Assembly (NCBI GenBank): GCA_002696035.1 | Contig: NZQV01000024.1 | Coordinates: forward strand, 1 to 64,000 | DNA: 64,000 bases | Origin: Balneola sp. | Lineage (GTDB): Bacteria > Bacteroidota > Rhodothermia > Balneolales > Balneolaceae | Reading direction: 5' to 3' | Part shown: positions 1 to 64,000 of the stretch, one piece after another | Layout of the letters: each line of letters begins with the position of its first letter | Numbering within the stretch: the stretch's first letter is position 1 | Translations under genes and position numbers: made by a program | The notes under the pieces: generated by a model | The model's database searches: none | What the model saw: only the letters and a program-made list of their open reading frames with translations | What the model was told of the DNA's origin: nothing

Positions 1-461
1 TCGCCCTTATGAGTCCCACTCACTTCGGCCGATATGACAACACTGGGGTGGAAGTAAGCTAATGATGTAGAATAACCCCCTTTGTTTGTCATCTCGACCT
101 AAATGGAAGGAGCGAATGCGACTGCAATGCAGTGGAGAGATCTCCGTACCGTGCCAGGGGGTATAGTAACCTGAAACAATCAGTGGATTCATTCCCACCA
201 TCCCAGATATCTCCATTCCACTCATTCGCCTTTCAGGGCTCATTCCTTTCAGTCGATATGACAACCCTGGGGGAGTATTGTGGCGTTGATGTAGAATAAA
301 CCCCGATAAGGGGGGCATCAATAGCCCCGGGTGGTTCCAACACGCATTCCCAACGGCGATGTTGGGAACTTCATCATTCCTTGTTCGATGTTCAAATCCT
401 TCTTTAATCCAACACATAATCTTTGTATCATTGAGACTTCACCAAAACCGAATGACAGCAC
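1..461. repeat. Intergenic region with family-R1 palindromic repeats
   Basis: No gene is supported here. Positions 1-45 hold the right end of one R1 element (its closing arm resembles TTCGGCCGATATGACAA). Positions 85-265 hold a second, fuller copy. It opens with TTTGTCATCTCGACC, passes AGAGATCT near 131 and closes with CAGTCGATATGACAAC. The two ends are inverted copies of each other, so each copy can fold into a long imperfect hairpin. The open frame on the minus strand across 7-417 is a by-product of the repeat and has no recognisable domain. Confidence 0.65.
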
Positions 462-1679
462 GTGAGCGAAGATCAAAAACATTCCGATAAGGGGCACGGT
501 TCGGACAAGCCTGAGAAAAAGAAAAAGAGATCCGGACAAGAAGAATTTCCTCTGCAGGAGTACCGCCTGGTGCCTGTTGAAGAATGGGAAGAGGATCAAA
601 ACGGGGAACGGGAGATCGACCTGATCGAGCTCGCCAGGTACATCTGGGACAACCGCTCCACCATTTACAAATTTGTAGCCGTAGGCATAGTACTCGGACT
701 CACCGTAGCCCTGCTCAGCCCCAAAGAATACCAAAGCGGCGCCACCCTGATGCCCGAAATGCAAAGCACCGAAAGTGGCGCAAGCAGGTTATTACAGCAA
801 TATGGAGGCTTGTTGGGAATGAGCGGTGGCGGTAACATGGAAGGCGGAGGAAGCATGATCCCCCCGCAACTCTATCCCCAAATTGTTCAAAGTCTGCCTT
901 TTCAGCTCGAGCTCCTAAATGAAGAAGTCGAATTCCCCAGATTTGAAACCTCCACCACGGTGTACACCTTCTTTGATGAAGTATACACTCCTTCTGTCTT
1001 AACACATATAAAAGGATATACCATTGGTCTGCCCGGCAAAATAATCGGCTTATTTAAGGAAGAAGCACCGAAAGCTGCTTTGCCCCGCGGATTTGAAACC
1101 GACTCCGTTATCTCGGTTACCAAAAACCAAATGGCGATCATTGACAACATGCGGGAACGGGTTTCCATTTCACTGAATGAAGAAACCGGGGTGATCAACC
1201 TTACCGTCACCATGCCCGACCCACAGGCTTCTGCCCAGCTGGCCCAGACCAGCATCGGCCTGATGAAAGAATATGTAGTAAACTACCGCACCCGCAAAGC
1301 TGAAGAAGACCTGCGTTTTGCCCGCGAACAACTTGAAATGGCCAAAGCCGAATTCGAAACTGTACAAAACCGACTGGCGGAATTCCGCGACAGCAACATC
1401 AACCTGTCCTCCGCCCGCGCCCAAACCCAGGAGCAACGCCTCCAATCCGAATACGATCTCGCCTTCAACGTCTACAACTCCGTAGCCCAACAGGTGGAAC
1501 AGGCTAAACTAAAAGTACAGGAACAAACCCCGGTGGTGAGTGTACTGCAGCCGGTTCAGGTGCCGGTGGATGATGAGACGAGTGGGTTATTAATTTTAAT
1601 AGGCTTTATAACCTTTAGTGGGGGTTTAAGTATTGGTTGGATAATTATACAGTCCATGACTGTAGCAAGTCCTAAATAA
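462..1679 (+). CDS. Wzz/chain-length determinant family protein
   Basis: This is an inner-membrane chain-length regulator of the Wzz/polysaccharide co-polymerase type, 405 aa. It has a charged cytoplasmic N-terminus of about 65 residues. TM1 lies near residues 69-86 and is followed by the PKEYQSGATLMPEM segment typical of these proteins. A long periplasmic part with coiled-coil-like helices comes next (about 280-350). A proline-rich stretch (PVVSVLQPVQVPV) leads into TM2 near 375-398. The C-terminus has no Walker-type kinase domain, so it is a Wzz-like rather than a Wzc-like copolymerase. The start is GTG at 462; the nearby ATG at 452 is out of frame. It opens the polysaccharide locus, 25 bp before gmd. 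Base composition is more GC-rich than the genes that follow. Confidence 0.85.
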   Translation: MSEDQKHSDKGHGSDKPEKKKKRSGQEEFPLQEYRLVPVEEWEEDQNGEREIDLIELARYIWDNRSTIYKFVAVGIVLGLTVALLSPKEYQSGATLMPEMQSTESGASRLLQQYGGLLGMSGGGNMEGGGSMIPPQLYPQIVQSLPFQLELLNEEVEFPRFETSTTVYTFFDEVYTPSVLTHIKGYTIGLPGKIIGLFKEEAPKAALPRGFETDSVISVTKNQMAIIDNMRERVSISLNEETGVINLTVTMPDPQASAQLAQTSIGLMKEYVVNYRTRKAEEDLRFAREQLEMAKAEFETVQNRLAEFRDSNINLSSARAQTQEQRLQSEYDLAFNVYNSVAQQVEQAKLKVQEQTPVVSVLQPVQVPVDDETSGLLILIGFITFSGGLSIGWIIIQSMTVASPK

Positions 1680-1704
1680 TTAAAAACAATATTTTAAAAT
1701 ATTT

Positions 1705-2748
1705 ATGAAAAAAGCACTGATAACAGGCATAACGGGACAAGATGGTTCTTATTTAGCAGAGTTATTGCTTGAAAAAGGATACGAAGTACACGGACTTAGA
1801 AGAAGAGTGAGTTTAAGTGATAATAACCTTGAAAGGATAAAACACTTAGTGGAGGTGCCGCAAAAAAGTAAATATTTAAAGCTTCATTATGGGGATGTAA
1901 CAGATTCTTCAAATATTACGAGACTAATTCAAGAGATTCAGCCTGATGAGATTTACAATTTAGCGGCCCAAAGTCATGTCAAGGTTTCGTTTGATACCCC
2001 GGAATACACGGCAAATTCTGATGCCTTAGGGGTATTGAGGATGCTTGAAGCTATACGGATTTTAGGTTTAGAAAAGAAAGTGCGGTTTTATCAAGCATCT
2101 ACAAGTGAATTATATGGAAAAGTGCAAGAGACCCCACAGAGTGAGACTACTCCCTTTTATCCGCGTAGTCCCTATGCGGCCGCTAAATTGTATGCCTTTT
2201 GGATCGTCAAAAATTACCGGGAAGCCTACGGTATTTATGGTGTAAATGGGATCCTATTTAATCATGAATCACCAAGAAGAGGAGAATCTTTCGTTACAAG
2301 AAAGATTACCTTAGCGGTAGCTAAAATAAAGCATGGTTTGCAAGAGAAGTTGTATTTAGGGAATCTGAATGCAAAAAGAGACTGGGGATATGCCAAGGAC
2401 TATGTAGAGGCGATGTGGAAAATGCTTCAACTGGATGAGCCAGAAGATCTAGTTATAGCGACTGGAAAAACGCAGTCGGTTCGTGAATTTGTAGAAAAAG
2501 CTTTCAAGGCCGCTGATATAGAAATCAGATGGGAGGGAGAAGGAATAGATGAAAAGGGTTTTGAAGTTGAAACAGGAAAATTATTGGTAGAAGTAGACCC
2601 TTATTACTTTAGGCCAACTGAAGTAGAGTTATTGTTAGGGGATCCTTCAAAGGCCAAGGAGTTACTTGGGTGGGAGCCAAAGGTTGGTTTTGAAGAATTA
2701 GTTTCCATGATGGTTAAGAGCGATTTAGAATTTATAAATCAAGATTGA
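1705..2748 (+). CDS. gmd: GDP-mannose 4,6-dehydratase
   Basis: Extended SDR enzyme that converts GDP-D-mannose to GDP-4-keto-6-deoxy-D-mannose, the precursor of GDP-fucose, GDP-rhamnose and GDP-perosamine. The 347-aa length is usual. The NAD(P)-binding TGxxGxxG motif is at residues 7-14. QASTSELYG and the catalytic YxxxK (Tyr about 157, Lys about 161, inside [10 protein letters not shown]) are present. So are the family signatures [10 protein letters not shown] and the late [18 protein letters not shown] segment. There is no fcl-type fucose synthase next door. The perosamine-synthase-like aminotransferase at 5.1 kb is the most natural local consumer of the product; that link is inference. Confidence 0.95.
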
Positions 2749-2758
2749 GTAATTATAT

Positions 2759-3829
2759 ATGCTTCGTGATATAAAAATTGGTAGTAATGTAATAGGAAAA
2801 AACCATCCAGCATACATAATTGCTGAAGCAGGGGTGAATCACAATGGCAAGTTAGATATAGCATTAGAATTAATAAGGAATGCTAAAAAAATTGGGGCGA
2901 ATTGCATAAAGTTTCAAACATTTAAAGCAGACGCTGTTGTTACCAAAGATGCACCAAAAGCTGATTATCAGTTAAAGGTTACTGATCAGAAAGAGTCGCA
3001 GTATGAAATGTTGAAAGCATTAGAGTTAAGCTTTGACTCTTATCAGACTATCCTGGAAGAATGCAAAAGCGTTGGTGTTGATTTCCTGTCTACACCCTAC
3101 AATAAAGAAGATGTAGATTTTTTAATGGAACTTGGAGTGAATGCTTTTAAGATTGCATCGGGGCAATTAATTGAATTGGATTTCTTAAAATATGTAGCAG
3201 GTAAAAAGTTACCTATCATACTTTCAACGGGTATGGGAACGCTTTCTGAAGTGTCACGAGCTGTTGAAACAATCAGAGGAGAAGGGAACGAGGAAATAGT
3301 TCTGTTACAATGTGTTACGAATTATCCCGCTGATGTTGAAGATGCAAATGTTAAGGCGATGCCTGCCATGGGAAGGGCCCTTAACATAATCTATGGGTAC
3401 TCTGATCATGTTCCATCGAATTATGCTGCATATGCTTCAGTGGCGCTTGGGGCAAAGGTTATTGAAAAACATTTCACATTGGATACGGAGATGACAGGTC
3501 CTGATCATAGTTCTTCTTTAGATGTAGATGATTTTCAAGAGTTAATTCATGGAATTAGGTCAGTAGAACGTTCATTGGGCAGTCCGTATAAAAAGCCGTC
3601 AAATGTTGAGGTGGCAAATTCAAAAGGGATGAGGCGAAGTATTGTATTTGCTGAGGACCTACCTAAAGGAACGGTATTAAAGGAAGAGCATTTCACATTT
3701 AAGCGGCCGTCAGTTGGGTTAAAACCCGAGCTTTTAGACTATTTCATTGGTAAGATAACTGCTATTGAGGTAACGAAAGATACATTTTTAGGTTTTCATC
3801 ATGTTAACTGGAAAAATGAAAATAGTTGA
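2759..3829 (+). CDS. neuB: N-acetylneuraminate synthase family protein (nonulosonate synthase)
   Basis: NeuB-family enzyme that condenses phosphoenolpyruvate with a 6-carbon amino sugar to make a 9-carbon nonulosonic acid (sialic, legionaminic or pseudaminic type). At 356 aa it has the usual two-part layout. A TIM barrel covers about 1-280, with IIAEAGVNHNG near residues 21-31, KFQTFKAD, and an ILSTGMG loop. A C-terminal SAF/antifreeze-like domain follows at about 290-350 (MRRSIVFAEDLPKGTVL). The sequence alone does not say which nonulosonate is made. Its stop lies inside the next gene, and a CMP-sugar synthetase follows at 6.2 kb. No hydrolysing UDP-sugar 2-epimerase (NeuC/LegG) is in the window. 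Confidence 0.9.
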   Translation: MLRDIKIGSNVIGKNHPAYIIAEAGVNHNGKLDIALELIRNAKKIGANCIKFQTFKADAVVTKDAPKADYQLKVTDQKESQYEMLKALELSFDSYQTILEECKSVGVDFLSTPYNKEDVDFLMELGVNAFKIASGQLIELDFLKYVAGKKLPIILSTGMGTLSEVSRAVETIRGEGNEEIVLLQCVTNYPADVEDANVKAMPAMGRALNIIYGYSDHVPSNYAAYASVALGAKVIEKHFTLDTEMTGPDHSSSLDVDDFQELIHGIRSVERSLGSPYKKPSNVEVANSKGMRRSIVFAEDLPKGTVLKEEHFTFKRPSVGLKPELLDYFIGKITAIEVTKDTFLGFHHVNWKNENS

Positions 3830-4232
3830 TGCATCTAAGAATGTAGAATGGATTCAAACATTTCTATCGAGGGCTAAAAGTTCACTGCAATCATTCCGTT
3901 ATTTTGATTCTAGGTCTTTTGATGTCATAGAAAATCATGTTAGCACGCTACTTATTTTTGAAAAAGCTGTACCAGTATGCTATGGTCACCTGGATTTTGA
4001 TGGCTCTAAAGTTTGGTTAGGTATTGCAGTAGCACAAATGGATAGAGGCAAGGGGTATGGCAACATTATGATGAATGAGCTCATTGATCAAGCCAAGAAG
4101 AAAGGAATACCTACTATTTATTTATCTGTGGATACAGAAAATAGTATCGCAAAATCACTTTACGAAAAGAAAGGATTTTACGTGGATGAAGAAAAAGATG
4201 GCAAGACATTTATGAAACTTAATTTATCATGA
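3816..4232 (+). CDS. GNAT-family N-acetyltransferase
   Basis: Single-domain GNAT acetyltransferase of about 138 aa, probably acetylating a sugar amine in the nonulosonate or perosamine branch. The acetyl-CoA-binding RxxGxG motif is seen as DRGKGYGNIMM. The typical end SVDTENSIAKSLYEKKGF follows. I chose ATG 3816 over the upstream ATG 3801: the protein then begins MKIVDAS and overlaps the synthase gene by 14 bp instead of 29. The gene also overlaps the next gene by 4 bp (ATGA), which suggests coupled translation. Substrate is unknown; position between NeuB and NeuA genes is the only clue. Confidence 0.75.
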   Translation: MKIVDASKNVEWIQTFLSRAKSSLQSFRYFDSRSFDVIENHVSTLLIFEKAVPVCYGHLDFDGSKVWLGIAVAQMDRGKGYGNIMMNELIDQAKKKGIPTIYLSVDTENSIAKSLYEKKGFYVDEEKDGKTFMKLNLS

Positions 4233-5089
4233 ATATATATGTATCAACGGCTGCATTTGTAAACAGTTCTTTGGAACAAATTATAGATATTGCAGAGAAG
4301 AATAGCTTAAAAATCGAGTTTAGTTCTAACCTCCCTCATCATCCTGATTCTTATTCCTTGGTAAGAGCCGCAAAAATTGACAGAATAACACACAATTATT
4401 TTCCTGCCCCTAAGAACCCATATGTATTAAATCTGGCAAGTTTAGATATAGAAATCAGGCAACAATCTATTAACCATTGCATTAAGGCATTGGAGTTTGC
4501 CAGGGAAATATCTGCTCCCTTTTATGCAGCCCACGCAGGGTATTGTCTTGATCCGAACCCCGATGATCTTGGTAAGAAACTAGGAGAGGGAATGGGAGAA
4601 AGTCGAAACAGATATTGGGATGTATTCTTAGAATCTGTAGAAACAATTGAGAAAAAAGCCAAAGAAGTTGGAGTGCTTTTTTTAATTGAAAACAATGTAC
4701 TAACGGTGGAAAATTTTATTTCATATGAGAAGGTTAATCCTCTGCTATGTTGTGATCCTTCTGAAATCAAAGAGTTGTTCTCGCAGGTCCAAAGTAATTA
4801 TCTTGGATTGCTTCTAGACACGGCACACCTAAAAGTATCTTCGAATACTTTGGGTTTTGATTTGTTGGGCGGAGTTCAATCGCTAAGCTCTTTTATTAAA
4901 GCTATCCATCACAGTGACAATGATGGAGAATCCGACACAAACAGACCTATTGATAATGAATATTGGTTTCAAAAATTAATGCCTGTTTTTAAAGAATTAC
5001 CTCATGTTTTAGAGGTTAGGTATCAAAATCTAACGGCGATTAAAGAACAAGAAATTCTGTTGACAAAATTTGCGAAAAAACCACTTTAA
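4229..5089 (+). CDS. Sugar phosphate isomerase/epimerase-like TIM-barrel protein
   Basis: Protein of 286 aa with the look of the xylose-isomerase-like TIM-barrel (AP endonuclease 2) superfamily. Candidate metal-binding residues lie in AAHAG (near 105-110), LIENN (about 153), LLLDTAHLK (about 193-201) and AIHHSDNDG (about 229-237), which is the spacing of Glu/Asp/His ligands in that fold. Proteins of this kind appear in nonulosonate and rare-sugar clusters as isomerases or epimerases, but the actual reaction cannot be read from the sequence. It overlaps the acetyltransferase gene by 4 bp and precedes the aminotransferase by about 30 bp. It could supply a step normally done by the missing 2-epimerase; that is speculation. 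Confidence 0.65.
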   Translation: MNIYVSTAAFVNSSLEQIIDIAEKNSLKIEFSSNLPHHPDSYSLVRAAKIDRITHNYFPAPKNPYVLNLASLDIEIRQQSINHCIKALEFAREISAPFYAAHAGYCLDPNPDDLGKKLGEGMGESRNRYWDVFLESVETIEKKAKEVGVLFLIENNVLTVENFISYEKVNPLLCCDPSEIKELFSQVQSNYLGLLLDTAHLKVSSNTLGFDLLGGVQSLSSFIKAIHHSDNDGESDTNRPIDNEYWFQKLMPVFKELPHVLEVRYQNLTAIKEQEILLTKFAKKPL

Positions 5090-5119
5090 CTACTAATAGC
5101 AATAATATTGAGAAACAAG

Positions 5120-6217
5120 ATGATTCCCATAATGAAACCCAATTTGGCGGGTAATGAGCTAAAATATGTCTCGGATTGCGTAGAAACAGAATGGATTTCT
5201 TCCCAAGGCTATTATGTAACGAAGTTTGAAGAACTCGTTGGGGAATATATCGGCAACCCGTATGCAGTGGCTGTGTCCAATGGTACTGTGGCCCTTCATT
5301 TAGCTTTGGTAAGTCTTGGTATTGGAGAAGGCGATGAAGTTATTGTTCCGGATATGACTTTTGCCGCCTCGATAAATGCTGTTTTGCAGGCAGGGGCAAC
5401 ACCGGTATTGGTAGATGTGGACGAGGATACGTTTAATGTTAGCGTCTCAGGAATTCAAAAAGTTATTACTGAAAGAACGAAGGCCATTATGCCGGTTCAT
5501 TTGTATGGTAATCCATGCGATATGGATGCGATAAATGAAATAGCCGAGGCACATGACCTTCTAGTTATTGAAGATGCAGCAGAAGCTTTTGGAAGTGAGT
5601 ATAAAGGGAAGAAAGTTGGTGGCCTATCTGATGCTTCTACCTTCAGTTTTTATGGAAACAAAACAATTACAACAGGGGAAGGTGGAATCATAGTTTTCAA
5701 AAGTAAGGAAGTGTATGAACACGCGTGTATTCTTAGGGATCATGGCATGAGAAAAGATAGGCGTTACTGGCATGATTACGTAGGGTATAATTACCGCATG
5801 ACCAATCTCCAGGCGGCAATAGGAGTAGCTCAGATGGAGAGAATTGAAAAGATAATTGAGAGAAAAGTTGCTATAGCAGATTATTACTTACAAAGATTTG
5901 AAAGTATCAAAGAGATTGAAGTTCCAAAACTTGATTTTAAAGACTCATTAAATACGTACTGGCTGTTTACCTTTTTACTGGGTGGAAACACGGATCGCGA
6001 AGAGTTTAGAAAGTATTTGTCAGTTAAAAATATTGAAACCCGTCCCACTTTTATCTCTGCGCATGAAATGCCCCCATATAGAACATTAAAAAGAGGAGAA
6101 GTGCCAAATTCCAAGTTAATTTCCCAGAGAGGGGTCAGTATCCCATCTTATATTGATTTAAAAGATTCTGAGTTGGAATATATTGCAACTCAAATAGTTA
6201 ATTACTTTCAAAAATAA
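5120..6217 (+). CDS. DegT/DnrJ/EryC1-type aminotransferase, GDP-perosamine synthase-like
   Basis: PLP-dependent sugar aminotransferase. It resembles the GDP-perosamine synthases I remember (RfbE of Vibrio cholerae): an early WISSxGxY segment, VSNGTVALHLA, GDEVIVP, PVHLYGNPCDM, IEDAAEAFGS, and FSFYGNKTITTGEGG carrying the Schiff-base Lys. With Gmd upstream, the simplest reading is amination at C4 of GDP-4-keto-6-deoxymannose to GDP-perosamine. A LegC/PseC-type role in nonulosonate synthesis is the alternative. The in-frame TTG at 5108 is possible, but ATG 5120 gives the conserved MIPIMKP start and about 365 aa. It ends 7 bp before neuA. Confidence 0.82.
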   Translation: MIPIMKPNLAGNELKYVSDCVETEWISSQGYYVTKFEELVGEYIGNPYAVAVSNGTVALHLALVSLGIGEGDEVIVPDMTFAASINAVLQAGATPVLVDVDEDTFNVSVSGIQKVITERTKAIMPVHLYGNPCDMDAINEIAEAHDLLVIEDAAEAFGSEYKGKKVGGLSDASTFSFYGNKTITTGEGGIIVFKSKEVYEHACILRDHGMRKDRRYWHDYVGYNYRMTNLQAAIGVAQMERIEKIIERKVAIADYYLQRFESIKEIEVPKLDFKDSLNTYWLFTFLLGGNTDREEFRKYLSVKNIETRPTFISAHEMPPYRTLKRGEVPNSKLISQRGVSIPSYIDLKDSELEYIATQIVNYFQK

Positions 6218-6224
6218 GGTCGCT

Positions 6225-6908
6225 ATGAAACCATTAGTTGTCATTCCTGCACGAGGTGGTTCGAAACGCCTTCCAGGAAAGAACATAAAGCCACTCAACG
6301 GCAAGCCATTGATACATTATAGCATAGAAGCGGCTAGGGAAGTATTTGAGGATGCCGTGATCTGTGTTTCGACTGATGATGAGCAGATAAAGGAAGTCTC
6401 TGAACAAACTGGATTAACAGTTCCATTCTTACGACCTGCCTCATTGGCGACGGACTCTGCAGATACAAGAAGTGTCTTGCTACATGCCTATGAATATTAT
6501 AAAAAGGATTTGCAGTACGAAGCTGATGTTATAATACTTCTTCAGCCCACCTCACCATTAAGAGCAGCTAGGCACATTAAAGAAGCTCTTAAACTATATA
6601 ATGATGAATTGGATATGGTAGTCTCAGTAAAGGAGACAGATGCTAATCCTTATTTTGTTCTTTATGAAGAGAATGAGGAGGGGTATTTAGAAAAATCAAA
6701 GAAAGGAGAATTTACCCGTAAACAGGACTGTCCAAAAGTTTGGGAATTCAATGGGGCTATTTATGTAATTAATTCAAATTCTATACAGCAAGGTCAGTAT
6801 TTGAATTCTAAGAGGATTATTAAGTATGAGATGACCAAAAAGTCTTCCATCGATATTGATGATGTGTTAGACTGGAAATTAACAGAATTGGTTCTAAATG
6901 AAAGTTAA
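6225..6908 (+). CDS. neuA: CMP-nonulosonate synthetase (acylneuraminate cytidylyltransferase family)
   Basis: Activates a nonulosonic acid with CTP to give the CMP-sugar used by transferases. At 227 aa it is a single-domain member. The nucleotide-binding signature IPARGGSKRLPGKN sits at residues 7-20, followed by GKPLIHYSIEAA. Further conserved parts are LLQPTSPLR near 107-115, EFNGAIYV near 173-180 and the C-terminal SIDIDDVLDW. It is the local partner of the NeuB-family synthase; whether the substrate is sialic, legionaminic or another acid cannot be told. The end overlaps the flippase gene by 11 bp. Confidence 0.9.
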   Translation: MKPLVVIPARGGSKRLPGKNIKPLNGKPLIHYSIEAAREVFEDAVICVSTDDEQIKEVSEQTGLTVPFLRPASLATDSADTRSVLLHAYEYYKKDLQYEADVIILLQPTSPLRAARHIKEALKLYNDELDMVVSVKETDANPYFVLYEENEEGYLEKSKKGEFTRKQDCPKVWEFNGAIYVINSNSIQQGQYLNSKRIIKYEMTKKSSIDIDDVLDWKLTELVLNES

Positions 6909-8208
6909 TCTTTCAGCACTTTTTAAAAAAATTAGTAAATCGAAGCTTGTCAAAGATTCGGCTTCTTATACGACTCTAAATGTAATCGAAAAGGCTATCC
7001 CTTTTTTGATACTTCCTATTGTTACAAGGGTTCTAACAAAAGAAGAAGTTGGGATATATATATTATATCAAGCTATTGTAGAAGTGCTTATCCCAGTGAT
7101 GACTCTCAATATTGATGCGACCGTTTTATTGAATTATTACAAGGAAAAAGGAGAGAAATTCAAAGAGTATTTTTCGAATGCTATTTTGTTTTTTGTTGCA
7201 TTGGCTATTTTAGTTTCTGTTGGGATATGGGTTTTTTCTGAGCCTATATCAGGGTTAATAAACTTTCCAAGTTCTTGGCTTATAGTTATTTGTATAATTG
7301 TGATTTCTCGTTTCTTTACCCAGTTAAGGCAACATCTTTGGAGAGTTAACTATGAAATAAAAAATTATGCCTTCTTTACAATTGGAATTTCCATAGCTAA
7401 AAATTTAGTAGGGCTTGTATTAATACTATATTTATCAATCGCTTGGGAGGGATTAATTATTGGTCACTTGGTTGGGTATTCCTTATTTGCAGTAATTGCA
7501 TTATATACATTTAAATCAGATGAGTTATATAAATTTAAACTGAATCATAAATTTTTAAAAGATGCATTCCATGTAGGGTATCCTTTAGCTTTACATAAAC
7601 TTGGTTTATGGTTAGGAAATGCAGCAAATCGAATTATAATAGCAGGAATATTGGGAACAGCTGCCACTGGGAGCTATGGAATAGGAGCTACCTTTGCGAT
7701 CATTGTTACTGTCGTTGAGGATGCATTTAATAAAGCTTTTGTTCCTCATTTATTTGACAAGCTAAAAAACCTACAGGAAGGAAATAAGTCAGAGATAGTT
7801 AAACTTTCTTATATAGTTTATTTTGTACTTACCTTACTTGCCTTTGCAGTTTTTTTGTTAGGATACTTTGGCGTAGGTTTTATTTTTGGAGAGGAATATT
7901 TATCAACCAGACAATTTATGTTGCCTCTAATTCTTGCAGCAATGGTAAAAGGGTATTATAAACTACATGTAAACTATATCATGTTTACAAAGAAAACATT
8001 GAAAATTACCCAAATTACATTATCCACCGGTGTGCTAAACCTCATTTTAGCGTATTATATGACTGTCTATTTTGGAATAGTAGGTACAGCTTATTCGCTA
8101 TTGATTATTAATTTCTTACAGTATGTATTAACCTTTTATGTAGGAAATAAATTACAACCTATGCCTTGGTTGGGTACCTTTAAAGGATTTTTGATTTATG
8201 GAAAATAA
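6898..8208 (+). CDS. wzx: Oligosaccharide flippase (Wzx-like, MOP superfamily)
   Basis: Very hydrophobic 436-aa protein with about 12 predicted membrane helices. Its N-terminal block contains the typical LPIVTRVLTKEEVGIY segment of polysaccharide flippases. It should move the lipid-linked repeat unit across the inner membrane. It overlaps both neighbours (11 bp upstream, 11 bp downstream), so it is likely translated with them. Base composition is markedly AT-rich. The gene symbol is given by role and context, since Wzx proteins are too divergent for a sequence-only call. Confidence 0.85.
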   Translation: MKVNLSALFKKISKSKLVKDSASYTTLNVIEKAIPFLILPIVTRVLTKEEVGIYILYQAIVEVLIPVMTLNIDATVLLNYYKEKGEKFKEYFSNAILFFVALAILVSVGIWVFSEPISGLINFPSSWLIVICIIVISRFFTQLRQHLWRVNYEIKNYAFFTIGISIAKNLVGLVLILYLSIAWEGLIIGHLVGYSLFAVIALYTFKSDELYKFKLNHKFLKDAFHVGYPLALHKLGLWLGNAANRIIIAGILGTAATGSYGIGATFAIIVTVVEDAFNKAFVPHLFDKLKNLQEGNKSEIVKLSYIVYFVLTLLAFAVFLLGYFGVGFIFGEEYLSTRQFMLPLILAAMVKGYYKLHVNYIMFTKKTLKITQITLSTGVLNLILAYYMTVYFGIVGTAYSLLIINFLQYVLTFYVGNKLQPMPWLGTFKGFLIYGK

Positions 8209-9457
8209 TAATAGGTCAATAATTTATGATGATATTTTGCAATTTTGGTATTCCGAATACATAGATAATCTTCCTGAATCAGCAACAAGTGGAAATTTTC
8301 CTAAATCTTTTTTTAGAAAATTAGTCCTATTTCTAAAAATCATTGTGAGGGATACATTTCGAATATTTCTTCCATCTTCAATTAATGGAAATAATGATGT
8401 TTGGTTATTTGTCAGTTCAATAAATAACTATAATTCGATATCCTTTTTGAATGATGAGATAAATAGTTCTAAATATGTTAAACCTAGAACTGGGATAAGT
8501 GCTGATAGAAATGTACCTGGAGAGCAGTTAATTTATAGATGGAAGATTATCTATACCTTAAAAGGGTTGTATTTCTTCTTTATTTTTTTGAGGTATTCAA
8601 ATCGAAAGCAATATGCATCTAAACATTGGCCGTACTTTTTCAATACCTTGGGTTTATTCGAAGAATCAGTTAGATATTTAAAAAAGTATAATCCTAAAGC
8701 TATCATATTTAGCAATGATCACTCTGTGGAGCAAAGAGCGCTATTATTAGCAGCAAAAGAGTGTGGAATCAAAACAATTTATATCCAGCACGCCTCTGTC
8801 ACCAAATATTTTCCTCCACTAAAGTTTGATTTGTCGTTGTTAGAAGGTCAAGATGCATACGACAAATACAAAAGTATAGGAAGCATTGAAGGAAAAGTAG
8901 AATTGGTAGGTATGCCCAAGTTTGATGAATATGTCGAATATCGTTCTGATAAGGATACAATTGATCGTATAGGGGTTTGTTTTAATATGACAGACAGGAT
9001 TGGAGATGTAGAAAAGACGACCAAATTCCTTGTACAAGAATTTCCAGATATTGAATTTTATCTCCGGCCTCATCCCAGGGAGAGTAGGAATTTCTATGTT
9101 AATGGAGTGAAATTATCCGATTCAAAAAAAACGAATGCATTCCAGTTTTTAAAAAATGTAGATGCAATTATAGCTGGGAATACCTCTATTCATTTGGAAG
9201 CAGCTATATTTAATGTACTTCCAATTTATTATAGTTTTTCGAATAAGGGAAATGCAGACAGTTATGGATATACAGAAAATGGACTTACAGTACATGCAAA
9301 ATCAAAAGAAGAGATAATTGGTATTATAGAAAAGTATAAGTCAGGTAGGCCAGAAGTTTATAGAAAAGCAAAATATTATAATTCGGCAATAGATACATCC
9401 AATGAGGGGAAAATCAAGATTTTGGTAGCTGATATCCTTAAAGGATATTTAAAATAG
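8198..9457 (+). CDS. Putative GT-B glycosyltransferase/CDP-glycerol transferase-like protein
   Basis: Protein of 419 aa that I read as a GT-B-like transferase. The middle region has IIFSNDHSVEQRALLLAAK and TIYIQHASV (about 170-205), a VGMPKFDEY segment near 240, a YLRPHPRES motif near 288-296, then IAGNTSIHLEAAIF near 325-340. The HP motif and the T/S-rich loop before a Glu are shared by CDP-glycerol glycerophosphotransferases and several CMP-sugar (sialyl/Kdo-type) transferases. Being beside neuA it is the best local candidate for the nonulosonate transferase, which is inference. It begins inside the flippase gene. Confidence 0.6.
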   Translation: MENNNRSIIYDDILQFWYSEYIDNLPESATSGNFPKSFFRKLVLFLKIIVRDTFRIFLPSSINGNNDVWLFVSSINNYNSISFLNDEINSSKYVKPRTGISADRNVPGEQLIYRWKIIYTLKGLYFFFIFLRYSNRKQYASKHWPYFFNTLGLFEESVRYLKKYNPKAIIFSNDHSVEQRALLLAAKECGIKTIYIQHASVTKYFPPLKFDLSLLEGQDAYDKYKSIGSIEGKVELVGMPKFDEYVEYRSDKDTIDRIGVCFNMTDRIGDVEKTTKFLVQEFPDIEFYLRPHPRESRNFYVNGVKLSDSKKTNAFQFLKNVDAIIAGNTSIHLEAAIFNVLPIYYSFSNKGNADSYGYTENGLTVHAKSKEEIIGIIEKYKSGRPEVYRKAKYYNSAIDTSNEGKIKILVADILKGYLK

Positions 9458-9471
9458 AGCAGAATGATCTC

Positions 9472-10782
9472 ATGAAGACTAAATTTTTAAACAAGGTATT
9501 TGAGATTGACCTTAAAATAGAATCTGTTAATTTATATTTTTTGGTAGCTTTTTTTGCATTTTATGCTTTTGAAGGGGTGCTTAGGTATTTTTTTTCGATC
9601 TTACAATTAGAACCCTTGCTATATGTTAAAGATTTAATCATCCTATACTTGATTATTTATTTCTTTTTTGAAAAAATAAAGTACTATAAGTTATCAGAGA
9701 TACAGTTTTATATTGTTTTATTATTGACCTATTCTTCTTTAATAGGTCTTATTTATCTAAGTAGTTTTGCACAGATTTTATTTGGATTTAAAGTTCTGAT
9801 TCCATTAATAGTTGGGATGGTTGGATTCCAATTTTTTATTAAGAATAGAAATAAACTGTCATATTCCTTTATTGCTTTGGGAATGATAACCGCTTTTGGT
9901 GTTCTTCTTGATCTTTATTTTCCCTTGCCATGGACAGATTTAACTTTTGAGATTGGGGGAGTTGATGTTCAATCTTCACAAGAGGTTTTTGTTGCCGGTG
10001 GTTTTGGGCGTATATCAGGATTTGCAAGAAATTGGTCTGTTTCAGCGATGATAATGATGGTTTCTATTACTCACCTGCTATTTTTGTCAAGTGTTAAATG
10101 GAAATTACCAATCTCATTGTTATTGTTTGTGATGGTAATCATCACAACAAATAAGGGGATTATAGTGGGGACTTTTCTTGTAATTTCATTTTACATTTTC
10201 AAAAGGTTCAAAATTGGGGAGCATATCTACCGATTTGGCTATAAAATTTTGATAGCATTAACTGTACTTCTACCATTCTTTGCTGGTTATATTTATAGTA
10301 CATTTCAAGGACAATTAGAGGGCATATATCGAATAGTTTTTAATTCTCTTTTTGTAAGATTTTCTGAAAACTGGCCGGAAGCATTAGAACTTATTACTGT
10401 CCATGGGAACCCTTTATTGGGTAGAGGATTGGGTAGTATCGCTGCTTCGCAAAAAATATTTGAAGCAAATTTATACAATCCGGCGGACAATTATTTTTTA
10501 TACCTTTATGCCATAGTTGGTTTCATTAGTGTTCTAATATTAGTATTGACAATAGTTCATATTCGAAGATTAAATTTTAAAAACAATATTGATGCATTCT
10601 GTTTTGCGATACTTTTGGCTTCAGGTTTGTATGCAATTATAGGAACATTAATTGAAAACCCAATTTTTGGTTTTTTTGTTGGTATAGCTTATGCTCGTTT
10701 ATTTTTGGATGAAGGGTTTGTTAAAAAGCTTAAATACCCTTTTAGTGGAATGCCAATATATCTTAAAAAAATAAACAATTGA
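9472..10782 (+). CDS. wzy: O-antigen/capsule polymerase-like membrane protein (Wzy-like)
   Basis: 436-aa protein with roughly 11-12 hydrophobic helices and one large loop around residues 270-345 (containing NWPEALELITVHGNPLLGRG), the layout of Wzy/O-antigen ligase family proteins. A role as repeat-unit polymerase follows from topology and from its place between flippase and transferases. An O-antigen ligase is the alternative, but a gene cassette usually carries the polymerase. ATG at 9472; the stop overlaps the TTG start of the next gene by 4 bp. Strongly AT-rich. Confidence 0.75.
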   Translation: MKTKFLNKVFEIDLKIESVNLYFLVAFFAFYAFEGVLRYFFSILQLEPLLYVKDLIILYLIIYFFFEKIKYYKLSEIQFYIVLLLTYSSLIGLIYLSSFAQILFGFKVLIPLIVGMVGFQFFIKNRNKLSYSFIALGMITAFGVLLDLYFPLPWTDLTFEIGGVDVQSSQEVFVAGGFGRISGFARNWSVSAMIMMVSITHLLFLSSVKWKLPISLLLFVMVIITTNKGIIVGTFLVISFYIFKRFKIGEHIYRFGYKILIALTVLLPFFAGYIYSTFQGQLEGIYRIVFNSLFVRFSENWPEALELITVHGNPLLGRGLGSIAASQKIFEANLYNPADNYFLYLYAIVGFISVLILVLTIVHIRRLNFKNNIDAFCFAILLASGLYAIIGTLIENPIFGFFVGIAYARLFLDEGFVKKLKYPFSGMPIYLKKINN

Positions 10783-11951
10783 CTCAGTCTACCCTTGTAA
10801 TTTGTTTCTCCACCGCAAGCTTAAAAGCTGAAATTTGGACAAATAAACAACATTTAATGTCCCGGCTTTCAAAAAAAAATGGATACAAGGTGATTTATGT
10901 CGATCAGGGTATGTCGACACGAGAATTTAAAAAAGCTGTTAGGGATAGAGATTGGGAATACTTCCTAAAACCTACCTGGAAATTTAATGACAATCTGAAA
11001 TGTCTTAGTTTTTATTTCCTCCCGCTAATAAAAGGTGGCTGGCTAAAAAAATTAGCCTGGAAAATTTTGTATTACTTGATAAAAAAAACTGAAGACATCA
11101 CAAAGTATGACCGAGTCATATTTTGGGTTTACGAACCTCAAAGTTGGTATTTGATAAATCAAATTAATTCACAAGACAGGAAATGGACTGTGCTTTATGA
11201 CTGTGTGGATGATTTTAAAAGTCAGCCTTTTTACGCGAATAATAAAAATAGAAAGGAAGAGCTAATTGAGATTGAGAAAGAGCTGGTCCAATATGCAGAC
11301 ATTGTGACTACTACATCAAAACAATTATTTAATGATAAAAAAAACCTAAATAATAATACGCATTACGTACATAACGTAGGTGATTACGAGCATTTCAAAG
11401 AATCTGATGGTTTATTACCAAAAGAGTTGGATTATTTGATTTCTATATCAGAAAAAAAGATTGTTTATGCAGGTGTTATTGATGACTATAAAATTGATTT
11501 AGAACTAATTGATCATGTATCAGATCAGAAACAATTTCATTTTCTATTTTTAGGGCCTGTACGTGTGGATAAAAAGAAGGAGCTCTTTAGGAAAATAAAG
11601 GAAAAAAAGAATGTAGAATTTTTCGGGTTGGTAGAGTATAAAATATTACCATCTATACTACATGAATGTGATGTTATTTGGTTGCCTTATCAAAAGAATG
11701 AGCATACTAAATATGTATTTCCTTTGAAATTATTTGAAGCTTTTGCAACTGGCAAACAAGTAGTAGGAAGAGATCTAAATAGTTATAGCTCCTTTTATAG
11801 ATATATGCAGATTTTTAGGGATTCTGAGGAGGCCATTTTGGAGCTAAAAAAAGAAAATGATACAAAAACAGCATTAGAAAGAAAAAATTTTGCTAAAGAA
11901 AATAGTTGGGATTCAAGACTAAACAAAATCCTGAAAATTCTTACAAATTAA
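10779..11951 (+). CDS. Glycosyltransferase (GT-B fold, GT1/GT4-like)
   Basis: Probable GT-B glycosyltransferase of 390 aa. Features seen: an N-terminal Rossmann-like stretch, YDCVDDF near 145-152, a middle HNVGDYEHF, the start of the second domain at KKIVYAGVIDDYK, FLGPVRVDKK, and the C-terminal donor site VIWLPYQKNEHTKYVFPLKLFEAFATGKQVV, in which the Glu sits as in GT4-type enzymes. The TTG start at 10779 overlaps the polymerase stop (TTGA), suggesting coupling. Donor and acceptor are unknown. A perfect 18-bp palindrome covers its stop codon. Confidence 0.72.
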   Translation: MTQSTLVICFSTASLKAEIWTNKQHLMSRLSKKNGYKVIYVDQGMSTREFKKAVRDRDWEYFLKPTWKFNDNLKCLSFYFLPLIKGGWLKKLAWKILYYLIKKTEDITKYDRVIFWVYEPQSWYLINQINSQDRKWTVLYDCVDDFKSQPFYANNKNRKEELIEIEKELVQYADIVTTTSKQLFNDKKNLNNNTHYVHNVGDYEHFKESDGLLPKELDYLISISEKKIVYAGVIDDYKIDLELIDHVSDQKQFHFLFLGPVRVDKKKELFRKIKEKKNVEFFGLVEYKILPSILHECDVIWLPYQKNEHTKYVFPLKLFEAFATGKQVVGRDLNSYSSFYRYMQIFRDSEEAILELKKENDTKTALERKNFAKENSWDSRLNKILKILTN

Positions 11952-11967
11952 AGTAATCGATTACTTT
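11950..11967. promoter_or_regulatory. Perfect 18-bp palindrome at a stop codon
   Basis: AAAGTAATCGATTACTTT is its own reverse complement and overlaps the TAA stop of the upstream glycosyltransferase gene. It may be an operator or the stem of a weak terminator in the 42-bp gap before the next gene. No protein partner is known. Confidence 0.4.
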
Positions 11968-11993
11968 TATACTTACGGAAATAGTTTTTTTAT

Positions 11994-13130
11994 ATGAAGA
12001 TATTACTATTAGCAAAAGGATATCCACCTACCATTGGGGGAGTTGAAAACTACTCTTATTATATTGCTGAGGGCTTGGGTGAAAAACACAAAGTGGAAGT
12101 TTTAACCTTTGACGAATCAAATGATAGTCCTAAAAAACAGTTAGATAAAAATGTGAACGTATTAAGGCTTAATCATTCAAGAAAAGAGCTGTTGAATGGA
12201 TGGAACATGCTTCGGGCTATAAAATCAAAAATCGCAGAATTTACACCTGATTTAATTATCGCTACTACCTGGAAAGTTGGATTACCTTATGCTTTTCTAA
12301 AATTTAAGTATCAAATTCCATTTGTTTTAGTAGCTCATGGTGCTGAGATTACGAGGCACCGCAGTAATACCATTCTAATGAAGTTGATGCGTTTTGTAAT
12401 GGCTAAAACAGATTTGGTAATTACTGTCAGTAATTTCACAAAGCACATTATCCAAAAGTACACTACAGTATCAGAAAAAAATGTAGTAACAGTTCCAAAT
12501 GGAATTGATTTAAATCCAGTGAAGCCGGTAGAGCAGAATGCTGCGAGGCAAGAGCTTGGTATTAAATCAGATTGGCCGGTATTACTTACGGTGTCCCGAC
12601 TTGATGCCAGAAAAGGGCATGCAAAAGTCCTAAAACTCCTACCTAAACTCAAAGAGAGGTACTCCAACCTATTATATTTGATAGTTGGAAATGGCCCAGA
12701 AAGGGAAGAATTAGAAAGATTATCTGATTCACTGGGTTTAACCGATAATGATGTTAAATTTGCAGGTTTCGTGGCTGATGAGGAGTTACCCTTTTATTAT
12801 AGTGCCTGTGATATTTTTGTCATGCTGAATGAGATGAAATCTGAAGAAGATTTTGAGGGGTTTGGATTTGTTTTTGCTGAAGCAGGCGCTTATGGCAAAC
12901 CTTCCATTGGAGGAAATAATGCGGGTCCCAAGGAAGTGATAGACCACCAGAAAACTGGATTTCTGGTAAACCCTGATTCTGAAAGAGAAGTTTTTGACTC
13001 AATTCAAAAGCTATTGGATAATGAAGAAGAACGTGCTCGAATGGGTAAGACAGCCAGAAAAAAAGTTTTCAGAGAATTTACTTTAGATGTTATGGTATCA
13101 AACTTTGAGAATAAATTATTACAGCTTTAA
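11994..13130 (+). CDS. GT4-family glycosyltransferase
   Basis: Retaining GT-B glycosyltransferase of 378 aa. The N-terminal acceptor domain opens with LLLAKGYPPTIGGVENY, the GGxE loop of GT4 enzymes. The donor domain has LLTVSRLDARKGHAKVL near 198-214, LIVGNGPEREELE, and the EX7E-like end EDFEGFGFVFAEAGAYGKPSIGG (about 282-304) with the catalytic-site Glu pair. It would add a hexose-type sugar to the lipid-linked unit at the cytoplasmic face. The 42-bp gap before it holds a palindrome; the gap after it is 9 bp. Confidence 0.88.
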   Translation: MKILLLAKGYPPTIGGVENYSYYIAEGLGEKHKVEVLTFDESNDSPKKQLDKNVNVLRLNHSRKELLNGWNMLRAIKSKIAEFTPDLIIATTWKVGLPYAFLKFKYQIPFVLVAHGAEITRHRSNTILMKLMRFVMAKTDLVITVSNFTKHIIQKYTTVSEKNVVTVPNGIDLNPVKPVEQNAARQELGIKSDWPVLLTVSRLDARKGHAKVLKLLPKLKERYSNLLYLIVGNGPEREELERLSDSLGLTDNDVKFAGFVADEELPFYYSACDIFVMLNEMKSEEDFEGFGFVFAEAGAYGKPSIGGNNAGPKEVIDHQKTGFLVNPDSEREVFDSIQKLLDNEEERARMGKTARKKVFREFTLDVMVSNFENKLLQL

Positions 13131-13139
13131 GTACTAATT

Positions 13140-14297
13140 ATGATGTTAGAATATGGATTAATAAGCCTTTATGGGATAATAATAGTGTTATTGGTTATTA
13201 CCTATATACTATATCCTTTCTTATCCAAGAAGTTATTTAAATCCCATTCCAAAGATTTACCACGTGAAAATTATGGGACTTCGTATATACTTATTCCAGC
13301 CTATAACGAAGAAAATGTTATAGAGGAAAAAATTATTAATGCCTTAAAAAATAAAGGTGAAAAGGAGATAGTTGTGGTGGTTTCTGACTCATCAGATGAT
13401 GCTACAAATTCAATATGTAAAAGACTTGTAGCAGAAAATGATGAGATGCGATTTTTAGTGAATAATAAGAGAGGAGGCAAGAATACTTGTCTCAATTATG
13501 CTATTGAAACTATCAAACCCAAAAAGAATGATATACTAATTTTTACGGATTGCAATACCTTTTTTGATCAAAATAGTATTCCCGAAATTCACAAATCCTT
13601 ATTAAGCGGTTCTGCACTTACTGCTGGAAGCATGGTGTACAAATCTATGGATTCAGATTCAGCCGTTTCAGAAGGTCTGTATTGGCGATATGAAGAATGG
13701 CTAAGGAAGAATGAATCTGAGAAAGGTAGACTTATTGTCTGTAATGGCGGACTTTTTGGAATGTGGGCAGAGTATTTCGAGGAGATCCCTCCTTTTGTAC
13801 CCAATGATTTAGAAGGTCCATTAAGACTTCTTGGAGAGGCTAAATATGTGGAAATTAATCCATTGGCAAAAGGATTTGAAACAGCAATTAATTCTGCTTC
13901 AGAAGAATATAATCGCAAGCATCGTATGGCAAATAGGCAAATGAATTGCATTATTTATTTATGGAACAGAATTAATTTTGGAACGAAATTACAAGTGCTG
14001 TTCCATAAATTTTTTCGCTGGTTTGGTCTCCATCTGTTTATTTTAGCAACATTAATAATTATCGCACTGGATTTAATAAGTGGAACAATCCTGATAAAGT
14101 TATTAGTCTGGACACATAGTTTAATAGTAGTAGTGATGTTTTTAGCTTGGTTAAATAATTATGTTGAATTAGAAAACCGATTTCTTCCAAAGGTTTTGCA
14201 TGCATGTATAGTTCATTTATATGGAGCTAAAGGTGCTTTTAAAGCTTTTATGGGAGCTAAAACTACTGTTTGGGAAAAAGCTAAGACAAATAGGTGA
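13140..14297 (+). CDS. Membrane GT2-family glycosyltransferase
   Basis: GT-A/GT2 enzyme of 385 aa, anchored by an N-terminal helix (about 3-27) and two C-terminal helices (about 295-345). The catalytic domain begins at SYILIPAYNEE (near 48). The nucleotide-binding VVVSDSSDD replaces the usual DDGS-like motif, TDCNTFFD serves as the DxD-region, and PNDLEGPLRLL stands where processive enzymes have an ED motif. The shape recalls cellulose-synthase-like or hyaluronan-type transferases, but without the QxxRW motif. Linkage and substrate are unknown. It is the last intact gene of the AT-rich cassette. Confidence 0.82.
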   Translation: MMLEYGLISLYGIIIVLLVITYILYPFLSKKLFKSHSKDLPRENYGTSYILIPAYNEENVIEEKIINALKNKGEKEIVVVVSDSSDDATNSICKRLVAENDEMRFLVNNKRGGKNTCLNYAIETIKPKKNDILIFTDCNTFFDQNSIPEIHKSLLSGSALTAGSMVYKSMDSDSAVSEGLYWRYEEWLRKNESEKGRLIVCNGGLFGMWAEYFEEIPPFVPNDLEGPLRLLGEAKYVEINPLAKGFETAINSASEEYNRKHRMANRQMNCIIYLWNRINFGTKLQVLFHKFFRWFGLHLFILATLIIIALDLISGTILIKLLVWTHSLIVVVMFLAWLNNYVELENRFLPKVLHACIVHLYGAKGAFKAFMGAKTTVWEKAKTNR

Positions 14298-14307
14298 AAG
14301 AGGGATA

Positions 14308-14580
14308 ATGAGTTTCGTTGAGAAGCAGTGAAAGAAAGCCAAAAAACCTTTGATCAAAATCCCGGAGCCAGTTCTAATGTTCGCTGCATACTGTATTATG
14401 ATATTAGGTAAAATGATCGGTAAAGAGTTCACAGGTATTCATCCGGATCGGGTAAAAAAGGTAATGATCTCCACCAATATCTCCGGAGAAAAACTCAGCA
14501 ACTCTGATTTTAAGATAAAATACAGTCTAAAAGAAGGGATCAAAGATTGGTATAGAGATTGTGATGGCAAGCTGGCTTAA
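14308..14580 (+). pseudogene. C-terminal remnant of a sugar-nucleotide epimerase/dehydratase
   Basis: The reading frame starting at ATG 14308 gives MSFVEKQ, then an in-frame TGA at 14329. After it come about 80 residues that look like the C-terminal end of an NAD-dependent epimerase (WcaG type): HPDRVKKVMISTNISGEKL, then KYSLKEGIKDWYRDC. The N-terminal Rossmann domain is missing, and the frame after the TGA has only a TTG (14350) to start from. I read it as a decayed leftover of a gene lost when the cassette was rearranged. A short expressed peptide cannot be excluded. Confidence 0.6.
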
Positions 14581-14700
14581 AAAACTACCATTTGCAACTA
14601 GTCCAAATTCTCCTGATATTTATCCTTTACAATAATCGGATTACAACATATTACCCATACCAAGGACGGGCAGTACATATTTGCACTACAATAAAATCAG

Positions 14701-15456
14701 ATGTTTATGAGTGGAAACACAGACGCTAGCCTATTAGAGAAGGCTGCACCCACAGTAAGGGACAATATCCTTCAGAAGTACCGAAATGATAAAGAAGAAA
14801 TCCGAAAAGCAGGTTTGCCTGCCGGGTATCATCAAATTCCTTCTCCTGTAAATGAGCAGTTTTGGGGTAAAAGAGCGTTAGACCTTACTTTAGGCAGCCT
14901 CGCTTTTATCCTTTTTTTGGTTGCCTTTCCGCTTATTGCGCTGGGCATCAAGCTCTCTTCCAAAGGAAATATTATCTTTAAGCAGAAAAGAACGGGCATG
15001 AATGGCCATGTTTTTACCTGCTATAAGTTCCGTACCATGCACAGTGTTCAAAAGAAACGCAATGATGGCGAGCCTGATATAACTCAAAAGGGGGATAACC
15101 GAATTTTTACTTTTGGTAGTATACTCAGAAAGACCAACCTGGATGAACTCCCGCAGATCCTTAACGTTATGAAAGGGGAAATGAGTCTCATCGGTCCCCG
15201 CCCATATCCTGTTGATGAATGCCGGTACTGGAACAATACATTCAATGATTTTTATTACCGGTATATGGTAAAGCCCGGAGTTACAGGCTACGCACAGGTA
15301 ACTGGGTTTCGTGGTGGAACACTGGATGTGGACCACATGCGCAAGCGCCTTGATAAGGATCTCATCTATATTGAACGGCAATCACTTTGGATGGACATCA
15401 AGATCTTGTTCCTGACGGTGAAGCAGATGGTGACGTTTAATACCAATGCGCATTAG
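14701..15456 (+). CDS. Initiating sugar (phospho)transferase, WcaJ/PglC-like
   Basis: Short-form bacterial sugar transferase of 251 aa that attaches the first sugar-1-phosphate to undecaprenyl phosphate. After a soluble N-terminus of about 55 residues comes KRALDLTLGSLAFIL with one re-entrant/membrane helix (about 60-85). The conserved catalytic core follows: FKQKRTGMNG, CYKFRTMH, LRKTNLDELPQILNVMKGEMS, LIGPRPYPVDE and KPGVTGYAQVTG. It lacks the four-helix N-terminal block of WbaP/WcaJ long forms. It sits about 120 bp after the epimerase remnant and ends just before a terminator. Confidence 0.92.
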   Translation: MFMSGNTDASLLEKAAPTVRDNILQKYRNDKEEIRKAGLPAGYHQIPSPVNEQFWGKRALDLTLGSLAFILFLVAFPLIALGIKLSSKGNIIFKQKRTGMNGHVFTCYKFRTMHSVQKKRNDGEPDITQKGDNRIFTFGSILRKTNLDELPQILNVMKGEMSLIGPRPYPVDECRYWNNTFNDFYYRYMVKPGVTGYAQVTGFRGGTLDVDHMRKRLDKDLIYIERQSLWMDIKILFLTVKQMVTFNTNAH

Positions 15457-15478
15457 AACATCGAATTTTGAAGTTTTT

Positions 15479-15505
15479 AGGCCGTCTTTGACAGCCTTTT
15501 TTGTT
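15479..15505 (+). terminator. Likely rho-independent terminator after the sugar transferase
   Basis: GGCCGTCTTTGACAGCC forms a short stem with one mismatch and is followed by TTTTTTG. It lies 23 bp after the stop codon, at the end of the polysaccharide cassette. Confidence 0.6.
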
Positions 15506-16159
15506 TGGTGAAATTGTCTGTTGTTGCTGATAAAGCTTTATAGGTAGTACTGAATATCCTCCCTGTAAGCAACAGGCGAGCTGTTCTTACGGTCCCTCCA
15601 AAGGGAAATAGGTTCTTAGGTAAATCGAGTCAGTAGCTAAGGTTCTACAGTATTGGAATTGGCTTGAACCTGCCCCTCCATGGAGAGGGAATGGTTAGAT
15701 TGCTTAAATAATCCTCCACTGTTTGTCATTTCGAGCTGAGTTTTGCGAATCCGGAAACCGAAAGAGTAAACGCAGCTGAGAAATCTACGGAGTGGATAAA
15801 GATACGAGAGGCCTAATTCAAGATCTTTAGATTTCTCCACTTCAGTCGCTCTGTCGGGGTTTGCTCCTTCCGGTCGAAATAACAAAGGGGGAGGTAGTGT
15901 AGGTAGGTCGTTTAAATAGGCCCCCTTTGTTTGTCATCTCGAGCGGAATGGAATGATCCCGAGTATTCGGGAGAATGTAATGCAGCCGAGAGATCTACGG
16001 AGCAGGTAAAAGGCTCGGTGTTCGTGATTCACTATTATTAGATTTCTCCGCTCCGTTCCTTCGCCCTGAGGGGCTCATTCTCTCCGGTCGAAATGACAAA
16101 GGCTGGTAGTATAAATGATGCCGAAATGACAATAATGATTGAGTTTATTATAATCCTAT
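15506..16159. repeat. Intergenic region with two family-R1 palindromic repeats
   Basis: No gene is supported. Two R1 copies lie head to tail, at 15722-15887 and 15930-16101. Each starts with TTTGTCATYTCGAGC, has a central AGA(G/A)ATCTACGGAG, then AGATTTCTCC, and ends with CGGTCGAAATRACAAAG. Within each copy the outer ends and the AGAAATCT/AGATTTCT cores are inverted copies of each other. The copies share these blocks but differ in the loop sequence. Confidence 0.7.
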
Positions 16160-16528
16160 ATGTCATACTACACCTACATAATAACAAACTCATCTAAAAG
16201 TACACTTTACATAGGCATGACCAATGACGTACCCTCGCGGATATTGGAGCATGGATTAAATGCTGGTAAACCAAAAACATTTGCAGGACGCTATCACTGT
16301 TATTTCTTGCTTTGGTATGAAGAACACAAATATGTTCAGGATTCAATTCGTAGGGAAAAGCAAATCAAGAAATGGAGTAGAAAAAAGAAGCTTGAGTTGA
16401 TTAAAAGAACAAATCCTGAGTTACGATTCCTGAATGAAGAATTGGGGTTATATCCTTTTGGTGATTATGCTGATGAAAGGAATATTGAGTACAGTAACAG
16501 GAGAAGAAAAGAATATGATGATGAGTAA
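16160..16528 (+). CDS. Small GIY-YIG nuclease-domain protein
   Basis: 122-aa protein with a complete GIY-YIG core in its first 90 residues. It has YYTYIITN (the GIY part) and TLYIGMTND (the YIG part), Arg in PSRILEHG, and a lysine/arginine-rich stretch REKQIKKWSRKKKLELI. It belongs to the compact UPF0213/SLX-like type common in Bacteroidota, probably a DNA or RNA nuclease. The acidic-basic tail after residue 100 is not conserved to my eye. The gene is wedged between R1 repeats: one copy ends 58 bp before its ATG, and another begins about 10 bp after its stop. This suggests a link between nuclease and repeat. Confidence 0.85.
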   Translation: MSYYTYIITNSSKSTLYIGMTNDVPSRILEHGLNAGKPKTFAGRYHCYFLLWYEEHKYVQDSIRREKQIKKWSRKKKLELIKRTNPELRFLNEELGLYPFGDYADERNIEYSNRRRKEYDDE

Positions 16529-16538
16529 ACCCCCACTG

Positions 16539-16699
16539 TCTGTCATCTCGAGCGGAATGGAGAGAGCGGACGCGAACGCAATGCAGTCGAGAGATCTGTG
16601 GAGTAGGTAAAGGCCTGGAAGGTGTAATTCAGCATCTTTAGATTTCTCCACTCCACTCATTCGCCTTTTGGGCTCATTCACTTCGGTCGAAATGACAAA
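16539..16699. repeat. Family-R1 palindromic repeat
   Basis: The copy opens with TGTCATCTCGAGCGGAATGG and closes with CTTCGGTCGAAATGACAAAC. It has the same central AGAGATCT and AGATTTCTCC blocks as the copies at 15.7 and 15.9 kb and is in the same orientation. It starts about 10 bp after the GIY-YIG gene. Confidence 0.75.
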
Positions 16700-16834
16700 C
16701 AATAGGGGTAGAGTAAAATTGATAATCCTATCTACAATCATAAATAACAGATCATCAATAAAAAGGGTGTTTAGAAGCTTATAAATTCCTATTTTTTGAC
16801 GCTTTTAAAATCAATCACAAAAACGAATGATCAT

Positions 16835-18160
16835 ATGAAAATTGCTGTAGTAGGAACCGGTTATGTAGGTCTTGTGACCGGTACTTGTTTCGCAGAAACG
16901 GGGAATAATGTTATCTGCGTAGACATCGACGAAAAGAAAGTAGAGAGAATGAAAAATGGAGAAGTTCCCATTTATGAGCCGGGTCTAAAGCCGATTTTTG
17001 ACCGCTCCATTCGCGAAGAGCGTCTTTCCTTTACTACGGATCTTAAGGCAGCTATTAAAGATGCTAAAGTGATCTTCCTTTGTCTTCCAACTCCTCCGGG
17101 AGCTGACGGTCAGGCAGACCTGAGTGCTGTATTACACGTGGCCGGTGAACTTGGGGAAATGATCGAAGACTACAAAGTTATTGTGAACAAGAGTACCGTG
17201 CCGGTTGGAACTGCAGATAAGGTTCACGAAAGAGTTTCTGCACATGCTAAAGTTGATTTTGATGTGGTTTCGAATCCTGAGTTTCTGCGGGAAGGAGCCG
17301 CCGTTGATGATTTCATGAAGCCTGAACGTGTTGTAGTTGGAACCTCCAGCGAGAAAGCAGCTGACATCATGAAAGACCTCTATTCCCCTTTTGTACGTAG
17401 TGGCAATCCAATTATTATTATGGATGAGCGAAGTTCAGAACTGACCAAATATGCGGCCAATGCCCTGCTCGCAACCAAGATCACTTTTATGAATGAAATT
17501 GCAAATATTTGTGAGAAAGTGGGCGCCAATGTAGATAATGTCCGAAGAGGCATTGGAACAGATTCCCGAATTGGTAAGCGATTCTTATTTGCGGGAATTG
17601 GTTATGGAGGCAGCTGTTTCCCTAAAGATGTTCAGGCCATTCATTATACCGCCAACGAAATGGGCTACGATTTTAAGATCCTGGATTCAGTTATGAAAGT
17701 GAATGAATCACAGAAGATATCGCTGGTTCCAAAGATCACCAAGTTTTATGGTGAGGATCTAAGTGGAAAAACCTTTGGCGTGTGGGGACTTGCTTTTAAA
17801 CCGGAAACCGATGACATCCGCGAAGCTCCGGCCTTGTATTTACTGGATGAGTTGGTAAAACGAGGGGCCAAACTGAAGGCGTATGATCCGGAAGCGATCG
17901 ATACCTTTAAAGCCGCAGCCTCTGACCGCGTGAATGAGAATACAGAATATGTGGACCGTCCATCGAAAGCCAAGGAAGGAATAGATGCCCTGGTTATCTG
18001 TACGGAATGGAGCGAGTTCCGTGTTAGTGACCTGACCCATTTTCATAACTATATGGATAAGCCCGTTGTATTTGATGGACGCAATCTTTACGATCTCGAA
18101 AAAGCGAAAGAAGCAAAAATAACATATATCAGTGTAGGCCGACCGGAAGTTCATGTCTAA
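16835..18160 (+). CDS. ugd: UDP-glucose 6-dehydrogenase
   Basis: NAD-dependent enzyme that oxidises UDP-glucose to UDP-glucuronate, 441 aa. The N-terminal Rossmann motif is [15 protein letters not shown] (residues 7-21). Next come [55 protein letters not shown], the substrate-binding Lys region [20 protein letters not shown] and the catalytic cysteine in [13 protein letters not shown] (near 259). ATG 16835 is preferred to an in-frame TTG at 16796 because it gives the family N-terminus. The gene overlaps the next one by 8 bp; together they form the UDP-glucose to UDP-xylose route. Confidence 0.95.
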
Positions 18161-19100
18161 TAAGAAAAGAGTACTTATAACAGGAGGAGCTGGTTTTTTA
18201 GGTTCCCACCTTACCGACCGATTTATTAAGGAAGGTTTTCAGGTGATCGTAATGGATAATCTGATTACCGGGAATCCTGATAACATTGGTCACTTGTTTG
18301 GGAATGATGATTTCACTTTCATAGAACACGATGTAACCAATTTCATGCACGTTGCAGGAGACTTGGATTACATTCTGCATTTCGCATCTCCGGCTTCGCC
18401 TATCGACTATCTTGAAATGCCGATTCAGACCCTGAAGGTTGGATCTTTGGGAACGCATAAAGCACTTGGACTGGCCAAAGCTAAAGGAGCAACCTTCGTG
18501 TTGGCTTCTACCAGTGAAGTGTATGGTGATCCTTTAGTCCATCCTCAAAAAGAAGATTATTGGGGAAATGTAAATCCTATTGGCGACCGGGGCGTATATG
18601 ATGAAGCTAAGCGGTTTGCCGAAGCTATGACGATGGCCTATCACCGCTATCACGGAGTAGAAACACGTATCGTCCGGATCTTCAATACCTATGGAACGCG
18701 AATGCGTATCAATGATGGCCGCGCTCTTCCGGCGTTTATGTCGCAGGCACTTCGCGGCGATGATATCACCGTTTTCGGAGATGGTTCTCAAACCCGTTCC
18801 TTTACGTATGTGGATGATCTGGTGGAAGGAATTTATCGTCTTGCTATGTCTGACTATAATGAGCCGGTGAATATTGGAAACCCTCAGGAGGTCTCTATTC
18901 TTGAGTTTGCCAAGGAGATCATCGAACTGACCGGCAGTAGCAGTAAGGTCACCTTTCAGGAGCTTCCCAATGATGATCCAAAAGTTCGTAAGCCGGATAT
19001 AAGCAGGGCTCGTGAAGTCTTGGACTGGGAACCAAAGTACCCCCGGGAAGAAGGTCTGCAAAAGACCCTTGCGTATTTTAAGAAGGCCGTGCTTGGTTGA
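18153..19100 (+). CDS. uxs: UDP-glucuronate decarboxylase (UDP-xylose synthase)
   Basis: Extended SDR protein of 315 aa converting UDP-glucuronate to UDP-xylose. It has [11 protein letters not shown] (residues 9-19) for NAD binding, the family segment [34 protein letters not shown], and [12 protein letters not shown] carrying the catalytic Tyr and Lys. It also has [21 protein letters not shown] and the C-terminal [14 protein letters not shown]. These are close to the canonical UXS pattern. It overlaps ugd by 8 bp, which supports channelled function. Confidence 0.95.
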
Positions 19101-19127
19101 TTTTGACGTGTTATCCTGTACGATATA

Positions 19128-19292
19128 GAGTGGTCTCAAGGTTGGAACCGGCGAGTTGTATCATACGTTGAGGTCACGCCGGTAGTCGGACACAGTCCCT
19201 CGTGTTCACTACCATAGTCCTTAATTACAAGCCACTTCTGTTTGTTATCTCAAGCGAAATGAAAGGATTTCGAGTATTCGGGAGACTACAAT
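19128..19292. repeat. Intergenic repeats: family R5 copy and half of an R1 element
   Basis: The gap 19101-19434 has no gene. About 19128-19240 is an R5 copy, sharing CCGGCGAG, ACGTTGAGGT and TTAATTACAAGCCACTT-like blocks with 22943-23057. It carries an arm reading CGCCGGTAGTCGGACACAG, which is the reverse complement of the arm in the other copy. Positions 19240-19292 hold a left half of R1 (TTTGTTATCTCAAGCGAAATG). Confidence 0.6.
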
Positions 19293-19434
19293 ATGGGCCA
19301 AGGTCTGGGATGATGAAAACACAAAAACTCGGTTGGGGTACCCAAATGAATCAGTCAATAAGAGATAAATGTAGTATAAATTTTAGCTTATATTTCGATG
19401 TAGTTAGTGTCAAATTCACGTTAATAAGTTATTC

Positions 19435-21009
19435 ATGATCATCCGACAGAAACACTTCCTCATACCACTAGTACTACTTTTTAGTATTTGCGGCCTGGAG
19501 CTAAAAGCACAAGAGAATCAGATCATTCCGCTGAATCAGAATGTGTACGAATACATCAAAAAGTTTCAGCAAAGAGGAAAATTGCTTGAGTTAAATCCTA
19601 CTTCACTTCCTTATACCAAAGGGGATATTCATGAAGCAATTTCTCAATTAAACAAAGAAGCATTGTCCGATACTGAAGTGTTTTGGTATAATCACATCGA
19701 AAAAGTATTGGGGTTTGACAGGTCTGAAGATCGATCTAAAAAAGAACTCTATGCCCATGGTTCTTTGGGAGGGGGCTTTGATCTGAATAATACGTTAAGG
19801 GAAGACGGTATAAGAGCTACGGGTGATACTCCTTATTTTTTACCGAATGGGGAGCTTCAATTGTATGGTGAAGGGGGTAGTTTTGGTGGTCAGTTAGGTA
19901 TTCGGCACGACCTGTACTACTATTACGATCCGGATGGAATTTTGCCCTATGGACGAATGTATGTGCGAAGTGAGGATTTCTATTTCGGGTATAACGGAGA
20001 TTATTTGCAGCTGTATGCGGGTCGATTCAATAGTCATTTTGCTCCATTTGGAGAGGCCTCAACCATTCTGAGTGATAATCCCAATGCCTACGATAACATT
20101 AGTTTTCGGTTTGGGAACAATAAGATCTCCGTGCAAGGAATCTTTGGTCAGCTTGATAACCTGGGCAGAAACGGAGAATTTGAATTGGGTGGGAGGATCG
20201 ATGGAGACCGGCGTTATCTGGCCGTTCACCGCATCAACTGGCGTCCCAACCTGAATTTTCAATTATCTTTGATCAAGGCAGATGTATATGCATCCGGCAA
20301 CTCTTCAATTTCCCTTAAATATTTCAATCCTTTTAACGATCTGTTTTTTGACCGTACGGGAGCCCCGGTCAATGATCATTCCAATTCGTTTGTAGGTGGG
20401 TTTTTATGGTTCAACAAAAATAAATTTACTTTGAATGGTCAGCTTATGCTGGATGACATTCATGTAACAGATAATAATGAACGGATCACATTGTCGGTTA
20501 CAGGCTCTCTTCACCGGGCAGATATCATGAAAAATGTAGATGCCGGTTTTGAGGCAGAGATGATATCATACCAAAGCTACAACACTTCTACTCAAAAAAG
20601 CACGCGGTACGTATATCTTAAAAAGGGGCTTGCTACTCAATTTAATGACTATGTGCTGAGTTCATTATATGCTGATATTCATGCCAATGAACTTCTTCAA
20701 GGGCTGATCATCACCCCGAGATTGACTGCTTTATTACAAGGAGAACAGACGATCAATCAACCTTTTTATCAGTTTACACCTGAAGGAGAACTTCCCCCGG
20801 TTGTACTTACAGGAACCGTTGAAAGAACCATGAGAGGAGCAGTTGGCTTTTTATACAATCCTATTCCTGAGTTCTGGGTTGAAGCTGAACTTGGTGTGAA
20901 TAGTATCAGTAACGAGGGCCATATAGAGGGAAGGTCAAACACAGAAGTCACTGGAATAATTGAAGCGGGCTTTCGACTGACATTAGATGGAATTGTTGGG
21001 AATCAATAG
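19435..21009 (+). CDS. Wzi-like capsule assembly outer-membrane protein
   Basis: 524-aa exported protein: a signal peptide of about 25 residues (hydrophobic LIPLVLLFSICGLELKAQ, cut after KAQ), then a short alpha-helical region, then alternating polar/hydrophobic strands typical of a beta-barrel. The opening IIPLNQNVYEYIKKFQQRGKLLELNPTS and the strand TPYFLPNGELQLYGEGG fit the capsule assembly Wzi family, whose E. coli member is an outer-membrane lectin for surface capsule. It supports the view that the locus makes a surface-attached polysaccharide. It stands alone, downstream of a repeat-filled gap. Confidence 0.75.
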   Translation: MIIRQKHFLIPLVLLFSICGLELKAQENQIIPLNQNVYEYIKKFQQRGKLLELNPTSLPYTKGDIHEAISQLNKEALSDTEVFWYNHIEKVLGFDRSEDRSKKELYAHGSLGGGFDLNNTLREDGIRATGDTPYFLPNGELQLYGEGGSFGGQLGIRHDLYYYYDPDGILPYGRMYVRSEDFYFGYNGDYLQLYAGRFNSHFAPFGEASTILSDNPNAYDNISFRFGNNKISVQGIFGQLDNLGRNGEFELGGRIDGDRRYLAVHRINWRPNLNFQLSLIKADVYASGNSSISLKYFNPFNDLFFDRTGAPVNDHSNSFVGGFLWFNKNKFTLNGQLMLDDIHVTDNNERITLSVTGSLHRADIMKNVDAGFEAEMISYQSYNTSTQKSTRYVYLKKGLATQFNDYVLSSLYADIHANELLQGLIITPRLTALLQGEQTINQPFYQFTPEGELPPVVLTGTVERTMRGAVGFLYNPIPEFWVEAELGVNSISNEGHIEGRSNTEVTGIIEAGFRLTLDGIVGNQ

Positions 21010-21300
21010 AGCATCCAACACCGAATAATGAACACCAAAAGCAGAACGATTGTAAAGCGACTCTCCAGAGTCGCTCGTGTTAACCGGCCATAATCCATCT
21101 TTCGGCCTCAGCCCGGGCGATGGATGGTCCTTGGACTCAAGAACAAAAGCATGAAGCAGGAGCTTCAAGTAAGATGTTCACCAAGCGGAGCTTGGGAACG
21201 AGGCGCGTTGTGTAGCCAAAGCCAGACTTGCACCTAACACCTTGCACCTTGCACCTAATATCATACATCTAAACGCATAGCACAAAGCCCAATAAATCCC
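21010..21300. repeat. Composite of dispersed repeats (R3, R4, R6)
   Basis: No gene is supported in 21010-21336. From left to right: a run of AACA(T/C)C-like octamers (21010-21050); the R3 palindrome GCGACTCTCCAGAGTCGC at 21057-21074; R4 (AATCCATC...GATGGATGG hairpin) at 21091-21128; R6 (GAAGCAGGAGCTTCAAGTAA through GAGCTTGGGAACGAG) at about 21148-21213; and a short GCACCT-rich run at 21228-21258. The same modules recur in the same order at 27.8-28.0 kb and in part at 29.2 and 34.3-34.7 kb. Confidence 0.65.
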
Positions 21301-21308
21301 TACTTTTG
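21301..21308 (+). promoter_or_regulatory. Possible -7 box (TAnnTTTG) upstream of the WlbA-like gene
   Basis: TACTTTTG matches the Bacteroidota-type -7 consensus TAnnTTTG and lies 29 bp before the ATG. No convincing -33 TTTG is seen at the usual distance. Confidence 0.3.
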
Positions 21309-21336
21309 AGGATGAACTAATCATAGATAAACCCAG

Positions 21337-22365
21337 ATGAACACAATCAAGTTTTCGGTAATTGGCTTTGGTCGAATTGGAAAAAGACACGCCAAGATCA
21401 TTCAGGAATACGAGCATTCGTCCCTTATTTCAGTTACAGACAATGATGCGGGGCAGTTTGAAGGAGCCGAAGAGCTCAACATTGAAGCAAAAACCTACTC
21501 TTCTATAAATGCATTTCTTGAACAGGATAGAGGAGAGAGCGATGTCGTAAATATCTGTACCCCCAACGGTTTTCATACCGAATATGCGGTTAGATTACTG
21601 AATGCTGGATACCATGTGGTCATTGAAAAACCAATGGGGCTTACCAAGGAAGGGTGTCTTGATGTGATCGGAGCACAGGAGGCATCAGGAAAAAGGGTAT
21701 TTGTAGTCAAGCAAAACCGGTATAGTCCGCCTTCCGTATGGATGAAGAGTGTGGTGGATGAAAAACGGATCGGGGATGTTTTGATGGTTCAGGTAAACTG
21801 CTACTGGAACCGGGATGAGCGTTATTACGGCAACACGTCCTGGCGGGGGACCAAAGATCTGGATGGGGGAGCGCTGTATACACAATTCAGCCATTTTGTG
21901 GATCTGATGTATTGGGTATTTGGCGATGTAAAAGATCCCAAGTCGGTGGTTAAGAATTTCACTCATCCTGAGTTGAAGGACTTCGATGACTCAGGTTTTT
22001 CTCAGTTTGAATTTGTGAAAGGCGGGATCGGCAGCATCAATTACTCCACATCCTGCTGGGATAAGAATATGGAAAGTAGCATCACCGTGATCGGTACAAA
22101 AGGCAGTTTCAAAGTAGGGGGACAGTATATGAACGAAGTGGAATACTGCCATATAGAGGACTATGAGCTGCCACTGCTTGAAAAGACCAATCCCCCAAAT
22201 GACTATGGACCATTCAAAGGAAGTGCAGCTAACCACCACTACGTGATCGAAAACGTGGTAGAGACTTTGAATGGCAAAAGTGAGGCCACTGCCAATGCTT
22301 TTGAAGGAATGAAGGTGGTGAGCATCATCGAGCAGATCTACAATGCGGCTCAAAAAAAAGAGTAA
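21337..22365 (+). CDS. Gfo/Idh/MocA oxidoreductase, WlbA/WbpB-like
   Basis: NAD-dependent sugar dehydrogenase of 342 aa. The Rossmann part has IGFGRIGKRHAKII (near 8-21), VVNICTPNGFHTEYAV and the EKP(M) motif VVIEKPMGLT (near 93-102) that carries the catalytic Lys. The second half begins KQNRYSPPSVWM and contains DLDGGALYTQFSHFVDLMYW with the conserved Asp/His. These patterns match WlbA/WbpB enzymes, which oxidise C3 of UDP-GlcNAcA. Its natural partner, a WlbC/WbpE-like aminotransferase, lies 1.3 kb downstream beyond a repeat field. Together they suggest synthesis of a 2,3-diamino-uronic sugar; a UDP-GlcNAc 6-dehydrogenase is not in the window. Confidence 0.85.
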   Translation: MNTIKFSVIGFGRIGKRHAKIIQEYEHSSLISVTDNDAGQFEGAEELNIEAKTYSSINAFLEQDRGESDVVNICTPNGFHTEYAVRLLNAGYHVVIEKPMGLTKEGCLDVIGAQEASGKRVFVVKQNRYSPPSVWMKSVVDEKRIGDVLMVQVNCYWNRDERYYGNTSWRGTKDLDGGALYTQFSHFVDLMYWVFGDVKDPKSVVKNFTHPELKDFDDSGFSQFEFVKGGIGSINYSTSCWDKNMESSITVIGTKGSFKVGGQYMNEVEYCHIEDYELPLLEKTNPPNDYGPFKGSAANHHYVIENVVETLNGKSEATANAFEGMKVVSIIEQIYNAAQKKE

Positions 22366-22371
22366 GAATGT

Positions 22372-22445
22372 AGAGCGTCTCTCCAGAGTCGCTCGTGATA
22401 ACTGTCTATGATCTATCATTCGGCCTTAGCCTGAGCTTGGGAACG
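22372..22445. repeat. R3/R4 repeat copy
   Basis: Begins 7 bp after the WlbA-like stop. It has CTCTCCAGAGTCGCTCGTG followed by a degraded R4 segment (GATCTATCATTCGGCCTTAG) and the start of an R6-like GAGCTTGGGAACG at 22434. Confidence 0.6.
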
Positions 22446-22489
22446 GGGACAAAGATGGGGCATGTAGACAAAGTCCGGTTTCTTGAACC

Positions 22490-22697
22490 ACCCCATCATC
22501 CGACGACTGTTTAAGGAGCAGGCTGCAAAATCCTGCAAAGAGTCGTCCGATGAATGAAGAGCCAAGTCATGGCAAGCCCGAACCACCCAGCCCAGAACAA
22601 TCGTCGGACCACTCCGTGCCGGTACAACCTTTCAGACGGTGGGGAAATAGCTTTCATGTGAACATCCTAATCCTTTCAGTGGTCGGACGAATCCGAT
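22490..22697. repeat. Structured 205-bp element (family S), copy 1
   Basis: Two conserved blocks make up this element. Block A has ATCCGACGACTGTTTAAGG, then CTGCAAAATCCTGCAAAGAG, then GTCGTCCGATGAATGAA. Block B opens with ATCGTCGGACCACTCCG and ends with CAGTGGTCGGACGAATCCG. In each block the first and last arms are inverted copies with a single central mismatch. Copies 2 and 3 are at 25.6 and 34.4 kb. Confidence 0.75.
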
Positions 22698-22834
22698 GTG
22701 ACGCATACTCAGAAAAACCCGTACCAGAGGGACGACATGTAGGTGAAAAACACCACCAACCAAGAACAATTTTCGCCCAAAATGTACACCGCAAACAACT
22801 CGCCAATATCATGATCACGCCCGCGGCAGAAAAG

Positions 22835-22862
22835 TAGAACGGTCTCGCTGAGCCGTTATATG
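22835..22862. repeat. Palindrome 'CGGTCTCGCTGAGCCG'
   Basis: AACGGTCTCGCTGAGCCGTT forms a short hairpin with a GT/GC offset; a close copy lies at 28312-28334 (AGCGGTCTCGCTGAGCCGCT). It occupies the position that R3 takes in other composites. Confidence 0.5.
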
Positions 22863-22942
22863 TTTGAATCGAGTATAAATTTGCTCCCAAAGTTGTCACC
22901 CCGAGCGGTAGAATTTAGAAGTGGAATTGGGTTGTATTCCGC

Positions 22943-23057
22943 GAGGGGCTGTGTCCGACTACCGGCGTAATCTCAAGGGTTGATCCGGCGAGCTGTATTA
23001 AACGTTGAGGTCCCTCGTGATCACTATAATACCCCTTTGTAATTATAAGCCATTTGG
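22943..23057. repeat. Family R5 repeat copy
   Basis: Carries an arm reading CTGTGTCCGACTACCGGCG near its left end. It then shares CCGGCGAGCTGTATTA, ACGTTGAGGTCCCTCGTG and TTGTAATTATAAGCCATTT with the copy at 19.1 kb. There the arm is on the other side and inverted, as if the two copies each kept one end of a larger inverted-repeat element. Confidence 0.55.
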
Positions 23058-23110
23058 GATGACAACATCGGGGTGGAAGTAAGTCAATGATGTAGAATAA
23101 ACCACTCCTC

Positions 23111-23172
23111 TTTGTCATCTCGAACGAAATGAAAGGAGCGGTTGCGACTGCAATGCAGCTGAGAGATCTAAA
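23111..23172. repeat. Half R1 element
   Basis: TTTGTCATCTCGAACGAAAT through GCAGCTGAGAGATCT, the left half of family R1 only. It runs directly into an R2 element. A nearly identical half copy lies at 28054-28111. Confidence 0.6.
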
Positions 23173-23204
23173 AAATGTGCCAAGGTTCCATTGTGCACCA
23201 AACC

Positions 23205-23484
23205 CAATCAACCCGGTCAAACCGAAATGAAATGGAGATGCAGAACCGGGATCTCCCTGAATTGGCTTGGGATGACCAACAACGAGCCCTTGGCAATAGC
23301 TTTGCCCTATGGCAGGAGATCCCGCATCTCCGTATGCACTCCGTGCGGGAAGACGGTCGTTGGGTTGTTTTTTTTAAAAAACCAGATCCCTTACCAATTA
23401 TTAACCGTCATCCCGGTCAATCCGCCGGCTGGCGGAGCCGATCCGGGATCTCCTTGATTCGAGTTGGGATGTCAACCAACGAGC
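23205..23484. repeat. Family R2 repeats: one full copy and one half copy
   Basis: Full copy at about 23211-23366: GGTCAAACCGAAATGAAATG, GCAGAACCGGGATCTCC, GCTTGGGAT, then GGCAGGAGATCCCGCATCTC and CGTGCGGGAAGACGGTCG. The GGGATCTCC/GGAGATCCC parts pair. The half copy at about 23406-23484 has TCATCCCGGTCAATCCG through CCGGGATCTCC and GTTGGGAT. No gene is supported between 22366 and 23694. Confidence 0.65.
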
Positions 23485-23536
23485 TCTCTTACCCTGGCGC
23501 GTTGACCTTATTTACAATAATCACTCCCCACTTGCA

Positions 23537-23613
23537 CCTAAAACCTAACACCTAAAACCTAAAACCTAAAACCTAAAACCTAAAACCTAACACCTAACAC
23601 CTAACACCTAAAA
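23537..23613. repeat. 7-bp tandem array (CCTAAAA/CCTAACA, 11 units)
   Basis: Eleven contiguous heptamers, seven CCTAAAA and four CCTAACA, end 81 bp before the aminotransferase ATG. It is a minisatellite; there are no spacers, so it is not a CRISPR array. Confidence 0.9.
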
Positions 23614-23694
23614 CCTCACTAAATACAAACCAATGTAGCATTAACCCATTCTTCTTGTTATTCTTGACACGATACAAATCACAGAGAAAAATTT

Positions 23695-24930
23695 ATGTCT
23701 ATACCTTTACTTGATTTAAACCGGCAATATGAATCCATCAAACCCGAGATCAAAAAGGCGATCGATAAGGTATTGGAAAGCCAATATTTCATTATGGGAG
23801 ATGAAGTAAGGGAGCTTGAGGAAGAAGTATGGAAATACTGCGAGGCAAATTATGCCTACGGATGTGCTTCGGGTTCCGATGCCTTATTACTGGCACTTAT
23901 GGCCATAGACCTGCAACCGGGTGACTATGTGATCACTTCGCCATTCACCTTTTTTGCTACTGCTGGAGCTATTTCCAGGATCGGGGGAATTCCGATTTTT
24001 CTTGATATTGAAAAGGATTCTTTTAACCTCGATCCAAAGGAAGTGAAAAGGTTTCTGGACGGAGAGCATCCTGTCTTTAAGAAACTGGATCCTGATCGCG
24101 AGAAGATAAAAGCGATCATACCGGTTCACCTGTATGGACAAGTGGCCGATATGGATCCTATCAATAAGTTGGCTAAAGAGCATAACCTTCACGTAATCGA
24201 AGATGCCGCACAGTCGATAGGGGCAGAATATAAAGGTCAGCGAGCGGGAAGTTTGGGGGATTTTGGTTGCTTCAGTTTCTTCCCCAGCAAAAACCTTGGT
24301 GCCTTTGGGGATGCAGGACTTATTACCGTAAAAGATGAAACATTGGCCCAAAAAACGGACATCCTGAGATTGCACGGTGCCAAGCCCAAATATCATCATA
24401 GTTTGGTAGGTATCAACAGTCGCCTTGACACCATACAAGCCGCCGTTCTGTCTGTGAAGCTGCAATATCTTGATGAATGGTCAGACCGAAGGCGAGAGAT
24501 TGCGCAAACCTATAATCACCTGTTTGCGGAAGCAGGTATAGTAGGCGAACTTGGTGATTGTTCCGGCTCTTGTTCTGCAATGGGAGGAAATGAATGTGAA
24601 TTACATTCGGATAAGATCATCACACCTCAAGAAACTACCGGTTCACCCCGGGAAAATGGACGCCATATCTACCATCAATATACCATCAGAACCCGCAAGC
24701 GTGATGTGGTTATGAAAGCTTTGAAAGCAAAAGATATCGGCCATTCTATTTATTATCCTATACCTTTGCACGAGCAGGAATGCTTTGCCTATCTCGGGTA
24801 TGAACCGAAGGACTGCCCGGTATCACATTGTGCAAGTAAGCAGGCTATTTCCCTGCCTATATTTCCGGAACTCAGCTCAGAAGAGATCGAGGAAGTGGTT
24901 AATACAGTTGTGGATGCGGTTTTGGGATAG
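23695..24930 (+). CDS. DegT/DnrJ/EryC1 aminotransferase, WlbC/WbpE-like
   Basis: PLP-dependent sugar aminotransferase of 411 aa. It begins SIPLLDLNRQYESIKPEI. It has SGSDALLLALMAIDLQPGD near 62-80, PVHLYGQVADMDP, VIEDAAQSIGAEYKG, and the Schiff-base region GCFSFFPSKNLGAFGDAG (Lys near 200). The C-terminus has GHSIYYPIPLHEQECF. This matches the UDP-3-keto-GlcNAcA aminotransferases WlbC/WbpE, the partner reaction of the oxidoreductase at 21.3 kb. Unusual is an insertion of about 35 residues near 285-320 with four cysteines (CSGSC, then a later NEC), just before the conserved HIYHQYTIR strand. Confidence 0.88.
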   Translation: MSIPLLDLNRQYESIKPEIKKAIDKVLESQYFIMGDEVRELEEEVWKYCEANYAYGCASGSDALLLALMAIDLQPGDYVITSPFTFFATAGAISRIGGIPIFLDIEKDSFNLDPKEVKRFLDGEHPVFKKLDPDREKIKAIIPVHLYGQVADMDPINKLAKEHNLHVIEDAAQSIGAEYKGQRAGSLGDFGCFSFFPSKNLGAFGDAGLITVKDETLAQKTDILRLHGAKPKYHHSLVGINSRLDTIQAAVLSVKLQYLDEWSDRRREIAQTYNHLFAEAGIVGELGDCSGSCSAMGGNECELHSDKIITPQETTGSPRENGRHIYHQYTIRTRKRDVVMKALKAKDIGHSIYYPIPLHEQECFAYLGYEPKDCPVSHCASKQAISLPIFPELSSEEIEEVVNTVVDAVLG

Positions 24931-24959
24931 GGGAGAAATCACCGTTTGAAATTCAAAAA

Positions 24960-25075
24960 TGGATAATTCGCAGACTGGCCAGTCCTTGATTTTCGAATCT
25001 AAGATCGGCGATTTTAGATTTGCGAAGTGTACTGAGGATGAAGGAAAACGTAGGGTGCCTCTCCAGAGTCGCTAG
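24960..25075. repeat. R7 repeat followed by an R3 palindrome
   Basis: R7: GCCAGTCCTTGATTTTCGAA then AAGATCGGCGATTTTAGATT and TGCGAAG (about 24976-25027). A spacer with GAAGGAAAACGTAG and the R3 palindrome CTCTCCAGAGTCGCT at about 25058-25073 follow. A similar R7-spacer-palindrome order is at 28245-28334. Confidence 0.55.
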
Positions 25076-25104
25076 GCGTTTGAATCGAGCACCGTTGCTC
25101 ATTC

Positions 25105-25172
25105 AAACATCCCACGAAATTCAAAAAAGGAACAGCTTTTTTGAATCGATGTCCCTTCCAAGGGAGACTTTT
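25105..25172. repeat. R8 repeat, copy 1
   Basis: ACGAAATTCAAAAAAGGAAC, CAGCTTTTTTGAAT and TCCCTTCCAAGGGAGA. Both TTCAAAAAAG/CTTTTTTGAA and TCCCTT/AAGGGA can pair, giving two consecutive hairpins. The second copy is at 29566-29623. Confidence 0.6.
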
Positions 25173-25356
25173 TTCCACCGAAGGGCATGATACTCGAACA
25201 ATCTAAACTCTCATCTAAACGTCTTCTCCCTTGCCTGGCAGGGGAGAAACAAAGAGGGGTCGTGTAGCCAAGGACCCGGATAACGCTACAAACTCCTAAG
25301 TTGTCACCCCGAGTCGGAATCGTATTCAAGCCCATAAACCTTTGATATTACGAAGC

Positions 25357-25570
25357 ACTTGGGATGATAATGAACGAGGCATTGGCTCGTGCGCTGCCCT
25401 ATGGTGGGAGATCCCGCATCTCCATATTCATTCGTGCGGGACGACGGTCGGTGGGTATTTGTAGTTTTACTATATCCCAAATAGAAAATACCTCAGTCAT
25501 CCTGGTCAAGCCGTATTCCCGTGTACACGGGAGAGGTGCAGAACCGGGATCTCCCGCCAAGGCCCGGATA
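25357..25570. repeat. Family R2 half copies in swapped order
   Basis: A right half (CTTGGGATGATAATGAACGA through GGGAGATCCCGCATCTCC and CGTGCGGGACGACGGTCG, 25357-25456) precedes a left half (GCAGAACCGGGATCTCC, 25496-25570). In the copies at 23.2 and 29.4 kb the left half comes first. Confidence 0.55.
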
Positions 25571-25576
25571 TCAAAA

Positions 25577-25785
25577 CCACCCCATCATCCAACGACTGTT
25601 TAAGGGCTAGGCTATAAAATCTTACAAAGAGTCGTCCGATGAATAATTGGCCAGAGCATGGCATGCCTAAACCAAAAGAGCCCGGACAATCGTCGGACCA
25701 CTCCGAGCTGGCTCATATATTCAAACGCTGGAAAAATAGCTTTAATGTACACTTCCCAATCCTATCAGTGGTCGGACGAATCCGT
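25577..25785. repeat. Structured 205-bp element (family S), copy 2
   Basis: Same block order as copy 1: CATCATCCAACGACTGTTTA, GAGTCGTCCGATGAATAA, ACAATCGTCGGACCACTCCG, then TCAGTGGTCGGACGAATCCG. The hairpin arms are conserved while the segment between the two blocks has diverged. It is followed 10 bp later by an R7 copy. Confidence 0.75.
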
Positions 25786-25792
25786 TATGTAA

Positions 25793-26165
25793 GACCGCCA
25801 GTCCTTGATTTTCGAACGTAAGATCGATGATTTTAGATTTGCGAAGGGGGATTGAGGAATAGATTTAATGAAATGACTTTGTTCCGTAGGAGCACTATGG
25901 TTGGCTAGTACTAAAGTATGCTTTGGTAATAATTGGATTCCCGTCTTCTCGGGAATGACCATGGCTATATTTTGTCCAAGATTATGTTTTCTGTATAAAA
26001 TGAACCTGCTCCATAGGAGCACTATGTTTGTCGAAAAGGGAAGAGGGATGAAGAGAAATTTTCGCCTTGATGGCCGGCGGGGAACAATGCTTTCCGGAAA
26101 TTGGGCTATGATCCTGCCATGATTTTCGAATGATCGAATAAAGATTTTAGATTGGCGAAGTATAT
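25793..26165. repeat. Intergenic region with two R7 copies
   Basis: R7 copies at 25795-25848 and 26117-26163 (GATTTTCGAAYG...GATTTTAGATTKGCGAAG). Between them are two similar stretches containing TAGGAGCACTATG (25887 and 26017). No gene is supported between 24931 and 26260. Confidence 0.5.
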
Positions 26166-26260
26166 TGGGGACGTGTGTTATTCCATTCAATATCTTTTTA
26201 ATAATATTACTGCAATGAAGGTACTGAAATTTCTATCTTAGGGGATAAACACAATCATCT

Positions 26261-27280
26261 ATGATCTGGGAAAATTCGACGTTTTTATGGCTTTTAGTGC
26301 TTATTCCACTGCTGATCGTATTGGCATGGTGGAAACGAAAGCAAATTCAGGCCAAAAAAGAAAAGTATTTCAGCTCTGAGTTATTCAGTTCACTTCGAAG
26401 TGGATTTTGGCCGCTTGGCAATCGTTTTAAAAATATATTCACTTTCAGTGGACTGCTATTTCTTATCATAGCTCTTGCCGGACCTAAGATCGGAACGGAA
26501 GTTCGGGAAATTAAACGGCAGGGTATCGATATGCTGGTGGCTTTGGATCTTTCGGCAAGTATGAAAGCGGAAGATGTACGTCCAAGTCGGCTCGAGAAAG
26601 CTAAATTCGAGATCGATCGCCTTATCGAACGACTCCAGGGAGATCGGGTCGGACTGATCGTATTTACCGGGGAGGCTTATCTGCAAAGCCCTATGACAAT
26701 GGATTATTCTGCATTACGACTTTTTCTCGACATCGCAGAAACCGATCAGATGCCAAGTTCTGCTACGGATTTCAACGCAGCTATGACGACAGCGCTCGAG
26801 GCATTTCAGGCATTGGAGGATAATGAATCGGATGCCTCCAAGGTGTTGCTCATTATGTCTGACGGGGAAGATCACGGACAGTCTTATGATGAAGCTCTTC
26901 AAAATTTGATAAACAATGATATTCGCGTTTTTACCATTGGGATCGGCACTTCAGAGGGGACGACCATACCGTTATATGAAGAGGGTACGAATCAATTGAT
27001 AGGGTATAAGCGAGATAATGAAGGCCGGGTGGTAACTACTAAATTGCAAAGTGGAACACTCAGGGATATTGCCAGTACAGGTAATGGCGAATTCTATTCC
27101 ATCCGGCGTGGTAATGAAGGGATCGATACTTTTTTGGCTCGTATGGATGAGCTTGAAAAAGGAGAATTTGCCAGTCAGGAATACGCTGATTACAAAAATC
27201 AGTATCAATGGATGGCTGCTCTTGCCTTCCTTTGCCTGGTGGTAGCAATGCTTATCCCAACGTACAGGTCAGAGCCGTAA
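26261..27280 (+). CDS. VWA-domain membrane protein, BatA/BatB-like
   Basis: 339-aa protein with the architecture of the Bat (Bacteroides aerotolerance) proteins: an N-terminal TM helix (about 8-25), a second near 60-78 (TFSGLLFLIIALAGP), a von Willebrand factor A domain at about 88-300 and a C-terminal TM (315-333). The MIDAS metal site DLSAS is at about 95-99, with the supporting Thr in MTMDYSAL/TDFN and Asp in MSDGEDHG. Normally these genes sit with moxR-, DUF58- and TPR-protein genes; here it is isolated among repeats and sugar genes. Function in envelope stress is a family-level guess. Confidence 0.85.
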   Translation: MIWENSTFLWLLVLIPLLIVLAWWKRKQIQAKKEKYFSSELFSSLRSGFWPLGNRFKNIFTFSGLLFLIIALAGPKIGTEVREIKRQGIDMLVALDLSASMKAEDVRPSRLEKAKFEIDRLIERLQGDRVGLIVFTGEAYLQSPMTMDYSALRLFLDIAETDQMPSSATDFNAAMTTALEAFQALEDNESDASKVLLIMSDGEDHGQSYDEALQNLINNDIRVFTIGIGTSEGTTIPLYEEGTNQLIGYKRDNEGRVVTTKLQSGTLRDIASTGNGEFYSIRRGNEGIDTFLARMDELEKGEFASQEYADYKNQYQWMAALAFLCLVVAMLIPTYRSEP

Positions 27281-27325
27281 TAAGAATTATATCACATCTA
27301 CTTTTATAAATTAACTGATTAAAGA

Positions 27326-27820
27326 ATGTCGCAAAAAGAACGATTAGCTGAAAAGATCAGGAAACAGTTAACTGAAAAGGGATTCAAGATTCAGGATCAT
27401 GACTTACAAAGACCATGGGGTGGTTTTTTTGTGATCGATGAAACCCAGGCCGAAAAATTCATCCAGAACTATTTTACGGATGTGGAGATGAATGAGGCCA
27501 ATATTTCCGGAAAACTAAGTCCCAAGATCTTATTGGTTGAACCGGGAAAACGACTGTCATGGCAGTATCATTATCGCCGGGCCGAAATGTGGCAGGTGGT
27601 GGAAGGACCGGTTGGGGTGATCCGCAGTAAAACGGATGAGCAGGGTCCGGTTCAAAAATATGAAGAAGGAGACCTCATCACCCTGGAACAAGGCGAGCGC
27701 CATCGATTGGTGGGTTTGGATAACTGGGGAATTATTGCAGAGATCTGGCAGCATGTGGATGCCGAAAATCCTTCCAATGAAGAAGACATCGTGCGCCTTG
27801 AAGATGATTTTGGTCGTTAA
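27326..27820 (+). CDS. Cupin protein, type II phosphomannose isomerase-like
   Basis: 164-aa cupin resembling the isomerase domain of bifunctional ManC/type II mannose-6-phosphate isomerases: an opening RPWGGFFVID, VEPGKRLSWQYHYRRAEMWQVVEG near 72-95 with the metal ligands Gln, His and Glu, and the second cupin motif EQGERHRLVGLDNWGIIAEIWQ (about 118-140) with the last His. The nucleotidyltransferase domain is absent. It may interconvert mannose-6-P and fructose-6-P and so feed GDP-mannose to Gmd, but small cupins of this group are often uncharacterised. Confidence 0.72.
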   Translation: MSQKERLAEKIRKQLTEKGFKIQDHDLQRPWGGFFVIDETQAEKFIQNYFTDVEMNEANISGKLSPKILLVEPGKRLSWQYHYRRAEMWQVVEGPVGVIRSKTDEQGPVQKYEEGDLITLEQGERHRLVGLDNWGIIAEIWQHVDAENPSNEEDIVRLEDDFGR

Positions 27821-27827
27821 AGGGATA

Positions 27828-28020
27828 GAACTCCCAACACCGAACATCCAACATCGAATGCAGAACGTAAAGTGACTCTCCAGAGTCGCTAGTATTAATC
27901 CATCTTTCGGGTTGTGCCCGGGTGATGGATGGTGCGGAATCGAGCAATTGACTTTGAAGTAGGAGCTTCGGGCAAAGCGTTCACCAAGCCGGAGCTTGGG
28001 AACGAGTATTAAAGATCTAT
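27828..28020. repeat. Composite of dispersed repeats (octamer run, R3, R4, R6)
   Basis: Same module order as at 21.0 kb: an AACATC-type run (27832-27860), R3 GACTCTCCAGAGTCGC near 27873-27889, R4 at 27897-27932 (ATCCATC...GATGGATGG), and R6 (GAAGTAGGAGCTTCGGG to GGAGCTTGGGAACGAG) at about 27956-28007. Confidence 0.65.
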
Positions 28021-28053
28021 AGACTAATAATAATTAATCAAGCACCTCATCCT

Positions 28054-28111
28054 TTTGTCATCTCGAACGAAATGAAAGGAGCTGAGCGACTGTAATGCAG
28101 CTGAGAGATCT
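28054..28111. repeat. Half R1 element
   Basis: TTTGTCATCTCGAACGAAAT through TGCAGCTGAGAGATCTAC; left half only, nearly the same as the copy at 23111-23172. Confidence 0.6.
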
Positions 28112-28244
28112 ACAGAAGGTGTCAAGGGCCAACTGTTTGCCATAGGCAATATTTATACCATTGCCAACACCGCAGATATCTTCACTATTATCCCTCACAC
28201 TGGCCATTTTATAACCCCAGGGTAGTATTAAACCGGAGTGTACT

Positions 28245-28350
28245 TTGATTTTCGAATAGGAGATCAGTGATTTTAGATTTGCGAAGTCCGCTTCAGATGA
28301 AAGAAAACGTAGAGCGGTCTCGCTGAGCCGCTTTGGGATTGAATCGAGCA
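28245..28350. repeat. R7 repeat and 'GGTCTCGCTGAGCC' palindrome
   Basis: R7 at 28245-28290 (TTGATTTTCGAA, GATTTTAGATTTGCGAAG), a GAAAGAAAACGTAGAGC spacer, then AGCGGTCTCGCTGAGCCGCT at 28312-28333. Confidence 0.5.
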
Positions 28351-28418
28351 CAAAGTATGAAGCATGAGCTAAGTAAACAGAAATAGAATCCCCATTCGTC
28401 TGCGAAATTTCGAATGGT

Positions 28419-28426
28419 TATATTTG
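28419..28426 (+). promoter_or_regulatory. Possible -7 box (TAnnTTTG) upstream of the HAD gene
   Basis: TATATTTG matches TAnnTTTG and lies 30 bp before the chosen ATG. No clear -33 element. Confidence 0.35.
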
Positions 28427-28456
28427 AGGCTCACAAACTCAATCGACACAAAAAAC

Positions 28457-29206
28457 ATGATCAAACTATTCATCACCGACCTGGATGGCTGTATAACACA
28501 TCCATTCAAAACGCCGGACTGGGAAAGTATTTCTGAGATCCGAAACTTGAATCAACAAAGCAGAACAGCAGAGCATATACCGGGAATTACTATTTGCTCG
28601 GGCCGACCATTTCCTTACGTAGAAGCTGTTGGTCAGTGGCTGGACGTGGAAGTCCCCATGGTCTTTGAAAGCGGGGGTGGCATGTATAACATGAAGAACA
28701 ACGAGATCACCTGGAATCCTCATTTTGATGAGGATGCCCGGAAAGCCGTGGTAGAGATCAAGGAATGGATAGAGAATGTTCTTATCAAGAATTACGAAGG
28801 AACCTATCCTGAGTTTGCAAAATATACTGATGCAGGACTTGTAAATCCCGATCCCTCCAAAGTGAAGAAAATGCATGATGAGATCCTGAATTTCGTTCCA
28901 CAGAACTATCCCATGTTCGAAATTCATGACACGGATATTTCGGTGAATGTCATTTTGAAGAAGGCGAACAAGGGAGTAGGAATCCGACATCTCTGCGAGA
29001 ACCTGGGGTTAGAACTGGACGAAGTAGCCTACATTGGAGACAGCAGTGGCGACCTTCCGGGCCTCGAAATAGTCGGGAAGTCATTTGCTCCCGAAAATGC
29101 CAAATCATTCGTAAAAGAAGCAGCCGACCATATTGTCGGAGAAGCGACCGAAGGTGTTTTAGAGGCGTATCATATGCTGATTGAGTTGAATGAAAATCAG
29201 GGTTGA
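28457..29206 (+). CDS. HAD-superfamily sugar/glycolate phosphatase (C2-cap type)
   Basis: 249-aa HAD hydrolase with all four motifs: DLDGC near residues 8-12 (nucleophile Asp and acid Asp), TICSGRP (Ser, near 46-52), Lys in VILKKANKGVGI (near 170) and GDSSGDLPGLE (near 195-205). The cap lies between motifs II and III, as in Cof-type, sucrose-phosphatase and archaeal phosphoglycolate phosphatase enzymes. The exact substrate is unknown; a sugar phosphate is likely from its neighbours. ATG 28457 was chosen over an in-frame TTG at 28424, which would sit inside the putative -7 box. Confidence 0.82.
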   Translation: MIKLFITDLDGCITHPFKTPDWESISEIRNLNQQSRTAEHIPGITICSGRPFPYVEAVGQWLDVEVPMVFESGGGMYNMKNNEITWNPHFDEDARKAVVEIKEWIENVLIKNYEGTYPEFAKYTDAGLVNPDPSKVKKMHDEILNFVPQNYPMFEIHDTDISVNVILKKANKGVGIRHLCENLGLELDEVAYIGDSSGDLPGLEIVGKSFAPENAKSFVKEAADHIVGEATEGVLEAYHMLIELNENQG

Positions 29207-29213
29207 AAAAGGG

Positions 29214-29345
29214 AATGAACATCGAACATCGAACACCGAACATTCAACATTGAATGTAGAACGTAGAGCGACTCTCCAGAGTCGCTCGTGTTAACGGCAA
29301 TAATCCATCTTTCAGGCCCAGTCCGGGGGATGGATGGTCAGGTAA
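29214..29345. repeat. Composite of dispersed repeats (octamer run, R3, R4)
   Basis: AACATCGA/AACACCGA octamers at 29216-29252, the R3 palindrome GCGACTCTCCAGAGTCGC at 29268-29285 and R4 (AATCCATCTTTC...GGGGGATGGATGG) at 29301-29338, starting 8 bp after the HAD stop codon. Confidence 0.65.
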
Positions 29346-29360
29346 CATTGTCCTCCCAAC

Positions 29361-29521
29361 GCAGTCATCCCGGTCAAATCGAAATGAAATGGAGATGCAG
29401 AACCGGGATCTCCCTGACGAGGCTTGGGATATTAACCAACGCACCCTTTGCAAGCGCGTGCCCGTATCAAGGAGATCCCGCATCTTCGCATTCGCTACGT
29501 GCGGGATGACAGTCGGTGGTG
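29361..29521. repeat. Family R2 repeat, full copy
   Basis: CAGTCATCCCGGTCAAATCG, GCAGAACCGGGATCTCC, GGCTTGGGAT, then AAGGAGATCCCGCATCTTCG and GTGCGGGATGACAGTCGG. Closest relative is the copy at 23211-23366. Confidence 0.65.
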
Positions 29522-29565
29522 AGTTTGTGTAGAAAGATATCCCAAACCCAAAACCACCTACACCC

Positions 29566-29835
29566 CACGAAATTCAAAAAAGGAACAGCTTTTTTGAATT
29601 GATCTCCCTTCGAAGGGAGACTTCACCGATACTGAATTCAGGATATTTCCTAAAAACGTAACATAGTACAATACCAGACAGGAAAAGTCCTCCCTTGAGG
29701 GAGGTGCCGGGCTGAATGGATATGAAGCCTGACGGAGGGTGTAAAACACAAATAAAGTATGAAGCAGGAGCCTGCCTGCCGGCAAAGGCAGGCTTCGAGT
29801 AAAGCGTTCGCCAAGCAAGAGCTTGGGAACGAGTA
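29566..29835. repeat. R8 repeat copy 2 and an expanded R6 copy
   Basis: R8 at 29566-29623 as at 25.1 kb. R6 lies at about 29755-29833 (GAAGCAGGAGCC...AAAGCGTTCGCCAAGC...GAGCTTGGGAACGAG), enlarged by an internal palindrome GCCTGCCTGCCGGCAAAGGC. No gene is supported between 29207 and 29865. Confidence 0.6.
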
Positions 29836-29865
29836 CAACTAGACATGATCTGTCTATTCAATGTC

Positions 29866-32800
29866 CTAAAGCGCTCTGTCTTGAATATCTTTTAGCAGCT
29901 CGAAATACTTCTCAATAAGACGCTGATAATCTTCGGAATATTTTGTGAAATTAGGATCATTCAGGCGGTTTCGGATCTCTTTTTCGAGTTCTTCCAGGGT
30001 GAGTTCGGGTGGGGTTGCACGCTCAAATTGGTCAGCTTCCTGGCCTTCCCGCTTATCCTCTTCATCCCGTTCCTGCATGGCTTGTTCAGCCTGAAGCATG
30101 CGCGATAGAATATTTTGCTGTCGCTCTATCATCATCGGATCCGCCGCTCCACCCCTGAGGTCGTTAATGGTATCTTCCATATCCTCGATCATCCGTTCCA
30201 ACTCACTTCCCAGGCGGTCGCCCTCCATGCCACCTTGCCGCTGTAATTCCTGCAGCTGCTTTCGGATCTGATTCTGTTGTTTTGCGATCTGATTCAGCCG
30301 CTCCATCTGTTCCTGTTGAAGTCGTTCGCCCTGCATATCGTTGATCATTTCCTGAAGCTGTTGATTCAGCTGTTGCTGCTGCTGTCCACTTTGCTGAAGC
30401 TGCTCCATCATCTGCTGCATACTCATATTTCCGGATCCGCCGCCACTGCCTTCGCCGTTTTGCTGATTCTGAAGCTGTTCAAGGAGATTTGCCAGCATAA
30501 AAGAAATGTCGTTTATACCTCCTAATGCTTGTCGTGAAGCCACTGAAGACTGACTTTGATTTCGCTCCGACATCTGTTCCAGCGACCGTTGCAGCCGTTG
30601 TTCAACTTCTTCTTTCTTCTTGTTGATCTGATTCGAGAATTGAGGAATTTCTGCAGAAAGCTGAAATAAAGAATCTGATATGGTTCTGAAAATGCTCTCC
30701 ACATTCCGCTGATCACGGGCATAGCTTACATAGGCCTGACTACGGTTTTCGGTTGATGCCACCAAAGTGGTCAGATCTTCCTGTTCCAGCGAAAGCGTAA
30801 GCAGCGACTGCAGCACATACTGTAAACCGGCAATGTTGACATTCAACTGCTGCTGACTCATACTCTGCATCATCTGTCGCGTTTGTTGTGCCATTTGTTG
30901 ATACTGCTGTTGTCGGGATTGCGACTGATCATCAGACTTTTGTTTCTCGCCAGAATTTTGCTGTTGACCACCTTCTTGCTGCTCCCCGGATTGTTCCTTC
31001 GATTCAGCATTCTCGCTCATCTGCTGCTCTATCGCCTTATTCATTTCCTCAAGGCGTTCCTGAATTTCCTTCTGATACTCTTCGACCTGCTTTTGATTTT
31101 TCTCGGAAGCATTTTCAGAAAGTGATTCGGTCTGTTCACTCAGTTTCTCATTTTCTTCTTTGGTCTGTTGAAGCTCCTCATCGGTTTTGGTTGAATCAGC
31201 TTCTTTCCGAGCCATATCTTCAAAGGAGGTGGCCAGTTTATCGAGATCAGATTTCAGTTTAAGCTGTTTGAAGAGCTCCATGGTGCGTTCCAATCGCTCG
31301 CGATAGAGTTCTTCATTGAATTCCATGTTCTCCATGGCTTCCCGAAGTTGCTCAGGATTCATGTTTCCAAGCTCTTCCTGCAACTTCTCCATGGCTTCCC
31401 GAAAAGCAGGATCGTCAATTTCCTTCATCAGCTTTTCGAGTTCCTCATACGCCTTGCGAGTCTCCTCCGATAGCATGTTATCCTTACTGAGCTCCTTCTT
31501 TAGCTCCTCGAACTTCTTATTCAGTTCATCTACTTTTTTCTGGATCTCTTGCTGCTGTTTTTCAACCTGCTCCAGTTCACGTTTCTCTTCATACCCAGGG
31601 TTTTCAGGATTGTCCTTCATCATCTCCTTGAACTGTTCGTACTGCTGCCGGCTCTGTTCAAAGGTTTCAGAGATCTCATCAAGTTCATCCGAAACTTCAT
31701 TTTCTTTTTGATCCACATCCTCAAAATAATCCACCATCGAAGGGACGCGGAGCACCATTTTTTGGGAAGTGGATGATTTATAGCCGTTGTAACCGTCATT
31801 ATCTTGTACCGTTATCCAGAAAGTAAGTTCGTCTCGGGGTTTCAGGTCCAGACCCTCCAGGTCCCAGATATAGGAATTGAGGGCTTCTTCGCTGGGCAGA
31901 TCAAGAGAAATTGAATTCTGTTGAGGATTTTCGGAAAAGGCTCGTTTCAGTTCATAATGCAGACGGGCTGCCGTAAGGCCAAAATCATCAGATGCCCGGT
32001 ATAAAAGCTGAATATCCTGCGGATTCACCTCTTTCAGGTTTTCTTCGGGCTCCACGATTTCTGCCAGGGGATATTCATCTTCAGAGGGATTGATCACAAC
32101 CTGAAACGGATTTTGATTAACAAGTCCGTTCGCATCTTCGATATGAAACCGAAGCGTGTCTTTTTCTTTGACCGGCAGCTCATAACTAAAAGTGCTGTCC
32201 TCATTGATGAAAAGATCCAGCAGCTCATTTTTGGTGTAAAGCTGTAGATACGCTACTTCTTTGTTCAGGGAACCGGTCAATTTCAGTGTAGAACCCTGGT
32301 AGGCCCGTATCTGTGACATAGGATACGAAACAATGCTGGAGTCGAGCCGGGTATAATCCGGGGGAATGATGGTGGCCTGAAGTTCAGTGAAACGGGGGCG
32401 AAGTTGAACATCAGCCCTAAAGCGTTCACTTTGATAGCCATCCATTTCAATGTAATATTCAAGATCATTGTTGATCTCCATGGGGATGGAGCGGAATGAA
32501 TTTGCAGATGCTTCCATACCGCGATCTCTGAAATTTTCCTCTACCGATGTCTTGATCTTCATACTCACGTCTTCAGGAATACGATCACCTTCAAATTTAA
32601 TTTCAGCCTGAAATTCACTGCCCTGTTCAAACGTTTGATCGCCGGGTGACACCGTGTACGAGTAGGGATTGGGTTTGGCATAATTCTCCCAGAAAGTAAA
32701 GGTGCGCTCGGCCGCATTCTGATAATTGAAAACAGTGACTGCGAGGACTAAAAAAGCTGCCGACGAGGCAAAAAACATCTGCTTGTGAAGCCTGAAAGCA

Positions 32801-33246
32801 CCGGTATTCTTAACGAATTCATTCAGCTTTGTCTGCAACCGGGAGGGTTCCACTTTTGATAGGCTTTGGAGAATTGCCGCATTGATCAATTCTTTATTTC
32901 CGGAGTTATTTTGTTCCAGATCTAAAGCATCCTTTAGTTCGTCTAGCTGACTTTTACGGCTGAACTCCCTGTAAAAGCGATTGAATTGATCGGTCTGTAT
33001 AGCTGAATAGGTTCGCCATCCCACAATTACTCCGATCCCAACTAATACCGAGAGTAGTGTTGTCTTCACTTCCGCAGAAAGATAGAAGAGCTGCTCGGCG
33101 AGAATGAGAGTGATAACACCGGCAAAAATAACCAGCAAACTGCGCCATGCCACCATCTGATATTTTCTGGAGATCAGGGAGCGATGTGCTTTGCGCAGGA
33201 TCTGTTTTACCTTATCGGTGGAGGTATGTGAGTTGGAATTGGCCAT
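29866..33246 (-). CDS. DUF4175-family large membrane protein
   Basis: 1126-aa protein. The N-terminal third has two adjacent TM helices (about 37-60 and 63-82) and one near 155-175. An extracytoplasmic beta-rich part follows to about 500. From about 510 on there is a very long charged coiled coil (EEKRELEQVEKQQQEIQKK and similar), broken by glutamine-rich segments (QQEGGQQQN, SGQQQQQLNQQLQEM near 940-960). The order matches DUF4175 proteins of Bacteroidota, whose role is unknown; a link to the cell envelope is likely. It ends in an acidic helical tail (TPPELTLEELEKEIRNRL). No partner gene is adjacent. Confidence 0.85.
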   Translation of the reverse strand: MANSNSHTSTDKVKQILRKAHRSLISRKYQMVAWRSLLVIFAGVITLILAEQLFYLSAEVKTTLLSVLVGIGVIVGWRTYSAIQTDQFNRFYREFSRKSQLDELKDALDLEQNNSGNKELINAAILQSLSKVEPSRLQTKLNEFVKNTGAFRLHKQMFFASSAAFLVLAVTVFNYQNAAERTFTFWENYAKPNPYSYTVSPGDQTFEQGSEFQAEIKFEGDRIPEDVSMKIKTSVEENFRDRGMEASANSFRSIPMEINNDLEYYIEMDGYQSERFRADVQLRPRFTELQATIIPPDYTRLDSSIVSYPMSQIRAYQGSTLKLTGSLNKEVAYLQLYTKNELLDLFINEDSTFSYELPVKEKDTLRFHIEDANGLVNQNPFQVVINPSEDEYPLAEIVEPEENLKEVNPQDIQLLYRASDDFGLTAARLHYELKRAFSENPQQNSISLDLPSEEALNSYIWDLEGLDLKPRDELTFWITVQDNDGYNGYKSSTSQKMVLRVPSMVDYFEDVDQKENEVSDELDEISETFEQSRQQYEQFKEMMKDNPENPGYEEKRELEQVEKQQQEIQKKVDELNKKFEELKKELSKDNMLSEETRKAYEELEKLMKEIDDPAFREAMEKLQEELGNMNPEQLREAMENMEFNEELYRERLERTMELFKQLKLKSDLDKLATSFEDMARKEADSTKTDEELQQTKEENEKLSEQTESLSENASEKNQKQVEEYQKEIQERLEEMNKAIEQQMSENAESKEQSGEQQEGGQQQNSGEKQKSDDQSQSRQQQYQQMAQQTRQMMQSMSQQQLNVNIAGLQYVLQSLLTLSLEQEDLTTLVASTENRSQAYVSYARDQRNVESIFRTISDSLFQLSAEIPQFSNQINKKKEEVEQRLQRSLEQMSERNQSQSSVASRQALGGINDISFMLANLLEQLQNQQNGEGSGGGSGNMSMQQMMEQLQQSGQQQQQLNQQLQEMINDMQGERLQQEQMERLNQIAKQQNQIRKQLQELQRQGGMEGDRLGSELERMIEDMEDTINDLRGGAADPMMIERQQNILSRMLQAEQAMQERDEEDKREGQEADQFERATPPELTLEELEKEIRNRLNDPNFTKYSEDYQRLIEKYFELLKDIQDRAL

Positions 33247-33297
33247 ATGTGTTGAGCTGTGATTATTGAACCGTCATCAGGTATCGTTTATTGCAGA

Positions 33298-34173
33298 TCA
33301 AAGCTCGTTCAAAGAGAAAGATCTCGAGACTGCAAACCGCCCGTCATTTTCTTGCACCTGTATCATTTCGGTTTCGGCATCATGCTCCAGATATAGATTC
33401 CATCCATGGTCAGATGCCTGCTTCAAAAACGTTTCTTTTTCATCCAGCGTTTGCACGGGATACATATCATAACCCATTACCCAGGGAAGGGGAAGGTGCA
33501 CATGAGTGGGAAGCAGATCTGCGACAAAGACTATTGTTTCTCCATCGGCTTCTATTTTGGGTAGCTGTTGCCCGATGGTATGTCCGTTTACGGGAAGAGC
33601 GGTCAATCCGGGTTCATATTCATGATGTTCTTCCACCAGGTTCAGTTTTCCGGAGTCTTTGATAGGCTGGATATTTTCAGGTAGGAAACTTGCTTTCTCA
33701 CGGGCATTGGGGTTAGTGGCGTTTTCCCAGTGCTTATCTACAACATGATAGGTAGCATTCGGGAAGGTAGGTTGAAGGTCATTGTTTTCGTCATAATGAC
33801 TGCTTCCGCCACAGTGATCAAAATGCAGGTGAGTGAAGATAATATCGGTCACATCTTCAAAAGAGAACCCGTGTTCGTTAAAAGATTTCTCGAGATTCTT
33901 TTGGCTGTAATCGAGCTGATAGATCTTCTCCATTTTATCATTGAACTTCGTCCCCGCACCGTTATCGATCAGATAAAGCCGTCCTGTTTCTTTTGACTTT
34001 ATGAGCAGACAGCGCATGGTCATTGGAATGCGGTTTTTGTCATCAGCAGGGATCCCACGCGACCATAAGGTTTTTGGAACCACGCCAAACATAGCGCCAC
34101 CATCAAGACGAAAATCTCCGGTTTCTATGGTATACAATTCAAAGTTACCAAAGGTAGTTTTTGACAGACTCAT
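33298..34173 (-). CDS. MBL-fold metallo-hydrolase (AHL-lactonase/RNase Z-like fold)
   Basis: 291-aa metallo-beta-lactamase-fold hydrolase. The metal-binding HxHxDH motif is in IIFTHLHFDHCGGSSHYD (near 95-112). Further ligands are His in LPVNGHTIGQQLPKIE (near 200) and Asp in VFVADLLPTH. The opening FGNFELYTIETGDFRLDGGAMFGVVPKTLW resembles the MBL subgroup that includes N-acyl-homoserine lactonases and methyl-parathion-hydrolase-like enzymes. Substrate unknown. ATG 34173 is preferred; the longer frame starts with TTG at 34215. Confidence 0.85.
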   Translation of the reverse strand: MSLSKTTFGNFELYTIETGDFRLDGGAMFGVVPKTLWSRGIPADDKNRIPMTMRCLLIKSKETGRLYLIDNGAGTKFNDKMEKIYQLDYSQKNLEKSFNEHGFSFEDVTDIIFTHLHFDHCGGSSHYDENNDLQPTFPNATYHVVDKHWENATNPNAREKASFLPENIQPIKDSGKLNLVEEHHEYEPGLTALPVNGHTIGQQLPKIEADGETIVFVADLLPTHVHLPLPWVMGYDMYPVQTLDEKETFLKQASDHGWNLYLEHDAETEMIQVQENDGRFAVSRSFSLNEL

Positions 34174-34215
34174 ACATAAATATTTTGGGTGAATTTGAAT
34201 ATAAGAAACCACCAA

Positions 34216-34397
34216 CAGGATTCAGAATTTGAGTAGTAGAACATTACAGGCAGATATCTGGTAAGGAGTACAAGAGTGAGGCAGAGCCTCAATAAGCAAT
34301 TAAGTTTGAAGCAGGAGCTTCAAGTAAGACGTTCACCAAGGAGCTTGGGAACGAGGTTAAAGAGGGGGTGTGTAGACAAAATTCGGCTGCTTGAGTT
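34216..34397. repeat. Intergenic region with an R6 copy
   Basis: R6 (GAAGCAGGAGCTTCAAGTAA, ACGTTCACCAAGGAGCTTGG, GAACGAG) at about 34308-34356, followed directly by GTGTGTAGACAAAATTCGG-type sequence that also precedes copy 1 of the structured element. No gene is supported between 34216 and 34867. Confidence 0.55.
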
Positions 34398-34398
34398 A

Positions 34399-34607
34399 CT
34401 CCATCATCAGACGACTGTTTAAAGGTCAGGATGCAAAACCCTGCAAAGAGTCGTCCGATGAATGAATAGCCAGTGTTTGGGATGTCTGAACTACAAAACC
34501 TAAAACAATCGTCGGACCACTCCGAGGTCTCTCAGTGCATTCAAACGATGGAGAAATATCTTTGATGCAAACCTCCCAATTCTGTCAGTGGTCGGACGAA
34601 TTCGAGG
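34399..34607. repeat. Structured 205-bp element (family S), copy 3
   Basis: Same order as the other two copies: CATCATCAGACGACTGTTTA, CTGCAAAGAGTCGTCCGATG, ACAATCGTCGGACCACTCCG, then GTCAGTGGTCGGACGAATTC. The inner segment AAACGATGGAGAAATATCTT also matches copies 1 and 2. Confidence 0.75.
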
Positions 34608-34745
34608 TGTATGATACAATGATCCATTTTTCGGACAAGCCCGGGTGATATATGGTGTTTGGAATCGAGCAATTGAGTTTGAAGTAGGAGCTATGTGAGC
34701 AGCAAAAAGCTGGAGCTTGGGAGCGAGGATATGAGCTTCCGGGAA
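34608..34745. repeat. R4 and R6 repeat copies
   Basis: A degraded R4 (GATCCATTTTTCGGACAAGC, CCGGGTGATATATGG) at about 34620-34655, then R6 (TTGAAGTAGGAGC...GGAGCTTGGGAGCGAG) at about 34678-34728. Confidence 0.5.
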
Positions 34746-34811
34746 AGGGTTACGCAGCATGAGCTCCATAATCAACAAAATCTGGAATTGGCATCCACAA
34801 ATCACGCCAAA

Positions 34812-34845
34812 CAAAAAAAGCCCTCAAAAAGAGGGCTCTAAAAAA
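34812..34845 (-). terminator. Rho-independent terminator of the act-cox operon
   Basis: AGCCCTC-AAAAA-GAGGGCT is a perfect 7-bp stem flanked by A-runs on both sides. On the minus strand it ends in CTTTTTTTG, 31 bp after the coxD stop. Confidence 0.85.
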
Positions 34846-34867
34846 ATCTGTAATGGTTGTTCTTCCG

Positions 34868-35191
34868 TTAGAAAGAAGGAACAATATCATTCCGAAACAT
34901 AGTATCGAGGAGAGTGATCAGAACCATTAACAGGAAGAAAGCAACGCCCATGATAAGTAACATGGCATTGAATTTGGTATCCCAGTAAAGGTTCATGAAA
35001 AATGCAGCTACCAAAAATGCTTTTACCAATGCTATGGAAATGGCTGCAACCACATCGAAAGGTGCAGGAATGGGTACAAACTTTGCTACCACAACGGTGA
35101 CGATGGTTAGAATGATCAACCCCGTGGCAATAGCCCAAAGCTGCCCCGCAGTTGAAACGTGATGATGATGTTCGTGATTTTGTCCGCTCAT
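34868..35191 (-). CDS. coxD: Cytochrome c oxidase subunit IV (small caa3 subunit)
   Basis: 107-aa membrane protein with three helices (about 16-38, 44-66, 74-97) and a His-rich N-terminus (HEHHHHVS). SIALVKAFLVAAFFMNLYWD is the signature stretch of prokaryotic subunit IV of caa3/aa3 oxidases, with the conserved Lys in the middle helix. It is the last gene of the operon, 52 bp after subunit III. Confidence 0.85.
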   Translation of the reverse strand: MSGQNHEHHHHVSTAGQLWAIATGLIILTIVTVVVAKFVPIPAPFDVVAAISIALVKAFLVAAFFMNLYWDTKFNAMLLIMGVAFFLLMVLITLLDTMFRNDIVPSF

Positions 35192-35243
35192 AATAAATTC
35201 AGTTTAAATTCTGTGGATGAGTTTCTTGTGATGTTGGCTGGGG

Positions 35244-35894
35244 TCATTCTATGAGATATAACAGCGGGAACAGGAAGATCCAGATAAGGTCAACCAAGTG
35301 CCAGTAAAGTCCGGTGATCTCAACGGGGGTGTAATATTCGCTGCTGAACTCGCCTCGATTGGCGCGTACATAGATCCACCACATCAACCCAATACCAATA
35401 ATAACGTGGAGTGCGTGGATGCCAGTCATCATGTAATAGATGCTAAAGAAAATAGCGGCCTGTGCGTGTTCTATTCCTTCGTAGGTATAAAGCTCGCCGG
35501 GTAAAATACCAAGTTCAAATTTGTGAGCATACTCAAACCCCTTGACCACCATAAAGACAACGGCAAGGGCAATGGTGATAAGAAGATTAATTTTAAGCCC
35601 TTTGATCTGATTCTTCTGAACAGAACGAATGGCCATGGCTACGGTCAAACTACTACCAATCAGTACTACCGTGTTAACGGCTCCCCAAAAGGCATTTAGC
35701 TCCGTTGCGGCTTGTGTGAAAAGTTCCGGATGCCAGGCTCTATACACGATATAGGCACAAAATAATCCGCCAAAAAATAAGATTTCGTTTACAAGAAACA
35801 CCCACATGCCCAATTTCGCAGAATCAAATTGCTGATCGGAATCAACAAAGTGGTGCTGCACATGAGTTGGATGTGAAGTCGAATGATTCGCCAT
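35244..35894 (-). CDS. coxC: Cytochrome c oxidase subunit III
   Basis: 216-aa subunit III with five helices, the short bacterial caa3 form. Seen: KLGMWVFLVNEILFFGGLFC, VLIGSSLTVAMAIRS, YYMMTGIHALHVIIGIGLM (the conserved TGxHxxHV) and ITGLYWHLVDLIWIFLFPLLYL at the end. It stabilises the catalytic subunit and its proton uptake. It lies 37 bp downstream of coxA. Confidence 0.93.
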   Translation of the reverse strand: MANHSTSHPTHVQHHFVDSDQQFDSAKLGMWVFLVNEILFFGGLFCAYIVYRAWHPELFTQAATELNAFWGAVNTVVLIGSSLTVAMAIRSVQKNQIKGLKINLLITIALAVVFMVVKGFEYAHKFELGILPGELYTYEGIEHAQAAIFFSIYYMMTGIHALHVIIGIGLMWWIYVRANRGEFSSEYYTPVEITGLYWHLVDLIWIFLFPLLYLIE

Positions 35895-35931
35895 TACTTC
35901 CCGAGTTGTTGTATGGTTTATGTTGAAATTG

Positions 35932-37671
35932 TTAGTTGGATACTACTTCTTGTTTCGCTCCTGTGGCATCATGACTTGGGTCATGGCCGTTGTGACCAGA
36001 GTCAGCCAGGCCTAACTGGAATTCTTCCATCGGTTTGTGATAGTCGTAAGGACCATTGATGATAACCGGTGTATGATCGAAGTTGTGAAGATCCGGAGGC
36101 GAGGTTGCCTGCCATTCAAGTCCGCGACTTCCCCATGGGTTGGCCGGAGCTTTTTCTCCTCTGAACAGAGAAACAAGCAGGTAGTATGCGATCAGTAAAA
36201 ATCCAACGCCAAGGATATAAGATCCGATGGTTGATGTTTGATGGAAAATGGTAAACTGATCGATGTAGTTATAATATCGTCGTGGCATTCCCTGTGAACC
36301 CATGATAAACTGGGGAAGGAAGGTCATGTTGAAACCGATGAAGATCAACGCTGCTCCGATCTTAGCCTGAAATTCGTTGTACATCTTACCGGTCATTTTT
36401 GGCCACCAGAAGTGGAGTCCGGCAAGCAAGGCGATCAGGGTTCCGCCCATCATTACATAGTGGAAGTGAGCCACTACGTAGTAAGTATCGTGCAGGTGAA
36501 TATCGGCAGCAAGAGAACCAAGCATAATTCCTGTAAATCCACCAATGGAGAAAAGGAATAAGAAAATGAACACATAGATCATCGGTGTTTTCATTTCGAT
36601 GGAACCTTTGTATAGGGTAGCCACCCAGTTCAGGATCTTAATACCGGTTGGAATACCCACAAGGAAAGTCAGGAATGAAAATACGGTTGTTGCTACGGCA
36701 GACTGACCGGAAGTAAACATATGGTGTCCCCAAACGAGGAAGCCGATGAATGCAATAGCCAGAGAGGAAAGCGCGATAGCCCAATATCCAAAAATGTGTT
36801 TTTTAGAGAAGGTAGTGATCACTTCAGATATAATACCAAAGCCGGGCACGATCATAATATAAACCGCCGGGTGAGAGTAGAACCAAAAGAAATGCTGAAA
36901 CAAGACTGGGTCACCTCCCATGGCCGGATCAAAGATCCCGATTCCAAATACACGCTCCATGGTTAAAAGTAAAAGCGTGATGGCTAGTACCGGTGTAGCC
37001 AATACCTGGATGATACTGGTAGCATAAAGTGCCCAGATGTTCAACGGAAGTTTACCCCAGGTGATACCGGGAGCACGCATCTTGTGAATCGTGGTTATAA
37101 AGTTCGTTCCTGTTAAAATGGATGAAAATCCAAGAATAAAGGCCCCTAAGGTTACCCATATTACACTCGAATTAGATTCAATACTGTATGGAGTATAAAA
37201 GGTCCACCCGGTATCCAGGCCATTGTTGACTAAAGCAAAAAAGGTAAAAATGGCACCGATAACGTAAATGTAGAAACTGGCAAGGTTAAGCCGGGGGAAA
37301 GCCACATCTTTGGCTCCAAGCTGCATAGGTAAGATAAAGTTACCAAGTGCAGCCGGAATAGAGGGCACCAGCACAAAAAACACCATAATGGCCCCGTGAA
37401 GGGTAAAAAACTGGTTGTAAGTATCTGCTTCGATGAATGTTTTTGCAGGAGTCAGAAGTTCGGTTCTCAATAAAAGGGCTAAAACACCACCCAGTAAAAA
37501 GAAGAGCGTAACCGAACCCAGATACATGAGTCCGATTTTCTTATGATCAACGGTAGTAAGCCACGACCAAAGTCCTTTTTCTTCCGTCAGATACGTTTTC
37601 TTGGGATCTTCGGACGGCTTAAACCGCTTTACTTTTAATGTTCTTGTATTTGATACTTCAGCAGTAGCCAT
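35932..37671 (-). CDS. coxA: Cytochrome c oxidase subunit I, A2-type caa3
   Basis: 579-aa catalytic subunit with 12 helices. It has the heme a and a3/CuB histidines: LHGAIMVFF early, [20 protein letters not shown] near 260-280, WGHHMFTSG near 328 and [17 protein letters not shown] near 415. The usual GHPEVY glutamate is replaced: the motif reads YSHPAVY, the mark of the A2 subfamily (Rhodothermus marinus and Thermus caa3), in which the Tyr-Ser pair stands in for the D-channel Glu. The A2 assignment is from memory of that family. CoxB overlaps closely upstream (gap 1 bp). Confidence 0.96.
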
Positions 37672-37672
37672 G

Positions 37673-38617
37673 TTATTCTTCTAAAGTTTTGATGTATTCA
37701 ATAATATCAGAAATGTCGTCATCACTTAGTCGACCTTCGTAACTAACCATTTGGTTTTGAAAACCTTCTACAATTTTAGCGGAAGGATTCAGGATAGACT
37801 CACGGATGTAGTTTTCATCAGCTGTTACAGACGATGCATTCTGGAAATTTCGTTCTTTGCCCCAAAGTCCCTGGAAAGAAGGTGCAATGCCGGCTGAGCC
37901 ATCCACAGAATGGCAAGAAACACAACCTTGTAAGGTGATGAGGTTCTCTCCACGCTCTTCAGGTGTTCCGCCGCCACCGGTTCCTTGGTCCTCAAGCCAT
38001 GCCTGAAAATCTTCTTCGGTGTGAACAATTACTTTGGCGAGCATGTCAGAGTGAGAAGTACCGCAATATTCGGTACAAAATACCTGGGATTCTCCCGTTT
38101 CTTCAGCCTGAAACCAAACATAGGTATATCGGTTAGGAAGTACATCCTGCTTAATACGATAGTCAGGTACAAAAAAGGAGTGAAGCACATCTTCTGATTG
38201 CATCACCAACTTAACCGGACGTCCGGCAGGAACGTGAACTTCATTTCCGATCTGAGCTCCGGTATCATATTTGAAGGTCCAACCCCATTTGTAGGCAGAA
38301 ACCTGGATCTCATACGCGTTGTCAGGTACCGTTTGCAGATTCAACCATCCTTTGTATCCCCATCCAAAAACTATAAATACCAAAAGGAGGGGGATGACCG
38401 ACCAAGTAATTTCAAGTTTGTTATTATGAGTGATAAGCGGTGTCTCATCATCTTCGGATCTGCGGCGATATTTGATCGCAAAATAGATCATTGCAATGGT
38501 AACACCGGCAAGAATGATGAAGCTGACAATATGGATAAAACCCATCAGCGCATCAGTAGTAGCTCCCGTCATTGGAGATTTAAGCTCCGGGAGCATAAAA
38601 TCAAATAAACTGCCCAT
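37673..38617 (-). CDS. coxB: Cytochrome c oxidase subunit II with fused cytochrome c domain
   Basis: 314-aa caa3-type subunit II: two TM helices (about 24-46 and 69-88), a cupredoxin domain with the CuA site [14 protein letters not shown] (near 180-193) and further His/Met, then a C-terminal cytochrome c domain with the heme-binding CVSCH (near 231) and the axial Met probably in NQMVSYEG. The heme domain is strikingly like the C-terminal domain of ActE in the same operon ([28 protein letters not shown]-type end). The start codon overlaps the sco1 stop by 1 bp (TAATG). Confidence 0.94.
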
Positions 38618-39453
38618 TAGTTAATATCAGTTTTTGAGGTTGGTTTGTTGCGTTTTTCGCGAAGCCAAAGCACAGCCAAGAATATACCGAGAATTATCAG
38701 TGTAGCCAAGCCGCCAAGCTTCATAATATTAATTGCTACCGGCACATAACTGCCGGAATCCGGATCGTATTGATAGCAGTACATCACAATTTTGTCGACC
38801 GTACTGCCGATCTTTCCGTCCGCCGCCTCATACAAGGCGTTTCGTACGTTAAATTCGTCGTAAGATATTCCGTAAAGGTATCGGGTGATCTTTCCATCCG
38901 GGCTAAGCAGCATGATAGCGGCGCTATGGGCATACTCTCCGGTTTCTTCCACTTCTTTATACCTGAAGCCGGTAGCTTCAGTCACCTTGTTGATCTCTTT
39001 TTTGGAACCGGTCAGGAAATGCCAACCGGTGTTGATTGTTGAATCTTTATCTCCGAGATAATTTTCTTTTGCTTTTGCAGCCACTGCTGCATCTTCTTCA
39101 GGATCAATACTGAAAGAAATAACGATAAAATCTTTGCCGGGTTTCCAGTTTACTTCCTCAAGCACATTGAAAACGCCATCTAAAACAAGCCCGCATAACA
39201 TGGGGCACTCATAATACAAAGGGTTTAACAGAATGGGCTTACCTTCTTCATAAAGGTCGCCGAGCATTACCGTATCTCCGGTGGATGTTACAAACTTTGC
39301 ATCTTGCGGGATATGATCTCCCAGTTTTTCAGTGATGCCAAGGTCTTGCAGCGCATCCGGTTTTTCACGGTTAACCTGCGCTTTAGCAGGGGGTGAAATC
39401 AGAAGCACTGCAAGCATGCATATTGCAAATGCTGACAGTGCAGAAATTTTCAT
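38617..39453 (-). CDS. sco1: SCO1/SenC family copper chaperone
   Basis: 278-aa thioredoxin-fold protein that delivers copper to the CuA site of subunit II. Signal peptide in the first 26 residues (ending PPAKA), copper-binding CPMLC near 80-84, and the distant His in EYAHSAAIMLLSPDG (near 168). There is a C-terminal TM helix (about 245-265) with a short basic tail, so it is anchored at both ends or only at the C-terminus after cleavage. It lies between the HTH-membrane gene and coxB, where a CuA chaperone is expected. Confidence 0.92.
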   Translation of the reverse strand: MKISALSAFAICMLAVLLISPPAKAQVNREKPDALQDLGITEKLGDHIPQDAKFVTSTGDTVMLGDLYEEGKPILLNPLYYECPMLCGLVLDGVFNVLEEVNWKPGKDFIVISFSIDPEEDAAVAAKAKENYLGDKDSTINTGWHFLTGSKKEINKVTEATGFRYKEVEETGEYAHSAAIMLLSPDGKITRYLYGISYDEFNVRNALYEAADGKIGSTVDKIVMYCYQYDPDSGSYVPVAINIMKLGGLATLIILGIFLAVLWLREKRNKPTSKTDIN

Positions 39454-39468
39454 GTTGAATGTGTATTG

Positions 39469-39996
39469 TTAATCAATAGCGATTCTACTGATGGCGCTGT
39501 CAATGGGAATTCGGTATCGGCCTTCTTCAAGATCAACTACGCCAAAGCTGTTGAGTTCTTGATTCTGTTCCGCTTTTAACACTTTAGCTTCAGAAAACGT
39601 GCTCCTTGCGGAAACTTCTTTCTGAGACTCAAATAAACTGTATTGTGAAAAATAGATCAACCCAACTACAAAAATGATCACCAAAGCAGTTCCCAAAGAG
39701 GACCAAAAGATCAGTTTTGAGTAATTGAGCTCATCGTTCATTACTCCGTGTTCTACCGCTGAGGCAAATTCCTGATCATCAGTATTTATCTCTACATCTT
39801 CAGCATCGGATTCTGCTTCGACCTCTTGGGTAGAGAAGATCTGTGAAGCCTCATCCTGAAGCTGTGCAGCCCAGGCAATTACCTGATCTTCGGATACATC
39901 GTACTTGTCTGCAATTTCTTTGACTACAACACGGCCTTGAGAAACAGCCTCGAGTGCAATTTTTGCTTTTAATTCTGAACTAATCTTATCTGACAT
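39469..39996 (-). CDS. HTH (transposase-type) plus single-TM protein in the respiratory operon
   Basis: 175-aa protein with two unlike halves. The first about 55 residues (ELKAKIALEAVSQGRVVVKE, IADKYDVSEDQVIAWAAQL) read as the helix-turn-helix found at the N-terminus of IS3/IS911 OrfA transposases. A hydrophilic acidic linker follows, then one TM helix near 105-125 (IFWSSLGTALVIIFVVGLIYF), and a short extracytoplasmic tail (YRIPIDSAISRIAID). ATG 39996 replaces the TTG at 40008. It lies between actF and sco1 with short gaps, so it is co-expressed with respiratory genes. It may be an assembly factor; the HTH could have been co-opted from a transposase. Confidence 0.75.
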   Translation of the reverse strand: MSDKISSELKAKIALEAVSQGRVVVKEIADKYDVSEDQVIAWAAQLQDEASQIFSTQEVEAESDAEDVEINTDDQEFASAVEHGVMNDELNYSKLIFWSSLGTALVIIFVVGLIYFSQYSLFESQKEVSARSTFSEAKVLKAEQNQELNSFGVVDLEEGRYRIPIDSAISRIAID

Positions 39997-40008
39997 CGGT
40001 CGATTCAA

Positions 40009-41220
40009 TTATTGGTGATATGATTTGGAGAGGCAGTCTTCCAGCTGTGGATCGTTCTTTGGAACCATGTCATGTTTCTTAAAGGTGTTGAAGAACAATC
40101 CAAAGAAAATTCCTCCTAATCCCAGAAATGCGGTAATGTCCATCCAGCTAAATTGAAAGCCGTGATCGTACAGTACCGGCATTGCGATCCAGTATATTTC
40201 TGCAAAGTGAATGATCAGTACCAATGCGGAAACAAGTCCGAGTATGGTGCGGTTCTTTTTGGCTTCGCGGTTCAGTAATACTAAAAATGGGATAGCAAAG
40301 CGACCGATCAGTAAACTGTAAGCAATGTATTGCCAGCCACCTTCAAGTCGGTGATAGTACCAAAGTGTTTCTTCCGGAAGGTTGGCATAGTAGATCAACA
40401 AAAACTGTGAAAATGCGATGTAAGCGTAGAATACGGTAAAGGCAAATAACCAGGCTCCGAGATCATAAACGTGTACCTGACGAATGGTGTTTTGGAGCAA
40501 TCCTTTTCTGTGAAGATAGAATACCAATAAGATCATTACAGCCCAAAATGCCTGAAAGCTGATAGAAAAGAAATACACACCAAACATGGTGGAGAACCAG
40601 TGCGGGTCAAGCGACATTAACCAGTCAAAACTGGCAAAGGCTATGGAAAAGGCAAAGATAAGGATCCCCGGAGCACTCAGTTTTTTGAGCAGAGCGGTTA
40701 GTCCCCAGTCGTTGGTCTTATCCATTTTTACAGATACTTTATGAAGCTTGTATCCCAAAAAGCCCCAGATCGCGAAATAGATAAACTGGCGGATCACAAA
40801 GAAGGTAGAATTCAAAAATGGCCCTTTACCGGCTACAATTTTGTCATATTCGGCTGTGCCGTATTCAAATAACTCAGGGTGACTCCAGTGGTAGAGGTTG
40901 TGGATTCCCAGGATCACAGGGATCACAAAAATACCCCAGATCCAGAGATTAGCGGACAGGGCTTCTGATATTCGTCGAAATACAACGCCCCAGCTGGAAC
41001 GTGTGATATGATGAAGCATTACCATGATCAATCCCGATAGGGCAATACCGGTGAAAAAGGTAAAACTCACCAGGTATGAGAAAAAGAACTGATCGGCATC
41101 AAGAAAATATCCAATCAGCGTTGCGATCAAACCAACGGCGCCCAAACCAAACAGGGCCCGGGGAACTTTGCTGTCGGCTGGAAATTGTAAAGAATCTGTT
41201 ATTGAAGGCTTATGACTCAT
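40009..41220 (-). CDS. actF: Alternative complex III membrane subunit ActF
   Basis: 403-aa NrfD-like integral membrane protein with about 10 helices, the second quinol-site subunit of alternative complex III. Features: SWGVVFRRISEALSANLWIWG near 75-95, HNLYHWSHPELF near 107, SFDWLMSLDPHWFSTMFGVYFF near 185-206 and FSWMDITAFLGLGGIFFGLFF near the end, all usual in ActF. It works with ActC in quinol oxidation and probably proton handling. It follows actE by 25 bp and precedes the HTH-membrane gene by 12 bp. Confidence 0.93.
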   Translation of the reverse strand: MSHKPSITDSLQFPADSKVPRALFGLGAVGLIATLIGYFLDADQFFFSYLVSFTFFTGIALSGLIMVMLHHITRSSWGVVFRRISEALSANLWIWGIFVIPVILGIHNLYHWSHPELFEYGTAEYDKIVAGKGPFLNSTFFVIRQFIYFAIWGFLGYKLHKVSVKMDKTNDWGLTALLKKLSAPGILIFAFSIAFASFDWLMSLDPHWFSTMFGVYFFSISFQAFWAVMILLVFYLHRKGLLQNTIRQVHVYDLGAWLFAFTVFYAYIAFSQFLLIYYANLPEETLWYYHRLEGGWQYIAYSLLIGRFAIPFLVLLNREAKKNRTILGLVSALVLIIHFAEIYWIAMPVLYDHGFQFSWMDITAFLGLGGIFFGLFFNTFKKHDMVPKNDPQLEDCLSKSYHQ

Positions 41221-41245
41221 TGTGAAAGTGTATTAAGCAAAGTTC

Positions 41246-42283
41246 TTAGTTTTCGAGATTTTTGAGGTATAGTACGATGGATTCTATTTCCACATCAGAT
41301 AGATAACTATAGGAAGCCATAACCGCTTGAGCATAATCAACGGGCTTTTTAGCGCTTGGCTCTACAATAGATTCACGCATGTAATCTTCGTCTTTGGTAA
41401 CGGTGATGGTTTCACCTTCGGCAGTAACCACCTGGGCTTCGCTGCCAAATAAACCCTGCCATGTAGGACCAATTCCTGCAGAACCGTCTTCACTATGGCA
41501 CGTTCCGCAAGCATTTGCAGCTATAACGTCAGCGCCCATAGAAACCGAAGCTTCCATCGTTTCCTGGTCAGCTTCTCGTGCAGCTGCTACAGAATCTGCT
41601 TGTGCTTGTGCCTGACTAGCTTTGGCCTGAAGTGCATCTATATCCACTTCGTATTCGGCCAGTTCCTCTTCGGAGATATTTTGACTCTCCTGAAGCGCAC
41701 GGATGTAGGCAACAATAGCCCACCGGTCTTCAACTTTTACCTGAGTTGCGTAGGATGGCATAGTTCTAACGCCATTATATATAGCGGAGTACAAGGCACC
41801 ATCTGGTAAATCCTGAATACGTTGGTCATGAAATGAAGGAGCTGGCACATAGCCATAATTTCCTTCCATTATAATGCCATCACCCGCTCCGGTTTGGCCG
41901 TGGCAAGGGGTGCAATAAATTTCGTAACGTTCCTTGCCGCGGTAAAGAAATGATTTGGTCAGGTCTATAGGTATATTTTGAATGTAGTCGCCATTTTCAT
42001 CAACGCCTTCATAGTAAGCAGCGTCGGTATTGGCAAAGCCTCGGGCTACGGTTCCTTCCACAGGCTGACGCATAGCACGACCATCTGCGAAGAAATTATT
42101 TTCTTCTTGGGCTTCATACCTTAGTTGTTGGTCCATATTCATATTGGGGTGGACCGGCGGCTTCTCAGAAATCTGTCCCTGACAGGCTGTAAGCGAAACA
42201 CCGATGGCAAACAAGCCAACTGTTTTTAATAAACCTTTGAAATTCATCCCTGAACGTGATATTTGTGAATTTTTCTTAGTCAT
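41246..42283 (-). CDS. actE: ACIII cytochrome c lipoprotein ActE with extra heme domain
   Basis: 345-aa lipoprotein (signal with lipobox LTAC near residue 34). It has two heme-binding sites: CTPCH near 122, followed by a Met-containing NGVRTMPSYATQV (the normal ActE part), and CGTCH near 258 in a C-terminal domain. An Ala/Gln-rich linker (QAKASQAQAQADSV) joins the two. R. marinus-type ActE has one heme, so the second domain is an addition; it closely resembles the cytochrome domain of CoxB here. ATG 42283 overlaps actD by 8 bp; ATG 42247 is a possible later start that gives a tighter signal peptide. Confidence 0.88.
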   Translation of the reverse strand: MTKKNSQISRSGMNFKGLLKTVGLFAIGVSLTACQGQISEKPPVHPNMNMDQQLRYEAQEENNFFADGRAMRQPVEGTVARGFANTDAAYYEGVDENGDYIQNIPIDLTKSFLYRGKERYEIYCTPCHGQTGAGDGIIMEGNYGYVPAPSFHDQRIQDLPDGALYSAIYNGVRTMPSYATQVKVEDRWAIVAYIRALQESQNISEEELAEYEVDIDALQAKASQAQAQADSVAAAREADQETMEASVSMGADVIAANACGTCHSEDGSAGIGPTWQGLFGSEAQVVTAEGETITVTKDEDYMRESIVEPSAKKPVDYAQAVMASYSYLSDVEIESIVLYLKNLEN

Positions 42284-42818
42284 AAACTTCCTCAATATGC
42301 GTGGCACCGGCTTCTTCAAATAGTTTTTTCACTTTCTCTGCATCAAAGCGATCGTCTTCAGCTTCAATACAAGCGAAAAAGCCATCATCTGTAGCCTTTT
42401 TAAATCGTTCTACATTAAAAAGAGGATTATGAAATTTTGGAAGTCCGTTAAGGAAGAACATTCCAAATACAGCTCCAAAAGCTGATAATAATACAGTGAG
42501 CTCAAAAGTAATGGGAACCCAGGCAGGGGCGTTAAAAAACGGTTTACCACTGATGTTCATTGGGTAATCAATGACCGACATATAATACATCATGGCAATG
42601 GCGCCTGAAAAACCAATGAGGCCGCAACAAAAAACGATCCAGCCCAATTTAGATTTCTTGAGGTTCATTGCTTTATCCATCCCGTGAATGGGGAAAGGAC
42701 TGTACGTGTCGAACTTGTTATACCCTGACTTCACCATTTTCTTGGCTACATCAGTCAGTTCCTTGGGATTCTTGAATTCGGCTAAAATGCCGTGCAGTTG
42801 TTGGTTGTCTGTACTCAT
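42276..42818 (-). CDS. actD: Alternative complex III subunit ActD (DUF3341)
   Basis: 180-aa DUF3341 protein with a soluble N-terminal alpha/beta part (GILAEFKNPKELTDVAKKMV, YSPFPIHGMDKAM) and two TM helices (about 60-80 and 98-120). It is a structural membrane subunit of ACIII. The end FFACIEAEDDRFD...LFEEAGATHIEEV is typical. It is 4 bp downstream of actC and overlaps actE. Confidence 0.93.
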   Translation of the reverse strand: MSTDNQQLHGILAEFKNPKELTDVAKKMVKSGYNKFDTYSPFPIHGMDKAMNLKKSKLGWIVFCCGLIGFSGAIAMMYYMSVIDYPMNISGKPFFNAPAWVPITFELTVLLSAFGAVFGMFFLNGLPKFHNPLFNVERFKKATDDGFFACIEAEDDRFDAEKVKKLFEEAGATHIEEVYD

Positions 42819-42822
42819 ATTC

Positions 42823-44250
42823 TTACACCTTCTCCGATTGGGGTTCAGGTACTTCTACTTTTGGAGCAATATATTCGTTGGTTTCCTCATCATAATTGTG
42901 AGGGTCTGCTTGGGGGATCACAGCTTTCACTTCAGCCAGTGCGATCATCGGCAGGAATCGAAGGAACAAGAGGAACATAGTAAAGAACAGACCGAATGTT
43001 CCAACGTATGTCAGCACATCCCAGATAGTCGGGGAGAAATAATCCCAGCTTGAAGGCAGGTAATCTGTTGACAGTGAAGTTACGGTGATCACAAATCGCT
43101 CAAACCACATACCAATGTTCACCACAATAGAGATAAAGAAGGTGAAGCCGACGCTGCGTCGTAATTTTTTAGACCAGAAGAACTGAGGTGAGAACACGTT
43201 GCAGATCATCATTGTCCAGTAAGCCCATGCGTATGGACCGGTAGCTCTCAGAATGAAAATTGCTTGTTCGTATTCAACACCACTGTACCAGGCAATAAAG
43301 AACTCCATAATGTAGGCAAAGCCTACCATGGACCCGGTCACGAGGATAATGATATTCATTTTTTCCATGTGATCGTCCGTCATGATCTCTTTCATTCCAT
43401 AGATCTTTCGGGTGATGATCATCAGCGTTAAAACCATAGCAAAACCGGAGAAAACAGCACCGGCAACAAAATAGGGAGGGAAAATAGTGGTGTGCCATCC
43501 CGGGATCATGGAAACAGCAAAGTCAAAAGATACAATGGTGTGAACCGATAGTACCAATGGTGTAGCTAAACCGGCCAGGATCATGTAAGCCTTCTCATAA
43601 TTCCACCAGTGGCGGTTTGAACCGGTCCATCCGAGTGAGAAAATGCCGTATGTGACTTTTCGGATCTTATCGGTAGCCCGGTCGCGGATAGTTGCAAGAT
43701 CAGGAACCAAGCCCACATACCAGAACAGCAAGGATACGGTGAAATAAGTACCTACCGCAAACACATCCCAGAGAAGGGGAGAGTTGAAATTAGGCCACAT
43801 TGCCATGGAATTGGGAATAGGAAATACCCAGTAAATAGCCCAGATACGTCCAACGTGAATAGCCGGGAAAATACCGGCACACATTACGGCAAAAATGGTC
43901 ATTGCTTCCGCAAAACGGTTAATGGCGGTACGCCAGTCTTGCCGGAAGAGGAATAGGATAGCTGAAATAAGTGTTCCGGCGTGACCAATACCAACCCACC
44001 ATACAAAGTTGATAATAGCCCAACCCCATCCAACGGGATTTGTAAGGCCCCAGATTCCGGTTCCTTCCCAGATCAGATAGCCGATAGAAACAAGAAGCAC
44101 CATCAGCAGTGCGTTTGCTCCCAACATGGCTACATACCATGCTTTAGGAGTGGGTCGTAAATTTATATCAGTAACCAGTCTTGTAAGGCTCGAAAAGTCG
44201 TGATCGCCTTTTACAAGAGCGGGTTCCGGTACATATTGGTATTTACTCAT
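42823..44250 (-). CDS. actC: Alternative complex III NrfD-like subunit ActC
   Basis: 475-aa polysulfide-reductase NrfD-like membrane protein with about 10 helices, the main quinol-binding subunit that touches the iron-sulfur subunit ActB. Seen: [35 protein letters not shown] near 88-122, [24 protein letters not shown]-like [29 protein letters not shown] near 218-245. It ends with a charged cytoplasmic tail ([17 protein letters not shown]). It follows actB by 27 bp. Confidence 0.95.
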
Positions 44251-44277
44251 GTTTTGGATGTATTCCTGATTAATATC

Positions 44278-47200
44278 TTAAGCCAAAGCTGGGTTTGGGT
44301 TCGTAAGTTTTGCCATGTAAGAGGTACGTGGACGTGTATTCAGCTCTTCAAGCATCTGGTAGTTACGCTTGTTGCGCTTCATCTTAGTTACCTGGCTGTT
44401 TTCGTCGGTCAAGTCGCCAAAGTAAATGGCATCTGCAGGACAAGCTTGCTGACAAGCCGTCTTCACAGTACCATCAGCCGGTTTTGGTGAGCCGGTTTCT
44501 TTCTTGGCTTCGATCTTGGCACGGTTTACACGCTGTACGCAATACGTACATTTTTCCATTACCCCGCGGAAACGAACGGTCACTTCGGGATTCATCGCCA
44601 TTTGGATGATATCCGGATCGTCGCCCGTGGTTAAATATTCTTTTGGATAGTTGAAGAAGTTGAAGCGACGTACTTTGTAAGGACAGTTGTTTGCACAATA
44701 ACGGGTACCAATACAACGGTTATACGTCATTTGGTTCATACCGTCATCACTGTGGGTTGTTGCTGCAACAGGGCAAACCTGTTCACAAGGTGCCAGTTCA
44801 CAATGCATACATGGAACCGGCTGGTGAACGGCTTGTGGTGAATCCGGGTCGTCGCCTACATAATAGCGGTCGTTTCGGATCCAGTGCATTTCACGGCCGA
44901 TCTTCACTTCTTTCTTCCCGATCACCGGAATGTTATTCTCGCTCTGGCAAGCGATCACACAAACTCCGCATCCAAAGCAGGAGTTCAGGTCAATGGCCAT
45001 TCCCCACTGTGGTTCGTGGTCGGGATAAGTTTGTTCGTCAAATAGAGAAATAGGTCCGTCTTCGTCTCCGTTTTCTCTCATTTCAGCCATTCCCGGAACG
45101 GGATAGGTATGAACCGATTCGAAAGAGGCGAAATCCGGGTTCTCTTTATATTCTGAAAGGGATGCCTGTCGGTACATATCACGGCCTTCAAGGCTGTGGT
45201 GATCTTGTACGCAGGCAATTTCGTATCTGCCGTCTGCCTTGGTTACTTCACCGGAAGCATAAAACATGTTGTCGGTGCTTCGGAGTGGATAAACATCCAC
45301 GCCACCGGCGGTATAGTCAATATAGGAAGTGGCAACGCGGCCAATACCCTCACGGCCATAACCGGTGGTTAGCGTGATAGAATCATCAGCATGTCCCGGT
45401 TGAATCCAGGCAGCGATCGTAATAGACTTGCCATTAACATTGATCTCAACAAGTTCAGTAGTGTTGTTGCTGGATTTGAATTCACTAACGCCTAATTTTT
45501 CTGCAGTTGCAGGACTCATCAGCGCCACGTTATCCCAGGTGATCTTGGTCATGGGATCAGGCAATTCCTGAAGCCATCCAAGGTTGGCATAACGTCCGTC
45601 ATATAAGGTAGCATCCGGGCGAATAACAACTTCTATTCCGGATGTAGCAGAAACATTGGATGTGGCTCGGTTCATTGCAGAAGCAAAACCGGATCTTAAT
45701 CCAACATTTACGGTATTAAAATTATCGGTGGTGTCAATACCATCGTGCAGAATATTAGTCCAGCGGTTTTGGAAACCAGAGCTGTAATAACCGCGGAAGG
45801 TATTTTGAACCATGTCGTAGCCGGAGGTCATTTCACCGGAAACGATCGTATTTAAAAACTCAATTTCACTTAAACCATCGTGCAAAGGCTGGATCTGAGG
45901 CTGGATCACAGAACGTGCGCCACCATAAGAGAATCCATCACCCCATGCTTCCAGAAAGTGAGCACGGTTTACATGCCAGGTAGTTTTTTTGGACGTCTCA
46001 TCTACGTAATCAGAAAGATTGACTACGGTTTCAACATTAGTGAGCGCGTTTTCAAAGTCAAGATCAGCTGGGGCAGTTTGTACCGGATTCACTCCAACCA
46101 TTACAACCGTATCAATGTTGCCGGCTTTCATATCGGCTACAACATCAGCAAAAGCCTGATTGTTGTTTTGATCTTCAAAGTGTGGAACTTCGAGATAGTT
46201 GACCGTATTTCCAGCATTGCCCAGCGCCTGATTGATGGCTGCCACAGCAGCGTGTACTTCAGGATTGTGTTGTGAACCGGCTGTAAGGGCAGAAGAACCT
46301 GCATGTGCCGCAAGGTCATCAGCTAAAGCTGTGATCCATTTATGATCAGAAAACTGGTTTGAATATCCACTGAAAGCTCCTAATCCATTGATTCGGGATG
46401 ATAGTGCTGCAGCGAGAGCGTAGGTAAACGCTTCAACTTCGCTGGCTTTCAATCTTAAACGGTGGTCAGCAAAAGAGCCGGTGAGTGAGAAAGTATCTTC
46501 AACAGCATACACGCGGTTCATCTCGCCATCAGTGTCTGTCACTTTTCTGCGGCCGGACACCTGCTTGGCATATTCCACACTGTTTGGATGCGTGGAAGCC
46601 ATGAAGTCATCATTCAAAGAAACAATGACATCGGCGTTTTCAAAATTGTAATGCGTTCTGAGTCGTTGTCCGAAGGCGATTTGGTTTCCTTCTACCACAT
46701 TGTCTTCCCCAAAAGGCTCATGCGTAACCCAAGTTGCGTTGTTGAACTTGGAGAGCGCTTGTTGCTTCAGACTGTTATAGGTAGGAGAAGAATTGGCTTC
46801 AGAAATAAAAGCTACACGCTGGCTGGTGTTAGCGAAGTGGGAAGCCGCAAACTCTACAAAATCGTTTTTGGTAGATCGGTTGCCATTATATAAAGGAGAC
46901 TTAGAACGATCAGGATCATACAAGCCAAGAATGGCTGCCTGATTAAAAATACTTGTTCCGCCTTTACTTGCGGGGTGAAGGTCATTTCCTTCAAGTTTCG
47001 TGGGTCGTCCTTCATGGTTTTCAGCGATCAGTCCAACCAGGTTTCCCTGAACGGGCATAGCCGTTGCATAATATAAAGGTACACCGGGAACTACTTCTTC
47101 AGGTTGCCTGGAGTAGGGAAGGATCTTTTGCACGGGCCGGCGACATGCCGCAAGTCCAGCAAGAGCCACGGAGGCTCCCATCACGCGGAGGAATCCCCGG

Positions 47201-47361
47201 CGTGATACGCCATCGGTTAATTCAGTAGCATTTTCAGGAAACTCACGTTCAGCAAATTTTTGGTATTCCTTGTTATCTGCTAACTGCTTTAAGCTTTTCC
47301 AGTAAGTGGTTTGTTTAACTTCTTCGCTCATCTGTTGATCTGTAATTTCTGAATCCTTCAT
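44278..47361 (-). CDS. actB: Alternative complex III iron-sulfur subunit ActB
   Basis: 1027-aa protein. A twin-arginine motif (SRRGFLRVMG, residues 53-62) followed by LAAC marks Tat export and a lipid anchor. Residues about 80-750 form a molybdopterin-oxidoreductase-like domain that in this family has lost the cofactor. The C-terminal ferredoxin domain (about 790-975) carries four cysteine groups: CFGCGVCVIAC, CMHCELAPCEQVC, CIGTRYCANNC, and CTYC with a later ACQQAC, for up to four clusters. It passes electrons from quinol to the hemes of ActA and ActE. ATG 47361 is used, overlapping no Shine-Dalgarno; the in-frame TTG 47376 lies in actA. Confidence 0.95.
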   Translation of the reverse strand: MKDSEITDQQMSEEVKQTTYWKSLKQLADNKEYQKFAEREFPENATELTDGVSRRGFLRVMGASVALAGLAACRRPVQKILPYSRQPEEVVPGVPLYYATAMPVQGNLVGLIAENHEGRPTKLEGNDLHPASKGGTSIFNQAAILGLYDPDRSKSPLYNGNRSTKNDFVEFAASHFANTSQRVAFISEANSSPTYNSLKQQALSKFNNATWVTHEPFGEDNVVEGNQIAFGQRLRTHYNFENADVIVSLNDDFMASTHPNSVEYAKQVSGRRKVTDTDGEMNRVYAVEDTFSLTGSFADHRLRLKASEVEAFTYALAAALSSRINGLGAFSGYSNQFSDHKWITALADDLAAHAGSSALTAGSQHNPEVHAAVAAINQALGNAGNTVNYLEVPHFEDQNNNQAFADVVADMKAGNIDTVVMVGVNPVQTAPADLDFENALTNVETVVNLSDYVDETSKKTTWHVNRAHFLEAWGDGFSYGGARSVIQPQIQPLHDGLSEIEFLNTIVSGEMTSGYDMVQNTFRGYYSSGFQNRWTNILHDGIDTTDNFNTVNVGLRSGFASAMNRATSNVSATSGIEVVIRPDATLYDGRYANLGWLQELPDPMTKITWDNVALMSPATAEKLGVSEFKSSNNTTELVEINVNGKSITIAAWIQPGHADDSITLTTGYGREGIGRVATSYIDYTAGGVDVYPLRSTDNMFYASGEVTKADGRYEIACVQDHHSLEGRDMYRQASLSEYKENPDFASFESVHTYPVPGMAEMRENGDEDGPISLFDEQTYPDHEPQWGMAIDLNSCFGCGVCVIACQSENNIPVIGKKEVKIGREMHWIRNDRYYVGDDPDSPQAVHQPVPCMHCELAPCEQVCPVAATTHSDDGMNQMTYNRCIGTRYCANNCPYKVRRFNFFNYPKEYLTTGDDPDIIQMAMNPEVTVRFRGVMEKCTYCVQRVNRAKIEAKKETGSPKPADGTVKTACQQACPADAIYFGDLTDENSQVTKMKRNKRNYQMLEELNTRPRTSYMAKLTNPNPALA

Positions 47362-47363
47362 TA

Positions 47364-48008
47364 TTAATAATGACAACCCTGGCAGTAGGTTGGAGCATGA
47401 ATGTTCTTTTTGTCTACCAATTCGCGTCCAATTTCTAACTGATTTTCAACTTTATATCCCATGGTAGTAACTTCTTCAACGGGACGAATATATTTTTCCG
47501 GTTCGCGGTGGCAATCCAGGCACCAGCTCATGCTAAGCGGTTCGGCCTGATATACGACTTCCATTTTATCTACACGACCATGACAGCTTTCACAACCAAC
47601 ACCAACCGTAGTGTGTGCTGAGTGATTGAAATAAGCATAATCCGGAAGGTTGTGCACCCTAATCCATTCAATGGAAGCGCCTGTTTCCCAGCTTTCGCGA
47701 ACCAATTCAAGGTTTTCGCTTTCGGTTTGAATTTGATTGTGGCAGTTCATACAGGTTTGTGTAGCCGGGATATTCGCTTGCTTGGAATCAAATGTGCTGG
47801 TGTGGCAGTATTGACAATCAAGTCCCAATTGATCTACGTGCAACTGATGGCTGTATGGAACAGGCTGTTCCGGAGCATAGCCAACGTCAGTAAATTCAGG
47901 AGAGAAGAAATACCAAATGCCAAAAATGATAGCATTCAGCGTTACGATTAATCCAATTAAAATTTTTCGGGGAACCTGATTTGTCCACTTGGGGAAAATC
48001 TGCGCCAT
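47364..48008 (-). CDS. actA: Alternative complex III pentaheme cytochrome c ActA
   Basis: 214-aa membrane-anchored multiheme cytochrome: one N-terminal TM helix (about 13-33) and five CxxCH sites in order CQYCH, CMNCH, CESCH, CLDCH and CQGCH, the last four residues from the C-terminus. Additional His residues (SHQLH, NHSAH) can act as axial ligands. It heads the operon. The pentaheme number equals that of the R. marinus subunit. The stop is 2 bp before the actB ATG. Confidence 0.95.
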   Translation of the reverse strand: MAQIFPKWTNQVPRKILIGLIVTLNAIIFGIWYFFSPEFTDVGYAPEQPVPYSHQLHVDQLGLDCQYCHTSTFDSKQANIPATQTCMNCHNQIQTESENLELVRESWETGASIEWIRVHNLPDYAYFNHSAHTTVGVGCESCHGRVDKMEVVYQAEPLSMSWCLDCHREPEKYIRPVEEVTTMGYKVENQLEIGRELVDKKNIHAPTYCQGCHY

Positions 48009-48066
48009 AAAGATTGCTGATTTAGATTAAGGTATAGAGCAGGAAAGCTCCGGTTCAGAAGCGGCG

Positions 48067-48074
48067 CAAATCTA
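48067..48074 (-). promoter_or_regulatory. Possible -7 box of the act-cox operon
   Basis: Read on the minus strand this is TAGATTTG, matching TAnnTTTG, 58 bp before the actA ATG. A TTTG lies 24 bp further upstream, a little more than the usual spacing, so the call is tentative. Confidence 0.35.
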
Positions 48075-48255
48075 TCAAATTTTTCGATCTTAATTGAACA
48101 AAAAGGATGAACTAACTGTTATTTAAAACAGTTCTAAATAGATTTCACCAGACTCCGACACATCCGCGGGGATGTGAAGCCGAAAAGATAGCAGGTATTT
48201 AGCAAAAATGCCGAAAAAGGAACTGAAAAAACTCACCTTTTGGTTTAGCTTGTCT

Positions 48256-48263
48256 TAACTTTG
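48256..48263 (+). promoter_or_regulatory. Possible -7 box (TAnnTTTG) upstream of the DUF420 gene
   Basis: TAACTTTG lies 28 bp before the ATG. A TTTTGG sits only 12-13 bp upstream, closer than the usual -33 spacing. Confidence 0.35.
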
Positions 48264-48291
48264 GCAGGCAAACATATAACGACTATTTATC

Positions 48292-48861
48292 ATGACTGAA
48301 AACTTCCAGCTTCCCGAATCTTCAAAGATATTAGAGCAGATCAGTGCGAGAAAAGCACTTGGAATCATCATTGGATTAAGCACAGCAGCAGTGCTCTTTC
48401 TGTTTTGGCTGATCTATTTTAATGAAGGGTCTGAAACAGCTCCCTCATGGATCAGTAATTTGTCTGCGGTAAATGCCGGGTTGAATTCGCTGAGTACGGT
48501 CTTCCTGCTGCTGGCTTTTCGGGAGATCAAGCGCAAGGATTTTCAAAAACACATGCGGTTCAATCTTGCTGCTTTTGTGACGTCCTCTTTATTCCTGGTG
48601 AGCTACGTGGTGTATCATCATTTTGTAGGTGATAGCAAATTCATCGGAGAGGGATTTATTCGACCAGTCTATTTCTTCATCCTGATCACCCACATTGTGC
48701 TTTCCATTTTTGTAGTACCACTGGTGCTCGCTAGTTTCTACTATTCGCTAAGCGGGAAATTCAAAATCCACAAAAAAGTCTCCCGCTGGACGTTTCCAAT
48801 CTGGCTCTATGTGTCAGTAACCGGCGTAATTGTTTTCTTTATGCTGAAGATCTGGGGGTAG
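48292..48861 (+). CDS. DUF420 membrane protein (CtaM-like)
   Basis: 189-aa protein with five helices (about 20-42, 58-75, 88-108, 125-148, 162-182) and conserved histidines in HMRFNLAAF, VVYHHFVGD and LITHIVL. DUF420 proteins (YozB/CtaM) are needed for maturation of heme-copper oxidases in Firmicutes, so a role in caa3 assembly is reasonable. The gene is divergent from the act-cox operon, sharing a 283-bp upstream region, which suggests joint control. Confidence 0.82.
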   Translation: MTENFQLPESSKILEQISARKALGIIIGLSTAAVLFLFWLIYFNEGSETAPSWISNLSAVNAGLNSLSTVFLLLAFREIKRKDFQKHMRFNLAAFVTSSLFLVSYVVYHHFVGDSKFIGEGFIRPVYFFILITHIVLSIFVVPLVLASFYYSLSGKFKIHKKVSRWTFPIWLYVSVTGVIVFFMLKIWG

Positions 48862-49372
48862 GAACGTCGAACATCCAACAAGGAACATCGAAGGGAGAAC
48901 GGTTTTTGAATATCGAATATTGAACAGGGGGAATATTCAAAATTGTAGCGCGTCTCTCCAGAGTCGCGTGTTTGTAGCCTTTTTTACTATCGACTCTGGA
49001 GAGTCGATTTACTTTCTCTCGGTCTGGTTGTATAACTCTTTGACGGTTATCGTCTCCGAGGCCAATATTGAATTTTGGAATGTTTTAGCAAGTACAACCA
49101 TGGAGGGGCTCGCTTCCCGGCCTTAGAAAAAAGAGCTTCAAGAAGTTGATGTAATGAAGCGTTAAGAAAGAAATTATACCGTGATATTGTCTGGTATCCG
49201 GAAAGAACCGTGAAGGAACATTGATTTCTTTTAGTGAAATGAAATCAACTTTAGCTCTTTTTTCGCCCGCCTTGATCTTTTGCTTCGTTTTGTATCAAGA
49301 CAAAATGAAGGGATATGTGAAAGGAAGAATGTTTACTTCTCAGGTTCAAAAGTGTTGAATATTCAATATTCC
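48862..49372. repeat. Intergenic region with octamer run, paired R3 palindromes and a long inverted repeat
   Basis: No gene is supported. AACATC-type octamers lie at 48864-48890 and two R3 palindromes at about 48953-48968 and 48990-49003. At 49127-49263 there is an imperfect inverted repeat: AAAAAAGAGC...AGTTGAT on the left, ATCAACTTTAGCTCTTTTTT on the right, with AAAGAAAT/ATTTCTTT and TACC/GGTA nearer the centre. The right arm plus its T-run could terminate transcription, or the whole may be a MITE remnant. Confidence 0.55.
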
Positions 49373-50203
49373 TCAGGCTCCGCCTGGCGTAGCTCCACCG
49401 GCAATCAAATAAATTCCGAGGGCGATCAAAACCAAGGCAAGAGAAACCTGCAATTTACTGGCCTTGATACGCTGTGCTATATACCATCCTGAAACTGTTC
49501 CTATTAATAGGGGCACTGTCAGGAAGAGGGCTAAATACCAATCAACGGCGCCATGTACCATATAGCCAACGGTTGCAAATCCTGATATAAATATAGATTG
49601 AACTTGTGCGAGGGCAACAGATAGCAGCATGGGAACCCCAAGTACGACCATCAGTGGCACGGCGAGAACCGGCCCGCCAACGCCCAACAATCCGCCGGGC
49701 AGACCTACGGCAATACCTACACCGCCCAGCCATAATAGTCCTTTGGAAGAATCGATCTGTAACTTGCTGTCAGGTTTGAGCTGCTTTTTCTGTCGGTACA
49801 GGATCAAAATTCCCGTAAAGAAGACAAAGAGTCCCAAAAGTATGGCAAACAAAGAGGCGTCTAATAGTGTATTGATCTGAGCTCCGGCGAAGGCACCGAT
49901 CACGGATGTCAAACTCAATACTCCTGCTGCTTTTCCTGCAATTCTCCCTTTCAACTCCCCGGAACGTAGATACCCCAGGCTACCCACAATTCCGGTGGCT
50001 ATAAAGGTGGCACTGGCAGTTCCGGCTACTGTACTTGGATCGAGTGGAAGCAGGGCAAACAGGGCGATGGTGACAAAAATACCGCCGGGACCAATAGTTG
50101 TGATACAAACTCCCCCGATCAAAGCAATGATGAGAAGCAGGATCATGATCTCAATGCTCATGGCAGTCATGGCAGTTAAAAATAAGCCGGATATAAAGGT
50201 CAT
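49373..50203 (-). CDS. TauE/SafE family sulfite/anion exporter
   Basis: 276-aa membrane protein with eight helices and the two internal repeats of the TauE/SafE family: GGVCITTIGPGGIFVTIALFA near 30-50 and GIAVGLPGGLLGVGGPVLAVPLMVVLG near 158-184, each with the Gly/Pro-rich loop. Members export sulfite, sulfoacetate or related organosulfur anions, but this substrate cannot be told. It ends close to the inverted-repeat region; no partner gene is nearby. Confidence 0.87.
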   Translation of the reverse strand: MTFISGLFLTAMTAMSIEIMILLLIIALIGGVCITTIGPGGIFVTIALFALLPLDPSTVAGTASATFIATGIVGSLGYLRSGELKGRIAGKAAGVLSLTSVIGAFAGAQINTLLDASLFAILLGLFVFFTGILILYRQKKQLKPDSKLQIDSSKGLLWLGGVGIAVGLPGGLLGVGGPVLAVPLMVVLGVPMLLSVALAQVQSIFISGFATVGYMVHGAVDWYLALFLTVPLLIGTVSGWYIAQRIKASKLQVSLALVLIALGIYLIAGGATPGGA

Positions 50204-50514
50204 TAAGGCAAAGGAGTTTGAATGATTAAGAAATTAATTCTAAAAGCCCCAGACGGACGCTTGAATGAGTTATGGAGGAGAACCTGCGAGCATCCATAGG
50301 TCCTCGCAGGGTTCGGTTAAATTTTTTGATCTTGTGACCTTTTCAGCCTTAAGCGAAAGCGGTGACTGAAAAGAACTGGCTTTTCAAGTCTTCAGACTTG
50401 AGTAATATTGAAGCCATTGCTAAAGCTCTTAAGTCTCCGCTCGAAAGACATTTTATCTTAAGTTAGTGTAACAAAACTCGCTCAAGACTTAAGAGATCAT
50501 TGTTCTTTTTTTAA
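50204..50514. other. Intergenic region with a small hairpin
   Basis: Nothing gene-like is seen. CAAGTCTTCAGACTTG at 50385-50400 is a near-perfect hairpin, and CTTAAGTCT/AGACTTAAG at about 50429 and 50486 can also pair. One of these may end transcription of the Nramp-like gene. Confidence 0.4.
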
Positions 50515-51762
50515 TTATGAGAACATTCCACCAAAAATAGCGGCCATTACACCTTTTGCTGAATTTATGGCAATATAGGCTGAAAATAACACAAGGGTTA
50601 CATTAGCAGCATTCAGCTTCCAGGAGTTGGTGTTTACGCCCATCAGTTTTTTGTCGTTCATAGCCCAGAATAACAGTGCTGCAGTAAGGGGTAATCCAAA
50701 AACGCCGTTGTAGGCAGGGAATAAGGTGATCATTTCAACCACACTTAAACCGGTGACTTTGGCAACCAAAGGAGAAAACATCCCTATCAAAATTCCTCCG
50801 GCGAAGATCAGCTTGAACTCCTTGCTGCTACCTTCTTCGTGATCTTTTCCAAGGGCTTCCAGGATCATATATGGAATAGTCCACATAATAGGAACAATAC
50901 TATTAAAAGCGGCGGCGATCACCCCAATTAAAAATACGATCATCGCCCAACGACCCAGCACGAGTTCAAGTGCTTCCCCCGGAGCCACAAAAGTGGATAG
51001 CTCGGTATAGCCGGCAGGACGTAAAACGGCAGCCGATACAATAATAATAGCAACGGTAATTAAGCCGCCTACAGTATAACCCATGGTGAGGTCGGTACGC
51101 ATGTTTTTGACGTGTTTGTCGCTGTTCCAGCCTTTGCGCTTCACTAAAATAGATTCAAGGAAAAAATTAGGCCAAAGAGCGGTGGTTCCCAAAATAGCTG
51201 CTCCGAGTAACATTGCCCCGGTATCAGGGATGGAGGGGATAAATCCTTTGGCTACTTCTGTCATTTCCGGTCCGCTTGCACCGGCTACAATTAAATACAA
51301 TATCAGCAGTAGGAACATCATGCCGGTCATTACTTTCTCTACATATCCGTAATGCAAAACTCCTACGATGATGGCAACGATGCCTGTAACCACAGCCAGC
51401 GGCTGCCAGCTGACAGCTCCACCGGTTAACACTTCAAAACTCATGCCAACGGCAGCGGTGAGGGCGAGTGTCCAGGCAATACAGCCGAGTGAAAGAAATA
51501 AAGCGATGGTTAACGCCCCATTTTTTCCCAGTTTTTTTCGAATGAAGGTCATTAAAGTGTCGCCATAAATTCCAAGCCGGGCACTCATGTCTTGTGCCAT
51601 AAAACCAAGCATGACGGCACCAATAACAGCCCAAATTAGAACATAGCCGTATTCCACGCCTGCTTGACTTGCAATGAAAATAGAGCCGCTGCCAAAATAG
51701 CTGGCCACCATGATGAAAGACAGTCCATATTTATCAAAGAAGTTTGCAAAAAATTCTTTCAT
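50515..51762 (-). CDS. Nramp-related transporter lacking canonical metal motifs
   Basis: 415-aa protein with 11 helices in the Nramp/APC-like order. In true Nramp metal importers TM1 carries DPGN and TM6 MPH. Here the TM1 position reads SYFGSGSIFIASQAG (residues 17-31), and the TM6 region reads GTTALWPNFFLESILV, so both metal-binding motifs are gone. It is therefore Nramp-related, but Mn/Fe transport should not be assumed; Mg (NRMT-type) or a non-metal substrate is possible. It is divergent from hemN across a 366-bp gap. Confidence 0.75.
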   Translation of the reverse strand: MKEFFANFFDKYGLSFIMVASYFGSGSIFIASQAGVEYGYVLIWAVIGAVMLGFMAQDMSARLGIYGDTLMTFIRKKLGKNGALTIALFLSLGCIAWTLALTAAVGMSFEVLTGGAVSWQPLAVVTGIVAIIVGVLHYGYVEKVMTGMMFLLLILYLIVAGASGPEMTEVAKGFIPSIPDTGAMLLGAAILGTTALWPNFFLESILVKRKGWNSDKHVKNMRTDLTMGYTVGGLITVAIIIVSAAVLRPAGYTELSTFVAPGEALELVLGRWAMIVFLIGVIAAAFNSIVPIMWTIPYMILEALGKDHEEGSSKEFKLIFAGGILIGMFSPLVAKVTGLSVVEMITLFPAYNGVFGLPLTAALLFWAMNDKKLMGVNTNSWKLNAANVTLVLFSAYIAINSAKGVMAAIFGGMFS

Positions 51763-52128
51763 ATATCAGTAATAAGATTTTTAGTGTTGATGAATAGTAA
51801 TGTAATGGCTTTAGAATGATAATCAGCAGATGGAAGGACAAGTTGATGAATAGGGTGGTCCTTCTTTAGCTCAAACGTAATTTTATTGAAATTAAACTGA
51901 AACTCATTCAGTACATATATGTAAGCCGCGCCAATGGTAAGGAATTTGAGTATAAGTTCGAAATAAAAATCTTTGATTTGCGTGATAGTTAAGCATTTTT
52001 GGGTACTTTTATTTCTATTTGAATAAGAATTTTATGAGGTTAAACGCCGCGTATTTTGCTCAAAAGGCTCATTCATTAAATCTTCAAAAACAAATGATAC
52101 AATCAGCTTCCTAAAACTATGAGGCAAA
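51763..52128. promoter_or_regulatory. Divergent upstream region of the Nramp-like and hemN genes
   Basis: AT-rich region presumably holding both promoters. I see no TAnnTTTG box, no FNR-type TTGAT-N4-ATCAA site and no copy of the AAAGACAAA site found upstream of the next three transcription units. GAGG 5 bp before the hemN ATG is a weak Shine-Dalgarno. Confidence 0.4.
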
Positions 52129-53481
52129 ATGAATATCGACCTGATTCGTAAATACAACGTTCCCGGCCCCCGCTATACCAGTTATCCAACGGTTCCATAT
52201 TGGAGTAAAGAGGGGATCAACCCTAAAGAATGGAAATCAACTTTAACTCGCGCTTTTCAGGAAAGCCGGGATGAGGGTATTTCCTTATATATACACCTTC
52301 CGTTTTGTGAAAGCCTGTGCACCTTTTGCGGATGCCATAAAAAGATCACCAAGCGGCATGAGGTGGAGGATCCATACATCAAAACCGTGCTGAAAGAATG
52401 GAAATTATATACTGAGTTACTTCCCGGTACTCCCAAGATCAAAGAAATTCATTTGGGGGGAGGAACACCTACTTTTTTCAGTACAGGAAATTTGGAAAGG
52501 CTGATCGAGGGAGTTTTATCAAAGGCTGAACTTGCTGAGAATTATGGATTCAGTTTTGAAGGCCATCCAAATAATACCACTAAAGAGCATTTGCAGACTC
52601 TGTATGATCTTGGATTCCGGCGGGTGTCCTACGGCGTTCAGGATTATGATCCCAAAGTGCAGCTTGCCATCAACCGTATTCAACCCTTTGAGAACGTGAA
52701 GCGGGTACACGACTGGTCAAAAGAGATCGGTTACACTTCGATAAATCACGATCTGGTTTTTGGGCTGCCACATCAGAATTTGGAGGGTATTGAGAATACC
52801 ATAAACAAGACCAATGAATTGCGGCCGGATCGTATCGCTTTCTACAGTTATGCCCATGTACCGTGGATGAAGGGCAATGGTCAGCGTGGATTCAATGAAG
52901 CCGACATCCCCAAAGATGATGAAAAGCGTGCCCTGTATGAATTGGGCAAGCGGATGTTCTATGATCAGGATTATGTGGAAATTGGGATGGATCATTTTGC
53001 CCTGAAGTCCGATTCTCTTTACCAGGCCATGCAAAACGGAACCCTTCATCGGAATTTCATGGGCTATACGGCCGGTGCTACCAAAGTGATGATCGGGCTG
53101 GGAATGTCGGCTATCAGTGATAGCTGGTATAGCTTTGCACAGAACGAAAAGGATCTGAAGGATTATGAAGCGCGCGTTGAAGCAGGTAAACTCCCTGTAT
53201 TTCGCGGACACCTTTTGGATCATTCCGACCTAATGATCCGCCGGCAAATTCTGAACATTATGTGCAGGTTCGAAACGGAATGGGAAGGAAGCGATCAGGA
53301 TTTTCGTGAGATCAAAGATCGGTTATCAGGGCTGGAAGAAGACGGTCTGGTCGAAATAGCAGGACGCAAAGTCTCAGTCACGGAAAAGGGGATCCCTTTT
53401 GTGCGAAATGCGTGTATGGCCTTTGATATGAAGCTGCATGAGCGCACGCCGGAGAAACCTACGTTTTCGAAAACAGTATGA
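52129..53481 (+). CDS. hemN: Oxygen-independent coproporphyrinogen III oxidase
   Basis: 450-aa radical-SAM enzyme that converts coproporphyrinogen III to protoporphyrinogen IX without oxygen. The 4Fe-4S site is CESLCTFCGC (near 60-69). HLGGGTPTF (near 106-114) and GVQDYDPKVQLAINRIQ (near 174-190) are HemN signatures, and YSYAHVPWMKGNGQRGF (near 240-256) distinguishes true HemN from HemW. Together with the neighbouring RIC and Rrf2 genes this suggests a low-oxygen or NO-linked gene group. Confidence 0.95.
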   Translation: MNIDLIRKYNVPGPRYTSYPTVPYWSKEGINPKEWKSTLTRAFQESRDEGISLYIHLPFCESLCTFCGCHKKITKRHEVEDPYIKTVLKEWKLYTELLPGTPKIKEIHLGGGTPTFFSTGNLERLIEGVLSKAELAENYGFSFEGHPNNTTKEHLQTLYDLGFRRVSYGVQDYDPKVQLAINRIQPFENVKRVHDWSKEIGYTSINHDLVFGLPHQNLEGIENTINKTNELRPDRIAFYSYAHVPWMKGNGQRGFNEADIPKDDEKRALYELGKRMFYDQDYVEIGMDHFALKSDSLYQAMQNGTLHRNFMGYTAGATKVMIGLGMSAISDSWYSFAQNEKDLKDYEARVEAGKLPVFRGHLLDHSDLMIRRQILNIMCRFETEWEGSDQDFREIKDRLSGLEEDGLVEIAGRKVSVTEKGIPFVRNACMAFDMKLHERTPEKPTFSKTV

Positions 53482-53556
53482 TCGAAGGGCTTCAAAAAAA
53501 TCACCCAACAATACCGAGATTCTAATTGTGGGTACCATAAGTTCTGCTTAAATTAA

Positions 53557-53579
53557 AAGACAAATTACTCTTAAATATT
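53557..53579 (+). promoter_or_regulatory. Candidate Rrf2 operator upstream of its own gene
   Basis: AAAAGACAAATTACTCTTAA is an imperfect inverted repeat (AAGA...TCTT) ending about 12 bp before the ATG. The same AAAGACAAA half appears upstream of the RIC gene and of the 12-TM gene. Confidence 0.45.
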
Positions 53580-53586
53580 TCAACTG

Positions 53587-54036
53587 ATGCTCTTATCTAA
53601 ATCTTGTGTGTATGGACTTCGAGCTGCCCTTTACCTGGCAGCTAAGAAAAATGGAGAATATCATTCTTTGCGGGAGATGAGTGAAGAACTGGAAATATCT
53701 TTTCACTTTCTCACCAAAATTTTACAGCAGCTTACCGCAGATGGGTTGATGGAGTCCTACAAAGGACCAAATGGGGGCGTCCGGCTTTCCAGGAAAGGGG
53801 GAAATGCCACGTTATTTGATATGGTAATTGCCATTGATGGACCGGGATTGTTTACGCAATGCGCACTGGGTTTGCCCGGGTGTGGATCGCAGGAACCTTG
53901 TCCGCTGCACGAGAGCTGGGTGGATACCCGTAGTTCCATCGAAAATATGTTGAAGAAAACTTCACTGACCAAGATCGCTGAAGAAGGAAAGGAAAAACAT
54001 TTCAGACTTACTGCAGATGGCCAGTTTAGCTGGTAA
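53587..54036 (+). CDS. Rrf2-family transcriptional regulator (NsrR/IscR-like)
   Basis: 149-aa winged-helix regulator. The helix-turn-helix is at about 20-60 (LREMSEELEISFHFLTKILQ) and the wing is at YKGPNGGVRLSRKG. The Fe-S ligand region has three cysteines near 91, 98 and 104 (CALGLPGCGSQEPC), the spacing of Fe-S-sensing members. NsrR-type proteins sense NO and IscR-type sense Fe-S status; the adjacent RIC gene favours NO. It likely represses itself, ric and the membrane gene group through the AAAGACAAA sites. Confidence 0.88.
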   Translation: MLLSKSCVYGLRAALYLAAKKNGEYHSLREMSEELEISFHFLTKILQQLTADGLMESYKGPNGGVRLSRKGGNATLFDMVIAIDGPGLFTQCALGLPGCGSQEPCPLHESWVDTRSSIENMLKKTSLTKIAEEGKEKHFRLTADGQFSW

Positions 54037-54074
54037 GTAGTAAATCACATCTGCAAAAAAATTTAACATTAATT

Positions 54075-54090
54075 AAGACAAAATAGTCTT
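54075..54090 (+). promoter_or_regulatory. Candidate Rrf2 operator upstream of ric
   Basis: AAGAC-AAAATA-GTCTT is a perfect 5-bp inverted repeat with a 6-bp centre, 18 bp before the ATG. Confidence 0.55.
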
Positions 54091-54108
54091 TAAACTAAAA
54101 TAAATATT

Positions 54109-54804
54109 ATGCACGCATTATCACAAAAACCGGTTGGCGAAATAGTAGCCGAAGATTACCGAACAGCACAGGTGTTGCGATCTTATGGATTGGATTTCTG
54201 TTGTGGAGGAGGAAGAACCCTGGAGAAGGCTTGCTCTTCCAAAAAGATTGATATAGAACAAATTATCACCGAGCTGGAAGCGCTGAATGCATCGGATAAT
54301 ACAGGCGATAATTATAACGAATGGGCACTCGATTTCCTCGCCGATTACATCGTAAACAACCATCACAGCTATGTTCGAAAAATGTTGCCGGAACTGAATT
54401 TCTATGCAGAAAAAGTAGCACGAGTGCATGGGCAGCGACATCCGGAACTGTTGGATATCCTGCAAAATGTACGCGTACTCAGCGAAGAAATGATCGGTCA
54501 TCTGGAAAAAGAAGAAGTCGAATTGTTTCCACAGGTCAAGGATCTGGTTCAGAACAGCGTAAAAGGTGAAGTGAAGGATTCTATAGTGGAAGCCCTGGAA
54601 GAGGAGCATGACAAAGCCGGTTCATTGATGGAGAAGATCGAAGAACTGACAAATGGTTTCAATCCACCTGAAGATGCTTGTGCATCTTACCGCGTACTTT
54701 TCCAGAACCTGGAAGGATTTCAGCAAGACTTGCACAAACACGTACATCTGGAAAACAACATTCTGTTTCCTAAAGCGCTGAAATTTGAAGCCTCACTAAA
54801 TTGA
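54109..54804 (+). CDS. ric: RIC/YtfE-type iron-sulfur cluster repair di-iron protein
   Basis: 231-aa protein of the ScdA/YtfE family that repairs Fe-S clusters damaged by NO or oxidants. The N-terminal DUF542 domain has VGEIVAEDYRTAQVLRSYGLDFCCGGGRTLEKAC (residues 9-42) with paired cysteines. The hemerythrin-like domain has di-iron ligands in NNHHSYVRKMLPEL (near 84-97), VHGQRHPEL (near 105), HLEKEEVELFPQV, EEEHDKAG-like EEHDKAGSLM, and HVHLENNILFP at the end. It follows the Rrf2 gene by 72 bp. Confidence 0.95.
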   Translation: MHALSQKPVGEIVAEDYRTAQVLRSYGLDFCCGGGRTLEKACSSKKIDIEQIITELEALNASDNTGDNYNEWALDFLADYIVNNHHSYVRKMLPELNFYAEKVARVHGQRHPELLDILQNVRVLSEEMIGHLEKEEVELFPQVKDLVQNSVKGEVKDSIVEALEEEHDKAGSLMEKIEELTNGFNPPEDACASYRVLFQNLEGFQQDLHKHVHLENNILFPKALKFEASLN

Positions 54805-54845
54805 ACCGAAGTTCATGCTGCTTTATGGAAAGGCTTTGGCTTATA

Positions 54846-54858
54846 ATAAAAGACAAAT
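54846..54858 (+). promoter_or_regulatory. Candidate Rrf2 half-site upstream of the 12-TM gene
   Basis: ATAAAAGACAAATCT carries the same AAAGACAAA core as the sites before the Rrf2 and ric genes, about 80 bp before the ATG. The second arm is weak. Confidence 0.4.
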
Positions 54859-54938
54859 CTATCCATAAACTTCATCTAAACTTAATGAAGAGACTGTAAT
54901 TTTTGATCAGCAACTTAATTTCTTAAAAATACACTTTC

Positions 54939-56147
54939 ATGAAACTGCTGGTCAAAGATTCGGGGATCTGGCAATGGGCTCTGTTCAGCTTTTTGCTGGC
55001 GGGCTTAGCCGGATTTCTATATCGCATGGGATTTATTGTAGCGCTGCCGTACGAGATCAGCCTTGAGAACGTACGTCATGCCCATTCGCACCTCATGTTT
55101 TTCTGCTGGGCGGGCTTGCTCCCCATGTATCTCATAAAGCTGGATACCATTCCCGGCTACCACGCTGCTTTTGGTGCCAGGCTCATGAAGGGATCACTCT
55201 ATTTTTCTCTGTTATTCGGACTGCTTTCATTTCCATCATTCTTCTTGTGGGGATATGCACCGGTAGCCATCGGAGCCGCTAATATTCCTGTTTCAGCGAT
55301 CATTTCCGGTTTGGTGATGATAGGCTGGTACGGCTTTATGGCAGGATATCTCATCACCAGAAAGTACAAGCGGGATTTTGTGCCCAATACCTGGTTTGAA
55401 GGTGCCATGCTCATGCTATTTATCAGTTCGCTGGGAGCGTGGGGCGTAGGTTTTACTGAATTTATTTCCATCGGCGGACCAATGTTCGGCAAAGCATTGA
55501 CGCATTTCTTCCTCGCGGTTTTTGTTGAAGGGTGGGTCCTTTTAGTTCTGATGGGATTGATCGCTAAATCATTGGATCTGAAGGATGAAGATTTTGCCCT
55601 GTCGCCTGGAATTCTGGTCGGACTTATAGCTATAGGTGCACCGTTGACATTTCCGTATGGCATTCCGGAATCTTTTGTAAGTATAAACATGTCGGTTGCA
55701 GCGCGAATGGGAGGGGTACTTATCGCAGAAGGCATTCTCTTGTACGTCTACTCTGTGTACAGAACGCGCAAACTTTCCCTGGGGATCTGGGTATGGCCTT
55801 TGATCTTATTGGCTCTGAAAGCAGCTATGCAACTAGCAGCCTCTCTTTCTCCGGCTGACCTGTGGCTATCAGATCACGGAATTCGGGTTTTTTATCTTCA
55901 TGTAACACTGTTAGGGGCATTGACCCTTGGCCTGGCTGCCTTCCTGAGCCGAGAGGAAAATATATCACCCGTGTATTTTTATGGGGTAGTACTTTCAATT
56001 TTGATGTTGTTGTTCAGCCTGATCTTTCTCACCAGCCTCTGGCCTGAGCCAATAAGCGGAGTATGGATCTACACCGCCCTTGCGGTTACGGCAATTTTTC
56101 CCATCTTTGCCATGACTCTTTTTTGGATAAAACTGAGAAAGAGTTAA
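54939..56147 (+). CDS. 12-TM membrane protein of unknown function (NnrS/heme-copper-like)
   Basis: 402-aa protein that is almost wholly membrane helices (about 12). A histidine-rich segment NVRHAHSHLMFFCWAGLLP (near 44-62) at the start of TM2 and further His (ALTHFFLAVF, YLHVTLLG) look like possible heme or metal ligands, as in NnrS and heme-copper oxidase relatives. Position next to an Rrf2 regulator and RIC suggests a role in NO handling or heme delivery. I do not recognise a named family with confidence. A 7-bp tandem array lies just after its stop. Confidence 0.6.
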   Translation: MKLLVKDSGIWQWALFSFLLAGLAGFLYRMGFIVALPYEISLENVRHAHSHLMFFCWAGLLPMYLIKLDTIPGYHAAFGARLMKGSLYFSLLFGLLSFPSFFLWGYAPVAIGAANIPVSAIISGLVMIGWYGFMAGYLITRKYKRDFVPNTWFEGAMLMLFISSLGAWGVGFTEFISIGGPMFGKALTHFFLAVFVEGWVLLVLMGLIAKSLDLKDEDFALSPGILVGLIAIGAPLTFPYGIPESFVSINMSVAARMGGVLIAEGILLYVYSVYRTRKLSLGIWVWPLILLALKAAMQLAASLSPADLWLSDHGIRVFYLHVTLLGALTLGLAAFLSREENISPVYFYGVVLSILMLLFSLIFLTSLWPEPISGVWIYTALAVTAIFPIFAMTLFWIKLRKS

Positions 56148-56153
56148 CATTCC

Positions 56154-56216
56154 AAAGCACAAAGCACAAAGCACAAAGCACAAAGCACAAAGCACAAAGC
56201 ACAAAGCACAAAGCAC
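56154..56216. repeat. 7-bp tandem array (AAAGCAC x9)
   Basis: Nine perfect AAAGCAC heptamers fill the gap between two genes and end 4 bp before the next ATG, so the array covers the whole ribosome-binding region. Confidence 0.95.
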
Positions 56217-56220
56217 ATTC

Positions 56221-56658
56221 ATGCCTTTAATTACAAGAATATTTATAAAAACCGGGATGATCTACTTTGTGATCGCCCTGTTGCTGGGGATCGCACAACA
56301 GATAAGTGCCTTTATGTTTCCAAATATTACCGCATTGTTCTGGCATTCACTTATGCTTGGCTGGATCACGCAGATCATCATAGGCGTTTCTGTATGGATG
56401 TTTCCGGGCAGGGTGAAAGAGGAATCTTTTCAGTATCAAAAATGGTCGTGGCTAGCCTATGGTTTTCTGAATGTTGGGTTGATACTCAGGCTTATTGCTG
56501 AGCCATTTGTGAATACGTCGGAGCTTATGATCTGGAAATACCTGTTGGTAATTTCAGCAAGTACTCAATTCATTGGAATTGCATGTTATGTGATCGAGAT
56601 CTGGCCGCGTGTACTTTCAAAAAAACAGCGCCGTAAACAAAGAAAAGCCACCCGCTGA
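56221..56658 (+). CDS. 4-TM protein resembling a fragment of heme-copper oxidase subunit I
   Basis: 145-aa protein with four helices (about 8-28, 38-62, 78-97, 108-130) and a basic tail (KKQRRKQRKATR). TALFWHSLMLGWITQIIIGVSVWMFPG (near 38-62) recalls the part of cbb3/NorB catalytic subunits that carries a heme-ligand His followed by GW..Q...G. It is far too short to be an oxidase, so it may bind a single heme or assist assembly. It overlaps the next, related gene by 1 bp (TGATG). Confidence 0.62.
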   Translation: MPLITRIFIKTGMIYFVIALLLGIAQQISAFMFPNITALFWHSLMLGWITQIIIGVSVWMFPGRVKEESFQYQKWSWLAYGFLNVGLILRLIAEPFVNTSELMIWKYLLVISASTQFIGIACYVIEIWPRVLSKKQRRKQRKATR

Positions 56659-57062
56659 TGCCACTTATTTCGAGATTGATGATACGGTTATCGCTGGTTT
56701 ATTTTGTACTAGGAGCTGGCATTGGCGCTCTAATGCTCATCAACAAAGCCTTTCTGATCAGTCCGATGATCTGGTTCATTTTCCCTATTCACATCGAATT
56801 TCTGATCTTTGGGTGGATCATTCAATTTACGCTGGGCGTGGCATATTGGATCTTGCCCCGATTTCTGGAATCAAAAGGAAGGGGAAACCCAAAGCTGGCT
56901 TGGCTAATGGTTGTCTTTCTAAACCTGGGAATCTTATCCGTTGCTTTTGCTCCATATGGACTTGGACAAAATATAGGGCTTGCTGGCAGAATATTCGAAA
57001 CGCTGGCGGTGATCCTATTCATAACCCTGCACTGGAAACGAGTAGTAACCTACAATAAATAA
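56658..57062 (+). CDS. Second 4-TM protein, paralogue of the preceding gene
   Basis: 134-aa protein sharing the MPLI(T/S)R start, the FV.GAGIG/YFVIALLLG first helix and the signature FPIHIEFLIFGWIIQFTLGVAYWILPRF (near 41-68) with its neighbour. Here too a His precedes GW..Q...GV..W..P. The two probably arose by tandem duplication and may form a heterodimer. Together with the 12-TM gene they look like one operon under Rrf2 control; function unknown. Confidence 0.62.
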   Translation: MPLISRLMIRLSLVYFVLGAGIGALMLINKAFLISPMIWFIFPIHIEFLIFGWIIQFTLGVAYWILPRFLESKGRGNPKLAWLMVVFLNLGILSVAFAPYGLGQNIGLAGRIFETLAVILFITLHWKRVVTYNK

Positions 57063-57346
57063 AAAAATCTGCGGGCCTCAGCGACTAACTCTGCGAAACT
57101 CCGCGAGAAAAAAGAAGGTGGATTCAACAAAATTTTCACGCAGAGTTACGCTGATGGAACTCTAAGTCACGCAAAGACAAAAAGGCCCTTACTATGTATT
57201 AATCATTCCCCTTCGGAGTAAACGCCTGAATGCCGGTGGTCTAGATTTTGCCATCAAATCAACTGTTAATTCTTATCAACCATTTAAAATCGAAATATAA
57301 ACTACCAAAAATTAGCCGTAGCTACTTCAGCCGCAACGTTTTTTAT
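57063..57346. repeat. Intergenic region with inverted repeat and duplicated gene end
   Basis: AACTCTGCG (about 57087) and CGCAGAGTT (about 57142) can pair around a 46-bp loop. Positions 57201-57238 repeat, base for base, the last 38 bp window 57981-58018 inside the acyl-CoA dehydrogenase 3' end (42 positions with one mismatch). Read on the minus strand it gives [12 protein letters not shown] and a TAA stop. See the finding on the toxin-antitoxin insertion. Confidence 0.75.
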
Positions 57347-57700
57347 CTAGAGTGATCTGATTCTGAGCTTCTCTTCCGTAATCACTGAAATATTATTCTT
57401 CATTTCAGTAATGTGGTCCTTAAGAATTCTACATAACCGTGTTCTATTATTTATACTACCGGAGTCATGAATTCGGACAAGTACTACTCCTGCATGGTTT
57501 TTCTTGAGACGGATAACTAATTCCCCAAAATCTTTGTCTTCAGTTATGAGTATTGAATCAAGTTCTTGGGTTTTCTTTAGCACTTTTTCGTCATCAATAC
57601 CGGGTGACTTTTCTAATATGGAATAAACGTTGAATCTCGAATTTCTTAACTCAACGATAACACGGTAGTCAACACTTTCATCAGCAACTACAGAATGCAT
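57347..57700 (-). CDS. DUF5615 PIN-like protein (putative toxin)
   Basis: About 117 aa. The DUF5615/Mut7-C type PIN-like fold is recognised by the start VVADESVDYRVIVELR, the acidic TEDKDFGELV near 53-62 and the end LVRIHDSGS. The conserved aspartates (first ADE, TEDKDF) fit a PIN-type RNase site. It is preceded by the DUF433 gene with a gap of 1 bp, the usual antitoxin-toxin order for this pairing. ATG 57700 is chosen because the next in-frame ATGs upstream lie inside the DUF433 gene. Toxicity is not shown by the sequence. Confidence 0.8.
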   Translation of the reverse strand: MHSVVADESVDYRVIVELRNSRFNVYSILEKSPGIDDEKVLKKTQELDSILITEDKDFGELVIRLKKNHAGVVLVRIHDSGSINNRTRLCRILKDHITEMKNNISVITEEKLRIRSL

Positions 57701-57701
57701 A

Positions 57702-57929
57702 CTATCCATCGGAATAGGCAATTTCTGATTTCAGCTGATCAGAAGCATAAGCAATACAAGCTTGAACCTGTTCTTTTGAAAGATGAGGATAGGCTTCAAG
57801 CAAGTCATCTTCGGACATTCCGTTCCCAAGTTTCTCAAGAACTAGCTCTACTGAGATTCGGGTGCCTTTTATGACCGGTTTTCCAAAAAGAATATTTGGA
57901 TCTGTCTCTATGTAATTTTTCCATTTCAT
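57702..57929 (-). CDS. DUF433 protein (putative antitoxin)
   Basis: 75-aa DUF433 protein, a small HTH-like fold. It has YIETDPNILFGKPVIKGTRISVELVLEKL (residues 5-33) and GMSEDDLLEAYPHLSKEQVQACIAYA (about 37-62), which are the family hallmarks. DUF433 is regularly found as the antitoxin of DUF5615 PIN-like proteins. The pair is bracketed by a duplicated piece of the neighbouring dehydrogenase gene. Confidence 0.88.
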   Translation of the reverse strand: MKWKNYIETDPNILFGKPVIKGTRISVELVLEKLGNGMSEDDLLEAYPHLSKEQVQACIAYASDQLKSEIAYSDG

Positions 57930-57978
57930 ACTTTAAAATACCTAATGGATGTGAAATAATCAGTGTTTGGCAAATTAA

Positions 57979-59187
57979 TCAATCATTCCCCTTCGGAGTA
58001 AACGCCTGAATGCCGGTGATCTCTCTTCCGAGGATCAATCCGTGAATATCGTAAGTACCTTCATAGGTATTTACGGATTCCAGGTTCATCATGTGGTGAA
58101 TGATGCGGTAATCTCCGACGATACCATTTCCTCCATGCATATCCCTGGAAATACGGGCGATCTCCAATGCTTTTCCACAGTTATTTCGTTTGGCAAGTGA
58201 TGTCATGGACGGATGATCACGTCCTTCGTCTTTTAACTTACCTAAGCGATAGGCAAGCATCTGCATAGAAGTAATATCCGTCATCATGTTAGCCAACTTA
58301 GTTTGTATAAGCTGATTGGCGGCCAGCGGTTTACCAAACTGCTTACGATCCATTACATATTGGCGAGCCTTTTGGTAGCAAAACTCAGCAGCTCCAACGG
58401 TTCCCCAGGCAATTCCATACCGTGCAGAGTTGAGGCACATAAATGGTCCTTTCAATCCTTTTATATCCGGGAATGCATTTTCATCGGGGACAAATACATC
58501 GTCAAAAACAAGTTCGCCGGTTTCGGAAGCGCGCAGACTCATCTTGTATTTGGTATGAGGTGCTGAAAATCCATCCATGTCTTTCTCTACCAAAAAACCA
58601 CGGATCACACCTTCGTCCTTTTCATTCTCTTTGGCTTTGGCCCAAACCACAGCTACATCGGCGATGGGGGAGTTGGTGATCCACATCTTGGCGCCGTTCA
58701 ATTTCCAGCCGCCATCGGTTTTTACGGCCGTTGTGACCATGGAGCCGGGATCAGAACCGTGATCAGGTTCTGTCAGTCCAAAGCAACCGATCATTTCTCC
58801 AGAAGCGAGTTTTGGAAGGAATTTCTGCTTCTGCTCTTCCGTCCCAAATTCAGAAATAGGGTACATCACCAGCGAAGACTGCACACTCATAAAAGAACGA
58901 TATCCTGAATCAACCCGCTCTACTTCGCGGGCTATTAACCCATAAGCCGTATAGCTGGCATTTGAACCTCCATATTCTTCCGGAACAGTGACCCCCAGCA
59001 AGCCCATTTCGCCCATTTCCTTCGCAATATCCTGATCAAAATATTCTTCTGTATTTCCCTTTAAGGCACGTGGCTCCAGCTTGCTCTGGGCATAATCACG
59101 GGCCGTTTCCATGATGAGGCGATCTTCCTCATTCAGTTCCGATTCAAAGAGAAAAGCGTCGTCAATGTTGAATAGATTCTTGGACAT
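57979..59187 (-). CDS. Acyl-CoA dehydrogenase, glutaryl-CoA dehydrogenase-like
   Basis: 402-aa flavoprotein dehydrogenase. FAD/substrate regions: [31 protein letters not shown] (near 130-146), [24 protein letters not shown] and [22 protein letters not shown]. The end [20 protein letters not shown] and [20 protein letters not shown] is close to glutaryl-CoA dehydrogenases, with the catalytic Glu in YEGT. It would act in lysine/tryptophan or dicarboxylate breakdown. ATG 59187 is used; the longer frame from 59247 begins with a hydrophobic run unlike the family. The last 42 bp are duplicated 780 bp away. Confidence 0.9.
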
Positions 59188-59350
59188 GGGATTCTGTTTT
59201 CTGGTGATTGTGTTTAATGGATAGTACAAAAAAATAAAGAAGGGCATAAGGCCCTGCGTGAGTTTTTTAGATAAAAAAAGGTACTGTTATGAATAACAAG
59301 TAAAATGTGAATCAAATATTTATATTTGGTTTCCAATTAGAAGTATATGC

Positions 59351-60403
59351 TTAGGCAATACTATCTAGCGTAGCCTCGGCCTTTGGCGTCGGGGCTACTT
59401 TGTTATAACCTTCCTGATAGCGTGTGCCATTTTTGTGCAGACTGTACATGAGTAGCAGTAATTTCCGTTGAACAGCCACTTGTCCTATCATTTTTGAAGG
59501 TTTATTGCGAATCACCCTCCCATAGAACTCTTTGAGGTCCGGATTGAACCGGCACGCTACCATAGCCGGAAAATACAACGCATTACGGATGTACCGGTTT
59601 CCTTTTTTTGAGATACGTGTTTTGCCTTTTACCGAGGTTCCCGATTCACGCTCAGTCACATCATAGCCGGCATAACTGGCTAGCTGCCGTGTGTTACAGA
59701 TCCCTTCGAACATTCGGGTTTCGGCCAGAATTACCGCTACGGTCAACCGTCCAACCCCTTTAATACTGGCTAGTTGATCCACCCGATCAGACAGGAGCGA
59801 ATCACTGGCGATGAGCTTCTCGATCTGCTGTTTGCAACGCTCGATTTGCCGGTCAATCTGTCGAACCAACTGCTTATTACTGGCCAGGATAAACGCCTGT
59901 ACATTATGTGCCGCCTGTTTGCTATGCACCATATTATTAATGGTGGTTTTCTGCTCCTGCAACTGAACGTAGTAGCGAGTGAGATTACGAAGTTCGGCAA
60001 GCAGCGGTGAAGGCGGCTCCCATGCTCGGTGATCCCGTTCAACCCCAAACCGAGCCAGCACGCGCGCATCTGTTGCATCGGTTTTGGTTTTGATGTTCAG
60101 ACTTTTCCCATAATGAGAACTTTTGTTGGGAAGAACTACATGAACCGTCTTGCCAACCCCATGAAGATGATGGGCCAGATTCTGGTAATACACCCCGGTA
60201 GATTCCATCAAAAAGACCAAGGGCACCATGGTATCCACCATAGGCTTAGCCCATCGAAGCAAGCGGTTAAACCCGCTTTTGGTGTTTATAAATACCTCAA
60301 CAGGACTTAATTGAATCTCACCATGCTCCGGTTGGCTGGCTAGACAAGCAGTGAACGTGTCTTTGGAGATGTCGATGCCAATGGCTTGTTTACGAAGTTC
60401 CAT
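59351..60403 (-). CDS. IS110-family transposase
   Basis: 350-aa DEDD-type recombinase, apparently intact. The N-terminal RuvC-like domain starts AIGIDISKDTF with the first Asp, and has ESTGVYYQNLAHHL (Glu) and TDATDARVLARFG (Asp) near 60-125. The C-terminal transposase-20 domain has ASIKGVGRLTVAVILAE, LASYAGYDVTERESG and RISKKGNRYIRNALYFPAM, with the likely catalytic Ser in that stretch. IS110 elements lack terminal inverted repeats, so ends cannot be fixed here; the long non-coding stretch upstream suggests the element reaches to about 60.6 kb. Confidence 0.92.
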   Translation of the reverse strand: MELRKQAIGIDISKDTFTACLASQPEHGEIQLSPVEVFINTKSGFNRLLRWAKPMVDTMVPLVFLMESTGVYYQNLAHHLHGVGKTVHVVLPNKSSHYGKSLNIKTKTDATDARVLARFGVERDHRAWEPPSPLLAELRNLTRYYVQLQEQKTTINNMVHSKQAAHNVQAFILASNKQLVRQIDRQIERCKQQIEKLIASDSLLSDRVDQLASIKGVGRLTVAVILAETRMFEGICNTRQLASYAGYDVTERESGTSVKGKTRISKKGNRYIRNALYFPAMVACRFNPDLKEFYGRVIRNKPSKMIGQVAVQRKLLLLMYSLHKNGTRYQEGYNKVAPTPKAEATLDSIA

Positions 60404-60600
60404 AACGAAGAAGGTTAGATTAGTAGTTGCGTATTGACAACTTCTCCTTCGTCTACCCTTTTATCTTATCCTTGCTCACCTGTGCCGGCGGCCTTAAGTA
60501 CTGTCCAGACTCCTGAGAAATAAAATGTGTACGGGCAAACCTTTTTTACGATATAGCCCGAAGACTTATCAAGCCCGACTCGACCTCGTACACCAGTCAA
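60404..60600 (-). ncRNA. Candidate bridge-RNA region of the IS110 element
   Basis: The roughly 250 bp upstream of the transposase has no gene but has structure. GTGTAC/GTACAC and GGGC/GCCC pair between about 60527-60536 and 60573-60593, closing a loop that contains a smaller TCTTCGGGC segment. A second hairpin (ACGAAGGAG...CTTCTTCGT) lies just before the ATG at 60404-60455. IS110-group elements encode a bridge RNA in the left-end non-coding region; I infer the same here from position and folding only. Confidence 0.35.
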
Positions 60601-60656
60601 TACGTGATGTATAAACATACAATATACTGACCTTTCAACACGTCTGGATAAAATAA

Positions 60657-60685
60657 AAGCCTGACTTTGCTACAGAGTCAGGCTT
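60657..60685 (-). terminator. Rho-independent terminator of the fasciclin gene
   Basis: AAGCCTGACT...AGTCAGGCTT is a perfect 10-bp stem with a 9-base loop, followed on the minus strand by TTATTTTATC. It lies 22 bp after the stop codon. Confidence 0.85.
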
Positions 60686-60707
60686 AACAGGTCGATTTTC
60701 AATTACA

Positions 60708-61115
60708 TCACTCTAACAAGACTTCATCCACAACATGTACGGTTCCGTTCGAGGCTTCAAGGTTACCATTCGTAATATTGACATCTCTTGCATGCTCTAC
60801 ATCTGCCGCTGCGACCTCACCCTGAAATAAATGCTCGACAAGTACTGTTTGAAGCCGCTCCTTATCTTCTTTTAGTGTCTCAAGATCTTCTACATGTTCA
60901 AACGCTTCATCGGTGGGAGCTAAAACTGTATATGGTCCTTCTTGCTTCAGCAGATCTTTGAGTTCAGCTTCTTCAAGTAATTCAGCAAAAATGGCATGGT
61001 CTTCACTTTCATTAACTACTTCCACCACATCCTGAGCCTCAACAGCCCCAAGACCAAAGAAGATTGCTATAGCGAAAGCAGTGATTGTCGATAATATATT
61101 CTTGAGCACATTCAT
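60708..61115 (-). CDS. Secreted fasciclin (FAS1) domain protein
   Basis: 135-aa exported protein: signal peptide of about 27 residues (TITAFAIAIFFGLGAVEAQ), then a single FAS1 domain. H1 block: GPYTVLAPTDEAFEHV (near 61-76); H2 block: NGTVHVVDEVLL at the very end, with the conserved His. A short, acidic FAS1 protein such as this is probably periplasmic or surface-associated and may mediate adhesion. It is monocistronic with its own terminator. Confidence 0.88.
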   Translation of the reverse strand: MNVLKNILSTITAFAIAIFFGLGAVEAQDVVEVVNESEDHAIFAELLEEAELKDLLKQEGPYTVLAPTDEAFEHVEDLETLKEDKERLQTVLVEHLFQGEVAAADVEHARDVNITNGNLEASNGTVHVVDEVLLE

Positions 61116-61271
61116 AAGAACTCCTTCTTTTGAATTCAGACTTTAACCCTTAATAGTTACTTTCAACAATGCATCACAATTTCTATTGTTCCTTTATAAA
61201 GGAATGTTTTACTGCTATTTACAACTTTACGCTCTTTTATATTTACTTTCATCAAACAACAAATATATCGT

Positions 61272-61736
61272 ATGGAGATCATTCAAAAAGAAGCATTCTG
61301 GATAACTGGATTTGAAGTACAGGCAACCTTTAAGCAGCTATGGAATAGAATGCCCGAAGAATGGGATCGGCTATTTGCGAAAGCAGACCTGATTCACAGC
61401 CGGAAAACGGACACGTTCATGGATATCAGTTTTGGAAAGAATCAGTATGGAATTTATACGCAGTTTATAGGAGCTGCTGTATCCGGGTCGGAAGGTGTGG
61501 TTCCTGAGGGGATGCAACGGATCGAGATCTCAGCTATGGAGTGTCTTCATCACCAGCACACCGGACCTTTGGAAGATATTGCTGATACTTTTGGGAAAAT
61601 GTACGATTGGGCAAAAGAAAATGACATAAACACCGGAGAATTTAAGATTGATGAAGGCTACACTCCTGAAAAAATGAACCCACTCATGAGTTATATATTG
61701 AAATTCTACCTGAGTAGAGTCAATAAAATTAACTGA
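61272..61736 (+). CDS. GyrI-like/AraC effector-binding domain protein
   Basis: 154-aa protein with a single SOUL/GyrI-like small-molecule-binding fold. Features: an opening ITGFEVQATFKQLWNRMPEEWDRL, YGIYTQFIGAAVSGSEGVVPEGMQRIEISAMECLHHQHTGPLEDIADTFGKMYDWAKEN (about 55-115, the conserved beta-hairpin and helix), and a late E in GEFKIDEGY. It has no HTH. Such stand-alone domains bind hydrophobic ligands or inhibit enzymes; no target is evident. Confidence 0.75.
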   Translation: MEIIQKEAFWITGFEVQATFKQLWNRMPEEWDRLFAKADLIHSRKTDTFMDISFGKNQYGIYTQFIGAAVSGSEGVVPEGMQRIEISAMECLHHQHTGPLEDIADTFGKMYDWAKENDINTGEFKIDEGYTPEKMNPLMSYILKFYLSRVNKIN

Positions 61737-61788
61737 ATCATAATCTGAGGGCTGTTATCTTAAGTCAAAACAAATTAAACCTGATACC

Positions 61789-62568
61789 ATGACAAAACTC
61801 ATACTATTTCTATCCATTTTTATTTTTGGATTTTCATCAACCACTAACGACGCCCTGAGATGGGGACAAAATGGGCATCGCACCACAGGCTACATCGCGG
61901 AGCAGTACCTCACTACAGAAGCTGCTGCTGAAGTCAAACGAGTTCTCGGAAATGAATCACTGGCAGAAGTAAGCACCTGGATGGATGAAGTCCGATCGGA
62001 TGGCGGCTACGATTACATGGCACCATGGCATTATGTTACCATTCCTGAAGGGGAAACCTACGAGACGGCAGAAAAAAATAGCGACGGAGATATACTTTGG
62101 GCCATCGACAAAGTGGTCACAGAACTTAAGGAAGGTGAACTTTCCGCCAAACAAGAAGCTGAAAACTTGAAAGTGCTGGTCCATTTGGTTGGAGACCTGC
62201 ATCAGCCACTCCATGTGGGCAATGGCACCGATCGTGGAGGAAACGATGTCCGCGTACAATGGTTTGGAGGAAATTCGAACCTTCACCGTGTATGGGACAG
62301 CGAGATGATCGACGATAAGCAGCTCAGTTTTACCGAACTCTCTCGTTTCATCAACCATACCACGCCTGAACAAGTTGAGGAATGGCAAAGCAGCTCTGTG
62401 CATGACTGGGCGTATGAATCTCAGGATCTTCTTCCTCAAGTATATGATATGCCTGAAAACAACCGCCTCGGTTATGAATATGCCTACCAAAACTGGGATA
62501 CGGTTGAGATCCGTTTGCTAAAAGCGGGCGTACGCCTGGCCGGCTTGATCAATAAGATCTATGGGTAG
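61789..62568 (+). CDS. Secreted S1/P1 nuclease
   Basis: 259-aa zinc-dependent nuclease of the S1/P1 family. A signal peptide of about 20 residues ends near STTND. The mature chain starts ALRWGQNGHRTTGYIAEQYL with the N-terminal Trp and first His zinc ligands. Further ligands are in MAPWHYVTIPEG (near 77), LVHLVGDLHQPLHVGNGTDRGGNDVRVQW (about 129-157, the HxxxDxHQPLH motif) and HRVWDSEMID (near 165). It would degrade single-stranded DNA and RNA and dephosphorylate 3'-nucleotides, likely for phosphate or nucleoside uptake. Confidence 0.92.
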   Translation: MTKLILFLSIFIFGFSSTTNDALRWGQNGHRTTGYIAEQYLTTEAAAEVKRVLGNESLAEVSTWMDEVRSDGGYDYMAPWHYVTIPEGETYETAEKNSDGDILWAIDKVVTELKEGELSAKQEAENLKVLVHLVGDLHQPLHVGNGTDRGGNDVRVQWFGGNSNLHRVWDSEMIDDKQLSFTELSRFINHTTPEQVEEWQSSSVHDWAYESQDLLPQVYDMPENNRLGYEYAYQNWDTVEIRLLKAGVRLAGLINKIYG

Positions 62569-62860
62569 AGAAGGTGGGTGATATAGTGATTGGGTGATAT
62601 AGTGAAGTCAATAAATACAACCTAAATTTATACCTCTACCTGGTTCAAGCGTCCGCTTGGTCCATTGTTTTAACAGCTAACTGTCTTCCTAAATCCCGTA
62701 CCGCACAAGCGGACGCTTGCGCTAGTTCACGGAAATTGTTGTAGCTGAATCACTCGTTCAAACGGACGCTTGAACCAGGCTAAGTAATCTCACTCTTTAT
62801 CACCAAGTTACTTAATCACTATATCACCAAACAACCCTTCGCTATATCACATTTAATTTG
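62569..62860. repeat. Large inverted-repeat region with three 'AAGCGxxCGCTT' palindromes
   Basis: Outer arms: GGTGATATAGTGATTGGGTG and ATATAGTGAAG (62576-62606) against ACTTAATCACTATATCACC (about 62810-62828) and CTTCGCTATATCAC (62837-62850). Inner arms: CCTGGTTCAAGCGTCCGCTT (62639-62658) against AAACGGACGCTTGAACCAGG (62760-62779). A third palindrome CAAGCGGACGCTTG lies in the centre (62705-62718). No gene is supported. The rest up to 63061 is probably cspA leader. Confidence 0.7.
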
Positions 62861-63061
62861 GTATTGGTCAGAATTAAGGAGAACTTTGAAGTGCAAATTA
62901 AACAAAGGCGACATCGGTATTTTTAAGTACAGTATTAATTTCCCTTCTCTGGTTTGTATAACTAACATTTAATTACTCGCAGCCGATTTTTGAAATGAAG
63001 TATGACTCTTCTTTTAGACATATAATACGCTGTGCCTGCGAACAACACTTATATTTATATT
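62861..63061 (+). promoter_or_regulatory. Leader region of the cold-shock gene
   Basis: About 200 bp of AT-rich sequence before the ATG with no gene. Cold-shock genes often have long structured 5' leaders, and this could be one, but I see no definite promoter or thermosensor fold. Confidence 0.3.
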
Positions 63062-63271
63062 ATGGAATACGGTAAAGTAAAATGGTTCGATACTCAAAAA
63101 GGATTTGGGTTTATCAAGCCTGACAATGGTGACAAAGATATTTTCTTACACCGCAACAACATCGAGAACCTTGGTTTTAACGAAGGTATTGATGACGGTG
63201 AAGAAGTTGAATTTCAAATCGAGGAAACTGACAAAGGCCTTAGTGCTACGGAAGTTTACATTCTCGAGTGA
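63062..63271 (+). CDS. cspA: Cold-shock protein, CspA family
   Basis: 69-aa single cold-shock domain. It has GKVKWFDTQKGFGFIKPD with the RNP1 motif KGFGFI (near 13-18) and the RNP2 motif DIFLH (near 27-31). The RNA/DNA-binding aromatic residues are present. It acts as an RNA chaperone. ATG 63062 is preferred to an in-frame upstream start at 63032 because it gives the family N-terminus MEYGKVKWF. A strong terminator follows. Confidence 0.95.
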   Translation: MEYGKVKWFDTQKGFGFIKPDNGDKDIFLHRNNIENLGFNEGIDDGEEVEFQIEETDKGLSATEVYILE

Positions 63272-63294
63272 TATTTTCACCTTGTGAAATTGAA

Positions 63295-63328
63295 AGCCTC
63301 TCAGATTAAGTTCTGAGAGGCTTTTTTT
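63295..63328 (+). terminator. Rho-independent terminator of the cold-shock gene
   Basis: AGCCTCTCAG-ATTAAGTT-CTGAGAGGCT is a perfect 10-bp stem followed by seven T, 23 bp after the stop codon. It may also serve the convergent peptidase gene, since an A-run precedes the stem. Confidence 0.9.
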
Positions 63329-63349
63329 ATGCCTGAATATTTTTTCAGA

Positions 63350-64000
63350 TCAATACTTTGCAGGCGTCCCTTCTTCCGGGATTGATCGTTCAATGAACTG
63401 GCGGATATCTTCATTGGAAGTTTCGAGATCTTCCGTCCGCAAATACATCATATGTCCACTTCGGTACGCTTTGAAGGAAAGACGATCCCTGAGATTTCCA
63501 CTGGGATCCATATTCCACATGGTGTATTTAGCATCAAAGTAGTTGGTACCCCCATCATAATAGCCAGACTGCACCAACACGTGCAGATAAGGATTCTCAG
63601 CCATGGCCGAGCGAAGCTGCTCACCTGTATTATCCCGACTGCGATCCCAGGGATGAACCGGTCCAAAGGTCCAATATTGCAGATCGGTTTCATACCCCAA
63701 CTCCGCCCGCAGGTAATGGTTGATGGCAGGTGTAAACGCATGATTCCAGGCGGTTAGTGCAGGGTCAAAATCGTATCGCTCTCCGGCATTCTCTCTGTCG
63801 ATACCGCGGTAACGGGAGTCGAGACGGCCTACCGTGAGGCCTTCATCCCGAAGTAATTCTTTCCAGAAAAAGGAAGTGGAAATTCGAAGATTACGATCCA
63901 AAACAGCCTGCTTCTCAATTCCGGAATAGAGGGCTACTTTCTCGGCAATCTCTTCTCTTTCATCTTCTTCAATAAAACCGCCTTTGGCAAGTGCCGGTAT
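63350..64000 (-). CDS. S10-like serine carboxypeptidase, C-terminal part (cut by window end)
   Basis: The frame is open from 63350 to the end of the window, so about 216 C-terminal residues are seen and the start lies beyond 64000. The part from residue GIEKQAVLDRNLRIS on, with LTVGRLDSRYRG, ELGYETDLQYWTFGP, HVLVQSGYYDGGTNYFDAKYTMW and the final YRSGHMMYLRTEDL, matches the C-terminal half of family S10 peptidases of bacteria, with the catalytic Asp in SGYYDGGT and His in SGHMMY. Substrate unknown; such proteins are usually periplasmic. Confidence 0.82.
   Translation of the reverse strand: MPALAKGGFIEEDEREEIAEKVALYSGIEKQAVLDRNLRISTSFFWKELLRDEGLTVGRLDSRYRGIDRENAGERYDFDPALTAWNHAFTPAINHYLRAELGYETDLQYWTFGPVHPWDRSRDNTGEQLRSAMAENPYLHVLVQSGYYDGGTNYFDAKYTMWNMDPSGNLRDRLSFKAYRSGHMMYLRTEDLETSNEDIRQFIERSIPEEGTPAKY

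Follow-up and report, generated by a model that had tools for sequence, protein, structure and literature searches.

We wondered what three membrane proteins encoded downstream of a regulator gene and a repair gene might do in Balneola sp., a salt-loving bacterium. The analysed stretch of DNA, referred to as the window, comprises positions 1 to 64,000 of contig NZQV01000024.1. Six of its genes lie in one direction, on the + strand. HemN (52129-53481) is followed by an Rrf2-family regulator (53587-54036) and by the di-iron Fe-S cluster repair protein RIC, also called ScdA or YtfE (54109-54804). Then come a 402 aa protein with twelve transmembrane helices (12-TM, 54939-56147) and two four-helix proteins, here designated smA (56221-56658, 145 aa) and smB (56658-57062, 134 aa). 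According to the ORF list, the start of smB overlaps the stop of smA by one base. A first-pass annotation, made from the sequence alone, had placed a 12-TM protein and a pair of 4-TM paralogues after Rrf2 and RIC, and the open reading frames are indeed located where it had put them. The gap between the 12-TM gene and smA holds a perfect 7-base repeat, CAAAGCA, in 9.3 copies (56153-56217).

The predicted model of the 12-TM protein (mean pLDDT 90.7, built from 37 sequences) displays the complete fold of heme-copper oxidase (HCO) subunit I. Its top Foldseek matches are cbb3 CcoN (E 4.3e-6) and NorB (E 5.1e-6). VIA-align superposes the model on cbb3 8smr_E with Z 33.4 and rmsd 2.9 A over 382 residues, and on NorB 4xyd_A with Z 32.1. 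All twelve predicted helices, arranged in three repeats, superpose on subunit I, and identity in the structural alignments with cbb3 and NorB amounts to 8 to 14%. The protein has no Pfam match better than E 0.19, its sequence profile finds no PDB chain at E up to 5, and comparison with a COX1-family profile (25 sequences) yields P 63%. Kinship to heme-copper oxidases, proposed in the first-pass annotation, is thus borne out by the fold.

Oxidases bind their low-spin heme through a His of helix II and, in the HxH motif of helix X, through the second His; the first His of this motif is the ligand of the high-spin heme. The 12-TM protein shares the low-spin positions with cbb3 CcoN and NorB. H49 on helix II and H321 on helix X, both assigned by motif spacing, occur in all 45 aligned rows. 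Helix II carries two further conserved residues, H51 (45/45) and H47 (44/45), and, judged by sequence, any of the three may bind heme; on helix VI, H189 is nearly invariant (43/45). The protein differs from cbb3 CcoN and NorB in its length of about 400 aa and in that the ligands of the binuclear centre are not conserved. The set of three CuB/FeB His (one on helix VI, two on helix VII) and a helix-X high-spin His, characteristic of an oxidase or NO reductase, is not complete. No conserved His is found on helix VII in the 45 rows, and the place of the high-spin ligand, position 319, is taken by Tyr in 40 rows, Phe in four and Trp in one, the window protein having Tyr319. The conserved His thus seem to fit a low-spin heme only, the catalytic site apparently not being kept. 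We regard the protein as a putative three-repeat member of the HCO fold that would hold low-spin heme between H49 and H321, with Tyr319 at the high-spin ligand place.

The two small proteins are paralogous, with 35% identity and E 4e-8 in a search of their own genome and with 99.9% probability (E 3e-32) in profile-profile comparison. Against Pfam COX1, smA reaches E 1.6e-4, below cut-off, and smB E 8.2e-8 (32 bits against a cut-off of 34.8); smB genes of relatives pass this cut-off, for example with 39.9 and 40.7 bits. A profile built from the same 25 diverse COX1-family sequences matches smA in repeat 1 (P 96%) and repeat 3 (P 89%) and smB likewise (P 95% and 67%), while control proteins remain at 0.2% (NosY), 6.0% (CtaA) and 0.1% (Nramp). 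This profile replaced an aa3-only one (29 sequences), which gave no significant match. Searches of PDB chains with the smA and smB profiles returned nothing at E up to 1. The model of smB consists of four helices (pLDDT 91.5). Foldseek used with it is weak on its own, the best hit being a ba3 oxidase at E 0.2, and VIA aligns all 134 residues with residues 12-180 of human subunit I (Z 14.3, rmsd 2.6). MAPEG-type proteins reach Z about 10 with the same model and are possibly distant kin. Each protein thus corresponds to a single four-helix repeat of the HCO fold, by COX1 sequence profile in either case and by predicted structure for smB. Compared with repeat 1 of the 12-TM protein, smA scores P 68% and smB only 9%. 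Folds unrelated to oxidases, named beforehand as an outcome that would speak against the idea, were obtained neither for the 12-TM protein nor for smB. Long frames in loci L116 and L121 that resembled smA-smB fusions were dropped; smA is encoded there in another, overlapping frame.

Do the small proteins keep heme ligands? Both contain the sequence H..GW..Q...GV..W..P, as had been pointed out in the first-pass annotation, although their His do not stand in equivalent places. The distance from His to Pro is 20 residues in smA and 22 in smB, which puts the two His in different registers. Among the 25 COX1-family sequences, none of which lacks the helix-II His or either His of HxH, the first HxH His precedes Pro by 22 residues in 19. 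From the helix-II His, the spacing is 22 residues in seven sequences, 23 in four, 21 in one and 26 in one, with no Pro in range in the remaining 12. Because the helix-II spacing is mixed, the assignment of registers rests on profile alignment. There, H45 of smB is aligned with the His of helix II and also with the first His of HxH, and H42 of smA, two residues further, with the second HxH His. Both are invariant in non-redundant rows (H42 in 76/76, H45 in 74/74), so that the shared motif is no chance resemblance and conservation of His across homologues, the lack of which had been named in advance as refuting, is clearly observed. The opposite register is occupied by Tyr or Phe in 62 of 76 smA rows and by Glu or Asp in 70 of 74 smB rows, smB position 47 being mostly acidic. 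Outside lone loci, the first His is absent from 72 of 73 smA rows, with L124 as the exception; the second is absent from 72 of 74 smB rows, and only L121 and L124 have both in spite of being paired. Three loci that encode smA without smB (L203-L205) carry both His of HxH. All three come from one part of a phylum and are probably related, so this pattern may count only once.

Each paralog keeps the opposite His of HxH and lone smA proteins keep both. This complementary pattern would suit a heme shared by smA and smB, smB providing the register of the helix-II low-spin ligand and smA that of the helix-X low-spin ligand. Sharing of a heme between separate 4-TM units is plausible. The first-pass annotation had imagined two halves with a heme between them. 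The HCO fold consists of three repeats with four helices each, which makes a trimer, or an assembly that includes the 12-TM protein, seem more natural. Most likely, smA and smB would come together as repeats of an oxidase-like ring, with a bis-His heme at the smB/smA interface. A bolder proposal, which we advance tentatively and hold to be rather less probable than the general reading given below, is that of a split membrane cytochrome b. Here, unlinked four-helix oxidase repeats would form a ring in which the helix-II-type His of smB and the helix-X-type His of smA bind one low-spin heme, with the 12-TM protein as the fused counterpart. The single-repeat stage from which HCOs may have grown would then still be active as an NO-stress complex.

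Proteins of this kind are not without precedent. In 2014, Pei et al. reportedly named single-repeat and three-repeat homologues of HCOs HCO-homology (HCOH) proteins. These are said to have few conserved His, to occur in denitrification context and to have been proposed to form trimers, and NnrS is reportedly included in the class as well. NnrS has twelve transmembrane helices. With single four-helix repeat proteins and a 12-TM three-repeat protein of HCO fold, the window proteins fit this HCOH class, so their kind is already known, though it has received little study. The notion of a new system, raised in the first-pass annotation, accordingly stands only in part: oxidase homologues with one or three repeats and a link to denitrification had reportedly been described before. 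The loci analysed here show the two His registers divided between paired genes, and RIC, Rrf2 and truncated globin as neighbours. Two papers citing Pei et al. 2014 mention four-helix proteins that as a trimer resemble the core of an oxidase (PMC4602095) and heme-copper oxidase relatives in denitrification and detoxification (PMC11218638). No account of the 12-TM, smA or smB genes is contained in the portions available to us of these two papers or of PMC1274295, PMC9246220 and PMC4642740. NnrS is described as a membrane protein containing heme and copper that, like dnrN/RIC, belongs to the core of NsrR regulons (Rodionov 2005, PMC1274295). The NnrS of Vibrio cholerae shields the iron pool from dinitrosyl complexes and does not remove NO (PMC9246220).

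The window proteins themselves do not match the NnrS family (PF05940). None of the three has a Pfam match to it at E up to 1, and the profile works on locus L124, where NnrS, 12-TM, smA and smB are all encoded together. The same profile finds no match in 57 relatives, the genome of the window included, and detects NnrS in the genome of L124. DUF2871 (PF11070), a small family, resembles the lone smA relative of L205 weakly (E 2e-4) and a Chloroflexota 12-TM relative (E 0.007), in both cases below the curated cut-off, and matches none of the window proteins. The L205 protein exceeds the COX1 cut-off with 41.8 bits and matches NnrS (positions 259-365) below cut-off. Two further proteins were seen beside related genes. 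A 404-aa protein of Chloroflexota, adjacent to the 12-TM gene (L105:12398-13612 -, L112:11910-13121 -), reads like three smA/smB-type repeats, of which repeat 1 matches smA with P 96% and repeat 3 smB with P 69% (three sequences). A 421-aa protein (L204:6235-7500 +) lies just over the Pfam COX1 cut-off with 35.6 bits and adjoins lone smA within a nos cluster.

We next consider the two genes preceding the membrane proteins. RIC is assigned by Pfam and by NCBIfam TIGR03652 (E 1.2e-73, 247.5 bits against a cut-off of 204.7). The regulator matches Pfam Rrf2 (E 3.3e-28) and passes the rrf2_super cut-off of NCBIfam. It is far from the NsrR equivalog (48.1 bits, cut-off 182) and from the IscR equivalog, which it matches better (67.8 bits, cut-off 207.55), so it can be called NsrR-like by context only. 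Both genes are preceded by a palindrome of the form AAGAC-N6-GTCTT, which we take as a candidate operator. The copy at 53557-53572, AAGACAAATTACTCTT, has one mismatch and ends 14 bases before the Rrf2 start; that at 54075-54090, AAGACAAAATAGTCTT, ends 18 bases before the RIC start and is the sole perfect match in the window. Five matches in the whole window against 2.08 expected are not striking, as 4 of 100 shuffles reach this number, and the case for the palindrome therefore rests on position and recurrence. In the window and its relatives, with at most one mismatch allowed and expectations taken from 5 dinucleotide shuffles of each upstream region, it occurs upstream of 15 of 27 Rrf2 genes (expected 0.0), 8 of 33 RIC genes (0.2) and 4 of 43 12-TM genes (0.0). 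It was found upstream of none of 32 smA, 20 HemN and 15 NosZ genes, and upstream of 1 of 22 NosD genes and 28 of 522 other genes in these loci. Because of its recurrence before Rrf2, RIC and some 12-TM genes, the palindrome suggests that the Rrf2 protein controls RIC as well as its own gene and, in part of the genomes, also 12-TM. The 12-TM gene of the window has no such site upstream at up to one mismatch and could be read through from RIC.

To which genes is the set linked elsewhere? The 12-TM protein was detected in 57 of 146 relatives and smB in 68, or in 62 when six weak or broken matches are left out. At least two matches to the smB profile are present in 59 of these 62, the second usually being the adjacent smA. 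Among 53 named loci found by smB alignment, 52 contain an smA frame over 60 bits; the other, L095, has a stretch of 22 bits. A separate smB locus, L189, lies at a contig start and likewise lacks a scored smA. In the named scan, smA-smB pairs occur in Balneolaceae, a Rhodothermia bacterium, Anaerolineae and other Chloroflexota, Calditrichota, Gemmatimonadales, a WOR-3 bacterium and 'Candidatus Kutchimonas denitrificans'. 12-TM and smB co-occur in 42 genomes (Fisher p 1e-9, a value too optimistic for related genomes), 12-TM being without smB in 15 of 57 and smB without 12-TM in 20 of 62. In four sister genomes (L186, L193-L195), the order Rrf2-RIC-c607-smA-smB is intact and the 12-TM gene lies elsewhere.

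Neighbours on the same strand at 47 non-redundant 12-TM loci include at least 21 RIC genes, 21 smA-smB pairs and 11 truncated globins, with NosZ or all of NosD, NosF and NosY at no fewer than 22 loci; these are lower bounds, the stretches being of different length. RIC lies within 6 kb of 24 of 31 smB loci in Balneolaceae and near kin, and of just 2 of 42 outside them. In this latter group, a protein type of 368 aa (c1) is found within 6 kb of 13 of 42 smB loci. The last third of c1 matches smA (P 96.5%), and some c1 loci also have a 12-TM gene; repeat-repeat hhalign values within c1 and c7 are left out, being partly due to an 11-residue overlap of segments. A conserved protein of 600-612 aa, for which Pfam and NCBIfam gave nothing and PDB nothing significant, is encoded between RIC and 12-TM or smA in several loci (L033:5273-7096 +, L042, L044, L186, L194 and others); the window has no gene for it between RIC and 12-TM. 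Taken together, RIC, Rrf2 with the shared palindrome, Nos genes and truncated globin point to NO handling, in agreement with the NO-stress setting suggested at first.

The same neighbourhoods have to be weighed for another explanation, in which the heme b proteins form an electron-transfer module. They would oxidise quinol and feed periplasmic acceptors such as N2O reductase, cytochrome c'-like protein and cupredoxins, as a branch of denitrification rather than a protection against NO. Many relatives have smA-smB and the 12-TM gene within nos clusters, and NosZ accompanies 12-TM in 48 of 57 genomes and smB in 52 of 62, a strong co-occurrence, the p-values of which are again too optimistic for related genomes. 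Fodinibius-type loci have the order 12-TM, truncated globin, cytochrome c'-like, smA, smB, the third of these being matched by Pfam with E 8e-5 to 1e-3, below cut-off, and in L103 a Crp-type regulator and a protein judged cupredoxin-like by eye precede smA-smB. However, nine of the 57 and ten of the 62 genomes, among them that of the window, gave no NosZ match, and one bis-His heme per unit offers no obvious path across the membrane. We consider this explanation unlikely, though it is the strongest of the rivals.

Less probable still is turnover of NO itself, by a reduced NO reductase, as the first-pass annotation had thought possible, or by a NO dioxygenase complex. The heme would act in it with a non-classical second site or with a truncated globin. 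Of 47 loci, 10 have such a globin gene after 12-TM, and one more, L187, has it elsewhere; in one of the 10, from Fodinibius halophilus (L043:7250-8878 -, same contig as L076), globin and 12-TM are encoded in one frame. This fusion was found in one genome only, other loci having separate adjacent genes, and the window has no globin gene after its 12-TM gene. COX1-family matches in the genome of the window were two proteins of oxidase length and, besides these, smA and smB; no further subunit of NOR type and no NrfA was found there. A missed gene is possible, as the assembly is 97% complete. These results agree with the genome of Gracilimonas tropica, which according to PMC4642740 encodes DnrN and a nirK homologue but no reductase for nitrate, NO or N2O. 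What speaks against turnover of NO is the lack of a conserved helix-VII His and the Tyr, Phe or Trp at the high-spin ligand place in all 45 rows, which make a NO reductase unlikely, together with the single invariant His of each small protein. As for NO sources at home, the genome of the window encodes a copper protein with a length of about 380 aa, which stays below the NirK cut-off and was not accepted as NirK. In three sister genomes a NirK-like copper protein, also below cut-off, lies about 3 kb from smA-smB. One copper protein, L194:10649-11776 +, has two multicopper-oxidase domains, is weakly NirK-like and lies about 2.5 kb from smA-smB; it is similarly placed in two further sister genomes.

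A role in heme or copper handling for the assembly of an oxidase or NosZ would suit HemN upstream in the window and CtaA (heme A synthase), the scored gene directly before 12-TM in 11 of 47 loci, but is quite improbable, with no match to an assembly-factor family in Pfam or NCBIfam and with RIC and the other neighbours pointing to NO and not to assembly.

We return to the reading that we favour, with a confidence somewhat better than even: the 12-TM protein, smA and smB would be membrane heme b proteins of HCOH type that have lost the oxygen- or NO-reducing binuclear centre, are coregulated with RIC and act like NnrS. Binding of heme by all three is probable. The adjacent Rrf2 regulator would switch on the set together with RIC, and the set would limit the damage that NO does to iron, possibly passing electrons to soluble NO-handling heme proteins. 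Given the genes described for Gracilimonas tropica, it is plausible that Gracilimonas has a source of NO and no known sink for it.

Iron proteins are damaged by NO, and where neither NnrS nor an NO reductase is recognised, bacteria need other means to cope with it. The gene set described here represents a testable candidate for such a means in Balneolaceae. A heme shared by smA and smB would moreover make the pair a modern example of the single-repeat block from which respiratory oxidases may have arisen.
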